DNA of 64,000 nucleotides from the NCBI RefSeq assembly GCF_000429825.1, contig NZ_AUCP01000036.1:1-64000 (forward strand), given 5' to 3'. Source of the stretch: Cohnella thermotolerans DSM 17683. GTDB taxonomy: Bacteria; Bacillota; Bacilli; Paenibacillales; Paenibacillaceae. This document shows, in pieces, positions 1 to 64,000 of the stretch (position 1 is the stretch's first letter; each line of letters starts with the position of its first letter). The notes beneath the pieces were generated by a model, which saw only the letters and a list, made by a program, of their open reading frames with translations, was not told where the DNA came from and searched no databases. Position numbers and translations under genes: made by a program.

Positions 1-60
1 GAGTGACAGGGTCCGTATTACGCTCGATGTTCAGTTTTCAAGGAACAAGTTTGTTGCGTT
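1..60 (-). other. Leader of an rRNA operon running off the left edge
   Basis: Read on the minus strand this holds the sequence TTCCTTGAAAACTGAACA, a motif typical of rRNA operon leaders and 16S-23S spacers in Bacillales. It lies downstream of two promoters and next to bofA; in B. subtilis bofA is directly followed by rrnA. The 16S gene itself is not in the window, so this is inferred from motif plus synteny. Confidence 0.65.
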
Positions 61-84
61 CGTCGCCGTAACAGCGACCTTCAT

Positions 85-114
85 AATATATCACAAACGG
101 GCTCTTCATTGCAA
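85..114 (-). promoter_or_regulatory. Promoter P2 of the rRNA operon
   Basis: Minus-strand -35 TTGCAA (109-114) and -10 TATATT (85-90) with an 18-base spacer; a TGA just before the -10 makes it an extended -10. It points left into the rRNA leader and is the nearer of two tandem promoters, the usual arrangement for rRNA operons. Confidence 0.6.
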
Positions 115-182
115 CAAGCAATTTATTCCAAATCGCCGTCCGCTCGCTTGCGATACATTCGCGCCTAACAAGCGCGAGAGTT

Positions 183-212
183 AATGTAACACATCGGCCA
201 GGTCTCCGTCAA
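183..212 (-). promoter_or_regulatory. Promoter P1 of the rRNA operon
   Basis: Minus-strand -35 TTGACG (207-212) and -10 TACATT (183-188), spacer 18. It lies about 100 bases upstream of P2 and downstream of the bofA stop, in an otherwise gene-free stretch (1-243). Confidence 0.5.
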
Positions 213-243
213 TCGTTTCTTGCTATTTTTTTATTGAATGTTT

Positions 244-510
244 TTACGACAATACGAGATGTTGAAGCCCGAGCACCAATCCGATGCCCGGCAGACCGAG
301 AACCGCAACCGTTCCGATCGTCCCCGGGTTCAGCGGAACGTACCACCCGGTGACGAGTCCCGAGAAGTTCAAGGCGTAGATCGCCAAAGCGGACAGTACC
401 AGATGGGTTCCGAACCTTGTGGCCCACCCCCGAGGCAGGACCCGGCGAAGCATCAGATACAAGAGCGCGCACGAGGATGCGACGAACAACGCGAGCCACA
501 TCGTTCTCAT
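244..510 (-). CDS. bofA: Pro-sigma-K processing inhibitor BofA
   Basis: An 88-residue integral membrane protein with two or three hydrophobic segments. The stretch LNPGTIGTVAVLGLPG (about 60-75) is the conserved BofA signature. In Bacillus BofA holds the SpoIVFB protease inactive in the outer forespore membrane until the forespore signals, so it times sigma-K activation. The ATG overlaps the yaaL stop (ATGA), so it is co-translated with yaaL, and it precedes the rRNA operon exactly as in B. subtilis. Confidence 0.9.
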   Translation of the reverse strand: MRTMWLALFVASSCALLYLMLRRVLPRGWATRFGTHLVLSALAIYALNFSGLVTGWYVPLNPGTIGTVAVLGLPGIGLVLGLQHLVLS

Positions 511-770
511 CTATAGAACCCCCACTCCGCTTCCTTGTTGCTTTCGAATTTTCCCCATAAGAGCTTGGCCTTGCGAATCAGGATGTCCAGCTTCTTCTCG
601 GCCGCTTCCAGCGAATAGATCGCGTAGTCCACTTGCTCGGGCTCGAGCGCTTCGTCGAATCGGTTCCGGGCGACCGAGCACTCCCGCTCCGCTTCCCTGA
701 TCTCCCTCACGATGCGTTCCTTCTCCGTATTCAAGTCGGGATCTTGCCGAAGTGCCTTTTTGCCGACCAT
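507..770 (-). CDS. yaaL: YaaL family protein (DUF2508)
   Basis: An 87-residue, highly charged helical protein with no catalytic motif; the end (LLWGKFESNKEAEWGFYR) and its place between recR and bofA match the YaaL/DUF2508 family, whose function is unknown. The start at 770 is chosen because GGGGAGGGG sits 6 bases upstream; ATGs at 776 and 812 have no properly spaced site. It overlaps bofA by 4 bases. A terminator separates it from recR, so yaaL-bofA must have their own promoter, which I could not pick out. Confidence 0.8.
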   Translation of the reverse strand: MVGKKALRQDPDLNTEKERIVREIREAERECSVARNRFDEALEPEQVDYAIYSLEAAEKKLDILIRKAKLLWGKFESNKEAEWGFYR

Positions 771-920
771 TGCCATCCCCTCCCCATCGGAAATGAAATT
801 GCCCGTAGACAACCCATTACCATCTCTATGTACAAAACCGATCGGCTAGAATCGGGATTCCAACCAAGAGCAGGGTTTGAAGGCAAGGAGCTCAAGATCC
901 GCGACGTCGAACCGTCCCCT

Positions 921-948
921 TAAAATAAAAACGCCCCGGCAAGGGCGT
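921..948 (-). terminator. Terminator of the dnaX-ebfC-recR transcript
   Basis: Minus-strand hairpin ACGCCC/GGGCGT (931-948) followed by TTTTTATTTT (921-930), 41 bases after the recR stop. It ends the replication-repair transcript before yaaL. Confidence 0.8.
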
Positions 949-989
949 CGCATGCACAAAATTTCTATAATTGCACCATTTCAAGCGCT

Positions 990-1589
990 TCAATGGAGCT
1001 CCCGCCGGCCCTCGAGCGCCTTGGACAACGTCACTTCGTCCGCGTACTCCAGATCGCCGCCGACCGGCAGCCCGTGCGCGATGCGCGTGACCCTGATGCC
1101 GAACGGCTTCACGAGCCGGGACAAATACATCGCGGTCGCTTCGCCTTCGATGTTCGGATTGGTCGCCAGAATGAGCTCCTGAACCCGCTCGTCGCCGAGA
1201 CGGCGGAGCAGCTCCGCGATGCGGATATCGTCCGGTCCGATCCCGTCCACCGGCGAGATGGCGCCGTGCAAAACGTGATAAAGCCCGGTGAACTCCCGCG
1301 TGCGCTCCATCGCCACCAGATCCTTCGGCTCCTGTACGACGCAGATAACGGAGTTGTCCCGGGTTGTATCGGAGCAGATCCGGCACGGATCGGTGTCGGT
1401 AATGTTGCAGCAGACGGAACAGTACGTCAACTGCCGCTTCACGTTCACGAGCGCTTTGGCGAAATCGATGGTGTCCTCTTCCTTCATGCGCAGAACGTAA
1501 AACGCCAACCGGGCGGCCGTCTTGGGACCGATACCCGGAAGGCGGGAAAACGAGTCGATCAGCTTGGCAATCGGTTCGGGGTAGAACAA
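990..1589 (-). CDS. recR: Recombination mediator RecR
   Basis: A 199-residue protein of normal RecR length. Order: helix-hairpin-helix ([13 protein letters not shown], 17-29), four-cysteine zinc finger (C57, C60, C69, C72), then a Toprim domain with VVQEPKD and the C-terminal segment [17 protein letters not shown]. With RecF and RecO it loads RecA on SSB-coated gaps. The start codon is TTG at 1589, placed by alignment with the family start ([11 protein letters not shown]) and an AGGAG 11 bases upstream. Third gene of a dnaX-ebfC-recR operon. Confidence 0.97.
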
Positions 1590-1657
1590 AAGTTTTCAAA
1601 CTCCTCTATTCCGGCCGGGTCGAGGCAAGCCGGCAACAGCCGGCCGGATTCGCTTGA

Positions 1658-1969
1658 TCAGAACAATCCGGGAATTTTGAGCCCGCCCGTAAACTTGCCC
1701 ATATCGTTGTTGGCCAGTTCGTCGGCCTTCGTGAGTGCGTCGTTCACAGCGGTAAGCACGAGATCCTGCAGCATTTCGACGTCTTCCGGATCGACGGCTT
1801 CCGGCTTGATCGTGACGCTCAGCACTTTCTTGTGCCCGTTCGCCTGCACGGTTACGACTCCGCCGCCCGCCGTTCCTTCCACCGTCTTGTTGCCCAATTC
1901 TTCCTGGGCTTTGAGCATTTGCTCCTGCATCTTCTTCACTTGCTTCATCATCTGGTTCATGTTGTTCAT
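1658..1969 (-). CDS. ebfC: Nucleoid-associated protein, YbaB/EbfC family
   Basis: A 103-residue protein with the family's N-terminal helix ([15 protein letters not shown]) and C-terminal strand-helix segment ending in GLKIPGLF. EbfC proteins are dimeric tweezers that bind DNA and are almost always encoded between dnaX and recR, as here. It is separated by 14 bases from dnaX and shares its transcript. Confidence 0.93.
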
Positions 1970-1983
1970 CTGTATGCGCCTCC

Positions 1984-3816
1984 TTAGTCGTCCTTAATAA
2001 TGACCAGTTGTTCTCCAAAAAGCCGTATCGCTTCCTCTACCAAAGGCTCGCCCGGCGCGCCGCCGCCATCCTCCGGCTCCAGGCGGAGCTCTTCGGCGGC
2101 GGCCTCTTCACGGGCCGGCCCCCCGGAGGACACCGCCTCCTGCCACTCCTTCTGGGTGACCGTGGCGAGCTGGGTCGGGTGCCCCAGCAAAGCGGACAGG
2201 GCTCCTTCGATCACCTGCTTGTTCGCAGGCTTCTCCGTCGTCTCCCGGTGAATCGTGTTGCGGAACGCCACCAGAACGGTATCGTCCGCATAAGAGACGG
2301 GCTCCCCGTCCACAAGCCAGGCGTGGACCGTCACCCGCTCTTCCTTGACGCGCTGCAAAATCTGCGGCCATTTGGACAGCACCTGCAGCGCATGGGGCGA
2401 ACCTCTGGCCGCGAGGAAAGGATCGAGCTTCACCCGCGTCCGCAGCCCCTTGGCGGAAGCGGCCGTCCCTCCGGCGGAGCCGCTCCGGCCGCCCCAGCCG
2501 TTGCCCTGGCTGCGGGCCGAACCGCCGCCGGCAGAGGCTGCTCCGCCCGGCGATACGGGCGCACCCGCGCCGCCGCGCAGCAGCTCTTCGAGCCGCCGCT
2601 CAAGCGCGGCCACCTGCTGCTGCAGCCGCTGCAGCTCGGGGCCGCCCGAGCCCGCACCCGCACCTACGCCTGCGCCGGGCGCCGGCGATCGCTGCGCCGC
2701 CGGCACGGTTGCCGCCTGCTCGGAGGCTTCCGCATCGGCGGCGCACAGCTTGAGCAGCGCGATCTCGAACATCGTCTGCGGGTGGGCGGCGTATTTCATC
2801 TCCGATTGGTACCGGTTCAGCAGGTCGATGATCGCGAACAGCCGCTCCTTGGAGAAGCTCTGCGCCATGTCGCGCAACTGTCCCGGATCGGCGACTCTCC
2901 CGGCCGAAGCGGCGGCTTGCGGCGCCAACTGGGCCAGCAGCAGATCCCGGAAATAATGCATCAGCTGCTCCAGGCACTTGTCCGCGCTCTTGCCCGCCCG
3001 CATCATCTCGTCGACTTCGCGCAGCACGGCCGACGCGTCCGCGTCCCGCACGGCGATCGCCAGCCGGCCGAACTGCTCGGCCGGCAAGCCGCCGGTCGCC
3101 TCCACCGCGTCCCGGAGCGTCACTTGTCCGCCCGTGAACGAGGAGATTTGATCCAGCAGGCTCAGCGCATCCCGCATCCCCCCGTCGGACAGGCGCGCGA
3201 TATAAACGAGCGCTTCTCTCTCCGCTTGAATGCCTTCCTTCCGGCAGATGTCCTGAAGCCACTCGCTCTGCTCCTCCAGAGACACCCGGCGAAATTCGAA
3301 GCGCTGGCAGCGAGAGACGATCGTCGGCGGCAGGCGATGGGGTTCCGTCGTCGCCAGCATGAACATGACATGTCCCGGCGGCTCCTCCAACGTCTTCAGC
3401 AGGGCGTTGAACGCCTCCGTCGTCAGCATATGCACTTCGTCGATGATGTACACTTTGCGCCGGACTTCCGTCGGCGCGTATTTGACTTTATCGCGAATGT
3501 CGCGAATCTCTTCGACCCCGCGGTTGGACGCGGCGTCGATCTCGACCACGTCCATGACCGAGCCCGCCGCGATCCGTCTGCAGGCTTCGCATTTGTTGCA
3601 CGGTTCCGGCGTCGGTCCCTTCTCGCAGTTGACCGCCTTGGCCAACAGCCTCGCGGCGCTCGTCTTCCCTGTTCCTCTGGGGCCGCTGAACAGATAGGCG
3701 TGGGACAAACGGTCTTCGCGAATGGCGTTCTGCAGCGTCTGAACGATATGCTGCTGACCGACCATGTCATGGAACGTCTGCGGGCGCCAGGCCCGGTATA
3801 ATGCGATATGGGCCAT
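1984..3816 (-). CDS. dnaX: DNA polymerase III subunit gamma/tau
   Basis: The clamp-loader ATPase of the replisome, 610 residues. Visible: Walker A GPRGTGKT (45-52), a zinc module with C64, C73, C76 and C79, Walker B with DEVH (126-129), the sensor SRC after [12 protein letters not shown], then the lid and collar domains to about 355. Residues 370-450 are a Gly/Ala/Ser-rich linker leading to the tau-specific tail. The start at 3816 follows GGGAG by 9 bases; an in-frame ATG 39 bases upstream has no ribosome site. It follows the kinase gene by 38 bases and heads ebfC-recR. Confidence 0.97.
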
Positions 3817-3854
3817 CCCTTGTCGCTCCCGTCGGCTAGTTGACTTTCCCTCCA

Positions 3855-5057
3855 TTATACATCATCGGACGGAAGCGCTCCACCGCCCGGCGAGGGCTTC
3901 CGCTGCGAAGCCCCGATTGCGGGAATCGTCACCGAAAACACCGTGCCTCCGGTTCCGCTCGACACCTCGATGCGGCCTCCCAGCTCGTGCACGATTCGCT
4001 GGCAAATGGACAAGCCCAGTCCCGTGCCCTGCTCCTTCGTCGTAAAGAAAGGATCGAACACCCGATCGATCATCTCTTCGGGTATTCCGGGCCCGTTATC
4101 GCACACGTCCACCGTGACCTCCGCCGCGCCGGGAGGGCATGGCCTTTCCCGTATTATCAGCATTCCTCCTTCGGTCATCGCTTCGATCGCGTTTTTGCCC
4201 AAGTTCAGAAAAACTTGCTTCAACAGCTCCTTATCCGCAAAAATGGAGGGGAGTTCGTTGCGGGGTATGTACTGCAGCGTTACGTTGTGCATCACAGCTT
4301 CGTTGCGAAGCATGGGCAGCATCTCGTCGAAAAGCTTCCCCAACCGGACCGGTTGCAGCTCGACTTTCTTAGGTTTGCTGAGCAGCAAAAATTCGTTCAC
4401 GAGCGCGTTGACCCTCTCCAGCTCGGCCAGCACGATGTCGACATAGTCGAGCTCCCGGTTCATCTGCCTCTCGGCGAGCGAACGATGCAGGAGCTGAATG
4501 AACCCCCGAATCGCCGTCAGCGGATTGCGAATTTCGTGCGCCGTTCCGGCAGCCACTTCGCCGATCATTTTGAGCCTGTCCGACCTGCGGACCTGTTCCT
4601 CGAGCGCCATCAGTTGCGTGACATCCCGGAACAGAACGTAGGCGCCGATCACCTTCCCGCCATCGCCATCGCGGAGCAGTTCCCCGTCCAGCACCCATTC
4701 CCGCCGCCGGTCTCCGGAGCGCCACGTGTAGCTGCGGTTGCGAAACACCCGGCCCTGAAGCAGCGAGGCGTCTACCGGCAAAGGAACCGTTTGAAGCCGG
4801 AACAGGCTCTCCGCATTCTGGCCGAGAAGTTCTTCCCGCTCCCTGCCGATCGCCTGGCATACCATCGGACTCGCTTCCACGATCCGAAAGTCCGCGTCCA
4901 GCAGCAGTACGCCGAAATTTTCATGGCCAAGCAAATTTTCGAGGAAACGGCGGACGAACTTTTCCTTCCGCGGCTCTCTGCTTCTCGCTTCCTCGAATTC
5001 CCAATCCGATTGTTGGTCCTGATGTTTGGGGATATCCCGGTTTTTTGAATTGTCCAT
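3855..5057 (-). CDS. Soluble PAS-domain sensor histidine kinase
   Basis: A 400-residue kinase without membrane segments, so a cytoplasmic sensor. A PAS domain (about 38-150) starts at FLENLLGHENFGVLLLD. Then come a dimerisation/phosphoacceptor helix with H174 (AHEIRNPLTAIRGF) and an ATPase domain with N289 (NLGKNAIEAM), DNGPGIP (320-326) and GTGLGLS (344-350). This is the HisKA layout of sporulation kinases such as KinA and KinE and of NtrB; with spo0F also in the window a phosphorelay role is plausible but unproven. The start at 5057 has GGTGG 9 bases upstream; reading frame further upstream runs into the SRP RNA and is not coding. It is 38 bases from dnaX. Confidence 0.85.
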   Translation of the reverse strand: MDNSKNRDIPKHQDQQSDWEFEEARSREPRKEKFVRRFLENLLGHENFGVLLLDADFRIVEASPMVCQAIGREREELLGQNAESLFRLQTVPLPVDASLLQGRVFRNRSYTWRSGDRRREWVLDGELLRDGDGGKVIGAYVLFRDVTQLMALEEQVRRSDRLKMIGEVAAGTAHEIRNPLTAIRGFIQLLHRSLAERQMNRELDYVDIVLAELERVNALVNEFLLLSKPKKVELQPVRLGKLFDEMLPMLRNEAVMHNVTLQYIPRNELPSIFADKELLKQVFLNLGKNAIEAMTEGGMLIIRERPCPPGAAEVTVDVCDNGPGIPEEMIDRVFDPFFTTKEQGTGLGLSICQRIVHELGGRIEVSSGTGGTVFSVTIPAIGASQRKPSPGGGALPSDDV

Positions 5058-5165
5058 GTCGCGACACCACCCTCCGGTCTGTCTGCCCTGTCCGATGTTT
5101 TTCGTGGCCGGGGACTTTTTTCCTCCTTCGGAACTGCGACTTATGCCTCTGTCATGGCCAACATG

Positions 5166-5208
5166 CAAAAAAAGCATCCCGCGCAATGCATGCCTGCGCC
5201 GAGATGCT
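5166..5208 (-). terminator. Terminator downstream of scr
   Basis: Minus-strand stem AGCATC/GATGCT (5203-5208 with 5173-5178), with inner GC pairing, followed by TTTTTT (5167-5172). It lies between the SRP RNA and the kinase gene and should insulate them. Confidence 0.7.
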
Positions 5209-5241
5209 CTAACTACCGTGCTTTGAATGCTTAAAAAACGA

Positions 5242-5514
5242 GGACCGTGCACCTGCCCCCGATCGTTGCCATCCAGCCGGCCATGCCGATCCGCTCCCGC
5301 CCGGCTACCCCCCAGCACAAGAACGTGACCACTTACGGCTGCTTCCTTCCGGACCTGACCGGGTTCATGGGCGTCCCTTGCGGAGGACCTTGCGATCAAC
5401 ACGAAACCAAACATAGCCGGAACCTGCGTGACAAGACCTCAGACAGGAATTCAACCTCGCTATAGCGGATTGCGAGTTACAGGGCACCGCTACCTCCCCG
5501 TCTAGCACGGCATG
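5242..5514 (-). ncRNA. scr: Signal recognition particle RNA, long Bacillus type (scRNA)
   Basis: About 270 nt. The 5' end GCCGTGCTAGACGGGGAGGT and the domain IV loop GGTCAGGTCCGGAAGGAAGC (5353-5372 region) are near-identical to B. subtilis scRNA, and the 3' end GGTGCACGG pairs with the 5' GCCGTGC. Such long SRP RNAs have both Alu and S domains; with Ffh the RNA targets membrane and secreted proteins co-translationally. T-rich sequence directly after the closing helix (5233-5238) probably ends transcription. It precedes dnaX as in B. subtilis, with a kinase gene inserted between. Confidence 0.95.
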
Positions 5515-5518
5515 ACTT

Positions 5519-5547
5519 AGTATAACGAATTCGGAGCGCCAAAGCAA
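5519..5547 (-). promoter_or_regulatory. Promoter of scr
   Basis: -10 TATACT (5519-5524) and -35 TTGCTT (5542-5547) with a 17-base spacer on the minus strand; the predicted start falls at the 5' end of the SRP RNA. Confidence 0.65.
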
Positions 5548-5607
5548 CCGATGGAGACAGTATCCAGCCATTTGAAGCGGTCGGCGCTTGACGCAATGCG
5601 TTATCCG

Positions 5608-6021
5608 TTAACGCGTTCGGGTCGAGGTGACATGAATGTTGTATCTTGGAAAATTGAACCGGAGCACCGAAGCGGCTTCGCGTTCCACCGTAGGAACCTT
5701 GCGGGCGCTCAGACTCGGGTCCAACTTCAGCGTTACGTACGCATCGGCTCCGTTGAACGTCACGTTGCTTCCTCTGACGCCGCGCACGTTTTTGATCGCC
5801 TGCCGGATCAGCAACCCGTCGTTTTTGTAGTTGAGGGCCATGTGCCGACCCGGAATGTGGGGATTGGCGTTCGTGCGTCCCAGGTAACCGTCGTTCGCGT
5901 AGCTTTGGGGCTTGACGCTGCTCGTTCCGCCTTGATTGCTGCATCCGGCAAGGAGTCCGGCAGCCGCCAGAGAGAGCGACAAGGACGCCGCCAACCATCG
6001 TTTGCTCAGTTGTGCGAACAT
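5608..6021 (-). CDS. YhcN/YlaJ family sporulation lipoprotein
   Basis: A 137-residue lipoprotein: signal peptide 1-26 with lipobox LLAGC, then a conserved stretch YANDGYLGRTNANPHIPG seen in YhcN/YlaJ proteins, which are spore-associated. The C-terminal part resembles their alpha/beta sporulation domain (VPTVEREAASVL). The ribosome site GGGAGG is also the 3' arm of a hairpin with a T-run that looks like the rpmE terminator, so readthrough from rpmE would give poor translation and a separate sporulation promoter is expected; I could not define one. Confidence 0.85.
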   Translation of the reverse strand: MFAQLSKRWLAASLSLSLAAAGLLAGCSNQGGTSSVKPQSYANDGYLGRTNANPHIPGRHMALNYKNDGLLIRQAIKNVRGVRGSNVTFNGADAYVTLKLDPSLSARKVPTVEREAASVLRFNFPRYNIHVTSTRTR

Positions 6022-6062
6022 GAAAAAAACCTCCCTTTATCCGGTAGGATGTAATGGGAGGT
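6022..6062 (-). terminator. rpmE terminator that also contains the lipoprotein ribosome site
   Basis: Minus-strand ACCTCCC (6056-6062) pairs with GGGAGGT (6029-6035), followed by a run of seven T (6022-6028). The 3' arm GGGAGG is the ribosome binding site of the downstream lipoprotein gene starting at 6021. Confidence 0.65.
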
Positions 6063-6083
6063 CTATTTCTATACAGCCGGATC

Positions 6084-6281
6084 TTACAGGCCGTATTTTT
6101 TCTTGAACTTATCGACACGTCCGCCAGCATCCAGGAACTTCTGTTTACCCGTGAAGAAAGGATGGCATGCGGAGCAAATTTCGACGCGGATGTTCGGACG
6201 GACCGAACCCGTTTCGAAAGTATTGCCGCAAGCGCAAGTAGCCGTCGTCACTTGGTAATTAGGATGGATGGAATCTTTCAA
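6084..6281 (-). CDS. rpmE: 50S ribosomal protein L31 (zinc-binding type A)
   Basis: A 65-residue protein with the L31 motifs [28 protein letters not shown] and the end KKYGL. The cysteine pairs CxC and CxxC make it the zinc-containing form. The start is taken as TTG at 6281 (product MKDSIHP...), because AAAGAGGTG lies 6 bases upstream; a GTG three codons upstream would overlap that site. Placed after rho as in B. subtilis, with its own promoter. Confidence 0.93.
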
Positions 6282-6342
6282 CGCGTTCACCTCTTTCTGC
6301 CCTGAACCACATGCGGATCCAGAGTATTAGACACATAATGGG

Positions 6343-6372
6343 ATTATATCACGTCCGGAGTGAAAATCACAA
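6343..6372 (-). promoter_or_regulatory. Promoter of rpmE
   Basis: -10 TATAAT (6343-6348) preceded by TGA (extended -10) and -35 TTGTGA (6367-6372), spacer 18, minus strand. The -35 overlaps the end of the radical SAM gene. Confidence 0.7.
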
Positions 6373-7647
6373 CCGGATTTTTCCGTCAATTTTTGGTGCG
6401 GACCCGGCCGCGGGCGGGACGTGGGTGAAGGAGCCGATCGTTACGTCGGGAAGCTCTTCCCTGAAAATGTCGAGCAGCGTTTTCATCCCGTAAATTTCGC
6501 CCTTGGCTTCCGGAATGAGCGCCAAATACGCGTCCGGGTCGATGTTCAGATTGCGCATCTGAATGAGCTTGAGACCCGTGCGGCGGACAAAGCCGATCAT
6601 CGCCTCGATCTCCTCCTCGCGGTCCGTAACGCCCGGGAAGACGAGATAGTTGATCGACGTGTAGACGCCTTTGTCGGCGGCGTACCGGAGCGTCTTCTCG
6701 ACGTTGGCCAGCGTGTAGCCGCGCGGCTTGTAATAAGCGTTGTAATGGTCGTCCAGCGCGCTGATCGTGCTGACGCGCATCAAGTCGAGGCCGGCGTCGG
6801 TAATGGCGCGGAGATGATCGGTCAGCCCCGCGTTCGTATTGATGTTGATGTAGCCCATCGACGTTTGTTCCCGGACGCGCTTGATCGCTTCGACGATGAT
6901 TTTCGCCTGGGTGGAAGGCTCCCCTTCGCAGCCCTGCCCGAAGCTGATGATCGATTCGGGCGTCCGCAGATGCTCCAGCATAATCTCGACGACTTCGTCC
7001 ACCGTCGGCTTGAACTGAAGCCGCGTCTGCGGAGAGACGAAGCCGCTGTCGTCGGGCTGCTCGGATATGCAGCCGAAGCATCCGGCGTTGCAGGCGAACG
7101 AGACCGGAACGGCCCCTTCCCACCGCTGCAGGAAGGTGTTCGACGACGTCAGGCATTCGTAGCCGAGCGCGCAATTGGACAGATGCTTGTACAGGCGGTT
7201 GTCCGGATATTTGTCCAGAAGCCGCTGAACCTGCCGCTTCACTTCGCCCCGGTCGCAGTTCTCCGGATTCCAGCGCTCGGCGTCATCGCTTCGGCAAGCG
7301 GCCACGTAGAAGCCGTCCTTCTTCCAGACAACGGCGGTGTAGCCGAACAAGGGCAGCAGCTGCGTCTTGTCGGTCTTCGTGTAGCCGGGCACATAGAATC
7401 GCGTATAGCCTTGCGGCAGCAGGGCGCCTACCGCGCAATAGTCGCCGGGTACGGGCACCATCCGGCCGGAATCGGGATCGATGCCGACGGGGCGGGTGTT
7501 AGGCAAAGCGACCAGCGTCGCGCCGGGCGGAAGCGGAATGAGATCGTCTTCGAGCAGCTCGACGAGGTCGTTGCCGCTGCGGGCGACGCCATACAGATCC
7601 GGATGGTCGAATACGTTATTGTTCTTGTCGGCGTAAACCAGATGCAT
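6367..7647 (-). CDS. Radical SAM protein of unknown substrate
   Basis: A 426-residue protein. The cluster motif CNAGCFGC (CxxxCxxC, about residues 190-197) binds the 4Fe-4S that cleaves S-adenosylmethionine; GQGCEGEP and the following TIM-barrel strands fit the superfamily. The first 180 residues form an unrecognised N-terminal domain with LPNTRPVGIDP and several cysteines (NCDRG, SNCALGYEC). No SPASM-type cysteine tail. It lies between rho and rpmE, an insertion relative to B. subtilis, and follows rho by 74 bases with a GAGAGGGG site. The reaction cannot be named from sequence. Confidence 0.85.
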   Translation of the reverse strand: MHLVYADKNNNVFDHPDLYGVARSGNDLVELLEDDLIPLPPGATLVALPNTRPVGIDPDSGRMVPVPGDYCAVGALLPQGYTRFYVPGYTKTDKTQLLPLFGYTAVVWKKDGFYVAACRSDDAERWNPENCDRGEVKRQVQRLLDKYPDNRLYKHLSNCALGYECLTSSNTFLQRWEGAVPVSFACNAGCFGCISEQPDDSGFVSPQTRLQFKPTVDEVVEIMLEHLRTPESIISFGQGCEGEPSTQAKIIVEAIKRVREQTSMGYININTNAGLTDHLRAITDAGLDLMRVSTISALDDHYNAYYKPRGYTLANVEKTLRYAADKGVYTSINYLVFPGVTDREEEIEAMIGFVRRTGLKLIQMRNLNIDPDAYLALIPEAKGEIYGMKTLLDIFREELPDVTIGSFTHVPPAAGSAPKIDGKIRL

Positions 7648-7721
7648 TTTTTAAAAGCCCCTCTCGGTAGCCGGTTGTTTCAATCCACGCCTACGGCGGG
7701 CGACCAGGGTTGACCGGACGC

Positions 7722-10010
7722 TCAGGTCGAGCTGCCCTTCGTCGTGCGGCGGGAGCCGGTTCCCGTGCGTTTGGCGGTCGCCTTGGCGGCCTTGGCCTCG
7801 GCCGCTTCCGTCGCGGCAGCCGCGGCATCGCCCGAAGCCGATACGGCTTCGGCCTTGCTCGCATCGGCCGCCGGTGCGGCTTCGCCGGAGGCGCCGGCTT
7901 CCGCGGCGGCTGCGGCGGACTTCGTCCGGGCGCCTGCGCTCCGCGTGGAGGCGCCGGCTTTGCTGCGCGAGCTTGCCGCGCGCGGTTTCGCCGCCGCGGC
8001 ATCCGCGGCCGGCGCGCTTTCGTCCGCGGCGCCTGCGGGGGCGCCGGCGGCCGCAGCCGGTTCGGCCGCCTCGGCCGTCGCCGCCGCGCGGCGCCTTGCG
8101 GGCGCGGCGCTTGCCGGCTTCGCCGTTGCGTCGGCGGCCGGCGCTTCCGGCGCCGGGCCGGAGCCAGCGCTGCTGCGCGAGCTTGCGTCGGCGGCGCCTG
8201 CACTTGCCGGGCTAGCGCTTGCAGCGCCCGCAAGCGCACCGCCCGTGCCGGTACTTGCTCCGGCACTGCCCTGGCTTGCATCTCCCGCATTCGCGATGCT
8301 TGCGGCGCCATTGCTGGCGCCGACCGTGCCCGCGCTAGCACTGCCTGCTCCCGCTGCGCTTGCGCCAGCCGAGCTGGCGGCGGGAGCCGGTCTGGACGCC
8401 GGAGCCGAAGACGACGACCACTGCGTCCCGCCCGACACCGTTCCGCCCGCCGGCTGCGAGGACACCGGGCGGCTCGTGCCCGTTCCCCCGCCGTACGGCC
8501 GCGAAGGCGAAGCGGAGGAATACGAGCCGGTGCCCGTCTGGGGCCGAGAACCGTTGTAGCCGACGTTCGGCCGCGACGTCATGCCCGTTCCGTTCGGACG
8601 CGCGGACGCGCCGGAGCTCGAGTAGCTCGAACCCGACGAATAGCCCGCCCCTTGCCCGGGGCCGGAATAAGCGCCGGTTCTCGCGGGACGGCTTGCGGCG
8701 GAAGAAGTCCCGCCGGAGCTTGCCGATCCGCTCATGCCGCTCGAGCTGCCCGAACCGCCGCTCGAAGCCGATTCGAGCGATTCCAGAAACTCCTGATTCG
8801 TCTTCGTATTCGCGAGCTTGCGCAGGAATTGATCGACGAATTCAATGGAGTCGTTCATGCCTTTGCGGATCGCCCATACTTTGTCCAGTTCCTCCTTGGT
8901 GAGCAGCATCTCCTCGCGCCGCGTGCCCGAACGCCGAATGTCCAACGCCGGGAAGATGCGCCGTTCCGCCAGCTTGCGGTCCAGATGCAGCTCCATGTTG
9001 CCGGTGCCTTTGAACTCCTCGTAAATGACGTCGTCCATCCGGGAGCCGGTCTCGATGAGCGCCGTCGCCAGAATGGTCAGGCTGCCGCCTTCCTCCACGT
9101 TGCGCGCCGCGCCGAAGAAGCGCTTCGGGCGGTGGAACGCCGCCGGATCGATACCTCCGGACAGCGTCCGCCCGGACGGCGGAATGACCAGGTTGTAGGC
9201 GCGCGCCAGACGGGTGATGCTGTCCAGCAGAATGACGACGTCGCGCTTGTGCTCGACGAGGCGAAGCGCCCGCTCCAGAACCAGTTCGGCAACCTTGATA
9301 TGATGCTCCGGCACTTCGTCGAACGTCGAGGCGACGACTTCGCCCTTGACCGAGCGCTGCATGTCCGTCACTTCTTCCGGGCGCTCGTCGATGAGCAGCA
9401 CGAACAGATCGATGTCCGGACGGTTCGTGGAGATACTGTTCGCGATCTCTTTGAGCAACAGCGTCTTGCCCGCCTTCGGCGGCGCGACGATCAGGCCGCG
9501 CTGGCCGAGCCCGACGGGCGCCAGCAAGTCCATGATACGGGTCGACAAACGGGTTGGAGTCGTCTCAAGAACAAGTTTCTCCTGCGGGAATAGCGGAGTG
9601 AGTGCGGGAAAATGGAGGCGTTCGGCAGCGGTCTCCGGAGATTCGCCGTTGACGGCGTTCACCTGCAGCAGTCCGAAGTAACGCTCGCTCTCCTTCGGAG
9701 CCCGGCATTTGCCCGATACGAGATCGCCGGTCCGCAGATCGAACTTGCGGATCTGCGAAGCCGAGATATAAATGTCTTCCGCGCTTGGCAAATAGTTGAT
9801 CGGGCGAAGGAAGCCGTACCCTTCGGGCAGAACTTCCAGCACGCCCTCCATGAACATGAGCCCGCTTCGTTCGGCCTGCGCGCGCAGAATCGCGACGATG
9901 AGCTCCTTTTTCTTCATTTGGCTGTAGTCGGCGATTTGATAGTTCTTGGCGAGCTTGGTCAGCTCGTTCAGCGTCAATCCTTCCAAATCGGCCATCATGA
10001 GATCTGTCAA
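7722..10010 (-). CDS. rho: Transcription termination factor Rho with a long low-complexity C-terminal tail
   Basis: 762 residues where Rho is usually about 420. Residues 1-414 are ordinary: N-terminal helices, cold-shock RNA-binding domain ([20 protein letters not shown]), Walker A PPKAGKT (177-183), [14 protein letters not shown]-loop and [21 protein letters not shown]-loop. Then about 348 extra residues: first Ser/Gly/Tyr/Pro-rich ([11 protein letters not shown]), then Ala-rich with scattered Lys, Arg and Glu, ending basic (RRTTKGSST). Other Rho proteins put extra disordered sequence near the N-terminus, so a tail after the motor domain is odd. Start taken as TTG at 10010 (GGGGA upstream; matches the family start M-DL); GTG 10022 and ATG 9998 are alternatives. 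Confidence 0.93.
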
Positions 10011-10056
10011 TAGAATCCCCACTTTACGATCCGAATGGAGCGATCCGGCAAGCGGA

Positions 10057-11307
10057 TCACCCTTCGCGCCATACTTCGGCGCCCAAATTGCTTAAATGCT
10101 CGACCAGGCGTTCATAGCCGCGGTCGATGTACTCCACGCCGGTAATCTCGGTGATGCCGTCTTCTACCGTCAGCGCCGCCACGGCCAGCGCCGCGCCTGC
10201 GCGAAGATCGGCCGCGCGCACCTTGGCCGCGTTCAACCGTCCGCCTTCGATGATGGCGGACCTTCCTTCCACCCGAATTTGCGCGCCCATGCGAATTAGC
10301 TCCGGCACATGCTTGAAGCGGTTGCTGTACACGAAATCGGAGAGGATGCTGACCCCTTGCGCTTGCGTGAGCAAGCTGGTCATCGGGGATTGCAAATCGG
10401 TCGCAAAGCCCGGATAGACGAGCGCTTTGACATCCACCGCCTCGTATTGAGGCTGGCCTACGACGCGGATCGATTCGTCCATTTCGTAGACGTGCACGCC
10501 CATCTCCTGCAGCTTGGCCGTCAACGCCTCGAGATGCTTGGGAATGATATTATCGATGAGTACGTCGCCCCGCGTGGCCGCGGCCGCGATCATGTAAGTG
10601 CCGGCCTGAATCCGGTCCGGTATGATCGAATGGCGGCAGCCATGCATGCTGTCGACGCCCTCGATGCGGATCGTCTCCGTGCCGGCTCCCTTGATCTTCG
10701 CCCCCATGGAGTTCAGGAGCGTGGCCACATCGACAATCTCCGGTTCCTTGGCCGCATTCTCGATGACGGTGGATCCTTTCGCCCGGGCGGCGGCCAGCAT
10801 AATGTTAATCGTGGCGCCCACGCTGACGACATCCAAATATATTTTAGCCCCGCGCAGTTCTTTGGCCTTGATGCGGATGGCTCCATGTTCGTTGGTTACG
10901 ACTGCCCCCAACGCCTCAAAGCCCTTGATATGCTGGTCAATGGGACGGGGTTCGAAGTTGCATCCTCCGGGCATTCCGATCGTCGCCTCTCCGAAACGGC
11001 CCAGCAACGCTCCCATCAAGTAATAAGAGGCTCTGAGCATCTTGACGCGTCCGTTCGGCATCGGCTTGGAGATCATCCCGGAAGGATCGATAGACATCGT
11101 GTCGGAGGTCCAGGTTACTTTGCCCCCGAGTTCTTCCAGCAATTCGATATAAATCGCTACGTCGCTAAGATGGGGAAGATTATCCAAACGCACTTCCGAT
11201 TCGGCCAGAATGGCCGCGGGCAGAAGCGCGATCGCGCTGTTTTTCGCGCCGCTGATGCCAACCGTTCCTCGGAGCGGCCGGCCTCCGCGTATCATCAGTT
11301 TATCCAT
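10057..11307 (-). CDS. murA: UDP-N-acetylglucosamine 1-carboxyvinyltransferase
   Basis: 416 residues. MurA transfers enolpyruvate from PEP to UDP-GlcNAc, the first committed step of peptidoglycan synthesis, in the cytoplasm. K23-N24 (GAKN) and the active-site C116 in [12 protein letters not shown] are present, so it should be fosfomycin-sensitive in principle. Position between fbaA and rho matches the second copy (murAB/murZ) of B. subtilis. Start at 11307 has AGGAGG 12 bases upstream; the longer upstream frame reads through the fbaA terminator and is not coding. Rho follows after 46 bases. Confidence 0.95.
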
Positions 11308-11364
11308 GAATGCATGGTTCCTCCTAGTCTGCTGCTCATGCACCGGGAGACGGAGGTCACGCCG

Positions 11365-11407
11365 ATACAAAATGAAGGAAAGGGAAAACGCCGCTTGACG
11401 TTTTCCC
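11365..11407 (-). terminator. Terminator of fbaA
   Basis: Perfect 9-bp stem GGGAAAACG/CGTTTTCCC (11382-11407) on the minus strand followed by the T-rich TTTCCTTCATTTT. It lies 76 bases after the fbaA stop and before murA. Confidence 0.75.
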
Positions 11408-11482
11408 ATATCAGAAAGCATGACTGCTTCGAAGGCATGTCCGGCATGCCGGCGCCTCTTAAAATGGTGAAGTCGGTTAGGA

Positions 11483-12337
11483 TTAGGCTTGGTTGCTGCT
11501 TCCGAACAGGCGGATTTTCTCTTGGACCACTTGCTTCATAGCTGCGCGAGCGGGCGTAAGATATTTGCGGGGATCGATAATGTTCGCGTCTTTGGCGAGG
11601 ACTTCGCGAATTTGGGCGGTGCAAGCGACTTGGTTCTCGGTGTTGACGTTGATCTTGCCGACGCCGGCCTGGATCGCTTCGCGAATCATCTCGTCCGGTA
11701 CGCCGGAACCGCCGTGCAGAACGATCGGAACCGGAATCTTCGCGGCGACCGCTTTGATGATGTCGTAGTGGATCTTCACTTCGCCTTTGTACATGCCATG
11801 AGCCGTACCAACCGCAATTGCCAGCGCGTCGACGCCCGTCTCTTCGTAGAAACGGATCGCTTCTTCCGGCTTGGCCAGTTGCGCATGAGCTTCGTCCACG
11901 CTCAGATCGTCCTCGACGCCGCCGATCGTGCCCAGTTCGCCTTCAACGGATACGCCCATCGCATGCGCGGCCTTAACGATTTCTTTCGTCAGCTTGATGT
12001 TCTCTTCGAACGGATGGTGGGAACCGTCGAACATAACGGAAGAGAAGCCTGCGCGGATACACTTCATCGCAATGTCGAAGTTGCTTCCGTGGTCAAGGTG
12101 AAGGGCGATCGGCAAGCCGGACTTCTTCGCTGCCGCTTCCGCAATCGCTACCGTGTATTCAATCCCCATGTACTTCAATGCGCCTTCGCTGACGCCAAAA
12201 ATAAAAGGGGATTTCTCTTCGATCGCAGCATCGGTAATCGCTTGGGCGAACTCGAGGTTGTTCATGTTGAACTGACCTACGGCAAACTTGTTCGCCTTCG
12301 CTTTGGGCAGAAACTCATTCATTGATACGAGTGGCAT
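11483..12337 (-). CDS. fbaA: Class II fructose-1,6-bisphosphate aldolase
   Basis: 284 residues, the size of Bacillus FbaA. Zinc-dependent aldol cleavage of fructose 1,6-bisphosphate in glycolysis. Visible: catalytic D82 and zinc ligand H83 (ALHLDHG), [10 protein letters not shown], the zinc histidine in GTAHG, and the HGGSGVPDE phosphate loop. Start ATG at 12337 with AGGAGG 9 bases upstream. It has its own promoter and terminator, so it forms a single-gene unit between spo0F and murA. Confidence 0.97.
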
Positions 12338-12397
12338 GATGCAACTCCTCCTGCGCTTCAAATAAATCGCATTCGCATGCGACTTGCATACTGCGCT

Positions 12398-12428
12398 ATT
12401 ATAACACAAAATGAGTTTTTATTGTAAA
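12398..12428 (-). promoter_or_regulatory. Promoter of fbaA
   Basis: Consensus -10 TATAAT (12398-12403) with TGT before it (extended -10) and -35 TTTACA (12423-12428), spacer 19, minus strand. Confidence 0.7.
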
Positions 12429-12435
12429 CCCGTCC

Positions 12436-12831
12436 CTACGACCCCGAAGCGAACCGGGAAGGCGCTCCTTCGCCCAGCTGCATATTGACCGCGATCCGCA
12501 TCTCGTCGATGTCGAACGGCTTCGTAAAGTGCATGAGCGCGCCCAGATCGGTCGCTTCCTTGATCATGTCCAGCTCTCCGTAGGCCGTCATCATGATCAC
12601 TTTGATCTCGCGGTTCATTTCCTTAATTTTCTTTAATATTTCGAGCCCGTCCATTCCCGGAATCTTCATGTCCAGAAGCACGAGATCGGGCGCGTGGTTG
12701 CGAACGATCTCCAGAGCGGCGCGGCCGTTGGCCGCCTGATACGTCTCATACCCTTCCGTTGCGAACACTTCGAGCAGCAAAATCCGGATTCCGATCTGGT
12801 CGTCGACGATCAGCAGCTTCTTCTTCCCCAT
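12436..12831 (-). CDS. spo0F: Sporulation phosphorelay response regulator Spo0F
   Basis: A 131-residue stand-alone receiver domain. The acidic pair in IVDDQ, the phosphoacceptor Asp in [11 protein letters not shown], the Thr in [11 protein letters not shown] and the Lys in TKPFDIDEM are all present and the surrounding residues are almost those of B. subtilis Spo0F. It accepts phosphate from sporulation kinases and passes it to Spo0B. The start at 12831 has GGAGG 8 bases upstream; TTG and GTG codons immediately before are too close. A sigma-H-type promoter lies upstream. Confidence 0.96.
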
Positions 12832-12868
12832 CACCAATACCTCCGTTTCTCCAACCCGTTTTAACCGT

Positions 12869-12896
12869 ATTCGAGATCGGCACCGGGAATTCCTTC
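12869..12896 (-). promoter_or_regulatory. Putative sigma-H promoter of spo0F
   Basis: On the minus strand GAAGGAATT (12888-12896) fits the sigma-H -35 consensus RnAGGAWWW fully, and CTCGAAT (12869-12875) fits the -10 RnnGAAT in all but the first base, with a 12-base spacer. Spo0F is known to be sigma-H-controlled in Bacillus. Confidence 0.65.
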
Positions 12897-12911
12897 AATC
12901 TCCATGGTAAA

Positions 12912-12945
12912 ATGTGAAAAACGCCCCGGTATTCACCAAGGCGTT
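12912..12945 (-). terminator. Terminator of pyrG
   Basis: Stem AACGCC/GGCGTT with inner GGT/ACC (12920-12945) and a TTTTTC tail on the minus strand, 18 bases after the pyrG stop. It also separates pyrG from the spo0F promoter. Confidence 0.7.
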
Positions 12946-12963
12946 AAAATTGAAGGCGGCGAT

Positions 12964-14743
<1,780 letters not shown>

Positions 14744-14777
14744 CATTCATTCATCTATGGAAAAGCATACTTCTAAA

Positions 14778-14817
14778 GCCCAAGCATAAGTTTACCGTCT
14801 CGCCGGTATGGTGTCAA
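14778..14817 (-). promoter_or_regulatory. pyrG promoter with GGGC reiterative start
   Basis: -35 TTGACA (14812-14817), 17-base spacer, -10 TAAACT (14789-14794), then TATGCTTGGGCTTT, which places the start at the first G (14781). In B. subtilis pyrG starts with GGGC; when CTP is low, polymerase slips and adds extra G residues that antiterminate the leader hairpin. Both required parts are visible here. Confidence 0.8.
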
Positions 14818-14844
14818 GCCTGACAAACGCTCGGAAAAGCCCTT

Positions 14845-15447
14845 CTATTTGTCCTCTTCCTCATCATCCTCGATGTCGTCGAATTCGTCCTCGTCGAGAT
14901 CGTCGGTCTCTTCTTCCACTTCGTCGACAAGCTCTTCGGCGAGACCAGCGTCTTCTTCGTCGTCGAGAATGACTTCCTCGTCGACTTCGGCGGCTTCTTC
15001 GCCCTCGTCGAACAGCTCCTCGCGCTCTTCGTCGAACAGATCGTAAGTCTCCTCGTCCGGCGAGAAGGACTCTTCTTCTTCCTCGCCGTACAGATCCTCG
15101 TCGTCGAGATCGTCGTCGTCGTTGATAATCCGCGGACGCTTGCCGCCGCCCGCAACGGAATCTTCCGAACGCTCCACCGGATACCAGCGTTTAAGGCCCC
15201 AGACGTTGTTGCCTACGCAGGCGAAGCGGCCGTCGATGTTGATCTCGGTGTAGAGTTGGGCGATCACTTCGTTGATTTGGTCTTCGGAGAACCCTCTGAT
15301 CTTGGCGATCTCCATCATCAGATCGCGATAGTAGAATGGGGTATTGGCCGCTTTGAGCACCTCGAAGGCGAGGTCGACCATCGGCATTTCCCGGATTTTC
15401 TCGGCATCTAATTTCAGGACGTATTCCGCGCTCACGCTACTGCTCAT
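14845..15447 (-). CDS. rpoE: DNA-directed RNA polymerase subunit delta
   Basis: 200 residues. The N-terminal 90 residues form the HARE-HTH domain (FYYRDLMMEIAKIRGFSEDQ, NIDGRFACVGNNVWGLKRW); the rest is an almost purely acidic tail of Asp and Glu. Delta is a Gram-positive polymerase subunit that speeds recycling and raises promoter selectivity. It is followed by pyrG as in B. subtilis. The start is uncertain: GAGAGG abuts the ATG at 15447, whereas GTG at 15435 has it 12 bases upstream. Confidence 0.92.
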   Translation of the reverse strand: MSSSVSAEYVLKLDAEKIREMPMVDLAFEVLKAANTPFYYRDLMMEIAKIRGFSEDQINEVIAQLYTEINIDGRFACVGNNVWGLKRWYPVERSEDSVAGGGKRPRIINDDDDLDDEDLYGEEEEESFSPDEETYDLFDEEREELFDEGEEAAEVDEEVILDDEEDAGLAEELVDEVEEETDDLDEDEFDDIEDDEEEDK

Positions 15448-15545
15448 CCTCTCTTTATGTTAAAACGTCGCAACTGTCCGCTTCTATGTCAACCTTTAGT
15501 TAACCTCATTTTTTGCGAAAATGCAAGCGCGGCCCCGAAGCGCGA

Positions 15546-15585
15546 AAAAGCGAAGGCACGTCCTGCGACGAATGCCTTCGCTTTT
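15546..15585. repeat. Perfect 13-bp inverted repeat in a 347-base gene-free gap
   Basis: AAAAGCGAAGGCA (15546-15558) and TGCCTTCGCTTTT (15573-15585) form a strong hairpin between the divergent rpoE and subtilase genes. It could terminate either strand, but neither neighbour reads into it. The rest of 15448-15794 shows no gene. Confidence 0.6.
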
Positions 15586-15794
15586 CGACTGTACCCCTTC
15601 CGGCCGCCCCGCCGGCGGAGAAGCCGTCGCGGTAAAGAGTCTCGCGCGGGAAACTCTCCCTTCATCCTATGTAGCCGGTGCCGGATAGGTACGGTGCGAC
15701 GCCCATTTGCGGCAAAAAAAGGCCTCTTCCCCATGCGCTTGGATTGGCTCCCTCATACAATAGGGAAGCACATCCGCCGGGAGGGATTTGCGCA

Positions 15795-16961
15795 ATGGAC
15801 ACCAACGGTTTCCTGGATTGGCTCAAAGGTTCCCTATCCTCCTCGGAGAACAGGGCTCGCAGGAGAATTATCCGGTTCGTGCGCCCGGACGACGACAGGC
15901 TGTTCCTTAAAGCGCTGCAGGCCGAAAAGACGTGGAACCGGTCGCTCAGGGAAATCCGGCGGCTCAGCATCATCAACGCCTACTCGTGCCCGATGCCTTC
16001 GCGCGAATGGCCCCTTCCCTTCGGGGACGCCATCGTCTGGGAGGAGGATCCTCTCGTCAGCATGCACGCCGCCCCCAAAGCCAGAACCGCGCCCAAGCGG
16101 GCCAGAGTGCGGACCTCCGTCGAACAGGGAATTCCTTGGGGCGTGCGGCGTATCCGGGCGCCCAAGGCTTGGAGCCGGACGACGGGCTACGGCGTGAAAG
16201 TCGGGGTCATCGACACCGGCGTCGACTTCAACCACCCCGATCTGCGCCACTCGGTGGAACGCGGCATCAACCTGATCCAGCGTACGATGCTGCCCCAGGA
16301 CGACAACGGCCACGGCACGCACATCGCCGGCACGATCGCGGCGGCCAACCGGCTTCACGGGACGATCGGCGTCGCGCCGCGCGCCTCGATCTACCCGATC
16401 AAGGCGTTCGATTATAACGGAACGGCTTACGTCTCCGACATTATTCTCGGCATCGACTGGTGCGTCCGCAACCGGATGGATGTCGTCAACATGAGCTTCG
16501 GCATGCAGAACCGCAGCAAAGCCTTGCTGAGCGCCGTGAACAATGCGTACCGTTCCGGCATTCTCATCGTCGCTTCGTCGGGGAACGACGGCAAGCGCGA
16601 CGAGATCGACTTCCCGGCAGGCTACCGTCAGACGATCGCCGTCGGCGCGACCAACCGCCAGGGGCGCGTCGCTTCGTTCACGAACCGGCACGGCGGCATC
16701 GACATCTACGCCCCCGGCGAGAAGATCGATTCCTGCTGGCTCCGGGGCACCCGGAAGGTGATGAGCGGCACCTCGATGGCCACTTCCCACGTGACCGGCG
16801 CGGTCGCGCTGCTGCTCGGACTGAAGCCGGGGCTGACGCCCGAGCAGATCAAATCGATTCTCAAACGCTCCACCCGGCCGGTGAAGATCGGCAAATCCCC
16901 GAGAACGGCCGGCGAGCTCGACGTCCTGCGCATGCTGCAAGCCGCGGACAAGATCACGTAA
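15795..16961 (+). CDS. S8 family serine protease (subtilase) without signal peptide
   Basis: 388 residues. Catalytic triad D140 (VGVIDTGVDFNHPDL), H173 (NGHGTHIAGT) and S327 (SGTSMATSHVTG), with oxyanion N264 (SSGND). Residues 1-110 look like a propeptide-type region (HisArg-rich, WGVRRIRAPKAW just before the core), but there is no export signal, so it is either cytoplasmic or secreted in another way. Start at 15795 has GGGAGG 10 bases upstream. It converges on argS with a gap of 10 bases and no visible terminator. Role unknown; intracellular or sporulation subtilases are the nearest analogues. Confidence 0.88.
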   Translation: MDTNGFLDWLKGSLSSSENRARRRIIRFVRPDDDRLFLKALQAEKTWNRSLREIRRLSIINAYSCPMPSREWPLPFGDAIVWEEDPLVSMHAAPKARTAPKRARVRTSVEQGIPWGVRRIRAPKAWSRTTGYGVKVGVIDTGVDFNHPDLRHSVERGINLIQRTMLPQDDNGHGTHIAGTIAAANRLHGTIGVAPRASIYPIKAFDYNGTAYVSDIILGIDWCVRNRMDVVNMSFGMQNRSKALLSAVNNAYRSGILIVASSGNDGKRDEIDFPAGYRQTIAVGATNRQGRVASFTNRHGGIDIYAPGEKIDSCWLRGTRKVMSGTSMATSHVTGAVALLLGLKPGLTPEQIKSILKRSTRPVKIGKSPRTAGELDVLRMLQAADKIT

Positions 16962-16971
16962 CGCGCCGGGC

Positions 16972-18651
16972 TTACATTTGCTCCGGAGCGGACACGCCGA
17001 CAATCTTCAGGCAGTTGGCCAGGACGATGCGCAGCGCGGCGAGCAATTGCAGCCGCGCTTGGGTCTGTCCGGCGTCCTCGGTAATGACGCGTTCGGCGCG
17101 GTAATAGCTATGGAACAGCGAAGCCAGCTCGTAGACGTACCGGATCATATGGTGAGGCGCGTAGGACGCGGCTGCGCCGGCGATCGTCTCCGGCAGCTCG
17201 CCCATCTTCCGCAGCAGGTCGAGCTCGTGCTCGGCGGTCAACTTGGCGAGCGGCGCTTCCCCGGCCGGCGCGAGCGCGATCCCCTGCTCCTGCGCCTGGC
17301 GGAAGATGCTGCAAATCCGGGCGTGCGCGTACTGAACGTAATAAACCGGATTCTCGTTGGACGTCGAGACGGCCAGATCCATGTCGAAGTCCAAATGCGA
17401 ATCCATGCTGCGCATCGTAAAGAAATAGCGGATGGCGTCGACGCCGACTTCGTCCATCAGATCCTCCATCGTGATGGCCTTGCCGGTCCGTTTGGACATC
17501 TTCACCTTCTCGCCGTTCTGGAACAGGCTGACCATCTGGGCGATCAGAACGGTCAGCTTCTCCGGATCGTTGCCGAGCGCCGCCATGGCGGCTTTCATGC
17601 GGGGAATGTAGCCGTGGTGGTCGGCCCCCCAGATGTTGATCATTTGGTCGAAGCCGCGGCCGTATTTGTCCATATGGTAGGCGATGTCCGGCGTCAAATA
17701 CGTATAGCTGCCGTCGTTCTTGACGAGCACGCGGTCCTTATCGTCCCCGAAGGCGGTCGTGTTCAGCCAGACGGCGCCGTCCTGCTCGTAGACGTGTCCC
17801 TGCGCCCGAAGGGCGTCCAGCGCGGCGGCGACGCGATTGTTCTCGTACAGCGAAGTTTCGCTGAACCATTCGTCGAAGCGAACCCCGAACCGTCCAAGAT
17901 CGCGTTTGATCTTGTCGAGCTCCTTCTCCAGCCCGTAATTGCGGAAAAATTGAAAACGCTCCTCATCGGAGAGCGACAGCAGACGGTCTCCCTCCTGCTC
18001 CGCCAGCTCCTTCGCGAAGCCGACGATATCTTCGCCGTAATAGCCGTCCTCCGGCATCTCGGCTTCCTGGCCGAGCGCCTGGCGGTAACGGGCTTCGATA
18101 GAGGCGGCGAGGTTGGCGACCTGCTTACCCGCGTCGTTGATGTAGTATTCGCGCGTCACGTCGTACCCCGCGAAGTCGAGCACATTGCAGAGCGCATCGC
18201 CGACCGCGGCTCCTCTCGCGTGGCCCAGGTGGAGGCTGCCCGTCGGGTTCGCGCTGACGAACTCGACTTGAATTTTGCGCCCCTGCCCCGCGTCCACGCG
18301 GCCGTAATTTTCGCCTGCCGCGAGCACCTCGCCGATAATCGAATACAGGCAGCTTTTGTCGAGGCGGAAGTTAATGAAGCCCGGTCCCGCGATTTCCGCG
18401 GACAGAATGGAGGCTTTTGCCTTGTCCAGATGCTCCAGAATCGCTTCCGCGATCTGGCGCGGGTTGCGGCGGGCGATCTTCGTCAGCTGCATGGCCGCGT
18501 TCGTGGCCAGGTCCCCGTGGGCCTTATCCTTCGGCACTTCGAGCGCGAAGTCGGGCAATGCGTCCCGCTCCGTCAATCCGGCGGCCACGACCGCCTCCCC
18601 GATCGCCTCTTTCACTTGACTATACAATCTCTCCAGCGCATACTTGCTCAT
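16972..18651 (-). CDS. argS: Arginyl-tRNA synthetase
   Basis: 559 residues, class I synthetase. The Arg-specific N-terminal additional domain (1-120), HLGH signature (141-144), KMSKR (near 380) and C-terminal DALR anticodon-binding domain ([17 protein letters not shown] segment) are in order. Start at 18651 overlaps the ywiB stop by 4 bases (ATGA) and has AGGAGG 10 bases upstream. A T-box leader with an Arg specifier lies ahead of the pair, so expression should rise when tRNA-Arg is uncharged. Confidence 0.97.
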
Positions 18652-19079
18652 TCCTCGTGATCCTCCTGTACGCGCAGCCGCAAGTCGAAGCGGTCCGCGC
18701 TGATTTCGTCGATCCATAATTCATATTGCCATTCGATCTCGAGCGGCAGTCCGCCCGGCGTCTCGGACCGCAGGCTCAGAGCGGTCGTTTCCATTTCCAA
18801 CCGCAGTCTTCCCGCGGGGGAGGCGTGCCATCCCGCCGTTCGCCGGCCGAGCCTGAACGTTTGCTCGCCTTGAACGTCCCCGTGCCGCAGCAGCGTCATC
18901 CCCGCGCCGTCCCATTTGACCGTCACGGAGCTTCCCCCGCCCTCCCCCGCGTCTTCGTATTTAATGTAGAGAGCGTTCCTTTTCGAATACAACATGCCCT
19001 TGTAAACCAGAACGCTCGTCTCGCCGCCGTGTCCGCTGCGCAACTCGATCTTGACCCGTCGCGGTTCCGATTCGTTCAC
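18648..19079 (-). CDS. ywiB: DUF1934 protein, YwiB-like
   Basis: 143 residues, a small beta-barrel family (DUF1934) with [10 protein letters not shown] near the start, YIKYEDAG and MTLLRHGDV in the middle. Function unknown; the gene is found next to argS in many Bacilli, as in B. subtilis. The start is GTG at 19079 (product begins [13 protein letters not shown]); the ribosome site is weak (GGGG 4 bases upstream), and no other in-frame start is nearby. Confidence 0.85.
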
Positions 19080-19137
19080 GAGCCCCGATCCGCCCCTTCC
19101 GTATGCCCCATTGCCGCACCGACGAACCGCCCCTCCG

Positions 19138-19411
19138 GAACGCAAAAAATCCGTCTCTCGAAAGAGACGGATGTGAGGTCCGCGGTACCACTCTTCTGAA
19201 TTCCGGCTCAGGCCTCCGCGGCTGCGTCCGGAATTCGCTCGATCGGATAACGGCAGATGCCGGGTTCCCCTACTGGACAAACGCTTTGCGTTCAGGGAAC
19301 CAACTCCCGGGTGCGCTTCCCTTGCGCCGCCGCGCCGGCTCTCACCCTCCCGGCTCGCTGCTGCTGGCTCTCGCTCAAGGTACTCTCCCGTTCCACGTCG
19401 TTGGGTTTATT
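19138..19411 (-). promoter_or_regulatory. T-box riboswitch, specifier CGC (Arg), controlling ywiB-argS
   Basis: Minus-strand leader of about 270 nt. The T-box core AGAGTGGTACCGCGG is at 19180-19194 and is followed by a terminator CCGTCTC/GAGACGG with TTTTTT (19144-19170). The AGTA box of stem I appears as GAGAGTACC. In the specifier region GAAGCGCACC, CGC (19313-19315) followed by A is the likely codon and reads Arg, agreeing with argS. Binding of uncharged tRNA-Arg through TGGT would stabilise the antiterminator. Confidence 0.92.
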
Positions 19412-19418
19412 AACAACC

Positions 19419-19424
19419 ATTATA
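19419..19424 (-). promoter_or_regulatory. -10 element of the ywiB-argS leader
   Basis: TATAAT on the minus strand, just upstream of the T-box stem I. The -35 region (TTTTCT, 17 bases upstream) is poor. Confidence 0.5.
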
Positions 19425-19433
19425 GGATACCCG

Positions 19434-19476
19434 GAGCAAAAAGAAAAGCCGGAAAACCGCCCGGCCCCATACAGGC
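19434..19476 (-). terminator. Terminator of the chemoreceptor gene
   Basis: Minus-strand stem GCCGGAGCCGCC with GGCGGTTTTCCGGC, followed by TTTTCTTTTT, shortly after the chemoreceptor stop at 19492. Confidence 0.7.
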
Positions 19477-19491
19477 GGCTCCGGCCCGTCC

Positions 19492-21717
19492 TTATCGCTT
19501 GCGCGTCTCCGTCAACTGGAATTGGCCGACCAGCTGCTTCATGAAGGAGGTAACCCCCTCCACCGCGTGGGAAGTGTGGCGAACGCCCGTAATATCGGCC
19601 GTCAGCTCCTGCATTTTCGCTTCGACCTCGGTCGAGATCGCCCGGTTCTCCATGCTGACGGCCGCGATCTTCTCCATCAGCTCGACGACTTCGTCGACCA
19701 CCTGCGTCTTCAGCGAATCCTCCGCCTGCGCGCCGGAGAGCGTCTCCGATGCGACCGCCACCAGCTGCGTGCCTTCCTCCACGACGCGGGTTCCTTCCTC
19801 CATGGAGGCGTAAGCTTCCTGGGCGTGCGCGTAAATTTTCTCGACGATGCCGTGAACCTCTTCCGTCGAGCTGCGGGTCATGTCCGCCAGCTTGCGAATT
19901 TCCGAAGCGACGACCGCGAAGCCTTTGCCGTGCTCGCCGACCCTCGCCGCCTCGATGGAAGCGTTCAGCGCCAACAAATGGGTTTGTGCCGATATTTCCT
20001 GGATGACGTTCAGCACGCTGCGAATTTCGTTCGCCGTATCCATGAACACGCGGATTGTCTCGTTCGTCTGGGCGACCCTCGACGAGATGTGGGACATCTT
20101 GTCCCCGATCCGTTCGACTTCGCCTTGCGCGATCGCGATCTGCTCGGACGCCTTCCGCTCCAGCGCGAGCAGCGTCCGGCGCATCTCGTCGGCCACGACC
20201 TTCGCTTCGTCGATGTCCTTGAGCTGACGGCGGATGCTTCGGATCATGTCGTGAATGCGGCCGCTGACTCTCTCCGTCGATTCGGCCGTCGTCGCGGCGG
20301 ACTCGTTCAGCTGCTTCTGGCTGGAAGTGACGTCGGCCGAAGCGAGCTTCACGCGCAGCATGATGCCTTCGAGCGAGTCGATCATGTTGTTGATCCACTT
20401 GGCAAGATCGCGCGTCTCGTCGTTTTGGAACTCGTAGGCGTTGATCCGTTGCGTCAGGTCGCCCTTGCCTTCCGCGTTAATGCGAATGAAGCGGTTGATC
20501 TTGCGCAGCGGCTCGACGATCCGCTTCTCGCTCCGGGAGCGAAGCAAGCCCACGGACACGCCACCGTACGCCAGGTTGACGGCGAGCACGGACAGCGCCG
20601 TCTGCGCGGGAGAGAGGTTTTGCGCTGCGAAATAGCCTGCCGCCGCCGATACGAGGGCGAATATGCCCAGGAGCAACGATTGCGGCCGGACCTGCCGAAG
20701 CGATATGCTGCGGATCCGGTATACCTCCTCCAGGTCGCCTTCGCACATCATCCCCCAGACGTCCGGGCAGTGCGGAAGCTGGAACGTCACCCCTTTGCCG
20801 ATAACGGGAATGTGACGATAGTCCGAGTAGCCGGGAAATTCGACGAACAGGTTGCTGCCGTTGCGAATGGTGTTCGCGACGCCGGGATGCAGCTGTCCGG
20901 TCGCCGGGTCGGTGAACATGATCTCAAGCTCGGTGTGCTCCTTGACGGACACGATGCCCCAGTCGGTGGTAACGCCGTCCTTCAGGTTCTCCCCGTGCGT
21001 AAATGTGCGGTCCTCGAACCGGCTGCGCGACAGCGCCGTTCCGGGCGCGATGTGCGTATTGAGCTCGGCCTTCGCCATGAACAAGTAGTTGTCGCCGGAG
21101 TCCGGATAGACGTGGCCGGATTCCCGCTGGATCAAATCCCCGATCACGTCGTTGGGCACCCGGCCGCACAGAAGCCCTTGGAGGGAGCCGTTCGCATCCG
21201 CGATCGGATTCATGAACAGCAGCGTCATCTTGTCGTGGAAGGAGGACGAGCGCGACCCGATCTCCAGCGTGAGCGGATCGGGGTACGGTCCGAACAGGCA
21301 TTTGCGCGGCTGTCCGCCGCCGCCTCGTATGTAGCCCAGCCCGGAGGCGAGAAGCGATCCGGGGCCGTAGCTTGCTCCCTTGTGCGGCAAATGCGTCGAA
21401 TAGACGACCGTTCCTTCCGAGTCGAGCAGAAACAGCTCGGTAAAGTCGGAGGCTCGGTTGTAAGCCGCCGCGAACAGCCGGTCCCAGACGTCCTGCCGGC
21501 CGTCAGCGTCGAACGACAGACCGTCGCCGGTCGTCTGCAGTTGTTCGAGCAAGCGGTCGAGATGGCGCCAGTTCTCCAGCGTCCAATCCTTCAGAATTTC
21601 CATTCGCGTCTCCGCGATGCCTTCGAAGATGTCCTCAACATCCTTCTTTAAATGCCTGTTGAGGCAATACGACCACCATAACGGCAATCCTTTCCTCCAC
21701 CCTAGCCAACCGAACAT
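19492..21717 (-). CDS. Methyl-accepting chemotaxis protein with N-terminal sensor ahead of the membrane segments
   Basis: 741 residues. The C-terminal 290 residues are a chemoreceptor signalling hairpin with the conserved tip around 572-612 ([20 protein letters not shown], then [16 protein letters not shown]). A HAMP-like stretch follows two hydrophobic segments at about 342-362 and 372-392. Before them lies a 310-residue region with a cache-like look ([35 protein letters not shown]) that is not preceded by a clear membrane helix; the first 20 residues ([15 protein letters not shown]) are only marginal. If so, the sensor is cytoplasmic, unlike the usual loop between two helices. No chemotaxis gene is adjacent. 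Confidence 0.87.
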
Positions 21718-22045
21718 ATCCCATACCCCCAGAGAATGCGGCGTTGTATTTTGTCAGTTATTGTATCATAGCCCTAGTTCTTTTTCCTTATTTTTCATGA
21801 AAAAAAGAGTATTTTTTCAAAAGTACGTTAGCTTTATTGCAAAAAAACGAGATACTTTCCCGAATATTGGGTTTAAATTCCCGTTAAACCCGAACATTCG
21901 ACTTGTCCGCGGCATTTTTTGTCAGAATAGTTTACCATTGGCCTTCTAGGTCTTAAGAACGGCCTTAAACGCAAGATGCCAAGTCAGCTCTGAACGCCTC
22001 CCGCGGGGCAAGACCTTGCAACCCGCTAATGTCGGCTTACAGCAC
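21718..22045. other. AT-rich intergenic region
   Basis: About 330 bases between the chemoreceptor and speB units, markedly richer in A and T than the surroundings, with runs of A on the plus strand around 21797-21847. No convincing gene. A TACAAT-like element near 21762 on the minus strand may be the chemoreceptor -10, without a good -35. Confidence 0.5.
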
Positions 22046-22085
22046 TAAAAAAACCCCCGACTTCGCCGAGAGGCGGTCGGAGGTT
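22046..22085 (-). terminator. Terminator of speE-speB
   Basis: Minus-strand CCTCCGAC/GTCGGGGG stem followed by TTTTTTTAG, 30 bases after the speB stop. Confidence 0.8.
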
Positions 22086-22114
22086 CCTGGGCCGGAACGG
22101 GGCGCGTTCCGGGT

Positions 22115-22984
22115 TTATTTGACGAAGCCGAGCAGCATTTCGCGGACCAGCTTGGATGCGACGATCGGCGTCTGTTCCGTCGGGTCGTAGATCGGCGCCA
22201 CTTCGACGACGTCGGCGCCGATGACGTTCGCGTCCGAGCGGGCGATCAGATGCACCGCTTCGAGCAGCTCCTTCGACGTGATGCCGCCCGCTTCCGCGGT
22301 GCCGGTTCCCGGTGCGGCGGAAGGATCGAGCACGTCGATGTCGATCGTGACGTAGACCGGACGTCCCGCCAGCCGGGGAAGCGCTTGACGAAGAGGCTCG
22401 GCCACTTCGAACGGATAGAAGTTGATGTTCTCGCGGGCATAAGCCCATTCCTCGCGGCTTCCGGAACGGATGCCGAACTGGTATACGTTGCTGCCGCCGA
22501 TAAGGTTCGCCGCCTTCCGGATCGGCGTCGAGTGGGAGAGCGGCTCGCCCTCGTAGCTCTCGCGCAAGTCGGCGTGGGCGTCGATGTGGATAATCGCGAG
22601 GTCCGGATATTTTTTATAAACCTCTTGAAGCACCGGCCAGGTGACGAGATGCTCGCCGCCGAGACCGAAAGGGAACTTGCCGTCCGCCAGCACGCCGCGC
22701 ACGTACTCGGCGATGATGTCGAGGCTCCGGGCCGGATTGCCGAACGGCAGCAGCAAATCCCCTGCGTCGAAGTACGCCAGCTCTTCGAGGCTGCGGTCCA
22801 GGTAAGGGCTGTATTCCTCCAGCCCGACCGAGGCTTCGCGGATGCGGCCCGGGCCGAACCGGGAGCCGGGACGGAACGAGACGGTAAAGTCCATCGGCAT
22901 GCCGTAAATGACGGCTTTGGATGCGGCGTAGTCGTCGGAGCTGAGAATGAAGACGTTGCCGGAATATTTCTGGTCGAGGCGCAT
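22115..22984 (-). CDS. speB: Agmatinase
   Basis: 289 residues, ureohydrolase family. Manganese-binding motifs GGEH, DAHADLR and DIDVLDPSAAPGTGT are complete. It hydrolyses agmatine to putrescine and urea; together with speE upstream it makes spermidine. Start at 22984 has AAGGAGA 10 bases upstream. speB follows speE by 25 bases, the same pair and order as B. subtilis. Confidence 0.94.
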   Translation of the reverse strand: MRLDQKYSGNVFILSSDDYAASKAVIYGMPMDFTVSFRPGSRFGPGRIREASVGLEEYSPYLDRSLEELAYFDAGDLLLPFGNPARSLDIIAEYVRGVLADGKFPFGLGGEHLVTWPVLQEVYKKYPDLAIIHIDAHADLRESYEGEPLSHSTPIRKAANLIGGSNVYQFGIRSGSREEWAYARENINFYPFEVAEPLRQALPRLAGRPVYVTIDIDVLDPSAAPGTGTAEAGGITSKELLEAVHLIARSDANVIGADVVEVAPIYDPTEQTPIVASKLVREMLLGFVK

Positions 22985-23009
22985 GGGGTCATGTTCTCCT
23001 TCGATTAGC

Positions 23010-23846
23010 TTATTTCGTCAGATCTTCGACGAACTTGGGCAGAACGAACGCCGCCTGATGCAAGCGCGGGGTGTAGTATTTCGTGTCGAGCTCGGCGATG
23101 TCTTCGGGCTTGACGTTCAGCGGATCGTGCTTTTTACTGCCCATCGTGAACGTCCAGAGGCCGCTCGGATAGGTCGGGATGTTCGCGACGTAGACGCGCA
23201 CGATCGGGAACACTTCCTTGACGTCGCGGTTGACGCTGCGGATCAGATCGGCCTTGAACCACGGATTGTCCGTCTGTGCGACGAACAGGCCGTCTTCCTT
23301 CAGCGACTCGTAGATGCCTTGGTAGAAGCCGCGGGTGAACAGCTGCACCGCCGGCCCGACCGGTTCCGTCGTATCCGCGAGGATGACGTCGTATGTATTT
23401 TTGTGGTCGTGGATATGCTTGAAGCCGTCGTCGACCTGCACGGAGACGCGAGGATCGTCAAGCTTGCCCGCAATGGAGGGCAGGTACTTCTTGGAATATT
23501 CGATGACTTTGCCGTCGATGTCGACGAGCACCGCCCGCTTGACCTTCGGATGCTTGAGCACTTCGCGGATGACGCCGCCGTCGCCGCCGCCGACGACCAG
23601 GACGTTCTCCGGGTTCGGATGGGTGAACAGCGCGGGGTGCGCCACCATCTCATGGTAGACGAACTCGTCTTTGACGGTCGTCATCACCATGCCGTCGAGC
23701 ACGAGCATATTGCCCCATTCTTCCGTCTCGATCATCGCAAGCTCCTGGAAGTCCGTTTGCTCGTGAACGTAAGTTTGTTTGATTTTGGCCGTAATGCCGA
23801 AGTTTTCGGTTTGTTTCTCGGTATACCACAATTCCATCGAGGACAT
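23010..23846 (-). CDS. speE: Spermidine synthase
   Basis: 278 residues. It transfers the aminopropyl group of decarboxylated S-adenosylmethionine to putrescine. The start [14 protein letters not shown], the cofactor loop [12 protein letters not shown], the acidic [17 protein letters not shown] and the catalytic-site segment [10 protein letters not shown] are almost identical to B. subtilis SpeE. First gene of the speE-speB operon, divergent from pbpG. Confidence 0.96.
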
Positions 23847-24009
23847 GATCCAAGCCCTTCTTTCCCAGTAGTAGATTCAATCCGCCCCCGATGGGCGGAA
23901 GAGTCGTCCTTGTTGCCGCGCATGACCGGCAGCCGCGCCTTGCGGGACGGAGAATCGCATGCACGCCCGCGCTCGTCCGCCGCTCCGGCCGATGTATTAA
24001 ACAAGTTGT

Positions 24010-24037
24010 ATTATAGGGCATCGGGCGCAAAAAGCAA
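24010..24037 (-). promoter_or_regulatory. Promoter of speE-speB
   Basis: -10 TATAAT (24010-24015) and -35 TTGCTT (24032-24037), spacer 16, minus strand, in the 308-base gap to pbpG. The rest of that gap (23847-24154) shows no gene. Confidence 0.6.
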
Positions 24038-24154
24038 CCATGAACGGAAGATGCCCCCTCCGGAGGCGATGGCGGGGAATAAGCGCGGCTCCCGTTTTCC
24101 ATAATAAGGGGTGACAGTTAAACCCGTGTTAAGCGGCGAAAAGGAGGCGGCGGC

Positions 24155-26260
24155 ATGAACGGAGAACTCGACAACCAACGGCCCGCGCAGGAGCAGCCGG
24201 CGCTAAAAGACGGCATCATGTCCCGGGAAATGACAGCTTCCGACACCCCCTCCCGCAGAAGAAAAGGGCGGCGGCTCGGACTGATCGCCATGGGCATGGC
24301 GGCCTTCGTCATTTTAACGATCGGCGCCGTTGCGGCATCCATCCGCTATGTACCGCTTCCTTCCGCCTCCTTTCCCCAATCGACGCAAATTCTCGACGCC
24401 GGCGGCAACGTGATCGCTTCCCTGCAGGGCGGCGTCAATCGGCGCACCGTTGCGCTGCGGGATCTTTCGCCGTGGCTGATCAAAGCGACGCTGGCGGCGG
24501 AAGACCGCCGCTTCTACGAGCATTCCGGCGTCGACTTGCGCGGCTTGCTGCGGGCGGCCTGGGTGGACGTGCGCCATATGTCGAAGGAGCAAGGAGCGAG
24601 CACGCTGACGCAGCAGCTCGCCCGCAATTTGTACTTGTCCCACGAGCGAACCTGGAAGCGCAAGCTCATGGAGGCTTGGTATGCCGCCAAGCTGGAGCAA
24701 GCTTATTCCAAGGATGAAATTCTCGAAATGTATTTGAACCAAATTTATTACGGGCATGGCGTCTACGGCGCGGAAGCGGCGGCCCGGCTCTACTTCGGCA
24801 AGCCCGCCAAGGAGCTGACGCTGGCGGAGAGCGCGATGCTGGCCGGCATTCCGAAGGGGCCCCGCTACTACTCCCCGCATTTGCGGCTCGACCAGGCCAA
24901 GTCCCGGCAGCGGAAGATTCTGAAGGCGATGAGCGAGACCGGCTTCATTACGCGGGAACAAGAGCGGGCGGCCGCCCGCGAAGAGCTGCGGATCATGCCG
25001 CTCCCCAAGGACAAAGGGCAGACCGCCCCCTACTTCGTCGATTACGTGCGCAAGCTCGCCGCCGAATACGTGCAATTGGACGAGCAATTGCTGAACGAAG
25101 GCGGCTTGCAGATCGTAACGACGCTCGACAGCCGCATGCAGCAAGCGGCGGAGGAAGCCGTCGCGAACCAGTTGCCGACGGACGGCGAGCTGCAGGCCGC
25201 GCTCGTCGCCATCGATCCGGCGACCGGCTTCATCAAGGCGATGGTAGGCGGACGCGACTACGGGCGGAACCAGTTCAACCGCGCATTCGCCACGACCCGC
25301 CAGCCCGGCTCCGCGTTCAAGCCGATCGTTTACGCGACGGCGCTCGCCGACCCGACCTTCACGCCGGTAACGCGGTTCCGGAGCGCGCCGACGACGTTCT
25401 ACTACGACGACAATCGGAAAATTTACCGCCCGAGCAACTTCAACGACCGTTATTTCAACGGGGATATCGGGCTGCGGCAGGCGATCAAGTCGTCCGACAA
25501 CATTTATGCCGTCAATACGATTATGCAGGTCGGGCCGGAGAAGGTGATCGACACGGCCCGCCGGTTGGGCATTACATCGAAGCTGGACGCCGTCCCCTCC
25601 CTGGCGCTGGGCACCTTCCCGGTCAGCCCGTTCGAGATGGCCTCGGCCTTCACGGCGTTCGCGGGAGGCGGCGCCCGGACGGAGCCCGTCGCCATTCAGC
25701 GCATTCTGGACCGGAACGGCCGGGTGCTATACGAAGCGCATCCCCGCAGGGAGCAAGTGCTGTCGCCGGCGCTCGCTTACGTCATGAGCAATCTGATGAA
25801 GAGCGTCTTCGACACCGGGGGGACCGCCCACCGCGTCTCCCGCATGATTACGCGCCCCGTCGCGGGCAAATCCGGAACGACGAGCTCCGACGCCTGGTTC
25901 GTCGGCTACACGCCGGAACTGGTCGCCTCCGTCTGGGTCGGTTACGACCGGGGACGCGCCATCACGTCCACCGAGGCGCACCGCGCGGCCCCGATCTTCG
26001 CCGAATTTGCCGAGAAGGCGCTTGCCTCGGTGCCTGCCCGCGACTTTCCGGTGCCGGAAGGCGTCGTCAGCGTCTACGTAGATCCCTCTACGGGACAGCT
26101 CGCCTCGGACAAGTGTCCCGAGAAGGTGTTGGAGACGTTCCTGGCGGGCACCGAGCCGACAGATACGTGTACGGTTCACGGCGAACCGGAGAAGGATGCC
26201 GGGCCCGGCGAAGGCCCCTCCTCCTGGTGGCGCAAAGTGCGGCGCTGGTGGAGGCTTTGA
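24155..26260 (+). CDS. pbpG: Class A penicillin-binding protein, PbpG (PBP2d)-like
   Basis: 701 residues. A single membrane anchor (about 41-64) follows a basic cytoplasmic tail. The GT51 glycosyltransferase has catalytic E116 (AAEDRRFYEHSGVD) and STLTQQLARN. The transpeptidase has the S386-x-x-K389 motif (GSAFK), SDN (447-449) and KSG (572-574, where KTG is usual). It polymerises and cross-links peptidoglycan. Divergence from speE matches pbpG of B. subtilis, which acts in the forespore; that role is inferred from synteny. AAGGAGG lies 7 bases before the ATG. Confidence 0.92.
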   Translation: MNGELDNQRPAQEQPALKDGIMSREMTASDTPSRRRKGRRLGLIAMGMAAFVILTIGAVAASIRYVPLPSASFPQSTQILDAGGNVIASLQGGVNRRTVALRDLSPWLIKATLAAEDRRFYEHSGVDLRGLLRAAWVDVRHMSKEQGASTLTQQLARNLYLSHERTWKRKLMEAWYAAKLEQAYSKDEILEMYLNQIYYGHGVYGAEAAARLYFGKPAKELTLAESAMLAGIPKGPRYYSPHLRLDQAKSRQRKILKAMSETGFITREQERAAAREELRIMPLPKDKGQTAPYFVDYVRKLAAEYVQLDEQLLNEGGLQIVTTLDSRMQQAAEEAVANQLPTDGELQAALVAIDPATGFIKAMVGGRDYGRNQFNRAFATTRQPGSAFKPIVYATALADPTFTPVTRFRSAPTTFYYDDNRKIYRPSNFNDRYFNGDIGLRQAIKSSDNIYAVNTIMQVGPEKVIDTARRLGITSKLDAVPSLALGTFPVSPFEMASAFTAFAGGGARTEPVAIQRILDRNGRVLYEAHPRREQVLSPALAYVMSNLMKSVFDTGGTAHRVSRMITRPVAGKSGTTSSDAWFVGYTPELVASVWVGYDRGRAITSTEAHRAAPIFAEFAEKALASVPARDFPVPEGVVSVYVDPSTGQLASDKCPEKVLETFLAGTEPTDTCTVHGEPEKDAGPGEGPSSWWRKVRRWWRL

Positions 26261-26337
26261 GGCGGGGCAAGCCGCTCTGTCAGGCCGCTCCATCGTCGAC
26301 TCGCTGCTGAAGCCGTTCCGCTTCCGCAGCAAAATGC

Positions 26338-26384
26338 AAAGAACCTCCATCGCCGCTCATGCGAAGCGGTCTTGGAGGTTCTTT
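26338..26384. terminator. Shared terminator between convergent pbpG and ywhD
   Basis: Perfect 12-bp inverted repeat AAAGAACCTCCA (26338-26349) and TGGAGGTTCTTT (26373-26384). The A/T ends of the arms supply a short U run in both directions. Confidence 0.65.
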
Positions 26385-26463
26385 GCTTACGGCCCTAGTT
26401 GCTCGATTTCATCGAACATCTCGATGCCACGGCGCCCTTTTGCACTTTAGAAGCAACGCTATT

Positions 26464-26973
26464 TTAAGCCAGCAGATCCTTCAGCTGCTGCGGCGAGTTG
26501 TTCCACCACTCGATGTTGTGCTCCTGAAGCAGCTTGCGAAGCGCCGCCTTCTCCTCGGGACCGATGTTGTCGAGCTGATACTTCCGCTTGATCGAGGCAT
26601 CGAGACGGTTCACGTGGTCGGCGAGAATTTTCCACCCTCTGCGCGCCTCCGAATCGATCAGCATCTCGCAAGAAGCCGCTCCCGCGTAGTAGCTGCCCGC
26701 TTCGTTGCGGTCGACGGCCACCCAGACGACCCAGGCCCGCCGGCCGTTCGGCACGTCTTCCTTGTTGGGAGAGAATTTGATCCCCCGCTCGATCTTGCTC
26801 TTCGCGTGCATCGCCCCGACGTCAATGTAAGCTTCGCCCTGGTCGATAATGACGCAGGCGACCTGGCTCAGGTCGATGCTCCCCGCTCCGAACCCTCTGT
26901 GTTCCTTATTGCTAACTACGTTCAACGCCAGCTTCTTCTTCTCCGGCGCAGGCTGCTGTTGATCGTTGTTCAT
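26464..26973 (-). CDS. ywhD: YwhD family protein
   Basis: 169 residues, no signal or membrane segment. The conserved core NVVSNKEHRGFGAGSIDL, YIDVGAMHAKSKIERGIKF and EHNIEWWNNSP fit the YwhD family, which lies beside speE-speB-pbpG in B. subtilis too. Function unknown. Own unit facing pbpG. Confidence 0.88.
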   Translation of the reverse strand: MNNDQQQPAPEKKKLALNVVSNKEHRGFGAGSIDLSQVACVIIDQGEAYIDVGAMHAKSKIERGIKFSPNKEDVPNGRRAWVVWVAVDRNEAGSYYAGAASCEMLIDSEARRGWKILADHVNRLDASIKRKYQLDNIGPEEKAALRKLLQEHNIEWWNNSPQQLKDLLA

Positions 26974-27177
26974 CGCTCATCCTCCATCCTTACTCTCCTC
27001 ATTTTAACGAAATTTTCGCAGAAAAGCGATGGATCGCCCTATCCCCCGGCCATTTCCCCGCCGCACCTTTCCCTACTCCCTGCAGACGCCTCAAACCCTG
27101 CCTTACTGCGGTCCTTCGCCCTCAAATCCCTTCCTTCTATGCAAATACACGGTGCGCAAAGGGTGGTCAAGCCGCAG

Positions 27178-27183
27178 ATATAA
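27178..27183 (+). promoter_or_regulatory. Possible -10 element for the M1 peptidase gene
   Basis: TATAAT about 60 bases upstream of the start codon at 27242; no convincing -35. The surrounding gap (26974-27241) otherwise shows no gene. Confidence 0.35.
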
Positions 27184-27241
27184 TCTTGGGACATGCGACA
27201 TATACATCCCCTAGATGCTTGTCAACGGGAGGGTTAACCGT

Positions 27242-29236
27242 ATGCCCCATCGCCGCTTGTTCCGCGTTCTCGTCTTGGCGCTGTCCGCCGTCCTGCTCGT
27301 CGTCTCCGTCCGGTTCGGATTCGCCGACGCCTGGCTGGACCAATTTGCCGTTCCGGCTACAGCCAAGCCCGCGGATACTTCCGCAACCAGCGCGTCCTCG
27401 AACGCGCCGTCTTCCGAATCCGGGGCCGACGTGCCCCTCGCGCCCAAGCCGGTCGTCCTCAGCAACCGGGTGACGGAGTACCATATTTCCGTTTCGCTCG
27501 GGGACGACGGCACCTTGACCGGCCAGCAGACCGTGACCTGGAAGAACCCCGGACGAAAGCCGGTATCCGAGATTTACCTGCATCTGTATCCCAACGCATT
27601 CTCTCCGGGCAGCACCTTCCTCGAAGAATCCGGCGGACAATTGCGCGGGGATAAAATGAAGCCCGGAGGCTACGGTTCGATGACGCTGACCGCCCTTACG
27701 ACGGAGGAAGGCGAGACGCTGCTGCCCCGCCTTCATTACGTTCAGCCTGACGACGACAACGCCTCGGACCGCACGCTCGCGACGTTCCGGCTGCCCGAGC
27801 CGGTCAAGCCCGGCGAGAAGACGACGCTCAACATGAAATTCACCGTCAAGCTGCCGCAAGTATTCGCGCGCATGGGCAAGGCCGGCGACTTCGTGATGGC
27901 GGGCCAGTGGTTCCCGAAAATCGCGGTGTACGAGACGGCGGGGACCCGGGGACGCGCGACGGAAGGCTGGAACACCCACCAGTACCACGGCAACTCGGAG
28001 TTCTACTCCGACTTCGGCATTTACAGCGTCAAGATCGACGTTCCGGAAAAGGACAAAGTGGCGGCGACCGGCTTCCAAACCCGGCCGGCGACGATCAAGA
28101 ACGGGCGCAAAATCTATCAGTTCTACGCAGAAGACGTGCACGACTTTGGCTGGGCCGCTTCGCCCTCGTTCCAATTCGTCGAGGATTCCTTCTCCTCCAC
28201 GGGCGTGCCGGGCGTGCGCATCAAGCTGTATCTCGATCCGCAGCACAAGGATCAGGCCGACCGCTACATGCACGCCGCCAAGTCGGCGCTGGCCAAGCTG
28301 GGCGAATGGTACGGCGACTATCCGTACTCGACGCTGTCGATCGTCGTCCCGCCCGCGGACGCGAACGGGGCCGGAGGCATGGAGTACCCGACGCTCGTCA
28401 CGGCGGCCGCGGCCAAGAGCACAAACCCCGGCTACGAGCTGGAGCGAACCGTCATTCACGAAATCGCGCACCAGTACTGGTACGGCATCGTCGCTTCGAA
28501 CGAGTTCGAGGAAGCCTGGCTCGACGAAGGCTTCACCTCCTACACCGAAGACAAGCTGATGGCCGTCATCTACGGCGTCGTCCCGAACACGACGATCGAG
28601 GCCAGCTATATGACGCATCCGGAGCCGCTCAAGCTCGATTCCTGGCGCTACAGCAACTCCGACCGCTACGCCGAGAACGTCTATATGCGCGGCAAGCTCG
28701 TGCTGACGGCGATGGAGAAGCAGGTCGGAGAGAAGACGATGAATAAAATCATGCGCGCCTACTTCCAGAAGTACCGGTTCAAGCATCCGTCCTCCACGGA
28801 CTTCCAGAAAGTCGTCGAGAACGTGACGAAGGACAAATGGGACGATTTTTTCCAAGCCTACGTGTATCGGGGGCAAATGGCCGACTTCGCCGTCGAATCC
28901 ATCGATTCCCGGCCCGCCGAAGGCGGCGGCTATCAATCGACGGTGCTGCTTCGCCGCAACGGGGGCAGCCCGCAGCCCGTGACCGTGCTGTTCCGGTTCG
29001 CGGACGGGACGTCGATCCGCAAAACCTGGGACGACGTCCAGAACCACGTACAGTTCAAGCTTCAGCATCCGCAGCCGCTCCTTTACGCCGCCGTCGACCC
29101 TTCCCGGTCCGTCGTGCTGGACAATTTGCGGTTCAACAATTACTTGAAGACGGAAGTGCCGGAGAAGACGCGCACGCGCCTCAATATCGGCCTGTCGAAG
29201 CTGATCGACGGATTGCTTGGCACATTGGCATGGTGA
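27242..29236 (+). CDS. M1 family metallopeptidase, membrane-anchored or secreted
   Basis: 664 residues. An N-terminal hydrophobic segment (7-24) exports or anchors it; a Ser/Ala-rich spacer follows to about 65. The zinc site is HEIAH (H406, H410) with E429 eighteen residues on (WLDEGF), exactly the M1 spacing, and GGMEYP replaces the usual GAMEN exopeptidase motif in a relaxed form. Outside-facing peptidase, substrate unknown. GGGAGG is 9 bases before the ATG. The next gene starts 10 bases after the stop. Confidence 0.9.
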   Translation: MPHRRLFRVLVLALSAVLLVVSVRFGFADAWLDQFAVPATAKPADTSATSASSNAPSSESGADVPLAPKPVVLSNRVTEYHISVSLGDDGTLTGQQTVTWKNPGRKPVSEIYLHLYPNAFSPGSTFLEESGGQLRGDKMKPGGYGSMTLTALTTEEGETLLPRLHYVQPDDDNASDRTLATFRLPEPVKPGEKTTLNMKFTVKLPQVFARMGKAGDFVMAGQWFPKIAVYETAGTRGRATEGWNTHQYHGNSEFYSDFGIYSVKIDVPEKDKVAATGFQTRPATIKNGRKIYQFYAEDVHDFGWAASPSFQFVEDSFSSTGVPGVRIKLYLDPQHKDQADRYMHAAKSALAKLGEWYGDYPYSTLSIVVPPADANGAGGMEYPTLVTAAAAKSTNPGYELERTVIHEIAHQYWYGIVASNEFEEAWLDEGFTSYTEDKLMAVIYGVVPNTTIEASYMTHPEPLKLDSWRYSNSDRYAENVYMRGKLVLTAMEKQVGEKTMNKIMRAYFQKYRFKHPSSTDFQKVVENVTKDKWDDFFQAYVYRGQMADFAVESIDSRPAEGGGYQSTVLLRRNGGSPQPVTVLFRFADGTSIRKTWDDVQNHVQFKLQHPQPLLYAAVDPSRSVVLDNLRFNNYLKTEVPEKTRTRLNIGLSKLIDGLLGTLAW

Positions 29237-29246
29237 GGTGAGGAAG

Positions 29247-30065
29247 GTGCGAAAATGGATAGGCAAGGGATGGAATACGACCCGGCGGCACAAATATGTG
29301 GTGATCGTGCTTTTCCTGTATCGGTTGCTGTGGGCCTTTTTCCTCTACCGGTTCATCGATTCCGTCGTGACGCCGGTGCTCGCCCGCTACCCCGATAACC
29401 ATCCGAACTCGGACTCCGTTCACCTGTTCCTGATCGAAGCTCAGTTCCGATTGCTCAAGACGGATTTGGCGAACGATTTTCTCTGGCTGCTGGCCGGCAT
29501 GTTTCTCATCCGCATGGTGTTGACGCCTCTGCTTAACGCGGGAATCTTCTATTCGTTCCGGCACTCGGAGGATTCGCAGGGCACGCGGGTGCTTGCGGGC
29601 ATCCGCCATGCATGGAAGTCGGTCAGCATTCTCTATTGGGCGGAAAATGCGGCCATCCTGCTGCCTCTCTTCTGGCTGCTGCCGCTGGCCAAATCCCGGT
29701 TCCTCGCCGAGCCGTCGATCGAGGATTGGGCCCGTCATCTGCTTCCGTACGCCCTGGCTTGGGTCGTCTGGAGCTACGCGGTGCATCTGCTCTTCCAATT
29801 CATGCAATTCAGCGCGGCGTCCGGCGACAGCATTCCCGGCGGCCTGTGGCGCGCTTGCCGCCGGGCGCTGCCATTGATCGCGGTTTCATTGACAATCCTT
29901 GGCATCGGCCTTGCCGCTTCTCTGGTCGTCACGACGGCCTCCCTGTTCTGGACCGGCTTCGCCGCAGTCGCGCTGCATCAAGGGTTTCAGCTCGTTCGAT
30001 CGCTCATTGCGCTATGGTCGGCGGCTTCGCAATTCGAGCTTTGGAAGCCAGACACGGCGATGTAG
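29247..30065 (+). CDS. Polytopic membrane protein of unknown function
   Basis: 272 residues with five or six hydrophobic helices (for example VVIVLFLYRLLWAFFLYRF, LWLLAGMFLIRMVL, IAVSLTILGIGLAASLVV) and no recognised motif. The start GTG at 29247 is chosen because GAGG lies 8 bases upstream; a TTG at 29217 would overlap the upstream gene. Ten bases behind the M1 peptidase, so probably co-transcribed with it; a role related to that peptidase is only a guess. Confidence 0.75.
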   Translation: MRKWIGKGWNTTRRHKYVVIVLFLYRLLWAFFLYRFIDSVVTPVLARYPDNHPNSDSVHLFLIEAQFRLLKTDLANDFLWLLAGMFLIRMVLTPLLNAGIFYSFRHSEDSQGTRVLAGIRHAWKSVSILYWAENAAILLPLFWLLPLAKSRFLAEPSIEDWARHLLPYALAWVVWSYAVHLLFQFMQFSAASGDSIPGGLWRACRRALPLIAVSLTILGIGLAASLVVTTASLFWTGFAAVALHQGFQLVRSLIALWSAASQFELWKPDTAM

Positions 30066-30167
30066 TTTCTTCCCGTCTTGTGTCGGATTCCGGAAGATTA
30101 AGGAATTCTAATCTGAAAGGAGAAGGAAAAACGCGCCAAAAGACGAATACGTAAAGCTAAGTGCAAA

Positions 30168-30295
30168 AATTGCCGAATTCCCTGGCACAAGGGAAACGGG
30201 GGAACCATTTTTTCCGGGTGAATTGATCTCGCTTAGCCGCAGGGATCATAGGGAACCTTCAACCGAACCCTTCAGCTAACCTCGTAGGCTTGGAA
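30168..30295 (+). promoter_or_regulatory. Cyclic di-AMP riboswitch (ydaO/yuaA class)
   Basis: The leader of the NlpC/P60 gene carries the class hallmarks in order: GGGAAACGGGGGAACC (30191-30206), GGGTGAATT (30216-30224), GCCGCAGGG, and CCGAACCCTTCAGC-TAACCTCGTAGGC (30263-30289). This aptamer binds c-di-AMP and usually switches the gene off. The ribosome site follows directly, so control of translation is possible; I see no separate terminator hairpin. Confidence 0.93.
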
Positions 30296-30308
30296 GGAGT
30301 CACTGGCT

Positions 30309-30776
30309 TTGCGGAAGTTTTCGGCAGCATTGTTCGGTTTGGCTTTATTGCTGGTTTTCCAGGTTGGCAGCGCGTTTGCCGATTCCAAGCTGGATACCAC
30401 CGTAGGAGAACTGATCGGCATCGATTACGATTATGGCGGCACGACGACAGACGGCTTCGACTGCTCGGGGTTTACGTCCTATGTGTTCAAGAAGCTTGGC
30501 GTGACGCTGCCTCATTCGTCGAAAGAACAGTTCAACCTCGGAGATAAAGTCGCCAAGGAAGACCTGAGACCGGGCGATCTCGTGTTCTTCAACACGAGCG
30601 GCAGCGGCGTCTCGCACGTAGGCATTTATGTCGGAAACAACAAATTCGCGCATGCCGCTTCCAAAGGGGTCACCATCTCCGACCTCGACGAGAAGTACTA
30701 CGCGAAGCGCTACCTTGGCGCACGCCGGGTCATGGATTCCGACACGTACCAGAAGGTGGCCGTCGACGCCGAATAA
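30309..30776 (+). CDS. Secreted NlpC/P60 cell-wall endopeptidase
   Basis: 155 residues: signal peptide 1-24 ending AFA, then a lone NlpC/P60 domain with catalytic Cys in DGFDCSGF, His in VSHVGIYVG and the third polar residue in FAHAASKG. It cleaves peptidoglycan stem peptides. No binding domain. Start codon is TTG at 30309 with AAGGAG 9 bases upstream. A c-di-AMP riboswitch in the leader ties it to wall and osmotic homeostasis, the usual association for this riboswitch. Confidence 0.93.
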   Translation: MRKFSAALFGLALLLVFQVGSAFADSKLDTTVGELIGIDYDYGGTTTDGFDCSGFTSYVFKKLGVTLPHSSKEQFNLGDKVAKEDLRPGDLVFFNTSGSGVSHVGIYVGNNKFAHAASKGVTISDLDEKYYAKRYLGARRVMDSDTYQKVAVDAE

Positions 30777-30791
30777 AGGCCCGGCCAAGCC

Positions 30792-30828
30792 AAACCTTCT
30801 TCGTCGTCCAAGGACGAAGAAGAAGGTT
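30792..30828 (+). terminator. Hairpin after the NlpC/P60 gene
   Basis: AAACCTTCTTCGTC pairs with GACGAAGAAGAAGGTTT with one bulge, 16 bases after the stop. No long T run follows, so terminator function is likely but not certain. Confidence 0.55.
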
Positions 30829-30894
30829 TGCGGAGATCATTCAGAAATGAACAAGCGTGAGACTTATCAAAGTCTGAATGATCGAGATACAGAA

Positions 30895-30942
30895 CACAAG
30901 AGCCGCTGCATCGGGACCGGGTCCCGCGCAGCGGCTCTTGTG
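30895..30942 (-). terminator. Terminator of uxaC
   Basis: Perfect 15-bp inverted repeat CACAAGAGCCGCTGC (30895-30909) and GCAGCGGCTCTTGTG (30928-30942), abutting the uxaC stop; the minus-strand tail is TTCTGT. Confidence 0.65.
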
Positions 30943-32358
30943 TCATTCTCCAAATCTGAAATACGCTTTCGCATTGCCGTAAGAAATGTCCTTCACCATG
31001 TTCCCGAGCAGCTCCAGATCGCCCGGAACTTCGCCGTTCTCCGCCCATTCCCCGATCAGATTGCACAGAATCCGCCGGAAATACTCATGCCGCGTATACG
31101 ACAGGAAGCTTCGGGAATCGGTCAGCATGCCGACGAACCGGCTCAGCAGCCCGAGGTTCGCGAGCGCCTTCAGTTGCTCCAGCATGCCGTCCCTCGTGTC
31201 GTTGAACCACCAGGCGGAGCCGAGCTGCATTTTCCCTGGAATGCCCCCGCCCTGGAAGCTGCCGATCGCCGATCCGAGCACGTACAGATGGGTCGGATTC
31301 AGCGAGTAGACGATCGTGCGGGGAAGCGCGTCGTCCCGGTCCAACGCGTCCAGCAGACGAACCAGCGGCTCGCCGACCCCGGTATCGCCGATCGAATCGT
31401 AGCCGGTGTCCGGACCGAGGCGCTCGAACATCCGCGTGTTGTTGTTGCGAGCGGCGTTGATATGCAGCTGCATCGACCAGCCGAGCCGGGCGTACAGCCG
31501 GCCCAGGAACAGCATGGTGAACGTTTTGTATTTCCGTTCCTCGTCCTCGCTCACGGCCTGGCCCGCCACCGCCTTGTCGAATACGGCCGCAGCTTCCTCC
31601 AGAGTGGCATCCGCGAAGACCATAACGTCCAGCGCGTGGTCCGACACCCGGCACCCCGTCTCGTGGAAGAACGCCGCCCGCTCCTCCAGAGCGGCCAGCA
31701 GCGCGCCGTAGCCGTCGACCTTTCGGCCGATTGCCGCTTCCAGCTTGCCCAGCCAAGGAAGGAAGGCGGCCCGGCGAATCTCCAGCGCCTTGTCCGGGCG
31801 GAACGAGGGCAGCACCTGCACGGGGAAGTCCGGAAGCTCCCGCATTCGCAGATGGTATTCGAGCGAGTCGGCGGGATCGTCCGTCGTGCAGACGACTTCC
31901 ACGCCGGACTTGACGATCAGGTCGCGCACCCGGAACCCGGCGGGCTGCCGCAGCTTCGCGTTAACCTTCTCCCAGATGGCGGGCGCGGTTCCTTCCCCGA
32001 TCACGTCGTCTACGCCGAAGAAGCGCCGCAGCTCCAGATGCGACCAATGATACAGCGGGTTGCCGATCGTCTTCGGCACGGTCCGGGCCCACGCCAGAAA
32101 GCGGTCGTAGTCGCTTACGCCTTCGCCGCCCGTCACGAATCGCTCCTCGACGCCGTTCGCCCGCATGGCGCGCCATTTGTAATGGTCTCCGTACAGCCAC
32201 ACCTGCGTGATATTGTCGTAGGAACGGTTCTCCCAGATCTCTTGGGGACTTAAGTGACAATGATAGTCGATAATCGGCATGCCCGCGGCATAATCGTGAT
32301 ACAGCCGCTTCGCCGTCTCGTTCGCCAGCAGAAAATCCTCGTCCATAAAGGGCTTCAT
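30943..32358 (-). CDS. uxaC: Glucuronate isomerase
   Basis: 471 residues, the family length. It isomerises D-glucuronate to fructuronate (and galacturonate to tagaturonate). Metal-ligand motif IIDYHCHLSP (about 29-38), YHWSHLELRRFFG and the C-terminal FVGMLTDSRSFLSYTRHEYFRR are typical. Start at 32358 has GGGGAGG 6 bases upstream. It follows a Gfo/Idh oxidoreductase by 26 bases; the rest of the hexuronate pathway (uxaB, kdgK, kdgA) is not in the window. Confidence 0.94.
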   Translation of the reverse strand: MKPFMDEDFLLANETAKRLYHDYAAGMPIIDYHCHLSPQEIWENRSYDNITQVWLYGDHYKWRAMRANGVEERFVTGGEGVSDYDRFLAWARTVPKTIGNPLYHWSHLELRRFFGVDDVIGEGTAPAIWEKVNAKLRQPAGFRVRDLIVKSGVEVVCTTDDPADSLEYHLRMRELPDFPVQVLPSFRPDKALEIRRAAFLPWLGKLEAAIGRKVDGYGALLAALEERAAFFHETGCRVSDHALDVMVFADATLEEAAAVFDKAVAGQAVSEDEERKYKTFTMLFLGRLYARLGWSMQLHINAARNNNTRMFERLGPDTGYDSIGDTGVGEPLVRLLDALDRDDALPRTIVYSLNPTHLYVLGSAIGSFQGGGIPGKMQLGSAWWFNDTRDGMLEQLKALANLGLLSRFVGMLTDSRSFLSYTRHEYFRRILCNLIGEWAENGEVPGDLELLGNMVKDISYGNAKAYFRFGE

Positions 32359-32384
32359 CGGCATCCTCCCCTTTCCGACTCGCG

Positions 32385-33677
32385 TTAGCGAAACTTCACC
32401 AGATCCTCGATTTGCACCGCCTGTCCCGTCCGGATCGAACGATTCGCCGCGATGCCGGTCAGAATCGATCGGGCGCCGTCGACGTGGTTCGCCGCCCGGT
32501 TCCACGGATCGGGCACCGGCGTGCCGAACAGGTCGTTCAGCATGACCGGGTCGCCGCCGCCGTGACCGCCGACGCCTTCTTCGACGTCCACGTCGTAGGG
32601 CGCTCCGAACATGGGCAGCACGCGGATGCGATGCCCTTGCAGCGCGCCCTCGTCCGCCTTCTCTCCGCCGGAATTGACGTACGACTGCTCGACGACTTCC
32701 ATCTCGATCCGTCCCTTGCTTCCGTTGAACGCGATCCGGTAGCCTTCCCAGGGGGCGTATGCGGTCAGCGAGTAGGTCAGAATCGCCTGATTGCGGTAGC
32801 GCACGATAACGCCCATCGTGTCCTCGATGCTGATGCCGTCGCCGAACACGCTCTGATCGCGGCGGTAGCCGTCCTCATGCTCCGCGTCCAGGTACATCGC
32901 CTTCAGATGCTCGTTCGTATCCAGGTGCAGCGCGAACGGATCGTCCTTCGCCAGCGGGTTGCCCGTGGCTCGCTCGTAAAACTTCGTCACGCCCCGCCGC
33001 TCCGCGTTCTCCCGGCCGTAGAACAGCAGATCGCCGAAAGCGAATACCGTCTCGGGCCGAGAATCGATCCAGAAGTTGACCAGGTCGAAGTGATGCGTCG
33101 ACTTGTGAACGAGCAGCCCCCCGCTGTTGCGCTTGTCGCGGTGCCAACGGCGGAAATAGTCGGCTCCGTGCTGCGTGTTGAGCAGCCACTCGAAGTGAAC
33201 CGAATGGACGCTGCCGATGACGCCGGAAGCGATGAGCTCCTTGGCCTTCGTGTGGTGGGGCGCGTAACGGTAGTTGAACGTGACCCGCACATTCCGTCCC
33301 GTCCGCTCCACGGCGTCGAGAATCTCCTGGCACTTCTTCTCGTCGACGGTCATCGGCTTCTCCGTCACGACGTCGCAGCCCAGCTCCAGCGCGCGGATGA
33401 TGTACGTATGATGGGTGCGGTCCACGCTGGTGACGATGACGGCGTCCGGGCGCTGTTCCTCGATCATCCGGTCGAACGCGTCGGAAGGATACGTCTTGAC
33501 GGCGGGATAGCCGTAGGTCTCCTTCAGCCGCTTGTTCGCGTAGTCCATCCGGGTTTGATTGATATCGCAAAACGCCAGCAGCTCCGACGTATCCCGGAAC
33601 GAGGTTGCGATCGCCCCATAGAAAAATTCGGCCCTTCCACCTGTTCCGACCAGTACGTATTTCTTCTTCGTCGACAT
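32385..33677 (-). CDS. Gfo/Idh/MocA family oxidoreductase
   Basis: 430 residues. Rossmann start YVLVGTGGRAEFF, NAD-binding VTEKPMTVDEKKC with the conserved EKP, and a C-terminal alpha/beta domain with HKSTHHFDLVNF. The family oxidises or epimerises sugars using NAD(P). First gene of an operon with uxaC, so a uronate or uronate-containing glycoside is the likely substrate (inference). Divergent from an AraC regulator. Confidence 0.88.
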   Translation of the reverse strand: MSTKKKYVLVGTGGRAEFFYGAIATSFRDTSELLAFCDINQTRMDYANKRLKETYGYPAVKTYPSDAFDRMIEEQRPDAVIVTSVDRTHHTYIIRALELGCDVVTEKPMTVDEKKCQEILDAVERTGRNVRVTFNYRYAPHHTKAKELIASGVIGSVHSVHFEWLLNTQHGADYFRRWHRDKRNSGGLLVHKSTHHFDLVNFWIDSRPETVFAFGDLLFYGRENAERRGVTKFYERATGNPLAKDDPFALHLDTNEHLKAMYLDAEHEDGYRRDQSVFGDGISIEDTMGVIVRYRNQAILTYSLTAYAPWEGYRIAFNGSKGRIEMEVVEQSYVNSGGEKADEGALQGHRIRVLPMFGAPYDVDVEEGVGGHGGGDPVMLNDLFGTPVPDPWNRAANHVDGARSILTGIAANRSIRTGQAVQIEDLVKFR

Positions 33678-33733
33678 GTTTGCGCTCCTCTCCGATCTTC
33701 GGATTCGGCCTTCATTTTACCGCAAACAAATGC

Positions 33734-33739
33734 TATAAT
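33734..33739 (+). promoter_or_regulatory. Extended -10 promoter of the AraC regulator
   Basis: TGCTATAAT on the plus strand (TATAAT 33734-33739) in the 126-base gap between the divergent oxidoreductase and regulator genes; the -35 is weak. Confidence 0.5.
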
Positions 33740-33803
33740 TCTGCTCAAATGATGCGGTTTTGCGTATAAATGCCGCATATTTTGCGCATTTGGAGGAGCG
33801 AAG

Positions 33804-34652
33804 ATGGACATCGAATGCCGCAGCTTCGGCAGCACCCGCGATTTGTATGTGGAATATGTAAAGCGCTCTCAACCTTACACGATGCAGAGCGATCATTTTC
33901 ACTCCTATTATGAAATTTACTATTTGCTGTCGGGAAGCCGCATCTACTTCGTGCAGGACCGGACTTACCGGGTGGAGCAGGGAGATCTCGTCTTCATCGG
34001 CAAAAATGTGCTGCACAAAACGCTGCAAACGAAGGAGCCGGGACACGAGAGGTTCATTGTGCATTTCGACGACGCGTTTCTCGCCTCGAGGGCCGGCCCG
34101 CGGATGGAGCTGCTGCGGGAACCGTTCGCTTGCGACAGTCCGGTCGTGCGGCTGCCGCGTTCGGAGCAGCGGACGGTCGACGGGCTCGTTCGCCGCGTCG
34201 TGAGCGAAATTCGCAGCAAGCCCCCCGGCTACGAGCTGGTGCCGCCCGCCGCCGTCACGGACTTGCTGCTCGTCGTCGCCCGCTATTTGCGCGAACACGC
34301 CCCCCTCGCCGCATCCGAAGACCGTTCGCCCAAGCATGCCAAAATATCTGAAGTCGTGCGCTATTTGAACGGACATTACGACGAGCCGCTCAAGCTCGGA
34401 GAGATCGCGGAGCGGTTCTACGTCAGCCCTTACCATCTGAGCCGCACCTTTAAGGAAGTGACCGGCTTCGCCTTCTCCGACTACGTCATTCTGACGCGGA
34501 TCAAGGAAGCGCAGAGACTGCTCCGGGAGACCGATCTGTCCGTCGCCGAAGTCGCCGCCGCGTCCGGCTTCGACAACTTCTCCCATTTCGGCAAGACGTT
34601 CAAACGAATCACCCGCCTGTCCCCGAGGGAATACCGCAAGCGAGGCGGGTGA
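33804..34652 (+). CDS. AraC family transcriptional regulator
   Basis: 282 residues: an N-terminal cupin sensor (HFHSYYEIYYLLSGS, then GDLVFIGKNVLHK) and two C-terminal helix-turn-helix units (LGEIAERFYVSPYHLSRTFKE and VAEVAAASGFDNFSHFGKTFKR) ending in SPREYRKR. The layout is that of sugar-sensing activators. GGAGGAG lies 5 bases before the ATG. Divergent from the Gfo/Idh-uxaC operon and therefore its probable regulator. Confidence 0.9.
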   Translation: MDIECRSFGSTRDLYVEYVKRSQPYTMQSDHFHSYYEIYYLLSGSRIYFVQDRTYRVEQGDLVFIGKNVLHKTLQTKEPGHERFIVHFDDAFLASRAGPRMELLREPFACDSPVVRLPRSEQRTVDGLVRRVVSEIRSKPPGYELVPPAAVTDLLLVVARYLREHAPLAASEDRSPKHAKISEVVRYLNGHYDEPLKLGEIAERFYVSPYHLSRTFKEVTGFAFSDYVILTRIKEAQRLLRETDLSVAEVAAASGFDNFSHFGKTFKRITRLSPREYRKRGG

Positions 34653-34804
34653 CCGTTCGCCAGTTGCGATGAGGAACGGAATCCCGGCCCTGTTTTTCCT
34701 TCCGCCGTTCCCGGTCAGCCGGCCGACTTCAGCCGTCTTCTCCGCATGACCGCTTCTATTCCGATTTCTCCAGCCCTGAGTGAGGGCAGGCGGAAGCCCA
34801 GGCC

Positions 34805-36115
34805 TTACTTGGACGGAGCCTTCCAGGGATAGTCCCGGATCAGCTCTTCGAGTTCCCCGGACGTCGCCTCCCGCGAGCCGTATCGGGCTCTCCCGTACAG
34901 CTCGGCCAGCAGCCGGCGCGCCCGCCGAAGCCAACCGGCGGATGCGGAGTCGGCCCCGCCATCGCGCCGTCCGTACCACCGCTCCAGCTCCGCCAACGTC
35001 TCGGCGGGCGTATCCGACGCGCGAAAGCCGTATCCCGCCTCCATTCCCGACGCCACCGACTCCCGATAGAGCCGGCGCACTTTGTCGCGAGCCGGAAGCC
35101 GATCCCATTCCTGCAGCGTCAACGGCTTGCGGGCGCCGCGTCTCCACAGGCGCACCGTCGCCTGGCGAAGCGCCTTCCCGATGTCCAGAAGACTTTCCCG
35201 CTCGTCGACGTAGGCCGGCTTCTCGGGCGGACCTTGGCGGGTGAGCAGCTTGGCGAGAAGCTCCCGAAGCCGATCGGCCAGCGTTCGCAGCCAGGCCCGG
35301 TCGAACAGATAGCGCTTCGCAAGCCACCAGATCGACACAACGGCAATCGCCCCCGCGATCCCGTACAGCGCTCGCTCCATCCACTTCGCCCAAGGGGCGG
35401 GGTGATCCGGCCCCTTATCCGGGAGCGGCCAGAAGGACGGAGCGGCGGCGGCCGGAGGCGGCTCCGGGTTCGTGGGTCCCCCCTTGGGCGCATGGGCGTT
35501 CAGGAAGTCCGCCACGCTGCTCCACAAATGGAAGCCGCTCGTCGCCAGGAAGACGGCCAGAACGACCGCGATGAACCCGGTCAGATAGGCGCGGCTCGAC
35601 CGCGAGACGGGACGGGTGACGATTCCGTTCTGAAGACCGGCCGTATCCAGCAGACGCGAATGTGCGGCATAGGCGCCCAGAACGAACCAGACGACGCCGG
35701 AGACGATGAACAACGGGCGGTACGGGGCCAATCCGGCCGCCCAGTGGGCCGCGATCAATGCGATGCCGTTCGTGGCGACGCCGGCGGCGCAGATCGCCGT
35801 CGGCCGCGGCGGGAGCCCGCTCCGCCAGACGGCCGCTCCGAGATAGAGCGCCGGGAGCAGCCAACGTCCGCGTGTCACGACGGCCGCCGCGGCGACGGCC
35901 AGAATGATCGCGGCATAGACGGCCAACGGCGGCAGGCGGCGCGGAACCGTCAGCGCCGCTCCGAGCAGGGCGGCTGCCAGCACGAACGCCAGCCAGCGGT
36001 AAACCGGTTCGGGCGGGACCGCCGCCGAAACCGCCAGTGTGGCCGGGAGCCAGGCGAGCCATTGGGCGAGCGCCCGCCCGACCGGCGCCTGCCTCGGCAG
36101 GGACCGGCTTCTCAT
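34805..36115 (-). CDS. Membrane protein with C-terminal DUF4129 domain
   Basis: 436 residues. The first 190 residues hold about six hydrophobic helices, another lies near 190-210 and one near 270-290; the soluble C-terminus (RKPLTLQEWDRL, VRRLYRE, SDTPAETLAELERW) is the DUF4129 pattern. Third gene of a MoxR-DUF58-DUF4129 operon, overlapping DUF58 by 4 bases (ATGA). In other genomes the third partner usually also has a transglutaminase-like domain; none is visible here. Function unknown, probably envelope-related. Confidence 0.8.
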   Translation of the reverse strand: MRSRSLPRQAPVGRALAQWLAWLPATLAVSAAVPPEPVYRWLAFVLAAALLGAALTVPRRLPPLAVYAAIILAVAAAAVVTRGRWLLPALYLGAAVWRSGLPPRPTAICAAGVATNGIALIAAHWAAGLAPYRPLFIVSGVVWFVLGAYAAHSRLLDTAGLQNGIVTRPVSRSSRAYLTGFIAVVLAVFLATSGFHLWSSVADFLNAHAPKGGPTNPEPPPAAAAPSFWPLPDKGPDHPAPWAKWMERALYGIAGAIAVVSIWWLAKRYLFDRAWLRTLADRLRELLAKLLTRQGPPEKPAYVDERESLLDIGKALRQATVRLWRRGARKPLTLQEWDRLPARDKVRRLYRESVASGMEAGYGFRASDTPAETLAELERWYGRRDGGADSASAGWLRRARRLLAELYGRARYGSREATSGELEELIRDYPWKAPSK

Positions 36116-37206
36116 GCGATCGCCTCCCGGTACAGCAGCAGCGTCTCCACCCGGTTGCCCGCCGCCCTCAGGCGGTCGACCAGCGCTCGCTGCTTCGGAG
36201 TCAGGAAGGCCGAGATGAGCAGCAGGTTCGCGTTCCGGAGGCCCGACGCGGCCATTTCCTCCAGCACGTAAGCGAGCTCGCGGCGGACATCGGCTTCGAA
36301 TTCCGCCATCAGGCGAAGAAGCCGGAACAGATGCTCCCGCCCGGCACGGGGCTCGACCCGGAGCGGAACGTCCGTGCGGCTGCCGGCTTTGCCGTTGAAG
36401 ATCAGCCCGGCCTTGCCTCCGTTGTTCATCAGCCCGTAAATGACGGAAGCGGCGTAGCTGACCGCTTCTTCGAACGCTTCGGGCATGACCCTCCGATTCT
36501 CCGACGGATCGAACAGCTCCGCGTTCAGGACGACGATCAGATCGTTGTCGGTCATGCTCTCCCGCTTGTTGACGAGCAGCTGCCCGGTCTTCGCCGTCGC
36601 GCTCCAGTTCACCTGCTTCAGGGAGTCGCCGCTTCGGTAAGCGCGAACGCCGGCGACGTGCTCGTGATCCTCCCGGAACGCTTCCGGCGCGCTCAGCGCG
36701 CTCTGCATGAATTTCCGCACGGAGACGGGCAGCTGCGCCGCCTCCTTGAGCCTCGGCAGCACCGCGATCTCGCATTCCGCGGTCATGCCGAGCGAGGCGG
36801 ACGGCGTGCCGATCAGGTCCCCGATCGTGCACGTCAGGCTCGACAAGCGGTAGACGCCGCGGTGCGCGCAGGTCACTTCATGCTTCCGGAGCACTTTCGT
36901 ATAAGGAGGAAGGCTAAACAGGCTCGCATGATTCTGAAGCAGCTGTCCCGAGCTGACGGACATCTCCGCGCTTCGGTTGTCGAACCGCAGCATGGCGGGC
37001 ATGACCGTCTCCACGCGAATCCAGGGCAACGGCAGGAGCTTCGCGTTCACCAGCCGCTCGTTTAACGTGACGCGCTGCCCGGCAAACACGTACGGCTCCC
37101 CGAAGAAACGCTCGTACCGGATCCCCCGCGCCCCCCATATGCGGAACGCCAATCGCTGCAGCCCATAGACCGCGCCGAACACCGTAAGCAGCCATACGAT
37201 CGCCAC
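36112..37206 (-). CDS. DUF58 domain protein
   Basis: 364 residues: one N-terminal membrane segment, then a beta-rich region and the DUF58 core GVRAYRSGDSLKQVNWSATAKTG (about 195-215), which leads into a von Willebrand A-like fold (DNDLIVVLNAELF). DUF58 proteins work with MoxR ATPases encoded next to them. The start is GTG at 37206 (GGAG 9 bases upstream); TTG at 37215 overlaps the moxR stop and is an alternative. Confidence 0.85.
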   Translation of the reverse strand: MAIVWLLTVFGAVYGLQRLAFRIWGARGIRYERFFGEPYVFAGQRVTLNERLVNAKLLPLPWIRVETVMPAMLRFDNRSAEMSVSSGQLLQNHASLFSLPPYTKVLRKHEVTCAHRGVYRLSSLTCTIGDLIGTPSASLGMTAECEIAVLPRLKEAAQLPVSVRKFMQSALSAPEAFREDHEHVAGVRAYRSGDSLKQVNWSATAKTGQLLVNKRESMTDNDLIVVLNAELFDPSENRRVMPEAFEEAVSYAASVIYGLMNNGGKAGLIFNGKAGSRTDVPLRVEPRAGREHLFRLLRLMAEFEADVRRELAYVLEEMAASGLRNANLLLISAFLTPKQRALVDRLRAAGNRVETLLLYREAIA

Positions 37207-37211
37207 CCGCC

Positions 37212-38177
37212 TCAACTCCGTTCCGGAACGGGCTCGGCGGGAACGGGAACGGCCCGGACGATGCTTTGCAGCAATCGTTCCGGGCGTCCGCGTTCGGCTC
37301 CGAACAGGTCCTTGAGCTGAATGCGATGGGCGAACACCGGCACGACCAACGCTTTAATATCGTCCGGAAGGACGTAATCCCGCCCCCGGAGCAGCGCGCG
37401 CGCTTGCGCGGCCTTGACGAGCTGCAGGCTGCCGCGCGGACTGACACCGCTTCCAATATCGGGGTGCTCACGGGTCGCGGCCACGATCGCCAGCAAATAG
37501 CGCAGCAGATCGTCGCTGATTTTCACCTGGGGAACGAGGCTTTGCATGCGGGCGAGCTGCTCCCGGTCGAGCACCGGGCGCAAGGAAGGCAGCGGATCGC
37601 GAGCCGAGAAGCGCCTTAAAATTTCGGCCTCTTCTTCCGGCGTCGGGTAGCCCATCGGCACACGCATCATGAAGCGGTCCAGCTGCGCCTCGGGCAGCGG
37701 GAACGTCCCGTGATTCTCGATCGGATTCTGGGTCGCGATGACGAGGAAAGGAGCCGCCAGCGGATACGTGTCCCCGTCGATCGTCACCTGGCGCTCCTCC
37801 ATGCATTCCAGCAGGCTGGACTGCGTGCGCGGCGTCGCCCGGTTCAGCTCGTCGGCCAGCAGAATATTGGTGAACACCGGACCTTGCCGCAGCTCGAACC
37901 GGCCCGCCTGCTGGTTGTAGAAGTTAATGCCCGATATGTCGGAGGGCAGCAGGTCGGCGGTAAACTGAATCCGCTTGAAGTCGCAGCGGAGCGTCTTCGC
38001 GAGCGACTTGGCCAGCAGCGTTTTGCCGGTGCCCGGAACGTCCTCCAAAATGAGATGGCCGGAAGCGAGCAGCGCGATCAGGAGGCATTCGACAACTTCC
38101 TGCTTGCCTACGACGGCGGAGGCGATCTGCCCGGCGATCGCGTCGGCTTGGATGCGAATATCGGAGAACGTTGTCAT
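37212..38177 (-). CDS. MoxR-type AAA+ ATPase
   Basis: 321 residues. Walker A VPGTGKT, Walker B LLADELNRA, sensor VIATQNPIENHGTFPLPEAQ with LDRFMM, and a C-terminal lid with SPRGSLQLVKAA. MoxR ATPases act as chaperones for metal-centre or complex assembly together with DUF58/VWA proteins. First gene of the three-gene operon; ribosome site GGGAGGG. No sign of its target. Confidence 0.93.
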   Translation of the reverse strand: MTTFSDIRIQADAIAGQIASAVVGKQEVVECLLIALLASGHLILEDVPGTGKTLLAKSLAKTLRCDFKRIQFTADLLPSDISGINFYNQQAGRFELRQGPVFTNILLADELNRATPRTQSSLLECMEERQVTIDGDTYPLAAPFLVIATQNPIENHGTFPLPEAQLDRFMMRVPMGYPTPEEEAEILRRFSARDPLPSLRPVLDREQLARMQSLVPQVKISDDLLRYLLAIVAATREHPDIGSGVSPRGSLQLVKAAQARALLRGRDYVLPDDIKALVVPVFAHRIQLKDLFGAERGRPERLLQSIVRAVPVPAEPVPERS

Positions 38178-38240
38178 GAAGGCGGCCCTCCCATGGGATG
38201 ATCCTGAATTACCTCCATTTTACAGGGGGAGCGGCGGGCT

Positions 38241-38288
38241 GACAAATAAATTGCGCCCCTTGGCCGCAACATACGGACGCAAGGGGCG
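38241..38288 (-). terminator. Terminator of the siderophore ATPase gene
   Basis: Minus-strand stem CGCCCCTTG/CAAGGGGCG (38254-38288) with a tail CAATTTATTTG, just past the stop at 38305 and before moxR. Confidence 0.65.
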
Positions 38289-38304
38289 TTCCAGGAGAAC
38301 ATAT

Positions 38305-39165
38305 TTAGACGGCCGCATACACGGGTTCGCCGGAATCCTCCCGTTCGCTGTCCACCACGCTGGGAGAAGCGCCCGCCGGCTGCTCGGCCAGTCCGTAGGG
38401 AAGGCACATCGGCGTTCCCGTGCGGGGATCGGGAATGACGTCGGCGTCGATGCCGAACACGACCCGAAGCATTTCCGGCGTCATCACTTCGGTCGGGTTG
38501 CCTTCGTATAGAACGGTGCCCTGCTTCAAGGCCACCATATGCTGCGCGTACCGCGCCGCGTGGTTCAGGTCATGGACGACCATGACGATCGTGCTGCCCT
38601 GCTCCCGGTTCAGCTTCTCCAGCAGCATCATCACTTCGATCTGGTGCGCCATATCGAGGAACGTCGTCGGTTCGTCGAGCAGCACCATCTCCGTTCCCTG
38701 CGCCAGCGCCATCGCGATCCACGCCCGCTGCCGCTGGCCGCCGGAGAGCTGGTCGACCGGCCGGTCGCCGAAAGCCTCGATCCCGGTCGCTACGAGCGCC
38801 CACTCCACCATCCGGCGGTCTTCGGCCGTAAGGCTTCCGAAGCCCCGCTGATGGGGATAGCGGCCGAAGGAGACCAGCTCGCGCACGGTCAGGCCTTCCG
38901 GCGACGAAGGATTCTGCGGAAGAATCGCGAGCTGCTTCGCGACTTCCTTGGTCGGCTGGCGATGAATTTCCTTGCCGTCCAAATATACGCAACCGCTAAG
39001 CGGACTTAGAATTCGCGCCATGGCTTTCAGAATCGTCGACTTGCCCGATCCGTTGGAACCGACCAAAGCGGTAATTTTCCCATCCGGCACCGACAGATTC
39101 AGTTCCTCGACGATCCGCCGGCTTCCGTAGGCGAGCGACAGCCGATTCGTGCTTAAACGCGGCAT
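38305..39165 (-). CDS. Iron-siderophore ABC transporter ATPase, FecE/FhuC type
   Basis: 286 residues. Walker [10 protein letters not shown] (36-44), [17 protein letters not shown] signature, Walker [16 protein letters not shown] and the His switch VVHDLNHA. The DEPTTFLD wording is characteristic of the FecE/FhuC/YusV group. It energises uptake of ferric siderophores. No permease or binding protein is adjacent, so it is an orphan ATPase likely shared by several transporters, as YusV is in B. subtilis. Promoter overlaps Fur-box sequences, so it should be iron-repressed. Confidence 0.93.
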
Positions 39166-39190
39166 GGCATTTCCCCCTTGCTCCGCAATT

Positions 39191-39249
39191 GAAAATGATT
39201 CTCATGACCTCATAGTATGAATGATAATCGTTCTCATTTTTATTGTCAA
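39191..39249 (-). promoter_or_regulatory. Fur-controlled promoter of the siderophore ATPase
   Basis: -35 TTGACA (39244-39249), 17-base spacer, -10 TATCAT (39221-39226) on the minus strand. Two Fur-box-like sequences cover it: ATGATAATCGTTCTCAT (39221-39237), over the -10 and spacer, and GAAAATGATTCTCATGA (39191-39207), downstream of it. Both are close to the GATAATGATAATCATTATC consensus. Confidence 0.85.
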
Positions 39250-39398
39250 CTCAGAAATGGCGCGGAGTTCCGGCAGAATTTGACGATTCGAGCAAGAAGA
39301 AATGAACTGTTCATGGCGAATTCGTCCCCCTTGCGACAACATGGAAAACGATCCGCCCTTCCCCGACTCCGAGCTTTTGGCGGATGGGTGCGCTCCCC

Positions 39399-39426
39399 TT
39401 GTCAATCTTATAATTCCGAGTATAAT
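39399..39426 (+). promoter_or_regulatory. Promoter of the small helical protein gene
   Basis: -35 TTGTCA (39399-39404), 16-base spacer, -10 TATAAT (39421-39426), plus strand, about 40 bases before the start codon. Confidence 0.75.
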
Positions 39427-39466
39427 ACTACGAATAACAACCCTTTTACGACTGGAGATGCGGAAC

Positions 39467-39802
39467 ATGACGCAAATTTATCGGCAAGTTGCCGCTCAAT
39501 GGATAGATGATTATTTGGATCTGTACAACTTCGCCGTTCAAATCGGCGACGAAGCGTGGCAGGAGGAGATCGTCGGCCGCCTGCGGTCGAGAGAGACCCA
39601 CATTCGGGAGCTTGCCGAGCATCTCGCGCTTCAGGAGCTCTGGAGAAAGTTCGACGCCATCAATCGCCGCATGCTCGAAATCTACGACCAGCTAAAAAGC
39701 AACCGGGATGAAGCGAACGTCCAGCGGCTGCGCGAAACGGTGTGGGAGCTGAAGCAGCAACGTGCGATCATCGCGAGCAAAATCAGAGCCCATTGCGCAT
39801 GA
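39467..39802 (+). CDS. Small helical protein of unknown function
   Basis: 111 residues, predicted entirely helical and rich in Arg, Glu and Leu (WQEEIVGRLRSRETHIRELAEH, LRETVWELKQQRAIIASKI), with no cysteine pair or signal. I do not recognise a family. The start at 39467 has GGAG 9 bases upstream and a near-consensus promoter; longer upstream frames read through that promoter and are rejected. It converges on the YheC/D gene, 13 bases away. Confidence 0.75.
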   Translation: MTQIYRQVAAQWIDDYLDLYNFAVQIGDEAWQEEIVGRLRSRETHIRELAEHLALQELWRKFDAINRRMLEIYDQLKSNRDEANVQRLRETVWELKQQRAIIASKIRAHCA

Positions 39803-39815
39803 TCGCAGGCAAACG

Positions 39816-40598
39816 CTATCCCCGCCTCGCTTTTGTGATTTTCAAGTTATAAGTTTGCCCGTATCCCCGGGCCAGCCGGACGATCCGCCGCAGCATCGCC
39901 GGGTCGGGGAGCAGCTTGAACGGTTTCGGATCGGGCCGCGTATTGACCTCCAAAATCCAGGCCCGCAGCTTCCCGTCCACTGCGATATCCAGCCCGAGCT
40001 CGTTCATTCGGGGATGGAAGCGGCCGAATCGCCTCGCCGTCAACCGGGCCAGCCGATCGAACGTTCGCAGCAGCCGCTGCGCGCGCGTCCTCCCCGCCTT
40101 CCGGGCAAGCACACGATCAACCGGATAAATGCTGCCGCCCTGGCTCCCGTTCGTTACCGCTTTGAGCGGATGCGCCACGCGCGCCAGCTTGCCCGTCACT
40201 TCCCAGGTCCGATCGGATCTGCGTTGAATCATCACCCGAAAATCGACGGGGCGTCCCCCGAACCGAAGCCCCCGTATGCCTCTCTGAGCCAAATACGGTC
40301 CGTTCCGTTTATGGGCGTCGATCCACCGGTATACTTCCCGGTAGGTGCTCAACCGCTTTTGCCGCGTCCCCGCGTGGATGCGGTACGTCCCTTGCGCCTC
40401 TCGTTCCACCTTCATGACCCCGTTGCCGAGCGACCCCGACACCGGCTTGACGTACGCCATTCCGTAACGGTCGAGCAGCTTCTTTAACGTCCGTCCGTTC
40501 ATCCGTTTCGTCTCCGGTACATGGGGGGCCAACGCCGGCGAGCCGACCAGCATTTTGGTTTTCTCCCACTTGCTCGTGATCGCGGTCCGTTCGCTCAT
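39816..40598 (-). CDS. YheC/YheD-type ATP-grasp protein (endospore coat-associated family)
   Basis: 260 residues. GMAYVKPVSGSLGNGVMKVER is the nucleotide-binding lysine and loop, VDFRVMIQR and GGSIYPVDR lie in the central domain, and LGLDIAVDGKLRAWILEVNTRPDP is the metal-binding end, all typical of the YheC/D branch of ATP-grasp ligases. Spore-associated; the reaction is unknown. Start at 40598 follows GGAGGAG. It is divergent from the ligase-sbnA-sbnB operon with 174 bases between. Confidence 0.85.
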   Translation of the reverse strand: MSERTAITSKWEKTKMLVGSPALAPHVPETKRMNGRTLKKLLDRYGMAYVKPVSGSLGNGVMKVEREAQGTYRIHAGTRQKRLSTYREVYRWIDAHKRNGPYLAQRGIRGLRFGGRPVDFRVMIQRRSDRTWEVTGKLARVAHPLKAVTNGSQGGSIYPVDRVLARKAGRTRAQRLLRTFDRLARLTARRFGRFHPRMNELGLDIAVDGKLRAWILEVNTRPDPKPFKLLPDPAMLRRIVRLARGYGQTYNLKITKARRG

Positions 40599-40772
40599 TC
40601 GAACTCCTCCCGTCTGCCCGGCTTTCTCTCCGGGGCATCCTGCTTCTACCATATGGCGATTCCGCCGTCGCGGAAGGGCGAGCGCCCGTCCGGTCCATAG
40701 CCCGAACCATCGGAACTTAGGCACATAAAATGGATTGTTGGATATTGGCCGATCAATCGGTGGAGGACAGCG

Positions 40773-41999
40773 ATGAGACAGACGAATTGGTTAGAGAAAA
40801 AAATCGAACGGACGCTCGAAACGTTCCCCTGGTACGGCCTGCTGCATCCGGGAGGCGCCGACGGACTTAGGAAGACGACCGCGCTCGGACAGCTTCCGCT
40901 GATGACGTCGGAGCGGCTGGAGAAGCATTACTACGGGGCTTACCGTCCTCCCGGCGACGTGCGCCGTTTGCGCGTTTACCGGACGTCCGGCACGAGCTCC
41001 GGCATTCGCAAAACGATTTATTACTCGGAGGAAGACGAACGCAGATACGCGGAGATCAAGAGCGGCATTTTCGGGCGGTTCCTGCAAGGGTCTGGCGTCC
41101 GCAACGCCTTGTCCGACATGGGCACCGGCCATGCAGCCGACACGGCCCGGGACGTGTTCCGCCGCATCGGGCTGCAGGCCGAATCGGTATCGTTCCGGCT
41201 GCCGGTCGAACGCCATCTCGAGCGGTTGGAGGCGCTGCGGCCGGGCGTGCTATACACGATGCCGTCCATCCTGGACCGTCTGCTCCAGGCCGCCGATGAT
41301 CCCGCGCGGTTCCGCATCCGCAAAATCATTCTCGTCGGCGAACCCGCGCCGCCCGCATGGCAGGCGTACGTCGCCGAGCGGCTCGGCATCCGGCCGGCGG
41401 ACGTGATGGATACGTACGGATCGATCGAGATCGGAACGCTTGCCTACTTCTCCCACCGGCACGGGAGATACTTGTTCGCCGAAGGCATCGAGGCGGAAGG
41501 ACTGCGCGATGAGCCGCCGATTGCCGGTTCCGGCACGCTTGGAGACGGCGAGTCCGTGCTGGCGCTGACCTCGACGGAGAGGGAGATGTTCCCGGCCGTC
41601 CGGTACGTGACCTACGACGTCGTGCGGGATTTGCGCCCGATCGAGGTCGACGGCGAACGGCGAATGAGCTTTCAGGCCCTTGTCCGCAGGCTGGGACCGG
41701 AATTGAAGCACGGCGAGAAGATCAGCGTGTACGACATCGAGAATGTCGTGTTCCGCCACCTGGAGCAAGCGGTCGTGCGCATCCAGGTGGACGGCAACAA
41801 GCTTCGCGTTCACGTTCGGAGCGAAGGCGCGAATCCGGAACGATTGGCCGCGATCGAGCACGAGCTGATGGACCGGATCCCGGAGATCGGCCAGATGATC
41901 CGCAACCGGCTGCTCGACGAGCTCAAAGTCGTCCAGGCGGACAGCGACGCCCCGTTCGACGGCGAGGCGGTCAAGCATAAGAAGATTTACTACAAGTGA
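40773..41999 (+). CDS. Adenylate-forming ligase, phenylacetate-CoA ligase (PaaK)-like
   Basis: 408 residues, the short PaaK-type ANL fold. The phosphate loop RTSGTSSG (70-77), DTYGSIEIG (213-221) with the tyrosine/glycine pair, YDVVRDLRP (281-289) with the ribose-binding Asp and a C-terminal domain to HKKIYYK. It would activate a carboxylate as the adenylate and pass it to CoA, a thiol or an amine. First gene of an operon with SbnA- and SbnB-like enzymes, 10 bases before sbnA. Substrate unknown; no carrier protein gene is nearby. GGAGG is 6 bases upstream of the ATG. Confidence 0.82.
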   Translation: MRQTNWLEKKIERTLETFPWYGLLHPGGADGLRKTTALGQLPLMTSERLEKHYYGAYRPPGDVRRLRVYRTSGTSSGIRKTIYYSEEDERRYAEIKSGIFGRFLQGSGVRNALSDMGTGHAADTARDVFRRIGLQAESVSFRLPVERHLERLEALRPGVLYTMPSILDRLLQAADDPARFRIRKIILVGEPAPPAWQAYVAERLGIRPADVMDTYGSIEIGTLAYFSHRHGRYLFAEGIEAEGLRDEPPIAGSGTLGDGESVLALTSTEREMFPAVRYVTYDVVRDLRPIEVDGERRMSFQALVRRLGPELKHGEKISVYDIENVVFRHLEQAVVRIQVDGNKLRVHVRSEGANPERLAAIEHELMDRIPEIGQMIRNRLLDELKVVQADSDAPFDGEAVKHKKIYYK

Positions 42000-42009
42000 G
42001 GTGCCGACG

Positions 42010-43008
42010 ATGGAACTCACGGACGGCGTGCTGAAGACGATCGGCCGAACGCCGCTCGTGCGGCTCGGCCGAATGTTCGCGCATGCGCCCTATCAGGTGT
42101 ATGCCAAGCTGGAGATGATGAATCCCGGCGGAAGCGCCAAGGACCGCCCCGCGCTGCGGATGATCGAGCAAGCCGTCGAGCGGGGAGACATCGGCCCCGG
42201 AACGACCGTCGTCGAGTCGAGCTCGGGCAATCTCGCCGTCAGCCTGGCGCAAATTTGCCGGTATTTGGGGCTCGGCTTCGTCTGCGTGCTGGACGCCCGC
42301 ACGACGCCCGTCCATCTGCAACTTCTGCGCAGCCTCGGCGCCCGCATCGAATGGATCGGCAAGCCCGACCCCGAGACGGGCGAATACTTGCCCGCGCGCA
42401 TCCGGCGCGTCCGGCAGTTGCTCAAGGAAATTCCCGACAGCTATTGGCCCAATCAATACGCCAATCCGGACAATTACATGGCCCACTACCTGACGACGCT
42501 GCCGGAGATCGTACAGGAGCTCGGCCGGATCGATTATTTGTTCTGCGGCGTCAGTACGTGCGGGACGGTTCGCGGCTGCGCCGAACGCATCCGCAACGAG
42601 GGCATGACGACGAAGGTGGTCGCGGTGGACGCGGCGGGAAGCGTCATTTTCGGCGCCGGAGAGGGCGGGCGCGCTGTTCGGCGGCTGCCGGGCCTCGGGG
42701 CCGCGGTCGTTCCCCCATTGAACAAGCCGGAATTGGTCGACCGGGTCGTGCATGTAACCGACGCCGACTGCGTGGCGGGCTGCCGGGAGCTGCTCGCCTC
42801 GGAAGCGATTCTGGCGGGCGCCTCCTCCGGAGGGGTGCTGACGGCGATTCGCCGCATGCATGACGACATCGAACCGGACGCCGTATGCGTCGCCATCCTC
42901 GTCGATCGCGGCGACCGCTATTGGGATACCGTTTACAACGACGATTGGGCGACGAGCGTTCCGGGGTACAACGGGAAGCCGACTTCCGGCGGGGAGAGCA
43001 GGCCATGA
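42010..43008 (+). CDS. sbnA: SbnA-like PLP enzyme for L-2,3-diaminopropionate synthesis
   Basis: 332 residues, cysteine-synthase fold. PLP Lys44 in NPGGSAKDRPA, the cofactor loop ESSSGNLAVSLA (69-80) and GVSTCGTVRGC (180-190). The wording SAKDRPA and NQYANPDNYMAHY points to SbnA rather than CysK. In Staphylococcus SbnA joins O-phosphoserine and glutamate to N-(1-amino-1-carboxyethyl)-glutamate. Start ATG at 42010 (GAGG 8 bases upstream) rather than GTG at 42001. Overlaps sbnB by 4 bases, so the pair is translationally coupled. Confidence 0.9.
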   Translation: MELTDGVLKTIGRTPLVRLGRMFAHAPYQVYAKLEMMNPGGSAKDRPALRMIEQAVERGDIGPGTTVVESSSGNLAVSLAQICRYLGLGFVCVLDARTTPVHLQLLRSLGARIEWIGKPDPETGEYLPARIRRVRQLLKEIPDSYWPNQYANPDNYMAHYLTTLPEIVQELGRIDYLFCGVSTCGTVRGCAERIRNEGMTTKVVAVDAAGSVIFGAGEGGRAVRRLPGLGAAVVPPLNKPELVDRVVHVTDADCVAGCRELLASEAILAGASSGGVLTAIRRMHDDIEPDAVCVAILVDRGDRYWDTVYNDDWATSVPGYNGKPTSGGESRP

Positions 43009-43967
43009 TCTACTTGAACGACAGCCATATCGGGGAAATAGGCGTGGATTGGCGGGAGCTGGCCGGCACGATCCGCCAGGTGCTGCGCCTTTACGGCACC
43101 GAGGAAGTCGCACAGCCGCTGAAGCCTTATTTGCGGTTCCGCGATCCGGCGAACCGCATCATCGCGATGCCCGCGTTCGTGGGCGGCGAGGTGGAGGCGT
43201 GCGGCATTAAGTGGATCGCCAGCTATCCCGGCAATCCCGCCCGCGGCCTGCCCCGCGCGCACAACACGATCGTGCTGAACGATCCGGCCACGGGGGAGCC
43301 GGCCGCCTGCTTCCGGAGCAACGCGTTGAACGCGCTGCGAACCGCCGCCGTCAGCGGCGTCATGCTGGACGCGTGGGCGGCCTGGCGCGGAACGCCCTCC
43401 TTCTCCGCGGGAATCGTCGGCTTCGGCCCGATCGGCCGGGCGCATTTGGAGATGCTTGACTCCCTGTTCGGAGAGCGTCTCGAGACCGTCCGGCTGTTCG
43501 ATCCGCGCGGCGTCGATCTGCAGGATTTCGATGCGGACATGCGTGCGCGGACTTTCGTTTGCCGGGATTGGCGGGAAATATACGACCGTTCCGACGTGTT
43601 CATTACCTGTACGACTGCGCGGGAACGTTATATCGACCGTTCGCCCCGCCCCGGCGCGCTGCTGCTGAACGTATCGCTCCGGGATTATGTGCCGGACGCC
43701 GTCAAGGATGTGAACGCGGTCGTCGTGGACGACTGGACGGAAGTATGCCGGGAAAATACCGATATCGAGCGGCTTCACCTGCTGCACGGATGGACGAGGG
43801 AACGCGCCGTCACGCTCAAGGAGGCCGTCATCGGCGGCGGACTGGCGCGTTTCGTTCCCGGCGAGCCCGTCTTTTTCAACCCGATGGGCTTGGCGGCATT
43901 CGACATCGGCGTGGCGGCGCATTATGGGCGCAAAGCGCTGCAGACCGGCGTCGGCGTTCGCTTATAG
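43005..43967 (+). CDS. sbnB: SbnB-like dehydrogenase for L-2,3-diaminopropionate synthesis
   Basis: 320 residues, ornithine cyclodeaminase/mu-crystallin fold. Lys69 in CGIKWIASYPGN, the NAD loop GFGPIG (139-144), ITCTTA and LNVSLRDYVPDAV fit SbnB, which oxidatively cleaves the SbnA product to 2-oxoglutarate and L-2,3-diaminopropionate. Third gene of the operon; the ATG overlaps the sbnA stop. No gene for an NRPS, NIS synthetase or transporter follows. Confidence 0.9.
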   Translation: MIYLNDSHIGEIGVDWRELAGTIRQVLRLYGTEEVAQPLKPYLRFRDPANRIIAMPAFVGGEVEACGIKWIASYPGNPARGLPRAHNTIVLNDPATGEPAACFRSNALNALRTAAVSGVMLDAWAAWRGTPSFSAGIVGFGPIGRAHLEMLDSLFGERLETVRLFDPRGVDLQDFDADMRARTFVCRDWREIYDRSDVFITCTTARERYIDRSPRPGALLLNVSLRDYVPDAVKDVNAVVVDDWTEVCRENTDIERLHLLHGWTRERAVTLKEAVIGGGLARFVPGEPVFFNPMGLAAFDIGVAAHYGRKALQTGVGVRL

Positions 43968-44022
43968 CGGCGCCGTTCAAGGCGCGGGTTGAAGACGCAA
44001 GAACGTTCTTCCGCGGGCTACG

Positions 44023-44068
44023 CAAAATAAAAAGCCGCGCGTCCCCCCTCGGGAGAAACGTCCGGCTT
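44023..44068 (-). terminator. Terminator of the HPP gene (possibly shared with sbnB)
   Basis: AAGCCGGACGT pairs with ACGCGCGGCTT (44032-44068) on the minus strand, followed by TTTTTATTTTG. The plus-strand operon ends 56 bases away and may use the same hairpin. Confidence 0.6.
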
Positions 44069-44160
44069 GAGGTATCGCTAGATTTTCTTGAACAAGTTGA
44101 CCATAAATAAGACGGCCGACGAGATGACGACCGGGGACGGAGGGCGTCCGTCCGGTCCGG

Positions 44161-44688
44161 CTACAACCAGAAAGTCGGGTAGCGGCGCTTCGGATCCAGA
44201 TTGTTGAAAAGCAGCGCAATGAGGACGATGACAATGGCGCCCAGCAAAACTGGGGCGAACAGGAACGACCAGCCGCTCCCCGACGTCATAACGACGATCG
44301 GGTCGGCGCCCGCGGGCGGATGGGTCGTCTTCGTCAGCACCATCAGCCCGATGGCGAGACCGACCGCAACCGCCATGCCGACCGGTCCGGCTCCGAACCC
44401 GTGATAGACGACAAGACCGACCAAGGTCGACAGCAAGTGACCGCCTATGATGTTTCGGGGCTGGGCCAAAGGCGAGTCCCACAATCCGAAGGCGAGCACG
44501 CAGCTGGCCCCGAACGGCGCCATGATCCACTTCGCCGACGTCCAGTCCGACAGCCCGGCCAATACCGCGATCGCCGCAATGCCTCCCGCCGCCGCAATCG
44601 CCGCCGTGCGCCACGCGACCTTGAGCGGGCTTCGGCCCGTTCCTCTCATTTTCGCCCAGTAACCGATTGCTTCATCCTTTCCGGTCAT
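44161..44688 (-). CDS. HPP family integral membrane protein
   Basis: 175 residues with four or five membrane helices. Family hallmarks: APFGASCVLAFG, SPLAQPRNIIGGHLLS and the name-giving HPP in THPPAGADPI. Some HPP proteins transport nitrite; others are uncharacterised, so the substrate is open. Start at 44688 has GAGG 7 bases upstream. Divergent from a GntR-type regulator, with palindromes in the shared promoter region. Confidence 0.88.
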   Translation of the reverse strand: MTGKDEAIGYWAKMRGTGRSPLKVAWRTAAIAAAGGIAAIAVLAGLSDWTSAKWIMAPFGASCVLAFGLWDSPLAQPRNIIGGHLLSTLVGLVVYHGFGAGPVGMAVAVGLAIGLMVLTKTTHPPAGADPIVVMTSGSGWSFLFAPVLLGAIVIVLIALLFNNLDPKRRYPTFWL

Positions 44689-44706
44689 CTCCTCACCTCT
44701 TTTGAC

Positions 44707-44758
44707 TATTTACATAGTTAACTATTAATATTATATTTGCGGCGGTTTGACACGTCAA
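44707..44758 (-). promoter_or_regulatory. HPP promoter and candidate operators
   Basis: -35 TTGACG (44753-44758), 17-base spacer, -10 TATAAT (44730-44735) on the minus strand. TTGACACGTCAA (44747-44758), a perfect 12-bp palindrome, covers the -35, and TAGTTAACTA (44716-44725) is a second palindrome just after the -10. The divergent GntR regulator is the obvious candidate to bind them. Confidence 0.65.
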
Positions 44759-44854
44759 CAAGGTTCATTTTGCTGATAATGTAGTTGGCCTTACAGGTGA
44801 GCCGATGCTAAAATATAAAAATAGAACTAGATGACTATGAAATGGGGTCATTCC

Positions 44855-45826
44855 ATGGATAACGAACTGTCCCTCAAAGTCGACCCTCACCTGACATTCT
44901 CCGTTAACACGCAAATCCGGGAGCAGTTGAAGTGGCTGATCGGAATCGGGAAGATTCGCCCGGGAGATAGGCTTCCCCCCGCCAATCAATTGGCGGATCG
45001 GCTGGGCATTAACCGCAATACGGTGAATTGGGTGTACACCCAGCTTCGGGACGAAGGGCTCGTGGTCATGCAGAAAGGGCGCGGAACGCAGGTGGCCCGC
45101 AGTCAGGCGGTTGCGCAGCTGCAGGAGAAGCGCCAAGCGATGCACCGCTTGCTGACGAATACGATCGGAGAAGCCTCCGCCGCGGGCGCCGAACTCGGCG
45201 AGCTCTTCACGGCGGCTCTCGCCTATACGCTGCTGCATCAAGACACGCCTACCGGCAAGCCCCGTTTTGTATTTGTGGAGTGCAAGGAGCATGACTACCC
45301 TTTCTATCGAAGAGAAATCGAACGCGTAACGGGCGGGGAGGTCCGGACCGTATTCCTTGAGGATTTGCGGGGAGCCGGCTCGGGCGCGGCGGAGGCGCTG
45401 GCCTTCTCAACCATTGTCGTCACGACGCTGAATCACGTGGAAGAGGTGAGAGCGCTATTGACGGGGTTCGAAGCCAGAATCGTCACCATCGGCGCCGCCG
45501 TACACGCGCCCACGCTGCTGGAGATCGCAAAGCTGGCGCCGGGAACGAAGGTAAGCTTCGTCTGCCTGGGAAAAGCCGGCGGGCAATGGATGGCCAGCCG
45601 GGTGAAGGAAGCCGGAATCGCACAGATCGAAGCGGAAAGCTTCGGGCTGGACGATAAAGCGTCGCTCGCTTCAAGCCTGAAACGGTCCGACCGGATCTAC
45701 GCCTCGGCCGCCGCGTACCCCGAGGTGAGCGCGCTTGCGCCGGGCAAGGTCGCGATCTACCCGATGGTTCTGGAGAAAAGCAGCGAGAGCCTGCTCGCGG
45801 AGGCGGGGACGGGGAGCGCCCGTTGA
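44855..45826 (+). CDS. GntR-type regulator with an unrecognised C-terminal domain
   Basis: 323 residues. N-terminal winged helix-turn-helix (IREQLKWLIGIGKIRPGDRLPP, LADRLGINRNTVNWVYTQL, GLVVMQKGRGTQVA; about 18-85). The remaining 235 residues have an alpha/beta look with RFVFVECKEHDY and TIVVTTLNHVEEV but no aminotransferase lysine, so it is not MocR-like; the fold resembles a periplasmic-binding or receiver-type sensor only loosely. Start taken at 44855 with GGGG 7 bases upstream; ATG at 44831 is an alternative. Divergent from the HPP gene. Confidence 0.78.
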   Translation: MDNELSLKVDPHLTFSVNTQIREQLKWLIGIGKIRPGDRLPPANQLADRLGINRNTVNWVYTQLRDEGLVVMQKGRGTQVARSQAVAQLQEKRQAMHRLLTNTIGEASAAGAELGELFTAALAYTLLHQDTPTGKPRFVFVECKEHDYPFYRREIERVTGGEVRTVFLEDLRGAGSGAAEALAFSTIVVTTLNHVEEVRALLTGFEARIVTIGAAVHAPTLLEIAKLAPGTKVSFVCLGKAGGQWMASRVKEAGIAQIEAESFGLDDKASLASSLKRSDRIYASAAAYPEVSALAPGKVAIYPMVLEKSSESLLAEAGTGSAR

Positions 45827-45920
45827 TTGAGGAACAGGCTTGGCGTTCCGGAACCTCGCGGACTGTGGCGGCCACATGGGAGGCGAATTCATTTGTTCGG
45901 CGCGAATCGTTCCTGGCCGC

Positions 45921-46125
45921 CGTGGCGCTAACGAACAGAAAGAACGCTATTTCGCGTCCTTTCTTGTTTGACTAGATCTAACGAACCGGTGACCGCTATT
46001 GGACATGCCTGTCGTGCATATGCGCGTTTTTCCGCCATATAAGGTTGTCTGGGTTCGTTAGCGCTCGAAATCCATCCGTTTTGTTGCCGATGAGGTCTCT
46101 GGTGTTCGTTACGCCCTAACCTGCA
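45921..46125. repeat. Cluster of four short intergenic repeat units in inverted pairs
   Basis: TAACGAAC occurs at 45929-45936 and 45979-45986 on the plus strand and at 46053-46060 and 46104-46111 on the minus strand. Each copy is followed by about 30 bases of related sequence (the first two continue with CGCTATT). The units face one another in two pairs. The surrounding gap (45827-46189) has no gene. Confidence 0.7.
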
Positions 46126-46189
46126 CTCTTCTATTTTGAGTTGGCAGGATTAACCTGATATATTGGATTTATACCATCAATAGAGAGAG

Positions 46190-47827
46190 GTGCCACTATA
46201 TCAGATGAGGAATCGTAGAAGCCATGCCTTCAAAACCGCGGCGACCGCCGTCCTTGCGCTGACGATGGCGCTGCCCGGCGTCGCGGGCGCGGCGCAGGCC
46301 GACTCGACGGGCAGCGGGCTGGCCCCGATCCGGGAGACCGCCGGCAAGCTCGGCGCGCAAGTCCGTTGGGACCGCGCGAGCCGGACCGTTACCGTCACCA
46401 AAGGCACGACGACGCTCGTGCTTACGATCGGGCAAGCGACCGCCACCTTGAACGGAGCTCCCGTTCAGCTCGGCGAGCCGCTTCGGGTCGTGCGCAATCA
46501 AACGCTCATCTCCCCGGATTTGCTCGCCCAATGGCTGGCCGCGGTGTCCGAACAGCCCGAAGAGGCGGCGGATACGGCGGATCTTTTTATTCGCGCACTG
46601 AGCCAAGGGGATGCGAAGCAAGCGCTCCAGTATATGAGCCCCGAGTTCAAGAAGGTGGCAACCGAGCCGCAGCTTCAAAGCTTGTGGGCGGCTTACGGCC
46701 AAGTGTACGGCAACGTCGTCAAGCAGCTGTCCAAAACGACAAGCCGCAACGCCGTCCACGACAACGTTACCTATACCTATCAAACGGACAAAACGCAGCT
46801 CTCTTACACGGTTCGGCTGAATAAAAAAGGCGAAGTAGACGACCTGTACATCGGCACGGCCAACCCTTCGTCCTACCATGCGCCTTCCTACGACCACCCT
46901 TCCGAATATACGGAAGAAGAGGTCACGATCGGCGAAGGGCCTCTCGCCTTGCCGGGAACGTTGACCAAGCCGGCGACGGGCGGCCCGTTCCCCGTCGTCG
47001 TGCTCGTTCACGGCTCGGGAACGCACGACCGCGACTCCTCCATCTACGGGGCGAAGCCGTTCCGCGATCTCGCCGTCGGCCTCGCCGCGCAAGGAATCGC
47101 CGTGCTGCGGTACGACAAGGTCACGTACGAGCACACGTTCAAGATCGCGTCGGACCCGAAGATCACGCTCCGGCGGGAGACGGTAGACGACGCGATCGCC
47201 GCCGTGAACCTGTTAAAGACGAGAGCCGATATCGACGCGTCCCGCATTTTCGTGGCCGGTCACAGCCAGGGCGGGTTCGCGATGCCGCTGATCGTCGATG
47301 CCGACAAGGATCATGCGATCAAAGGCACCATTCTGCTGTCGGCCCCGAGCGGCAAATTTACGGACTTGCTGGTCGAGCAGCAGCAGGAACTGATCAAGCG
47401 GGTCAAGAGCCTCGGGCAGGATACTGCGCCGTACGAGCAGAGCGCCGCGCAGGTGAAGGCGGTGGCCGATATGGTGAACGATCCGCAGTATTCAGCCGAC
47501 CATCTGCCAAGCAACTTCCCGGCTTCCAACGCCTATTGGTGGTACGAGCAAAGGGATTACGTTCCGGTCGAGCTCGCCAAGAAGCAATCCGGTCCGATGC
47601 TCGTGCTGCAAGGGGAGAACGACTTCCAGGTGCCGATCGACCAGTTCGAAGGGTGGAAAAGCGGGCTGCAAAACCGGTCGGACGTAGAGTTCAAGTCGTA
47701 CCCGAAAGTGACGCATCTGCTCGGCGAATACGACGGCGTCTCCACCGGAGCCGAATACGTCCAGCCGAGCAACGTGGCCGAGGCCATCGTCAATGACATC
47801 GCCTCCTGGATCAAGAGAACGCCATAA
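46190..47827 (+). CDS. Secreted alpha/beta hydrolase with N-terminal copper-amine-oxidase-like and DUF3887 regions
   Basis: 545 residues. Signal peptide to about 36 (VAGAAQA), then a stalk-like copper amine oxidase N-terminal repeat (VRWDRASRTVTVTKG to VRNQTLISPDLLAQWL), a DUF3887-type region (ADLFIRALSQGDAKQALQYM) and an alpha/beta hydrolase from about 225 with oxyanion HGSGTHDRD, nucleophile Ser in GHSQGG and a C-terminal His in THLLGEYDG. Likely an exported peptidase or esterase. The start is uncertain: GTG at 46190 overlaps GAGAGG, and an ATG at 46205 lies 14 bases after it. Confidence 0.85.
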   Translation: MPLYQMRNRRSHAFKTAATAVLALTMALPGVAGAAQADSTGSGLAPIRETAGKLGAQVRWDRASRTVTVTKGTTTLVLTIGQATATLNGAPVQLGEPLRVVRNQTLISPDLLAQWLAAVSEQPEEAADTADLFIRALSQGDAKQALQYMSPEFKKVATEPQLQSLWAAYGQVYGNVVKQLSKTTSRNAVHDNVTYTYQTDKTQLSYTVRLNKKGEVDDLYIGTANPSSYHAPSYDHPSEYTEEEVTIGEGPLALPGTLTKPATGGPFPVVVLVHGSGTHDRDSSIYGAKPFRDLAVGLAAQGIAVLRYDKVTYEHTFKIASDPKITLRRETVDDAIAAVNLLKTRADIDASRIFVAGHSQGGFAMPLIVDADKDHAIKGTILLSAPSGKFTDLLVEQQQELIKRVKSLGQDTAPYEQSAAQVKAVADMVNDPQYSADHLPSNFPASNAYWWYEQRDYVPVELAKKQSGPMLVLQGENDFQVPIDQFEGWKSGLQNRSDVEFKSYPKVTHLLGEYDGVSTGAEYVQPSNVAEAIVNDIASWIKRTP

Positions 47828-47843
47828 TTCATCCGATGGATAG

Positions 47844-47872
47844 CGAAAGGCCGGGGACTGCCCGGCCTTTCG
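47844..47872. terminator. Terminator after the alpha/beta hydrolase
   Basis: CGAAAGGCCGGG (47844-47855) and CCCGGCCTTTCG (47861-47872), a perfect 12-bp stem with a 5-base loop followed by TCCGTTTTGT; it may also serve the convergent metallo-hydrolase. Confidence 0.75.
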
Positions 47873-47904
47873 TCCGTTTTGTACGTCCAGAGATTGCTCC
47901 CGCG

Positions 47905-48726
47905 TCACTCCGCCTCCCACCAGGCGAGTTCGGGAATCGCTTGTGCGTCTGCGGACACGGCTTCGCCGATGCGGGGCGTGGCGACCCGAACGCCGCGCAT
48001 TCGGGCCGCCCGGGTCACGCGTTCGATCGGATCGGTCCAGGCGTGGAAGGCGAGTGTGAACGCGCCCCAATGCACGGGAATCATCAGCTTCCCCTGCACG
48101 TCGAGTTGGGCTTGCACCGTCTCTTCCGGCTGCATATGGATCGCGGCCCACCTGTCGTCGTACTGCCCGCACTCCATGAGCGTCAAGTCGAACGGTCCGA
48201 ACTTCTCTCCGATCTCCTTGAAGTGGGGGCCATACCCGCTATCCCCGCTGAAAAAGACCCGCATCCCCGCCCCCGCGACGACCCAAGAGCACCACAGCGT
48301 CGAGTTGCGGTCGAACAGTCCGCGCCCCGAGAAGTGCCGGGCCGGCGTGCAGACCAGCTTCAAGCCGTCCAACTCCGCTTCGTCCCACCAGCGATGCTCG
48401 CTCACCTTTGCCGGATCGACTCCCCAGCGGATAAGCCGGGCTCCCACTCCCTGAGGGGCCAGGAACCGCTTCGCCTTGTCCTTCAGCTTCAAGATCGAGC
48501 CGTAATCCAGATGGTCGTAATGGTCGTGGGACAGGACGACGGCGTCGATCGGCGGCAAACGCTCGGGTTCGGCCGGCAGGACGCGGCTGTAGCGCTTGCC
48601 CCCGAACAGAGGGAACGGGGACGGCGTGTCCGAAGCCCAGTCGACGGCCGGAAGGCGGCAATCTATGATAAACTGGAAGAATAGATTCGGATTCGATAGG
48701 GAGAGTCGACAAGATGAAGCTGGCAT
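47905..48726 (-). pseudogene. 5'-truncated metallo-beta-lactamase-fold hydrolase
   Basis: Good family sequence from TPSPFPLFGGKRYSR onward: zinc motif LSHDHYDHLDY, CTPARHFSGRG, FFSGDSGYGPHF and PVHWGAFTLAFH, as in the NAPE-PLD-like branch. Its N-terminal strands (the usual WLGHST...LIDP part) are missing and replaced by about 35 unrelated residues that read through the exoA promoter and start codon. The nominal ATG at 48726 overlaps exoA by 13 bases and has no ribosome site. I take it as a remnant, though translation from a non-standard start cannot be excluded. Confidence 0.6.
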
Positions 48727-49490
48727 CCTGGAACGTCAACGGCTTGAGAGCGTGCGTCAATAAAGGATTTAACGAATATGTGCTGGAATCGGGCGCGGAT
48801 ATTGTCTGCGTGCAAGAGACGAAGCTGCAGGAGGGGCAAATCAGCCTGGACTACGGCGATTCGTATTCGTTCTACTGGAACTATGCGGAGAAGAAGGGGT
48901 ATTCGGGGACGGCCGTTTTTACGAAAATCAGACCTCTATCCGTGCGATACGGCATCGAGGACGACTATGAGCCGGAGGGGCGGATCTTGACGCTGGAATT
49001 CGAAGGCTTCTATCTCGTCAACGTCTATACCCCGAACGCCAAGCGCGATCTGTCCCGGCTCCCGTACCGGCTCGAATGGGAGGATCGGTTCCGCGGCTAC
49101 TTGCAGCAGCTCGACGCCGTTAAGCCGGTCATCGCCTGCGGCGATTTGAACGTGGCGCACAAGGAGATCGACATCAAGAACTGGCGAAGCAACCGCGGCA
49201 ACTCCGGCTTCACCGACGAAGAGCGGGAGAAGATGACGCGGCTGCTGGACGCCGGATTTATCGATACGTTCCGCCATTTCTACCCGGATCGGGAGGACGC
49301 CTACACGTGGTGGTCGAACATGCCGAAGGTGAGGGAGCGCAATGTCGGCTGGCGGATCGACTATTTTCTCGCTTCCGAGAGGCTCATTCCCCATCTTGTC
49401 GACGCAGGCATCGACGCCCACGTGCTGGGCAGCGATCATTGCCCGGTGACGCTGGAAGTGGCGGATTCGCTCGCTTCAAGGAAGGAGTAG
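48714..49490 (+). CDS. exoA: Exodeoxyribonuclease III (AP endonuclease)
   Basis: 258 residues, EEP nuclease fold. MKLASWNVNGLRA, QETKLQ, the catalytic NVYTPNA, GDLNVAHKEID, GWRIDYFL and GSDHCPV motifs are all present. It incises abasic sites and removes 3' blocks in base-excision repair. GGGAG 9 bases upstream of the ATG. Its promoter lies in the truncated end of the divergent hydrolase remnant. Confidence 0.96.
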   Translation: MKLASWNVNGLRACVNKGFNEYVLESGADIVCVQETKLQEGQISLDYGDSYSFYWNYAEKKGYSGTAVFTKIRPLSVRYGIEDDYEPEGRILTLEFEGFYLVNVYTPNAKRDLSRLPYRLEWEDRFRGYLQQLDAVKPVIACGDLNVAHKEIDIKNWRSNRGNSGFTDEEREKMTRLLDAGFIDTFRHFYPDREDAYTWWSNMPKVRERNVGWRIDYFLASERLIPHLVDAGIDAHVLGSDHCPVTLEVADSLASRKE

Positions 49491-49543
49491 ATCGTGCATG
49501 TTACTTCTTTGTAATGTTGCCGGCTTCGGAAGCATGGCGCCGG

Positions 49544-50083
49544 CTACGCTTCATCTTTAGCGCGCTTCGGCCATAACGTGTAGCTGAAGCTGATCAGGAA
49601 ATCGATGCCCAGCACGAGCGACCACAGCCTAATGACCCGGTCCAGACTTTCGGTCCGCTCTTCCACGTTTACGATAAGTATCGTTGCGTACAGCAGCGCA
49701 CATCCAATGGCCCAGGCAAGCAGATGCCGGTACCAACCGCTTCGTTCTTGACGGGCGTGCTCCCGGCCAAATCCGGCCTTCTTGGCGGGCGCGGGACCGC
49801 CTGCGAACCGGTGCATGAATCGGGCGTCCGCCCATTGAATCATCGAATGCCCGAATGCGATCGACACGCCGATGTAGACGGCGGCCAAACCGTGGGCCAT
49901 CGTGGCCCTCGCTCCATTCTTCAAATCGATCGCCGCCACGGCAAGAAGAACGAGATCGACGACAGGCGTGCAATAAAGCAGCAACGCGCCGATCCGCCGT
50001 TTACCGAGCGCATAGCGGCAGAACAACCCGGCCAGCACGAACACCCAGAATGCAATTTCACATCCGATAATGACCGCAACCAT
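49544..50083 (-). CDS. Membrane protein paired with a TetR regulator
   Basis: 179 residues with five hydrophobic helices (VAVIIGCEIAFWVFVLAGLF, IGALLLYCTPVVDLVLLAV, LAWAIGCALLYATILIV, LWSLVLGIDFLISFSY) and a charged loop near 95-115. No motif that names a function. Divergent from a TetR gene with a shared, symmetrical promoter region, so its expression is probably set by that regulator. Confidence 0.75.
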   Translation of the reverse strand: MVAVIIGCEIAFWVFVLAGLFCRYALGKRRIGALLLYCTPVVDLVLLAVAAIDLKNGARATMAHGLAAVYIGVSIAFGHSMIQWADARFMHRFAGGPAPAKKAGFGREHARQERSGWYRHLLAWAIGCALLYATILIVNVEERTESLDRVIRLWSLVLGIDFLISFSYTLWPKRAKDEA

Positions 50084-50099
50084 CGCTCCGCCCCTCTCT

Positions 50100-50123
50100 T
50101 TTTTAATACATTTGTATTAAAAA
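50100..50123. promoter_or_regulatory. Long palindromic candidate operator
   Basis: TTTTAATACA TT TGTATTAAAA: perfect arms of at least ten bases around a TT centre, just downstream of the membrane-protein promoter. The size and symmetry fit a TetR-family operator. Confidence 0.65.
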
Positions 50124-50132
50124 TACGGACTT

Positions 50133-50172
50133 ATTATAGCACGATTGTATTGAAAAACAAGCGTGCTATAAT
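50133..50172. promoter_or_regulatory. Symmetric divergent promoters inside an inverted repeat
   Basis: ATTATAGCACG (50133-50143) and CGTGCTATAAT (50162-50172) are perfect arms, each containing a TATAAT -10 pointing outward. Plus: -35 TTGTAT (50145-50150), spacer 16. Minus: -35 TTGTTT (50155-50160), spacer 16. The two promoters overlap face to back, so one repressor or one polymerase should affect both genes. Confidence 0.75.
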
Positions 50173-50178
50173 GAGTAC

Positions 50179-50820
50179 ATGCCAAAAATCGTGAATCATG
50201 AGGAACGAAAAGAAAATATTGCGGAAGCCGTATGGCGCGTGATCCGTACGGACGGGCTGGACGGCGTATCCGTTCGACGCGTGGCGGACGAAGCGGGAAT
50301 GTCGCTGGGCTCGCTGCGCCATTACTTCGCTTCGCAGGACGAGCTGCTCGCGTTCTCCATGAGTCTGATCTCGAAGCGGGTAAGAGAACGGATTCGAAGC
50401 TTGCCGTTCACCGGCGAGCCGCGCCGGGATATCGAGATTGCGCTCGCAGAGCTGCTTCCGCTCGACGAGATCCGTACGCTGGAAGCCGAAGTGTGGCTCG
50501 CCTTCGCGGGGAAAGCCGCCTCCGACGCCGGCATACGCGCGATTTATCAAAACGTGCACGACGATCTCTATGCGGGACTTCGCGGCATGATCGACCTTCT
50601 CGTCTCCCGGAAGCTGGCGAAGGAAGGCATGGACGCCGAGCTTGAGACGAGAAGGCTGCACGCGCTTCTCGACGGGCTGGTCGTCCACCGCGCCGCATTC
50701 CCGGAACGAACGGGCAAAGACGAGATGCTGCGCACCGTCTCCTATCACCTCGACAGCTTGCTTGGGCACGCTCCAACTGAAAAGAACCGTCCGGGAACAA
50801 ATTCGTTCCCGGACGGTTAG
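50179..50820 (+). CDS. TetR family transcriptional regulator, probably leaderless
   Basis: 213 residues. N-terminal helix-turn-helix GVSVRRVADEAGMSLGSLRHYFASQDELL (about 29-57) and a TetR_C ligand domain resembling those of BetI/PksA-type repressors. The -10 ends at 50172, six bases before the A of the ATG, so transcription should start at or within a base of the start codon; no ribosome site precedes it. The last codons form one arm of a 14-bp hairpin. Confidence 0.88.
   Translation: MPKIVNHEERKENIAEAVWRVIRTDGLDGVSVRRVADEAGMSLGSLRHYFASQDELLAFSMSLISKRVRERIRSLPFTGEPRRDIEIALAELLPLDEIRTLEAEVWLAFAGKAASDAGIRAIYQNVHDDLYAGLRGMIDLLVSRKLAKEGMDAELETRRLHALLDGLVVHRAAFPERTGKDEMLRTVSYHLDSLLGHAPTEKNRPGTNSFPDG
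50785..50818 (-). terminator. Hairpin inside the tetR 3' end, terminator for the convergent GntR gene
   Basis: AACCGTCCGGGAAC (50785-50798) and GTTCCCGGACGGTT (50805-50818), perfect 14-bp stem, 6-base loop. On the minus strand CTTTTC follows, so it can stop the gntR transcript; on the plus strand there is no T run. Confidence 0.6.
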
Positions 50821-50918
50821 GACAAACAAAGAGAGTCGAACCAAGCTCTTGCAGTCGAGATGAATTCGTTTGAGTGGAGACTAACTTGCCGCGTGCCAAT
50901 TCCTTTCCTAATCAAAAC

Positions 50919-51668
50919 CTACCCTTCATTTTTCTCCTCTTTGTTAAAGAAACGTTCAAGCGTAAACTTCGTCAAATCCCCTCGAACGACCGCAGAGGAA
51001 TATTCAATCGGCCGGTCATCCTCTGCAAAAGTAATCGACTCCAGCAGAAAAGCGGGCGATCCGGGTTTGACTTCAAGCAGACCGGCCGTATGCTTGCTCT
51101 GGAGAATCGGCTCGATCGACTCGATCGAACGTTGAAGGGCAATGTGATACTTCGTGCGCAGCAGCTCGAACAGCGAGCCGGTGCAGTCGTCCTCGGTCAG
51201 GCCCGGCGCAAGCTTCCACGGAATAAAAGATGTGCTGTATTGCAAAGGCTCCGAGTCGGCGTAGCGAAGCCGAACCAGCTTGACTACCGGATCTTTCAAC
51301 TCGATCTTCAGCTTCTCCGCCAGCGTCATGTCGGCGGGAACAACCCCCTGCTCCAGCACCTTGGCGTGGCTTTTGACCCCGAGACCATTCATTTGCTCCT
51401 GGAAGGACTTGATGCTCGGCGTCAACGATTCCTTCAGCTTCGGCTTGGACACAAAAGTACCCTTGCCTTGCACCTTCCGGACGTACCCTTCAAGCTCCAA
51501 CTGCTGCATCGCCAGCCGGATGGTTGTCCGGCTGACCTGGAACTGCTGGGTCAACTCGTTCTCCGTCGGCAACTGGTCGCCGACCCTCATGCCGCCGTTT
51601 TTGATCTTCTCCAGCAGCTTTTCCTTAATCACATAATAAAGGGCGACGCCCTGTTTGCCTTCAGTCAT
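50919..51668 (-). CDS. GntR/HutC family regulator with UTRA domain
   Basis: 249 residues. Winged helix N-terminus (LLEKIKNGGMRVGDQLPTENEL, FQVSRTTIRLAMQQL, GYVRKVQGKGTFVS) and a C-terminal UTRA ligand domain (VVKLVRLRYADSEPLQYSTSFIP, RPIEYSSAVVRGD). UTRA regulators sense sugars or amino-sugar phosphates. Start at 51668 is 8 bases after GGAGG. It is divergent from the ABC-PfkB-GH4 operon and is its likely repressor. Confidence 0.92.
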   Translation of the reverse strand: MTEGKQGVALYYVIKEKLLEKIKNGGMRVGDQLPTENELTQQFQVSRTTIRLAMQQLELEGYVRKVQGKGTFVSKPKLKESLTPSIKSFQEQMNGLGVKSHAKVLEQGVVPADMTLAEKLKIELKDPVVKLVRLRYADSEPLQYSTSFIPWKLAPGLTEDDCTGSLFELLRTKYHIALQRSIESIEPILQSKHTAGLLEVKPGSPAFLLESITFAEDDRPIEYSSAVVRGDLTKFTLERFFNKEEKNEG

Positions 51669-51692
51669 CATAACAACCTCCAATTAACAAGC

Positions 51693-51709
51693 TATGTGTT
51701 GTACACATA
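51693..51709. promoter_or_regulatory. Palindrome upstream of the GntR gene
   Basis: TATGTGT-TGT-ACACATA, 7-base arms, 24 bases ahead of the start codon; candidate autoregulatory operator. Confidence 0.5.
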
Positions 51710-51850
51710 CGGACATCGGAATAATCATTATAAGTTCATTGTAACCGCAGCGTGCTGTAGAGTAAAATACTAATCGCGATATAAACCCGTTCATCCCATG
51801 TAATTCAAAACTCATAGCAAACAAGATGAACTGAAATTTCGTCACTTATA

Positions 51851-51940
51851 TTGACGCTCCAATAACCCAAATATATAATGATGTTGTAACAATATAACTA
51901 ATTTGTTGTAACGTAATCATTAAAAATGAAAGCGCTATAG
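51851..51940 (+). promoter_or_regulatory. Promoter and control region of the carbohydrate operon
   Basis: -35 TTGACG (51851-51856), 17-base spacer, -10 TATAAT (51874-51879). Downstream come two GTTGTAAC repeats, the second within AATTTGTTGTAACG (51900-51913), which recurs upstream of the PfkB gene. ATGAAAGCGCTATAG (51926-51940) resembles a CcpA cre site (13 of 15 positions of the loose consensus). Confidence 0.7.
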
Positions 51941-51953
51941 GAGGCGAAACGGG

Positions 51954-53300
51954 ATGAAATCGGGAGTGAAATGGATAGGGGCCTGCGCGGCTGGTTTAAT
52001 GCTGTTGTCCGGGTGTTCAGCCGCTCCGACAGGATCGCCGGCGGCTTCGAGCTCGGCGTCGGGAACCGCCGCAGCCGAAACGGCGGCGGGAAGCGAGCTG
52101 GATTGGAGCAAGATCAACGATCCTTCGCTTAAGGGTCAGGAAATCACGCTGCTCTGGAGCAACGACAAGAACAATCTGATGGCCGATACGTTCGCTGAGT
52201 TCACGAAGCAAACGGGCATTAAGGTGAATGCCGTATCCACGGACTATAACTCGCTTTACAACAAGATTTCGACCGCGGTCATGTCCAATTCCTCCGATAT
52301 CGACGTCGTCGAGATGGACACGATCTGGGCCGGGCAATTTCTGAAGGGGAATTTTGCCGTCGACCTGACAAACGTGGTGCCGCCGGACGTACAAAAACAA
52401 TTCTCTCCTTCGTCGCTCGAATCCGTTAAATACGACGGCCATCTCGTCGCGATTCCGCATTTCTCAAGCACAAAGCACTTTTATTGGAACACCGAGCTCC
52501 TGGCCAGGGCCGGGATCGACAAGCCGCCCGTTACTTGGGACCAGTTCAGAGAGGATTCCTTGAAGCTCAAAGAGCTTGGCATCTATGCCTCGGCATGGTC
52601 CTGGAAGCAAGCGGAAGGCCTTGTTTGCGACTTCGTCAGCCTGACCAGCGCCTTCGGCGGCAAATTTTTCGACGACAACGGCAAGCCCATCTTCAATCAA
52701 GGCGGAGGGGTTCAAGCCCTTCAATTCATGACGGATCTCGTCCAAAAGGACAAAACGGTAGATCCCGCCAGCTTGCAATGGACGGAGAACGATGTGCAGA
52801 ACGCGTTCGCTGCGGGCAAAATCGCCATGATGAGCAACTGGGAGTATATGTACCCGGATTTGGACGATCCGACGAAGTCGAAAGTGGCCGGCAAAACGGA
52901 CGTCGGTCTGATGCCGGGAGAAGGCGGCATTCTGTCGGCGGCGGTTACGGGCTCGGAGGGTTTGGCGATTCTGCAGTCCAGCAAGCATAAGGAGGCGGCT
53001 CTCGCCTTCCTGAACTTCGTCGCCAGCAAGGAGTTCCAGCTTCCGTTCTTCCAGAAGACGGGCAACTATCCTTCCTTGAACGAATTGTTCCAGGACAGCG
53101 AAGTGGTCAATTCGGACAAGAGCAACCATTTCTCCAAGATCGTCAACCAATATCAATACGGCTATAACCGTCCAAACGCACCCGGTTATGTAACGTGGTC
53201 GGATGCGCTTGCGGCCGAGATTCACGAGGCCCTGGTCGGCAACAAGACTCCTCAAGCCGCTTTGGACAGCGCCGTACAGAAAATCGAGAGCTCCCAATAA
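51954..53300 (+). CDS. Sugar ABC transporter substrate-binding lipoprotein
   Basis: 448 residues. Signal peptide with lipobox LLSGC (cysteine 21), a Ser/Ala-rich linker to about 48, then a cluster-B-type binding protein (ITLLWSNDKNNLMADTF, DIDVVEMDTIWAGQFL, LVAIPHFSSTKHFYWNTELL). Family 1 solute-binding proteins take oligosaccharides. First gene of the operon, followed by two permeases; no ATPase gene is present, so a shared MsmX-type ATPase elsewhere is assumed. AGGAGG 9 bases upstream. Confidence 0.93.
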   Translation: MKSGVKWIGACAAGLMLLSGCSAAPTGSPAASSSASGTAAAETAAGSELDWSKINDPSLKGQEITLLWSNDKNNLMADTFAEFTKQTGIKVNAVSTDYNSLYNKISTAVMSNSSDIDVVEMDTIWAGQFLKGNFAVDLTNVVPPDVQKQFSPSSLESVKYDGHLVAIPHFSSTKHFYWNTELLARAGIDKPPVTWDQFREDSLKLKELGIYASAWSWKQAEGLVCDFVSLTSAFGGKFFDDNGKPIFNQGGGVQALQFMTDLVQKDKTVDPASLQWTENDVQNAFAAGKIAMMSNWEYMYPDLDDPTKSKVAGKTDVGLMPGEGGILSAAVTGSEGLAILQSSKHKEAALAFLNFVASKEFQLPFFQKTGNYPSLNELFQDSEVVNSDKSNHFSKIVNQYQYGYNRPNAPGYVTWSDALAAEIHEALVGNKTPQAALDSAVQKIESSQ

Positions 53301-53360
53301 ACGGTGGGGAAGCGGCCGGCGCGTCCAGCCGCTTCCCGAAGCAAGGAGGAACACGACGCC

Positions 53361-54278
53361 ATGGCCCGAATATCCCCTTCTCCTAGGCTTGGGCTGCTCA
53401 ACCGCAAGCGAAAAGACACTTTGTTCGCCATCTTGCTTTTATTGCCGACCGTCTATGTGCTTTGCAAAGTTTTTATCTACCCGATTTACCAATCGGCGGT
53501 CTGGAGCCTGTTTAAATACAATTTGACGGAACCGGGGGACGTTCGCTTCATCGGATGGGGCAACTATCTGGAGCTGCTCAAAAATCACGACTTCTGGGTC
53601 TCGATCGACCGCACCTTCTATTTTACGATTCTATCGGTCGCCGCCGAGCTGGTTCTCGGCTTCTTCAGCGCCCTGCTGCTCAACCAATCTTTCAAAGGCC
53701 GCACGTTCTTCCGGGGATCGATCATCGTCCCTTGGGCGCTTCTCACACTGGTCAACGGCTTGATGTGGAACTGGATTTATCAGCCGGGCAACGGCGCGCT
53801 GAGCCAACTGCTGCATCGAGCGCACCTGCTTGCGCCGGATCAGAATCCGGTCTGGCTCGGCAATTCGGATTCCATCATGAACTTCGTGATTTTGGCGGAC
53901 GTATGGAAGACGACGCCGTTTATGACTTTGTTGCTCCTGGCGGGAATGCAGCATATTCCCGGGTCCCTCTATGAAGCCGCGGCCATGGACGGCGCGGGTT
54001 TCTGGAAGAAGCTCAAGCACGTGACGATCCCGCAGTTGATGCCGTCCGTCATCGTAGCGGTTGTGCTCCGACTGATCAACGCGATCCGGGTATACGACAT
54101 TCTCACCGTCTTTACGGGAGACCCGACGACATCCGTCAGCTATTTGACGTTCAACAACGCGTTCCGTTACTTCTACTTGGGAAGATCGTCCGCCATGGCC
54201 TGGCTGACGACGTTGTTTATTATCCTGCTGATCGTCGTTTACATGATTTTGTTGAGACGCAACTCGGACACCGATTGA
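53361..54278 (+). CDS. Sugar ABC transporter permease, MalF type
   Basis: 305 residues with six membrane helices and the EAA loop EAAAMDGAGFWKKLKHVTIP (about 220-240) that contacts the ATPase. Start at 53361 has AGGAGG 11 bases upstream; an upstream in-frame GTG at 53304 overlaps the region right after the binding-protein stop and lacks a site. Second gene of the operon. Confidence 0.92.
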   Translation: MARISPSPRLGLLNRKRKDTLFAILLLLPTVYVLCKVFIYPIYQSAVWSLFKYNLTEPGDVRFIGWGNYLELLKNHDFWVSIDRTFYFTILSVAAELVLGFFSALLLNQSFKGRTFFRGSIIVPWALLTLVNGLMWNWIYQPGNGALSQLLHRAHLLAPDQNPVWLGNSDSIMNFVILADVWKTTPFMTLLLLAGMQHIPGSLYEAAAMDGAGFWKKLKHVTIPQLMPSVIVAVVLRLINAIRVYDILTVFTGDPTTSVSYLTFNNAFRYFYLGRSSAMAWLTTLFIILLIVVYMILLRRNSDTD

Positions 54279-54291
54279 GAGGAGGGGCATC

Positions 54292-55224
54292 ATGTCAAAC
54301 ACGACTTTGCGAAGGGGAATCGGGAGACGCTTGTTCAGAGCGAAACCGACGGAATTGATCCCGCCGTTTTATTTGTGGATCGGACTTGCGCTGCTGTGCG
54401 TGTTCACTCTGGCTCCGTTCGCCAATCTTGTGCTGTCGTCCTTGATGGAGAAGCAGGAACTGCTGAGCGGGCACCTGTTTCCGAAGAAGTTCACTCTGAT
54501 CAATTACCGGCAGCTGTTCGGCGGGCCGGGAGCATTGGACTTCGTCTCCGCCATTCGCAACAGCGTTGTCGTCGCCGCGGTTACGACGGCATTCACGATT
54601 TTGATCGGCGTCTTCGCTTCCTATGCGCTGGCCCGGATCAAGTTCCGCTTCCGCTCCACCGCTCTCTTCGCCATTTTGGCGATGCAGCTGCTGCCGACGA
54701 TCAGCATCGTCGTTCCCCTTTACATGATGATGCGCGACGGCGTAACGGTCGGCATTCCGTTCACCGACATCGTTTGGTTTCGAACGCCGCCTTTGCTCAA
54801 TACGGTTTGGGCGCTGATCGTGTCTTATATCACCTTCTCTTTGCCATTCGCCGTCTGGATGATGACGGGCTATTTCAAAAACGTTCCGAAGGAGATGGAG
54901 GAAGCGGCGTTTGTGGACGGAAGCGGGCGTTTTCGTACGATGTTCACGATTGTTTTTCCGCTGGCCATGCCGGGAATCGCGGCAACCTCGATTTTTACGT
55001 TCCTGACGGCCTGGGACGAATTCATGTTCGCCAGCTCCTTTACCCAGACGTACGCCTCCAAAACGCTGCCGATCGCCGTAAGCGAATTTGTGGGCAAACA
55101 CAGTCTGGACTGGGGCCTGATGACGGCGGCCGGTTTTATCGCCTCGCTGCCTCCGGTATTGATCTCGCTGTTTCTGTACCGTTATATTGTAGGCGGCTTG
55201 ACGGCAGGCGGGGTTAAGGGATAA
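54292..55224 (+). CDS. Sugar ABC transporter permease, MalG type
   Basis: 310 residues, six helices after a basic N-terminal tail. The EAA loop reads EEAAFVDGSGRFRTMFTIVFP and the end is YRYIVGGLTAGGVKG, the MalG-type C-terminus. Thirteen bases after the MalF-type gene; ribosome site GAGGAGGGG. Confidence 0.93.
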   Translation: MSNTTLRRGIGRRLFRAKPTELIPPFYLWIGLALLCVFTLAPFANLVLSSLMEKQELLSGHLFPKKFTLINYRQLFGGPGALDFVSAIRNSVVVAAVTTAFTILIGVFASYALARIKFRFRSTALFAILAMQLLPTISIVVPLYMMMRDGVTVGIPFTDIVWFRTPPLLNTVWALIVSYITFSLPFAVWMMTGYFKNVPKEMEEAAFVDGSGRFRTMFTIVFPLAMPGIAATSIFTFLTAWDEFMFASSFTQTYASKTLPIAVSEFVGKHSLDWGLMTAAGFIASLPPVLISLFLYRYIVGGLTAGGVKG

Positions 55225-55256
55225 AGGGGAGATTTGGCGAATAGACAAGTCTTCTC

Positions 55257-55284
55257 TTGCATCAATTTGTAGTAACGTTATAAT
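55257..55284 (+). promoter_or_regulatory. Internal promoter before the PfkB-GH4 pair
   Basis: -35 TTGCAT (55257-55262), 16-base spacer, -10 TATAAT (55279-55284). The spacer contains AATTTGTAGTAACG (55264-55277), one base different from the motif downstream of the main operon promoter, so the same regulator may act on both. Confidence 0.65.
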
Positions 55285-55324
55285 GAATTTGAACAGATGA
55301 GCGAACTTGGGAGGTGCTTGCGGT

Positions 55325-56248
55325 GTGAGAACCTATGACGCGCTGGTTTGCGGGACGATCTTCACGGATGTGATCTTTGCCTCCATTCCCCGAATGCCTA
55401 TGCCGGGAGAGGAGGTGTACAGCGGGGCGTTCGAATTCACCTGCGGAGGAAGCGCCTATATTACGTCCGTGGCGATGTCCCGTCTCGGAATGGACGTTTG
55501 CGTCTTGTCCCCTCTCGGCAACGATGATTTGAGCGAGCTTACCGAATGGCGCCTCAAAAGAGAAGGCATCTCCACCGACCGAATCTATCGTCTCGACCGT
55601 CCGTTGCGAAACGTCACCGCGGCGTTCAATCATGGAGGCGATCGAGCGTTCCTGACCTATGAGGACAAGCTGGATTTCCCGCGTTACCAAGATCACCTCA
55701 TGCAAATGGTACGGCAATCGGCATCGCGCTTCATACTCGTTAACCCAAAACCGGAATACGTGCCCTTGATCGAAGCGGCTCGGAGCCAAGGGATGCGCGT
55801 CGTGTACGATCTGGGCTGGGACGATTCGTGGCTGACCGATCCGAGGCTGAAGGACATTCTCCGGTTAGGTCATTTGTACACGCCCAACCTGAAAGAGGCG
55901 CTCGCGATCACCGGAACGGAGACGGCGGAACAAGCGCTGGAGGCGCTTGGAGAGCTGTTGGACACCGTCGTCATCAAACTGGGGCCGGAAGGAGCCGTAT
56001 ACTCCGACGGGGGAACGCCCAAAAGAGTGAAGGGGTATCCGGTCGATCATCCGATCGATACGACGGGCGCCGGAGACAATTTCCTTGCGGGTTTGCTGAC
56101 GGGTCTGTCCAGGGGCTGGCCGTTAGAAGAGGCGGTACGGCTTGGCAATTACTGCGGATCCTGCTCCGTCCGAGGGCTGGGCGGTACGGCCGCTTCTCCG
56201 ACCTGGAACGAGGTCGTCTCCCTGGAAGAATTCAAACCCAAGAACTGA
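55325..56248 (+). CDS. PfkB family carbohydrate kinase
   Basis: 307 residues. N-terminal substrate motif GGSAYITSVAMSRLG (about 42-56) and C-terminal ATP motif DTTGAGDNFLAGLL with the catalytic Asp. Ribokinase-like enzymes phosphorylate sugars or nucleosides. The start is GTG at 55325 with GGGAGG 10 bases upstream. Position between an ABC sugar importer and a GH4 enzyme suggests it phosphorylates the imported glycoside or the released sugar. Confidence 0.88.
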   Translation: MRTYDALVCGTIFTDVIFASIPRMPMPGEEVYSGAFEFTCGGSAYITSVAMSRLGMDVCVLSPLGNDDLSELTEWRLKREGISTDRIYRLDRPLRNVTAAFNHGGDRAFLTYEDKLDFPRYQDHLMQMVRQSASRFILVNPKPEYVPLIEAARSQGMRVVYDLGWDDSWLTDPRLKDILRLGHLYTPNLKEALAITGTETAEQALEALGELLDTVVIKLGPEGAVYSDGGTPKRVKGYPVDHPIDTTGAGDNFLAGLLTGLSRGWPLEEAVRLGNYCGSCSVRGLGGTAASPTWNEVVSLEEFKPKN

Positions 56249-56266
56249 TACAGGAGGAATCATACG

Positions 56267-57643
56267 ATGAAACTTACGGTACTAGGCGGCGCTGGCATGA
56301 GAACGGCATTATTGGTAAACGGTCTGATCCGGCATTCCAAGGAGTTGGAATTTCGCGAAGTCGCTTTGTTCGACAACGATGAAGAAAGGCTGTCCGTCAT
56401 GGGCAAGCTTTCCAAATATATAGCGGAGAAAAACAACGCCCCGTTCAAAGTGACTTTCACGACGGACATTCGGGAGGCGGTCAGAGGAACCGACTTTATC
56501 TTCTCCGCCGTGCGTGTGGGGCAGGAAGAGAGCCGCGTCAACGACGAGAGGGTTGCCCTGAAATATGGCGTCCTCGGTCAGGAAACCACCGGCCCCGGGG
56601 GCTTCGCCATGGCGCTCCGGACCATTCCGGTCATGATCGAATACTCGCGAATCATTGCCGAAGAGGCTCCGAACGCCTGGCTGCTGAATTTTAGCAACCC
56701 TTCCGGTCTTCTCGCTCAAGCCCTCAACACGTACGGTTCCGCGAAGACGATCGGCATCTGCGACGCCCACGCCGGCATCAAGAACGCCTTGAGCAAATTT
56801 CTGCGCGTGCACGCCAACCGTTTGCAGGTCGATTATTTCGGCTTGAACCACCTTGGCTGGGTGCCGAAGGTGCTTCTTGACGGTCAGGACCAAATGCCCT
56901 ACCTGCTCGAAAACTTCGAACGTTTGCAGAAATCCTCGCATATTTTCAGCTTCTTCGATCCGGAGTTGATCCGCAATATCGGCATGCTGCCCAACGAGTA
57001 CTTATACTACTTCTACTATTACGACCAAGCGGTCAAAAACATTTTAGAAGTCGGAGAGACGCGCGGCGAACAGATCGTCAAGCTTAATCGTCCCCTTCTG
57101 CAGCGCATCACCCCGCTTGTCAAGGAAGGAAAGCTTGCCGAAGCTTGGAAGGATTATAACGATACTTTGGAAAAGCGTTCGAGCACCTATATGTCCCGCG
57201 AAACGTCCGGCCATGTTCACAATATTCACGAGCATGAGGAGCCGGCTCCGCTGGAGTTCGAAGAGGAAGGCTACGAAGGACTGGCGATCAATATTATCAA
57301 GAGCATCCATTTGAACAAGCCGCAAGTTCTGATTCTGAACGTGCCGAACAACGGCACTATCGGCGGGTTGAGCGATGACGACGTGGTTGAAGTTCCTTGT
57401 CTGGTCAACGGCAACGGTTATTCACCGCTGACCGTCGGGGAAATTCCGGGAGCATCCAAGGCCTTGATTCACCCTATCAAAGCCTACGAGCGGTTCACCG
57501 TGGAAGCTGCCGTCAAAGGCGACTATCAAGCCGCGCTCAATGCGCTGACGGTTCACCCGATGGTGCCTTCCTTTACGGTCGCCAAACAGATCCTGGATGA
57601 ATATTTGGTCGTTCATCAACCTTACCTCCCTCAGTTTCAATAA
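56267..57643 (+). CDS. Glycoside hydrolase family 4 (6-phospho-glycosidase-like)
   Basis: 458 residues. NAD start TVLGGAGMRTALLVNGLI, FSAVRVGQEESRVNDERVALKYGVLGQETTGPGG (in that order), the substrate loop NFSNPSGLLAQAL and metal-binding C/H in GICDAHAG and GLNHLGW. GH4 enzymes use NAD and Mn(II) and a redox elimination mechanism; this subgroup is closest to LicH-type 6-phospho-beta-glucosidases. No PTS gene is in the island. Ribosome site GGAGG; last gene of the operon. Confidence 0.9.
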   Translation: MKLTVLGGAGMRTALLVNGLIRHSKELEFREVALFDNDEERLSVMGKLSKYIAEKNNAPFKVTFTTDIREAVRGTDFIFSAVRVGQEESRVNDERVALKYGVLGQETTGPGGFAMALRTIPVMIEYSRIIAEEAPNAWLLNFSNPSGLLAQALNTYGSAKTIGICDAHAGIKNALSKFLRVHANRLQVDYFGLNHLGWVPKVLLDGQDQMPYLLENFERLQKSSHIFSFFDPELIRNIGMLPNEYLYYFYYYDQAVKNILEVGETRGEQIVKLNRPLLQRITPLVKEGKLAEAWKDYNDTLEKRSSTYMSRETSGHVHNIHEHEEPAPLEFEEEGYEGLAINIIKSIHLNKPQVLILNVPNNGTIGGLSDDDVVEVPCLVNGNGYSPLTVGEIPGASKALIHPIKAYERFTVEAAVKGDYQAALNALTVHPMVPSFTVAKQILDEYLVVHQPYLPQFQ

Positions 57644-57713
57644 TCATGGCTTTGCAAGCAAAGGCACCGCTGGTTCTGCTGGGCATAAGGGCTTTCCGTT
57701 GAAGACATACGAA

Positions 57714-57755
57714 TAAAAGCGGTCCAGGGACTAATCGTTCCCTGACCGCTTTTAT
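57714..57755. terminator. Terminator between GH4 and the zinc-ribbon gene
   Basis: AAAAGCGGTCCAGGGA and TCCCTGACCGCTTTT pair with one bulge, followed on the plus strand by ATTTTCC. A/T-rich ends on both sides allow bidirectional use for the convergent units. Confidence 0.75.
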
Positions 57756-57766
57756 TTTCCCTCCGT

Positions 57767-58003
57767 TTACGCCTTGGAGATATCGCGCCACTCAACGACA
57801 AATTCGCGCTCCTCGGGGCCGTTCTCGAATCGGCTGTACTCGTCCAACGCCTGGCCGCACTCGCAGGAGATTTGGTCCGCACCGTAATTGTCCGTGCCGA
57901 ACACGATGCGCTCGTTGCGGTAGTCGCGCCGGCCCGGCACAACCCGAAGCTCTTCGCCGCACCGCAAACAGCGGATGAGAAATCCGGTCTCTTGCTCTCG
58001 CAT
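57767..58003 (-). CDS. Small zinc-ribbon protein
   Basis: 78 residues with a CLRCG pair near the start and SCECG in the second half, a four-cysteine zinc ribbon, and an acidic C-terminus (REFVVEWRDI). I do not recognise a named family. Nineteen bases downstream of the sigma factor gene with AGGAGG before the ATG, so probably co-transcribed with it; any link to transcription is a guess. Confidence 0.75.
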   Translation of the reverse strand: MREQETGFLIRCLRCGEELRVVPGRRDYRNERIVFGTDNYGADQISCECGQALDEYSRFENGPEEREFVVEWRDISKA

Positions 58004-58021
58004 GCCTCGTCCTCCTCCGGG

Positions 58022-58909
58022 TTAATCCAAGAAATCTTTGAGCCGCTTGCTCCGGCTCGGGTGCCGCAGCTTGCGCAGCGCCTTCGCTTCGATCTGGCGA
58101 ATCCGCTCGCGAGTGACGCCGAATTCCTGGCCCACTTCCTCGAGCGTGCGGGTCCGTCCGTCGTCCAGCCCGAAACGCAGCCGAAGCACGTTCTCTTCGC
58201 GCTCCGTCAGCGTGTCGAGCACTTCCGCGAGCTGCTCCTTCAACAGCTCGAACGCCGCGGCTTCGGAAGGCGCGGGCGCATCCTGATCCTCGATAAATTC
58301 GCCCAGCTTCGAATCGTTCTCGTCCCCGATCGGCATCTCGAGCGACACCGGCTCCTGCGATATTTTTAAAATTTCCCTGACTTTATCCGGCTCCAGCTCC
58401 ATCGCTTGCCCGATCTCTTCCGGCGTCGGTTCCCGTCCGAGCTCCTGCAGCAATTGGCGGGAGACGCGCACGAGCTTATTGATCGTCTCCACCATGTGAA
58501 CCGGAATCCGGATCGTACGGCTCTGATCCGCGATGCTCCGGGTGATCGCCTGGCGAATCCACCAAGTCGCGTACGTGCTGAATTTGAAGCCTTTGCGGTA
58601 ATCGAACTTCTCGACGGCTTTGATCAGGCCCATGTTGCCTTCCTGGATGAGGTCGAGGAACAACATGCCGCGTCCGACATATCTGCGGGCGATGCTGACG
58701 ACCAGACGCAGATTCGCTTCCGCCAATCTCCGTTTGGCCCATTCGTCGCCTTCTTCGATCCGCTTCGCCAGCTCAATCTCTTCATCGGCTGAGAGCAACG
58801 GAACGCGTCCGATCTCCTTTAAGTACATCCGCACAGGGTCATCCATCTTGATGCCCGGCGGGAGAGCCAGATCTTCGCCGATAAGGAATTCCGTCCGGTC
58901 GTCCGACAT
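58022..58909 (-). CDS. RpoD-like sigma factor lacking region 1.1
   Basis: 295 residues, against about 370 for Bacillus SigA. Region 1.2 starts at residue 22 ([19 protein letters not shown]); regions 2.1-2.4 ([40 protein letters not shown]), 3 ([13 protein letters not shown]) and 4.2 ([20 protein letters not shown]) are those of the housekeeping factor, so it should read -10 TATAAT/-35 TTGACA. Region 1.1, which keeps free sigma off DNA, is absent; only 21 short acidic residues precede. No dnaG lies upstream, so this is probably a second copy. Start at 58909 has AAGGAGG 10 bases upstream. Confidence 0.9.
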
Positions 58910-58952
58910 TTCCCCAACCCCTCCTTCAACGCTTCGAGAAGCCATTTCATTC

Positions 58953-58981
58953 TTGACAAACGCTTCCGCTTGTGATAATAT
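58953..58981 (+). promoter_or_regulatory. Strong promoter divergent from the sigma factor gene
   Basis: -35 TTGACA (58953-58958), 17-base spacer, -10 TAATAT (58976-58981), with TGA before the -10 (extended). It fires to the right, into a stretch without a gene. Confidence 0.85.
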
Positions 58982-58987
58982 GGTTTA

Positions 58988-59123
58988 TGATTGCTTAAGA
59001 TGTACATATCACAAGGGCATATGCCATTGTAACAAATCAATAACAAGTACGCAAGATCTATCTTGCAGTTCCCAATATTTAGACTTTTTTGCAACCCTCG
59101 GCGCTCGATGCCGGGGGTTTTTC
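58988..59123 (+). ncRNA. Candidate small RNA of about 135 nt
   Basis: Starts about 7 bases after a strong promoter and ends in a clear terminator (10-bp stem 59093-59119 with one G-U, then TTTTCG). In between are two hairpin-forming palindromes, GGCATATGCC (59015-59024) and GCAAGATCTATCTTGC (59051-59066). The only reading frame with an ATG codes ten residues (59000-59032) and has no ribosome site. It does not resemble 6S, SRP or RNase P RNA. Family unknown. Confidence 0.6.
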
Positions 59124-59128
59124 GTTTG
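59093..59128 (+). terminator. Terminator of the candidate small RNA
   Basis: AACCCTCGGC pairs with GCCGGGGGTT around a 7-base loop, followed by TTTCGTTTGGTTTT. Confidence 0.75.
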
Positions 59129-59271
59129 GTTTTCCGCGCAAAGTTTTTCTTATTCCTTCCTGACATTTCGGATTAGGATAGGAAGAGAGGGGGGGCGCGT
59201 CATGGAGGACGTTATCGGCAAATCGTAACGAGGCGGTTGACAGGACAGCCGCCTATCCTTCCGTAGATAAG

Positions 59272-59634
59272 GTGGCCTCGAAGATAATCGAGCGGTCTCC
59301 AACGGTGTCCGAACATCGGTTCCTGTGGGAATCCGTCGGATGGGGAACCGTCGACTCGGACATGGCGTCGCATTCCCTCGCCCATTCGCTTTATGCGATG
59401 GTCGCCGTTAGCGGCGGCGCTGCGGTCGGCATGGGGCGAATCGTCGGCGACGACTCCATGTATTTTTATATTCAGGATGTCGCCGTTCTGCCCGAGCATC
59501 AGCGCAGCGGCATCGGCAAATTGATCGCGGAACGGTTGCCGGATTATATTCGATGGCAACAGCATCCGAACGGCATTGCACTCGCGGGTTTGTTTGCCTC
59601 CGCAGAGCCTGCGGAACGATCGGGTTCGTCTTGA
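59272..59634 (+). pseudogene. GNAT acetyltransferase, probably degenerate
   Basis: The core VAVSGGAAVGMGRIVGDDSMYF-YIQDVAVLPEHQRSGIGKLIAERL is a standard GNAT acetyl-CoA fold. Family similarity extends upstream of the only in-frame start (GTG 59272, no ribosome site), and at the other end the sequence stops early at GLFASAEPAERSGSS; the next frame continues with IGFV, the usual last strand. Both ends suggest frameshifts. A well-spaced ATG at 59202 gives only eight codons. Sequencing error is an alternative. Confidence 0.55.
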
Positions 59635-59752
59635 ACGCTACTATGGCCGCTTCCTGTCGGAGGACGGATGGAATTTGTACCGGGCTGCGATCAAGTCTTG
59701 TTCCGCTCCTCGACGCCGCACCGCCCGTCTTGCTCGGCGCCTCCGCCAAACA

Positions 59753-59785
59753 CAAGAAGCCAGCCCCCAAAAGGCTGGCTTCTTG
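59753..59785 (-). terminator. Terminator of the arabinofuranosidase gene
   Basis: AAGAAGCCAGCC (59754-59765) and GGCTGGCTTCTT (59773-59784), a perfect 12-bp stem abutting the stop codon; the minus-strand tail is GTGTTTGG. Confidence 0.7.
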
Positions 59786-59788
59786 CTC

Positions 59789-61276
59789 TTACCGCGCCTC
59801 CAACGACAGCGCGACGACGGACGCCGCCGGCAAGCGGACTTGCAGCTTGCCTCCCTCGAGCGTCGCACCCTCGAACGGCCGCGGCGCGACGCGCTCCGGC
59901 TGCTCGAACGTGTTGTGCGCGCCGATCTCGTCGGCCGCGAGAATAACGCCGCGGCAATCGTATGCCGCTTCGGTGCCGCGCAGCTCGATCTGCAGGTCGG
60001 CCGCGTCCGCATGGCTCAGGTTGCACAAGCTGATGTGCAGCTTGCCGTCCTTCTTCGAGGCCGACAGGCTCACCTGCGGCAAGCTTGCGCCGTCCATCTC
60101 GTACTCCCCGAACGTGCCGTGTACGGCCAGCGCTTCGGCATTCTGATGCGCCTTGAACATCTCCAGCACGTGGTAGGTCGGCGTCAGCAGCATCTTGTCC
60201 CCTTCCGTCAGGACGACGGCCTGAAGCACGTTGACCATCTGCGCCAGATTCGCCATTTGCACGCGGTCGCAATGCTTGTGGAACACGTGCAGGTGAATCG
60301 CCGCCACCAGCGCGTCGCGCATCGTGTTCTGCTGATACAGGAAGCCCGGATTCGTTCCCGGCTCCGGCAGGAACCAGGTGCCCCACTCGTCGACGATCAA
60401 GCCGACGCGCTTCTGCGGGTCGTAGCGGTCCATGATCGTGCTGTGGCGCGTAATCAGCTCGTCCATGCGAAGCGACTTCTGCATCGTCTCGAACCATTCG
60501 CGTTCGTCGAAGCCGAGCGCCGGCCGTTTATTTTCCCAGCTTCCCGGAATCGTATAGTTATGCAGGCTCAGCCCGTCCATGAGCCAGTGCGCCTCGCGCA
60601 TCAGCACGTCCGTCCAATTGTAATCGTCGACGTTGGCGCCGCCGGCGATCTTGTACAGCCGGTTGTCGCCGTACTGGCGGACATAGGTTTGATAATTGCG
60701 GTACAGATCGGCGTAATGCTCCGGCCTCATGTTGCCGCCGCAGCCCCAGTTCTCGTTGCCGACGCCGAAATATTTCAGCTTCCAGGGCTTCTCCCGGCCG
60801 TTCTCCCTGCGCCAGTTGGCCATCGGAGAATCGCCGCCCGACGTCATGTACTCGACCCACTCCGACATCTCCTGAACGGTGCCGCTGCCCACGTTGCCGC
60901 AGATGTACGGCTCGGCGCCGAGCAGCTCGCACAGTTCGAAAAATTCATGCGTGCCGAAATGGTTGTTCTCCACCACGCCGCCCCAGTGGGTGTTGATCAT
61001 CCGTTTGCGGGACTCGCGCGGGCCGACGCCGTCCTTCCAGTGGTACTCGTCGGCGAAGCAGCCGCCCGGCCAGCGCAGCACCGGAACGTTCAGCTTCCGA
61101 AGCGCTTCCAATACGTCGTTACGGATCCCCTTCGTGTTCGGGATGGCCGAATCCTCGCCTACCCATAAGCCTTCATAGATGCAGCGGCCCAGATGCTCGG
61201 CGAAATGGCCGTAAATGTTCTTGTTGATCGTGCCCAGCGACCAGTCGGCGTGAACGACGATTTTGCGGTCTGCCAA
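59789..61276 (-). CDS. abfA: Alpha-L-arabinofuranosidase, GH51
   Basis: 495 residues, family length, without a signal peptide, so intracellular. [21 protein letters not shown] at the start, [19 protein letters not shown], acid/base Glu in [12 protein letters not shown] and nucleophile Glu in IVDEWGTWF. It removes arabinose from imported arabino-oligosaccharides. Start is TTG at 61276 with AGGAGG 8 bases upstream; the frame upstream of it runs into the promoter region. Divergent from an ArsR-type regulator. Confidence 0.93.
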
Positions 61277-61303
61277 CCCGATTTCCTCCTCTGCCCGAGC
61301 TTT

Positions 61304-61473
61304 AATAATTAATATTTCCAGTAATATGTTTATTTCAACATCAACAATAATGAAAAAGCGCTTTCGTGTCAATACGATCAAGGCCAAATGAAGTACGGAC
61401 CGCTTTTTGCCCTTCCCCCGGTCCGACAGTCCGAATCCGGACGATGGCATGTGTCGTTGCGAAATAATTAATA
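61304..61473. promoter_or_regulatory. Shared abfA/regulator control region with repeated AT-rich motif
   Basis: AATAATTAATA occurs at 61304-61314 and again at 61463-61473, once near each divergent gene, in otherwise moderately GC-rich DNA. Candidate operator for the ArsR-type regulator. Confidence 0.45.
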
Positions 61474-61529
61474 AAAATATATATTATTCTTACACACTCT
61501 CATCGTTGGAACCGAACTGGAGGATAGGC

Positions 61530-62456
61530 ATGAACCTCGACATTACCGAGAAATCCTTGCCCGTATACGAAGCGCTGGCAAGCAGCGTCCGCCTCAAGGT
61601 GATCCGCCTGCTGGCCAAGCAGCCCATGAATATTCGCGAGCTGTCGGAAGCGGTCGGCCTGAGCAGCGCCATCATGACGATGCACATTAAAAAGTTGGAG
61701 AAAGCCGGCATTGTCCGCAGCGAAATGCAGCCAAGCCGCGGCGGTGTGCAGAAGGTATGCTCGCTGCAAGTCGAACAGGCGGAGATCGCGTTCCCGAACA
61801 AGATGGAGCACATTCGGGAATATCACCAGAGGGAAATTTCCGTCGGACATTTCACGGACTTCCATGTGGAGCCGACGTGCGGCTTGGCCACGACCGAGCA
61901 ATTTCTCGGCATCGTCGACGATCCCCGGTCCTTCCTGGACGCCGACCGATTCAACGCGAAAATTATCTGGTTCAGCGAAGGCTTTATCGAATACAAGATT
62001 CCCAACTTCCTGCTGGCCACGGAAAGCCCGAAAGAGCTCGTCATTTCGATGGAGATCGCCTCGGAAGCGCCGCTGACGAACAATGAATGGCCGTCCGACA
62101 TTACGTTCTACTTGAACAACGTGAAGCTCGGCACCTGGACGAGCCCCGGCGATTTCGGCGACAAGCGGGGCAAATACAATCCGCCCTGGTGGCCCGACGA
62201 CATCAACCAGTACGGGCTGCTCAAGCATCTGACGGTGACGACCCAAGGCACCCGAATGGACGGAAACCCGATGTCCGATGTGACCCTCGATCAGGTCAAC
62301 GTCTGGGACAAACAGTGGACGCTCCGGATCGCGGTCGAGAGCCAATCGCGCAATGTCGGCGGACTCACCCTGTTCGGCAACGGATTCGGCAATTACAAGC
62401 AGGACATTCTTTTTCGCCTGTACTACGAGAAAGCTGCGCCCGAGGGGATCGATTAA
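61530..62456 (+). CDS. ArsR-type winged-helix regulator with a large sensor domain
   Basis: 308 residues. The first 75 residues are an ArsR-like helix-turn-helix (LASSVRLKVIRLLAKQPMNI, LSEAVGLSSAIMTMHIKKLEKAG). The remaining 230 have aromatic-rich beta strands (FTDFHVEPTCGLATTEQFLG, FLNN-type segments, FGNGFGNYKQDILFRLYYE) like a carbohydrate-sensing fold and not like the small metal-sensing ArsR proteins. Divergent from abfA, so probably an arabinoside-responsive regulator. GGAGG 6 bases before the ATG. Confidence 0.85.
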   Translation: MNLDITEKSLPVYEALASSVRLKVIRLLAKQPMNIRELSEAVGLSSAIMTMHIKKLEKAGIVRSEMQPSRGGVQKVCSLQVEQAEIAFPNKMEHIREYHQREISVGHFTDFHVEPTCGLATTEQFLGIVDDPRSFLDADRFNAKIIWFSEGFIEYKIPNFLLATESPKELVISMEIASEAPLTNNEWPSDITFYLNNVKLGTWTSPGDFGDKRGKYNPPWWPDDINQYGLLKHLTVTTQGTRMDGNPMSDVTLDQVNVWDKQWTLRIAVESQSRNVGGLTLFGNGFGNYKQDILFRLYYEKAAPEGID

Positions 62457-62480
62457 CCGTAAAGGAGGGGAACGTTCGGC

Positions 62481-62747
62481 ATGCAGACAAGCTCCCCGTG
62501 CAAAGGCTGCTCCGCGGATGTTCACGCGACCCGGGAGCAGATCGAGAAGATGGTTCGCCAAATCTCCCGTTTCCCCGAAGCATGCGTCCCGGACGAAGTA
62601 TACGAGAGCCGTCTGGCCGCCTGCTCCTCCTGCCCGTCCTTGCAGTACGGCTCGACTTGTTCGCATTGCGGATGCTTCGTCGAGGTCCGGGCCAAATTCC
62701 CGGACAAGACTTGCCCCGCTCCCGGCGGCAGCCGATGGGCCGGATAG
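62481..62747 (+). CDS. Small cysteine-rich DUF6171-like protein
   Basis: 88 residues with CKGC near the start, CSSCPSL in the middle and CSHCGCFVEVRAKF-xx-KTCPAPGG near the end: eight or nine cysteines in zinc-ribbon spacing, with the ending CP-P-G-xRW typical of this uncharacterised family. No signal. Twenty-four bases after the regulator, so possibly on the same transcript. AGGAGG 12 bases upstream of the ATG. Confidence 0.75.
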   Translation: MQTSSPCKGCSADVHATREQIEKMVRQISRFPEACVPDEVYESRLAACSSCPSLQYGSTCSHCGCFVEVRAKFPDKTCPAPGGSRWAG

Positions 62748-62927
62748 GCGCTTCCATCCATCCATGCCATTCGACAGACATACGCCGATCTTGCTGCGCT
62801 CGCGACCGGGCGGCGGCGGATCGGCGTGTTTTTTAGAGTATTCATGAAATTTTTATCAATATTTACAGGAGACTGGGGAAGCGTGTCGAATTGGATTTCA
62901 GACCAAGAAGTTGCCGAGAGGTGCGCA

Positions 62928-64000
62928 ATGAGATCGATTCGTTCGCTGCCCATGATTCCTATCATTTTCATTCTGATTGTTGGCGCCGTCCTCTTCGTGC
63001 CTCCGTCCCGAGCCCATGCACAATCGAAAGAAGCGGTCATCGAGAGCTGGGACGTCATGTGGATCGGCAGCGAAGACGCGCAATCGGAAATTCCTCCCGC
63101 ATCCGGCCAATGGATGCCCAGCCGCGCCGGCCATGCGATAACGAACATCCCGAAGGGGAAAGTCGGGATGTGGGTTCGTATCGACGTTCCCCCGACCTCC
63201 CGCTGGCGAAGCCCGGGCATACTGGTGGAACGGCTGTATGGTCTGGACATCGCCGTTTATGCCGATCAACGCCTCATGTTCGAATCGCAGCGCCACTTTA
63301 TATTCGAGCGCGACAAGCTGCTGCTGCCGCTCGGCGCAAAGAACGTACCTGCCGAATTGTACATCCGCATTCTCTCGGAGAAGAAGGCGGGGCTCAGCAG
63401 CGACATTCGGATCGGGGAGCTGGATTCGCTGTCCGACCGATTCATTCGCCGCAACCTGCCCGACCTTCTGCTCGGCGCGTCCATCACGTTCGTAGGGCTC
63501 ATCATGTCGTTGTGTTCCGGCTACCTGAACGGGAGGCAGCGCGGACCCTGGCTCTCTTTATGTACGATCGCTCTGACGACAGGCATTCTCATCGCGACGT
63601 ATTCGCCGCTTCCGTACATCTATTTCCCGAGATTCGGGAACCTGTTCCTGATCCTGTTCGATCTGTCCGTCTTCGCCATGTTTCCCGCGCTTAATTTCTA
63701 TATCGGCCGCGTCTTTGACGACACGTCCGCGCTGTATGCGAAATTCGCCAAGCTTCAAGCGGGCTATTCGCTGTTTTGCGTTGCGGTCGTCCTCTTCTAT
63801 AAAGTGGAGGGAGACCGTTATTTCGCCCTGTACGATCTGTTTACGACCACGATTCTCGGCCTTCTCATTCTCGTTCAGATGCTGTTCATTATCGTTCTGT
63901 CCGTTCGAAACGCTCTTAAAGGCAATAAAGACGGCATCCTGTTGTCGGTCGGCATTTTCGTATTGGCTCTGTCGGTCGCGCTCGATATGACTCTTTTCCT
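62928..64000 (+). CDS. 7TM receptor with DISM extracellular domain (5' part, cut by the window end)
   Basis: At least 357 codons, open at the right edge. Signal peptide to about residue 32 (VPPSRAHAQ), a beta-rich extracellular domain (WDVMWIGSEDAQ, GMWVRIDVP, LYGLDIAVYADQRL, about 40-180), then a series of membrane helices (LLLGASITFVGLIMSL, LCTIALTTGILIATY, LFLILFDLSVFAMFPALNF, LFCVAVVLFYKV, TTTILGLLILVQMLFIIVL, GILLSVGIFVLALSVAL). This is the 7TMR-DISM layout, normally followed by a GGDEF, kinase or other output domain beyond the window. Start at 62928 has GAGAGG 6 bases upstream. Confidence 0.85.
   Translation, partial: MRSIRSLPMIPIIFILIVGAVLFVPPSRAHAQSKEAVIESWDVMWIGSEDAQSEIPPASGQWMPSRAGHAITNIPKGKVGMWVRIDVPPTSRWRSPGILVERLYGLDIAVYADQRLMFESQRHFIFERDKLLLPLGAKNVPAELYIRILSEKKAGLSSDIRIGELDSLSDRFIRRNLPDLLLGASITFVGLIMSLCSGYLNGRQRGPWLSLCTIALTTGILIATYSPLPYIYFPRFGNLFLILFDLSVFAMFPALNFYIGRVFDDTSALYAKFAKLQAGYSLFCVAVVLFYKVEGDRYFALYDLFTTTILGLLILVQMLFIIVLSVRNALKGNKDGILLSVGIFVLALSVALDMTLF

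Follow-up and report, generated by a model that had tools for sequence, protein, structure and literature searches.

The stretch analysed here (the window) comprises 64,000 nucleotides of Cohnella thermotolerans DSM 17683, contig NZ_AUCP01000036.1 (contig C22 of genome G000 in our set). Its minus strand carries a rho gene (10022..7722), found in the open reading frame list and by Pfam domain search, that begins with GTG and encodes 766 amino acids. This is the sole full rho match in the genome. Two further hits, at 29% identity (E value 6e-12) and 25% identity (E value 3e-7), presumably represent paralogous ATPases. From upstream to downstream, all on the minus strand, the order is an EPSP-synthase/MurA-type enolpyruvyl transferase gene (10057..11421), rho, a radical SAM gene (6367..7647) that starts 74 nt past the rho stop, and rpmE, encoding ribosomal protein L31 (6084..6290), the outer two being assigned by domain search. 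In all 51 related loci with data reaching that point, short- and long-tailed alike, the radical SAM gene is the next gene after rho, and the remaining 6 end at contig ends inside the tail, with its position out of reach. As for rpmE, some relatives have it and in others it was not found, although their data extend far enough. Promoter-like and terminator-like sites around rho did not exceed the numbers in shuffled sequence (1 versus 1.3 and 4 versus 6.3).

Residues 1–417 (8772..10022, minus strand) make up a canonical Rho core by Pfam, structure match and predicted fold, with no N-terminal insertion. Rho_N (residues 12–54), the CSD-like RNA-binding domain (58–130) and the RecA-type ATPase domain (162–365) all score over their curated cut-offs, the combination that defines a Rho transcription termination factor, and Pfam finds no domain beyond residue 365. 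Full-length solved Rho chains match residues 10–418, the individual matches ending between query positions 410 and 423, and the Cohnella core is 84–86% identical to three Paenibacillus sequences. By its domains the protein is Rho, with termination and helicase activity only predicted.

The original prediction, that the frame stays open for some 348 codons past the normal end of Rho, was accurate to a codon: the tail spans residues 418–766, or 349 amino acids (nucleotides 8771–7725, followed by the stop at 7724–7722). It has two parts, divided at residue 547 by our own choice of boundary. Segment A (residues 418–547; 8382..8771, minus strand) is 51% Gly plus Ser and holds all 6 Tyr of the tail, within its first 93 residues, together with 8 Arg as the only charged residues, Lys, Asp and Glu being absent. 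Segment B (residues 548–766; 7725..8381, minus strand) is 42% Ala, has no Tyr, mixes Lys and Arg with Asp and Glu, and closes in a basic end (residues 751–766; 7725..7772, minus strand) of the type KR..RR.TK.SST. The whole tail contains 5 Asn, 5 Gln, 9 Lys and 9 Glu, and a tandem-repeat search of it returned only short, weak arrays (best score, 50). AlphaFold2 gives a folded core whose last helix covers residues 409–420, followed by a tail with 10-residue mean pLDDT of 29–46 and no secondary structure. For the tail, hardly any aligned sequences underlie this prediction, and the low pLDDT therefore adds little weight to a case for disorder; the model is consistent with an intrinsically disordered tail.

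Distribution of long tails among relatives

A comparison of Rho tails across Paenibacillaceae, as the original prediction proposed, yielded a divided answer: the long tail recurs in one Cohnella clade and in a second genus of the family (g5), but it is not a general family trait in the genomes examined. Among the 37 Cohnella genomes, all of which were examined, we counted 17 as long-tailed and 20 as short-tailed (21–67 amino acids). Twelve of the long tails are complete (349–505 amino acids) and 4 are cut by contig ends after 138–214 amino acids. The last tail, that of G021, breaks off after 22 residues. These resemble those of its sister G026, from which its long label in the tree is inferred. 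In a tree of core DNA, from which the fragmentary G048 was left out and in which G040 and G058 represent g5, the 17 group together as a single clade (support 100/99). In g5, all 8 genomes examined are long-tailed, these being the 8 among the matches listed in our family sample (the genus may hold more). Six have complete, unshifted tails of 335–544 amino acids; the tail of G129 is frame-shifted (391 amino acids) and that of G109 is contig-cut after 171 amino acids. The tree requires three changes to the long label, in Cohnella, in g5 and in G065, a member of another family whose 166-residue tail has no Tyr and so lacks the Tyr/Arg layout.

Our wider samples frame this pattern. From the family we drew 245 genomes, and among the matches listed for them no open rho frame exceeds 527 amino acids outside Cohnella and g5. 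Five such frames of about 500 amino acids or longer were checked, and the three that could be measured have tails of 34, 42 and 46 amino acids. L141 and L142 (G179 and G213) were omitted because they gave no match, L109 was replaced by the longer L144, and L145 duplicates L118. In the named loci (the best 80 of 591, with no record labelled actinobacterial among the 80), 79 were measured and one long C-terminal tail was seen, in C. rhizosphaerae, the next longest being about 44 amino acids; L001, without a match to the anchor motif, was omitted. The phylum sample gave a match at the threshold used for 113 of its 149 members. Nine frames there exceed 540 amino acids, and they were considered as candidates for further C-terminal tails; all seven that were checked extend N-terminally, with 7–22 residues past the core, stop included. 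Three Rho frames from another family of the phylum (L147, L148 and L149, in G342, G296 and G380) reach about 935–1000 amino acids and carry very long Gly/Ala/Pro/Arg-rich N-terminal additions. Taken as a reconstruction from sequence, the comparison shows that the long tail was gained at least twice, separately in the Cohnella clade and in g5.

Evidence that the tail is real and coding

A frame of 349 codons stays open with a probability of about 0.012 at the local base composition, and one antisense frame across the tail is likewise stop-free. With a chance of around 1% and an antisense frame open too, the open frame by itself proves little, and the case has to be made by comparison. The original prediction named a frameshift or assembly error that would restore a stop near codon 420 as something that would refute it. 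This is excluded by the long tail being directly seen in 16 of the 17 clade genomes, and the tail's place in a genuine Rho protein held in every comparative test made.

More broadly, one observation would fit an artefact, whether a frameshift, a misassembly or a frame running on into the radical SAM gene: of 25 long-tailed genomes, 6 have a contig that breaks off within the tail, where 0.90 would be expected for a stretch of 1.2 kb. Like tails nevertheless occur on chromosome-sized contigs (for example, in G012, G035, G040 and G156), the next gene is conserved and a coding signature is present, so the comparison refutes an artefact, which we regard as extraordinarily improbable. The clustering of contig ends suggests instead that the stretch is hard to assemble and that Rho of such species is perhaps annotated as truncated. 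Fusion or run-on with the radical SAM gene was also rejected directly, because the match to that gene begins at its residue 1 or 2 in related loci. The rho stop lies mostly 16–83 nt before it in long- and short-tailed species (166 nt in G018), with two exceptions whose rho frames extend into the radical SAM start. One is the short-tailed Cohnella G007 (L096), whose 67-residue tail overshoots the usual basic end; the other is G129 (L135), in which the frame has apparently shifted within the tail relative to its relatives, through real change or sequencing error, to give an Arg/Pro-rich end.

Several signatures point to translation. Tail indels were multiples of three in 91 of 91 cases across the 8 closest pairs, which share genomes, and in 54 of 54 across five pairs that share none, bearing in mind that slippage in GC-rich codon repeats may itself favour in-frame indels. 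Over all 12 pairs the count was 136 of 149, the 13 exceptions all falling in the four pairs of greatest divergence. For the tail, dN/dS, estimated like the neutral simulation below from protein-guided alignments, was 0.26–0.41 in the 8 closest pairs and 0.24–0.70 in those four; for the motor domain (about 200 codons) it was 0.00–0.05. Frame-blind nucleotide alignment kept the codon phase in all 8 pairs, with most mismatches at position 3 in all 8 and fewest at position 2 in 7, one pair being tied. A tail that is translated and under selection is thereby well supported at the sequence level.

Origin of the tail

Short Paenibacillaceae tails mostly end in a basic stretch, RR..R and then Ser or Thr. 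When long and short complete tails are taken together, 48 of 51 have a basic pattern (a loose one, counted without controls) among their final 22 residues. Because the basic end is common to both, the long tail probably expanded inside an ancestral short basic tail and kept its end. In g5 the tail again runs from Tyr/Arg/Gly/Ser to Ala/Lys/Glu and a basic end, less strictly than in Cohnella (G156 has 3 Tyr only). The original prediction suggested that the two halves may have separate origins; the recurrence of the same layout in g5 argues for one functional layout instead, which separate origins could still underlie. In G040 and G058 (L122 and L123), a unit of about 32 residues built around KRGRP repeats in tandem through the second half of the tail. 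This KRGRP core resembles an AT-hook and could contact DNA.

We rejected duplication from elsewhere in the genome as a source: besides the self-match, the tail gave only two weak DNA hits, in a membrane-protein-like frame and in a topoisomerase-like frame, both named by eye. The latter (L155; 1722–4073, minus strand, contig C14 of G000) carries a Gly/Ala/Arg-rich low-complexity stretch. Base composition is a further candidate. Core GC3 is 0.72–0.85 in long-tailed Cohnella (n = 17) versus 0.45–0.83 in short-tailed Cohnella (n = 20; Mann-Whitney p = 1e-4, uncorrected for relatedness). As a sole cause it was rejected, given that GC3 in g5 spans 0.54–0.90.

Residues retained by selection

In six non-overlapping genome pairs, Arg was kept at 152 of 163 tail positions (93%) and Tyr at 32 of 36 (89%), against 949 of 1263 (75%) for Ala/Gly/Pro, which served as an equally GC-rich control because their codons are fourfold degenerate with G or C at the first two positions; Ser/Thr were kept at 439 of 662. 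The excess of Arg over this control (p = 1.5e-8) holds outside conserved islands (p = 9.9e-8), in the first 40% of the tail (p = 1.5e-5) and in the rest (p = 2.3e-4). For Tyr against Ala/Gly/Pro/Ser/Thr, the p-value is only 0.024. Lys was retained no better than Ala/Gly/Pro in these pairs (43 of 58; p = 0.88) and Asp/Glu less often (58 of 91). Under neutrality, as simulated from fourfold sites with one genome (G012) entering two pairs, the expected retention is 0.54 (Arg) and 0.18 (Tyr). Arg is thus kept by selection, and Tyr likewise, less surely.

Across the 12 complete Cohnella tails, the first 40% contains every Tyr and, except in G027 (1 Lys and 3 acidic residues), no Lys or acidic residue; nine of these tails contain exactly 6 Tyr each. 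Net charge is positive in all 18 complete long tails counted from the Cohnella clade and g5. Across 23 tails (G129 and G065 excluded; first 150 residues of each), Arg-Pro dipeptides number 105 versus 17.7 expected from shuffles, about sixfold, a count that does not translate into a probability because the tails are related. Six genomes of the C. rhizosphaerae subclade, which excludes the window's, share a 40-column block with 35 invariant columns versus 3–15 in other blocks. The 6 g5 genomes aligned (G129 and G156 were left out) share an invariant block of 11 residues, which G156 lacks. The Ala-rich half of the tail diverges fast. Separately, a short conserved motif centred on LPGEVIG lies mid-tail in L086, L087 and L088 (G019, G003 and G014); it was seen in no other tail compared and may be a candidate binding motif.

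An alternative is that slippage in GC-rich codon repeats swelled a dispensable tail, constrained only to keep its frame and its solubility. The rapid accumulation of indels and substitutions, the Ala-rich repeats and the large tandem units of G040 and G058 would all be expected. We find such tolerated growth improbable, as Arg and Tyr are held well above the simulated neutral level, and Arg above Ala/Gly/Pro. Nor is there a return to a short tail in 16 of the 17 Cohnella-clade genomes (G021 is undecided) or in any of the 8 g5 genomes. General low-complexity inflation in long-tailed species was likewise rejected: open frames of infB, the one control gene and itself one with a low-complexity region, overlap between the groups and are not longer in long-tailed species, a comparison of open-frame length in which several short frames lie near contig ends.

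The main rival to the clustering role that we propose below is a tail that acts solely on RNA affinity, a basic arm that strengthens the grip of Rho on GC-rich or structured RNA without clustering. The strong retention of Arg, the basic end common to most tails and the higher core GC3 of long-tailed Cohnella (relatedness uncorrected) favour it, and the N-terminal IDR of Mycobacterium tuberculosis Rho offers a parallel, as recounted in PMC11829017. Yet long tails also occur at core GC3 of 0.54–0.63 (4 of 8 g5 genomes), short tails at 0.75–0.83 (4 Cohnella genomes), and pure charge binding needs no retention of Tyr. Nor is Lys preferentially kept. That result, like the lower retention of Asp/Glu, does not fit a purely charge-driven model and also tells against our own reading. 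We consider an RNA-affinity arm alone rather unlikely.

Discussion

Intrinsically disordered regions (IDRs) of Rho are already known, and the original prediction had correctly placed the known long additions near the N-terminus, as four papers agree (PMC10284900, PMC13269538, PMC11829017 and PMC4703818). Bacillota Rho is described as mostly without long disordered additions in PMC10284900 and PMC11829017, the latter also mentioning that each of the two domains of Gemmata Rho contains short IDRs. In Bacteroides thetaiotaomicron, the Rho protein (BtRho) resembles that of Cohnella in carrying a long IDR, predicted in Cohnella, on a complete core (301 versus 349 amino acids), with compositionally distinct subdomains and, in Cohnella putatively, short conserved motifs amid divergent sequence. 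The BtRho IDR, however, lies near the N-terminus, is KE-rich and N/Q-rich prion-like, and drives RNA-dependent condensation through short charged motifs, with ppGpp needed in vivo (PMC13269538). The predicted IDR of Cohnella is C-terminal and moves from Gly/Ser/Tyr/Arg-rich to Ala-rich, with its 5 Asn and 5 Gln; condensation, demonstrated for BtRho, is here proposed from sequence features. With Rho_N ending at residue 54, the RNA-binding domain starting at 58 and the IDR following residue 417, the Cohnella protein falls outside the N-terminal-IDR class of Bacteroides, Clostridium and Actinobacteria, in which the IDR separates the N-terminal helix bundle from the RNA-binding domain, and its tail has neither the N/Q-rich prion-like nor the KE-rich composition.

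Clostridium botulinum Rho likewise adds a low-complexity disordered region to a Bacillota Rho, but its prion-like domain sits near the N-terminus and has an Asn-rich amyloid core (PMC4703818). Mycobacterium tuberculosis Rho shares the long addition to the core and the GC-rich organism. In its structure 7oqh, the extension is N-terminal instead: residues 246–618 of 622 match query residues 58–423, and nothing long follows the core. A likeness of another sort, for which we claim no homology, is to FUS-type sticker-and-spacer regions, in which Tyr and Arg are set in Gly/Ser spacers as they are in the Cohnella tail. Its Tyr density is low by comparison: more than 6 Tyr would be expected if a tail of 349 residues held a sticker region, which counts against our best explanation, as do the modest statistical support for Tyr retention and the fast divergence of the Ala-rich half. 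In searches of open-licence PMC papers, no title or abstract opening among the hits concerned a C-terminal Rho tail of this kind. Relative to the N-terminal IDRs of the papers cited here, a long C-terminal IDR would be a new position.

This position has potential consequences for how rings assemble. When E. coli Rho forms C-to-N filaments, its last helix (408–418) touches N-terminal domains of the adjoining molecules; a tag of eight residues at the C-terminus has a strong effect on oligomerization (PMC11829017). The Cohnella tail begins right after helix 409–420, the equivalent of this ring-contacting helix, and could therefore act as an entropic bristle at the C-to-N stacking face that blocks inactive Rho filaments by preventing their assembly. 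Its length is also maintained while most of its sequence drifts. We find this improbable, as a bristle does not require conservation of Arg and Tyr, and a short C-terminal tag helped to stabilize E. coli Rho filaments (PMC11829017).

We therefore return to clustering. Given its start at the last helix and its conserved Arg and Tyr, the tail most likely promotes the clustering of rings, and the selection on these two residues suggests that it probably helps Rho both to grip RNA and to cluster. Condensation or RNA binding, raised in the original prediction, is accordingly still a plausible role to which that selection points, whereas the membrane or ribosome contacts also raised there are speculative. 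Our best explanation, to which we attach about even confidence, is a C-terminal sticker-and-RNA-binding tail that would promote RNA-dependent clustering of Rho. Each subunit would bear a disordered arm directly after the last helix of the motor domain, first a Tyr/Arg sticker region with Gly/Ser spacers and then an Ala-rich part of mixed charge with a basic end. With six such arms, a ring could engage RNA and other Rho rings multivalently and so form RNA-dependent clusters, as condensates or stacked rings. This clustering would probably be tuned by stress; no sequence feature in the tail identifies a stress signal. We infer RNA binding, clustering and stress control alike.

More tentatively, and with somewhat less than even confidence, we envision that Rho came under C-terminal control by condensates or ring stacking at least twice in Paenibacillaceae, through expansion of a short ancestral basic tail into a Tyr/Arg-then-Ala/Lys/Glu arm of the same layout. 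If true, this would be a case of convergence that differs from the N-terminal IDRs studied so far and acts where rings stack end to end. Bacillus subtilis can do without Rho and would be a convenient host for chimeras. The natural short-tailed controls in the same genus, together with repeated gain, could then reveal whether the fate of Rho depends on where its ring carries an IDR: activated, as in Bacteroides droplets, or stored, as in E. coli filaments.
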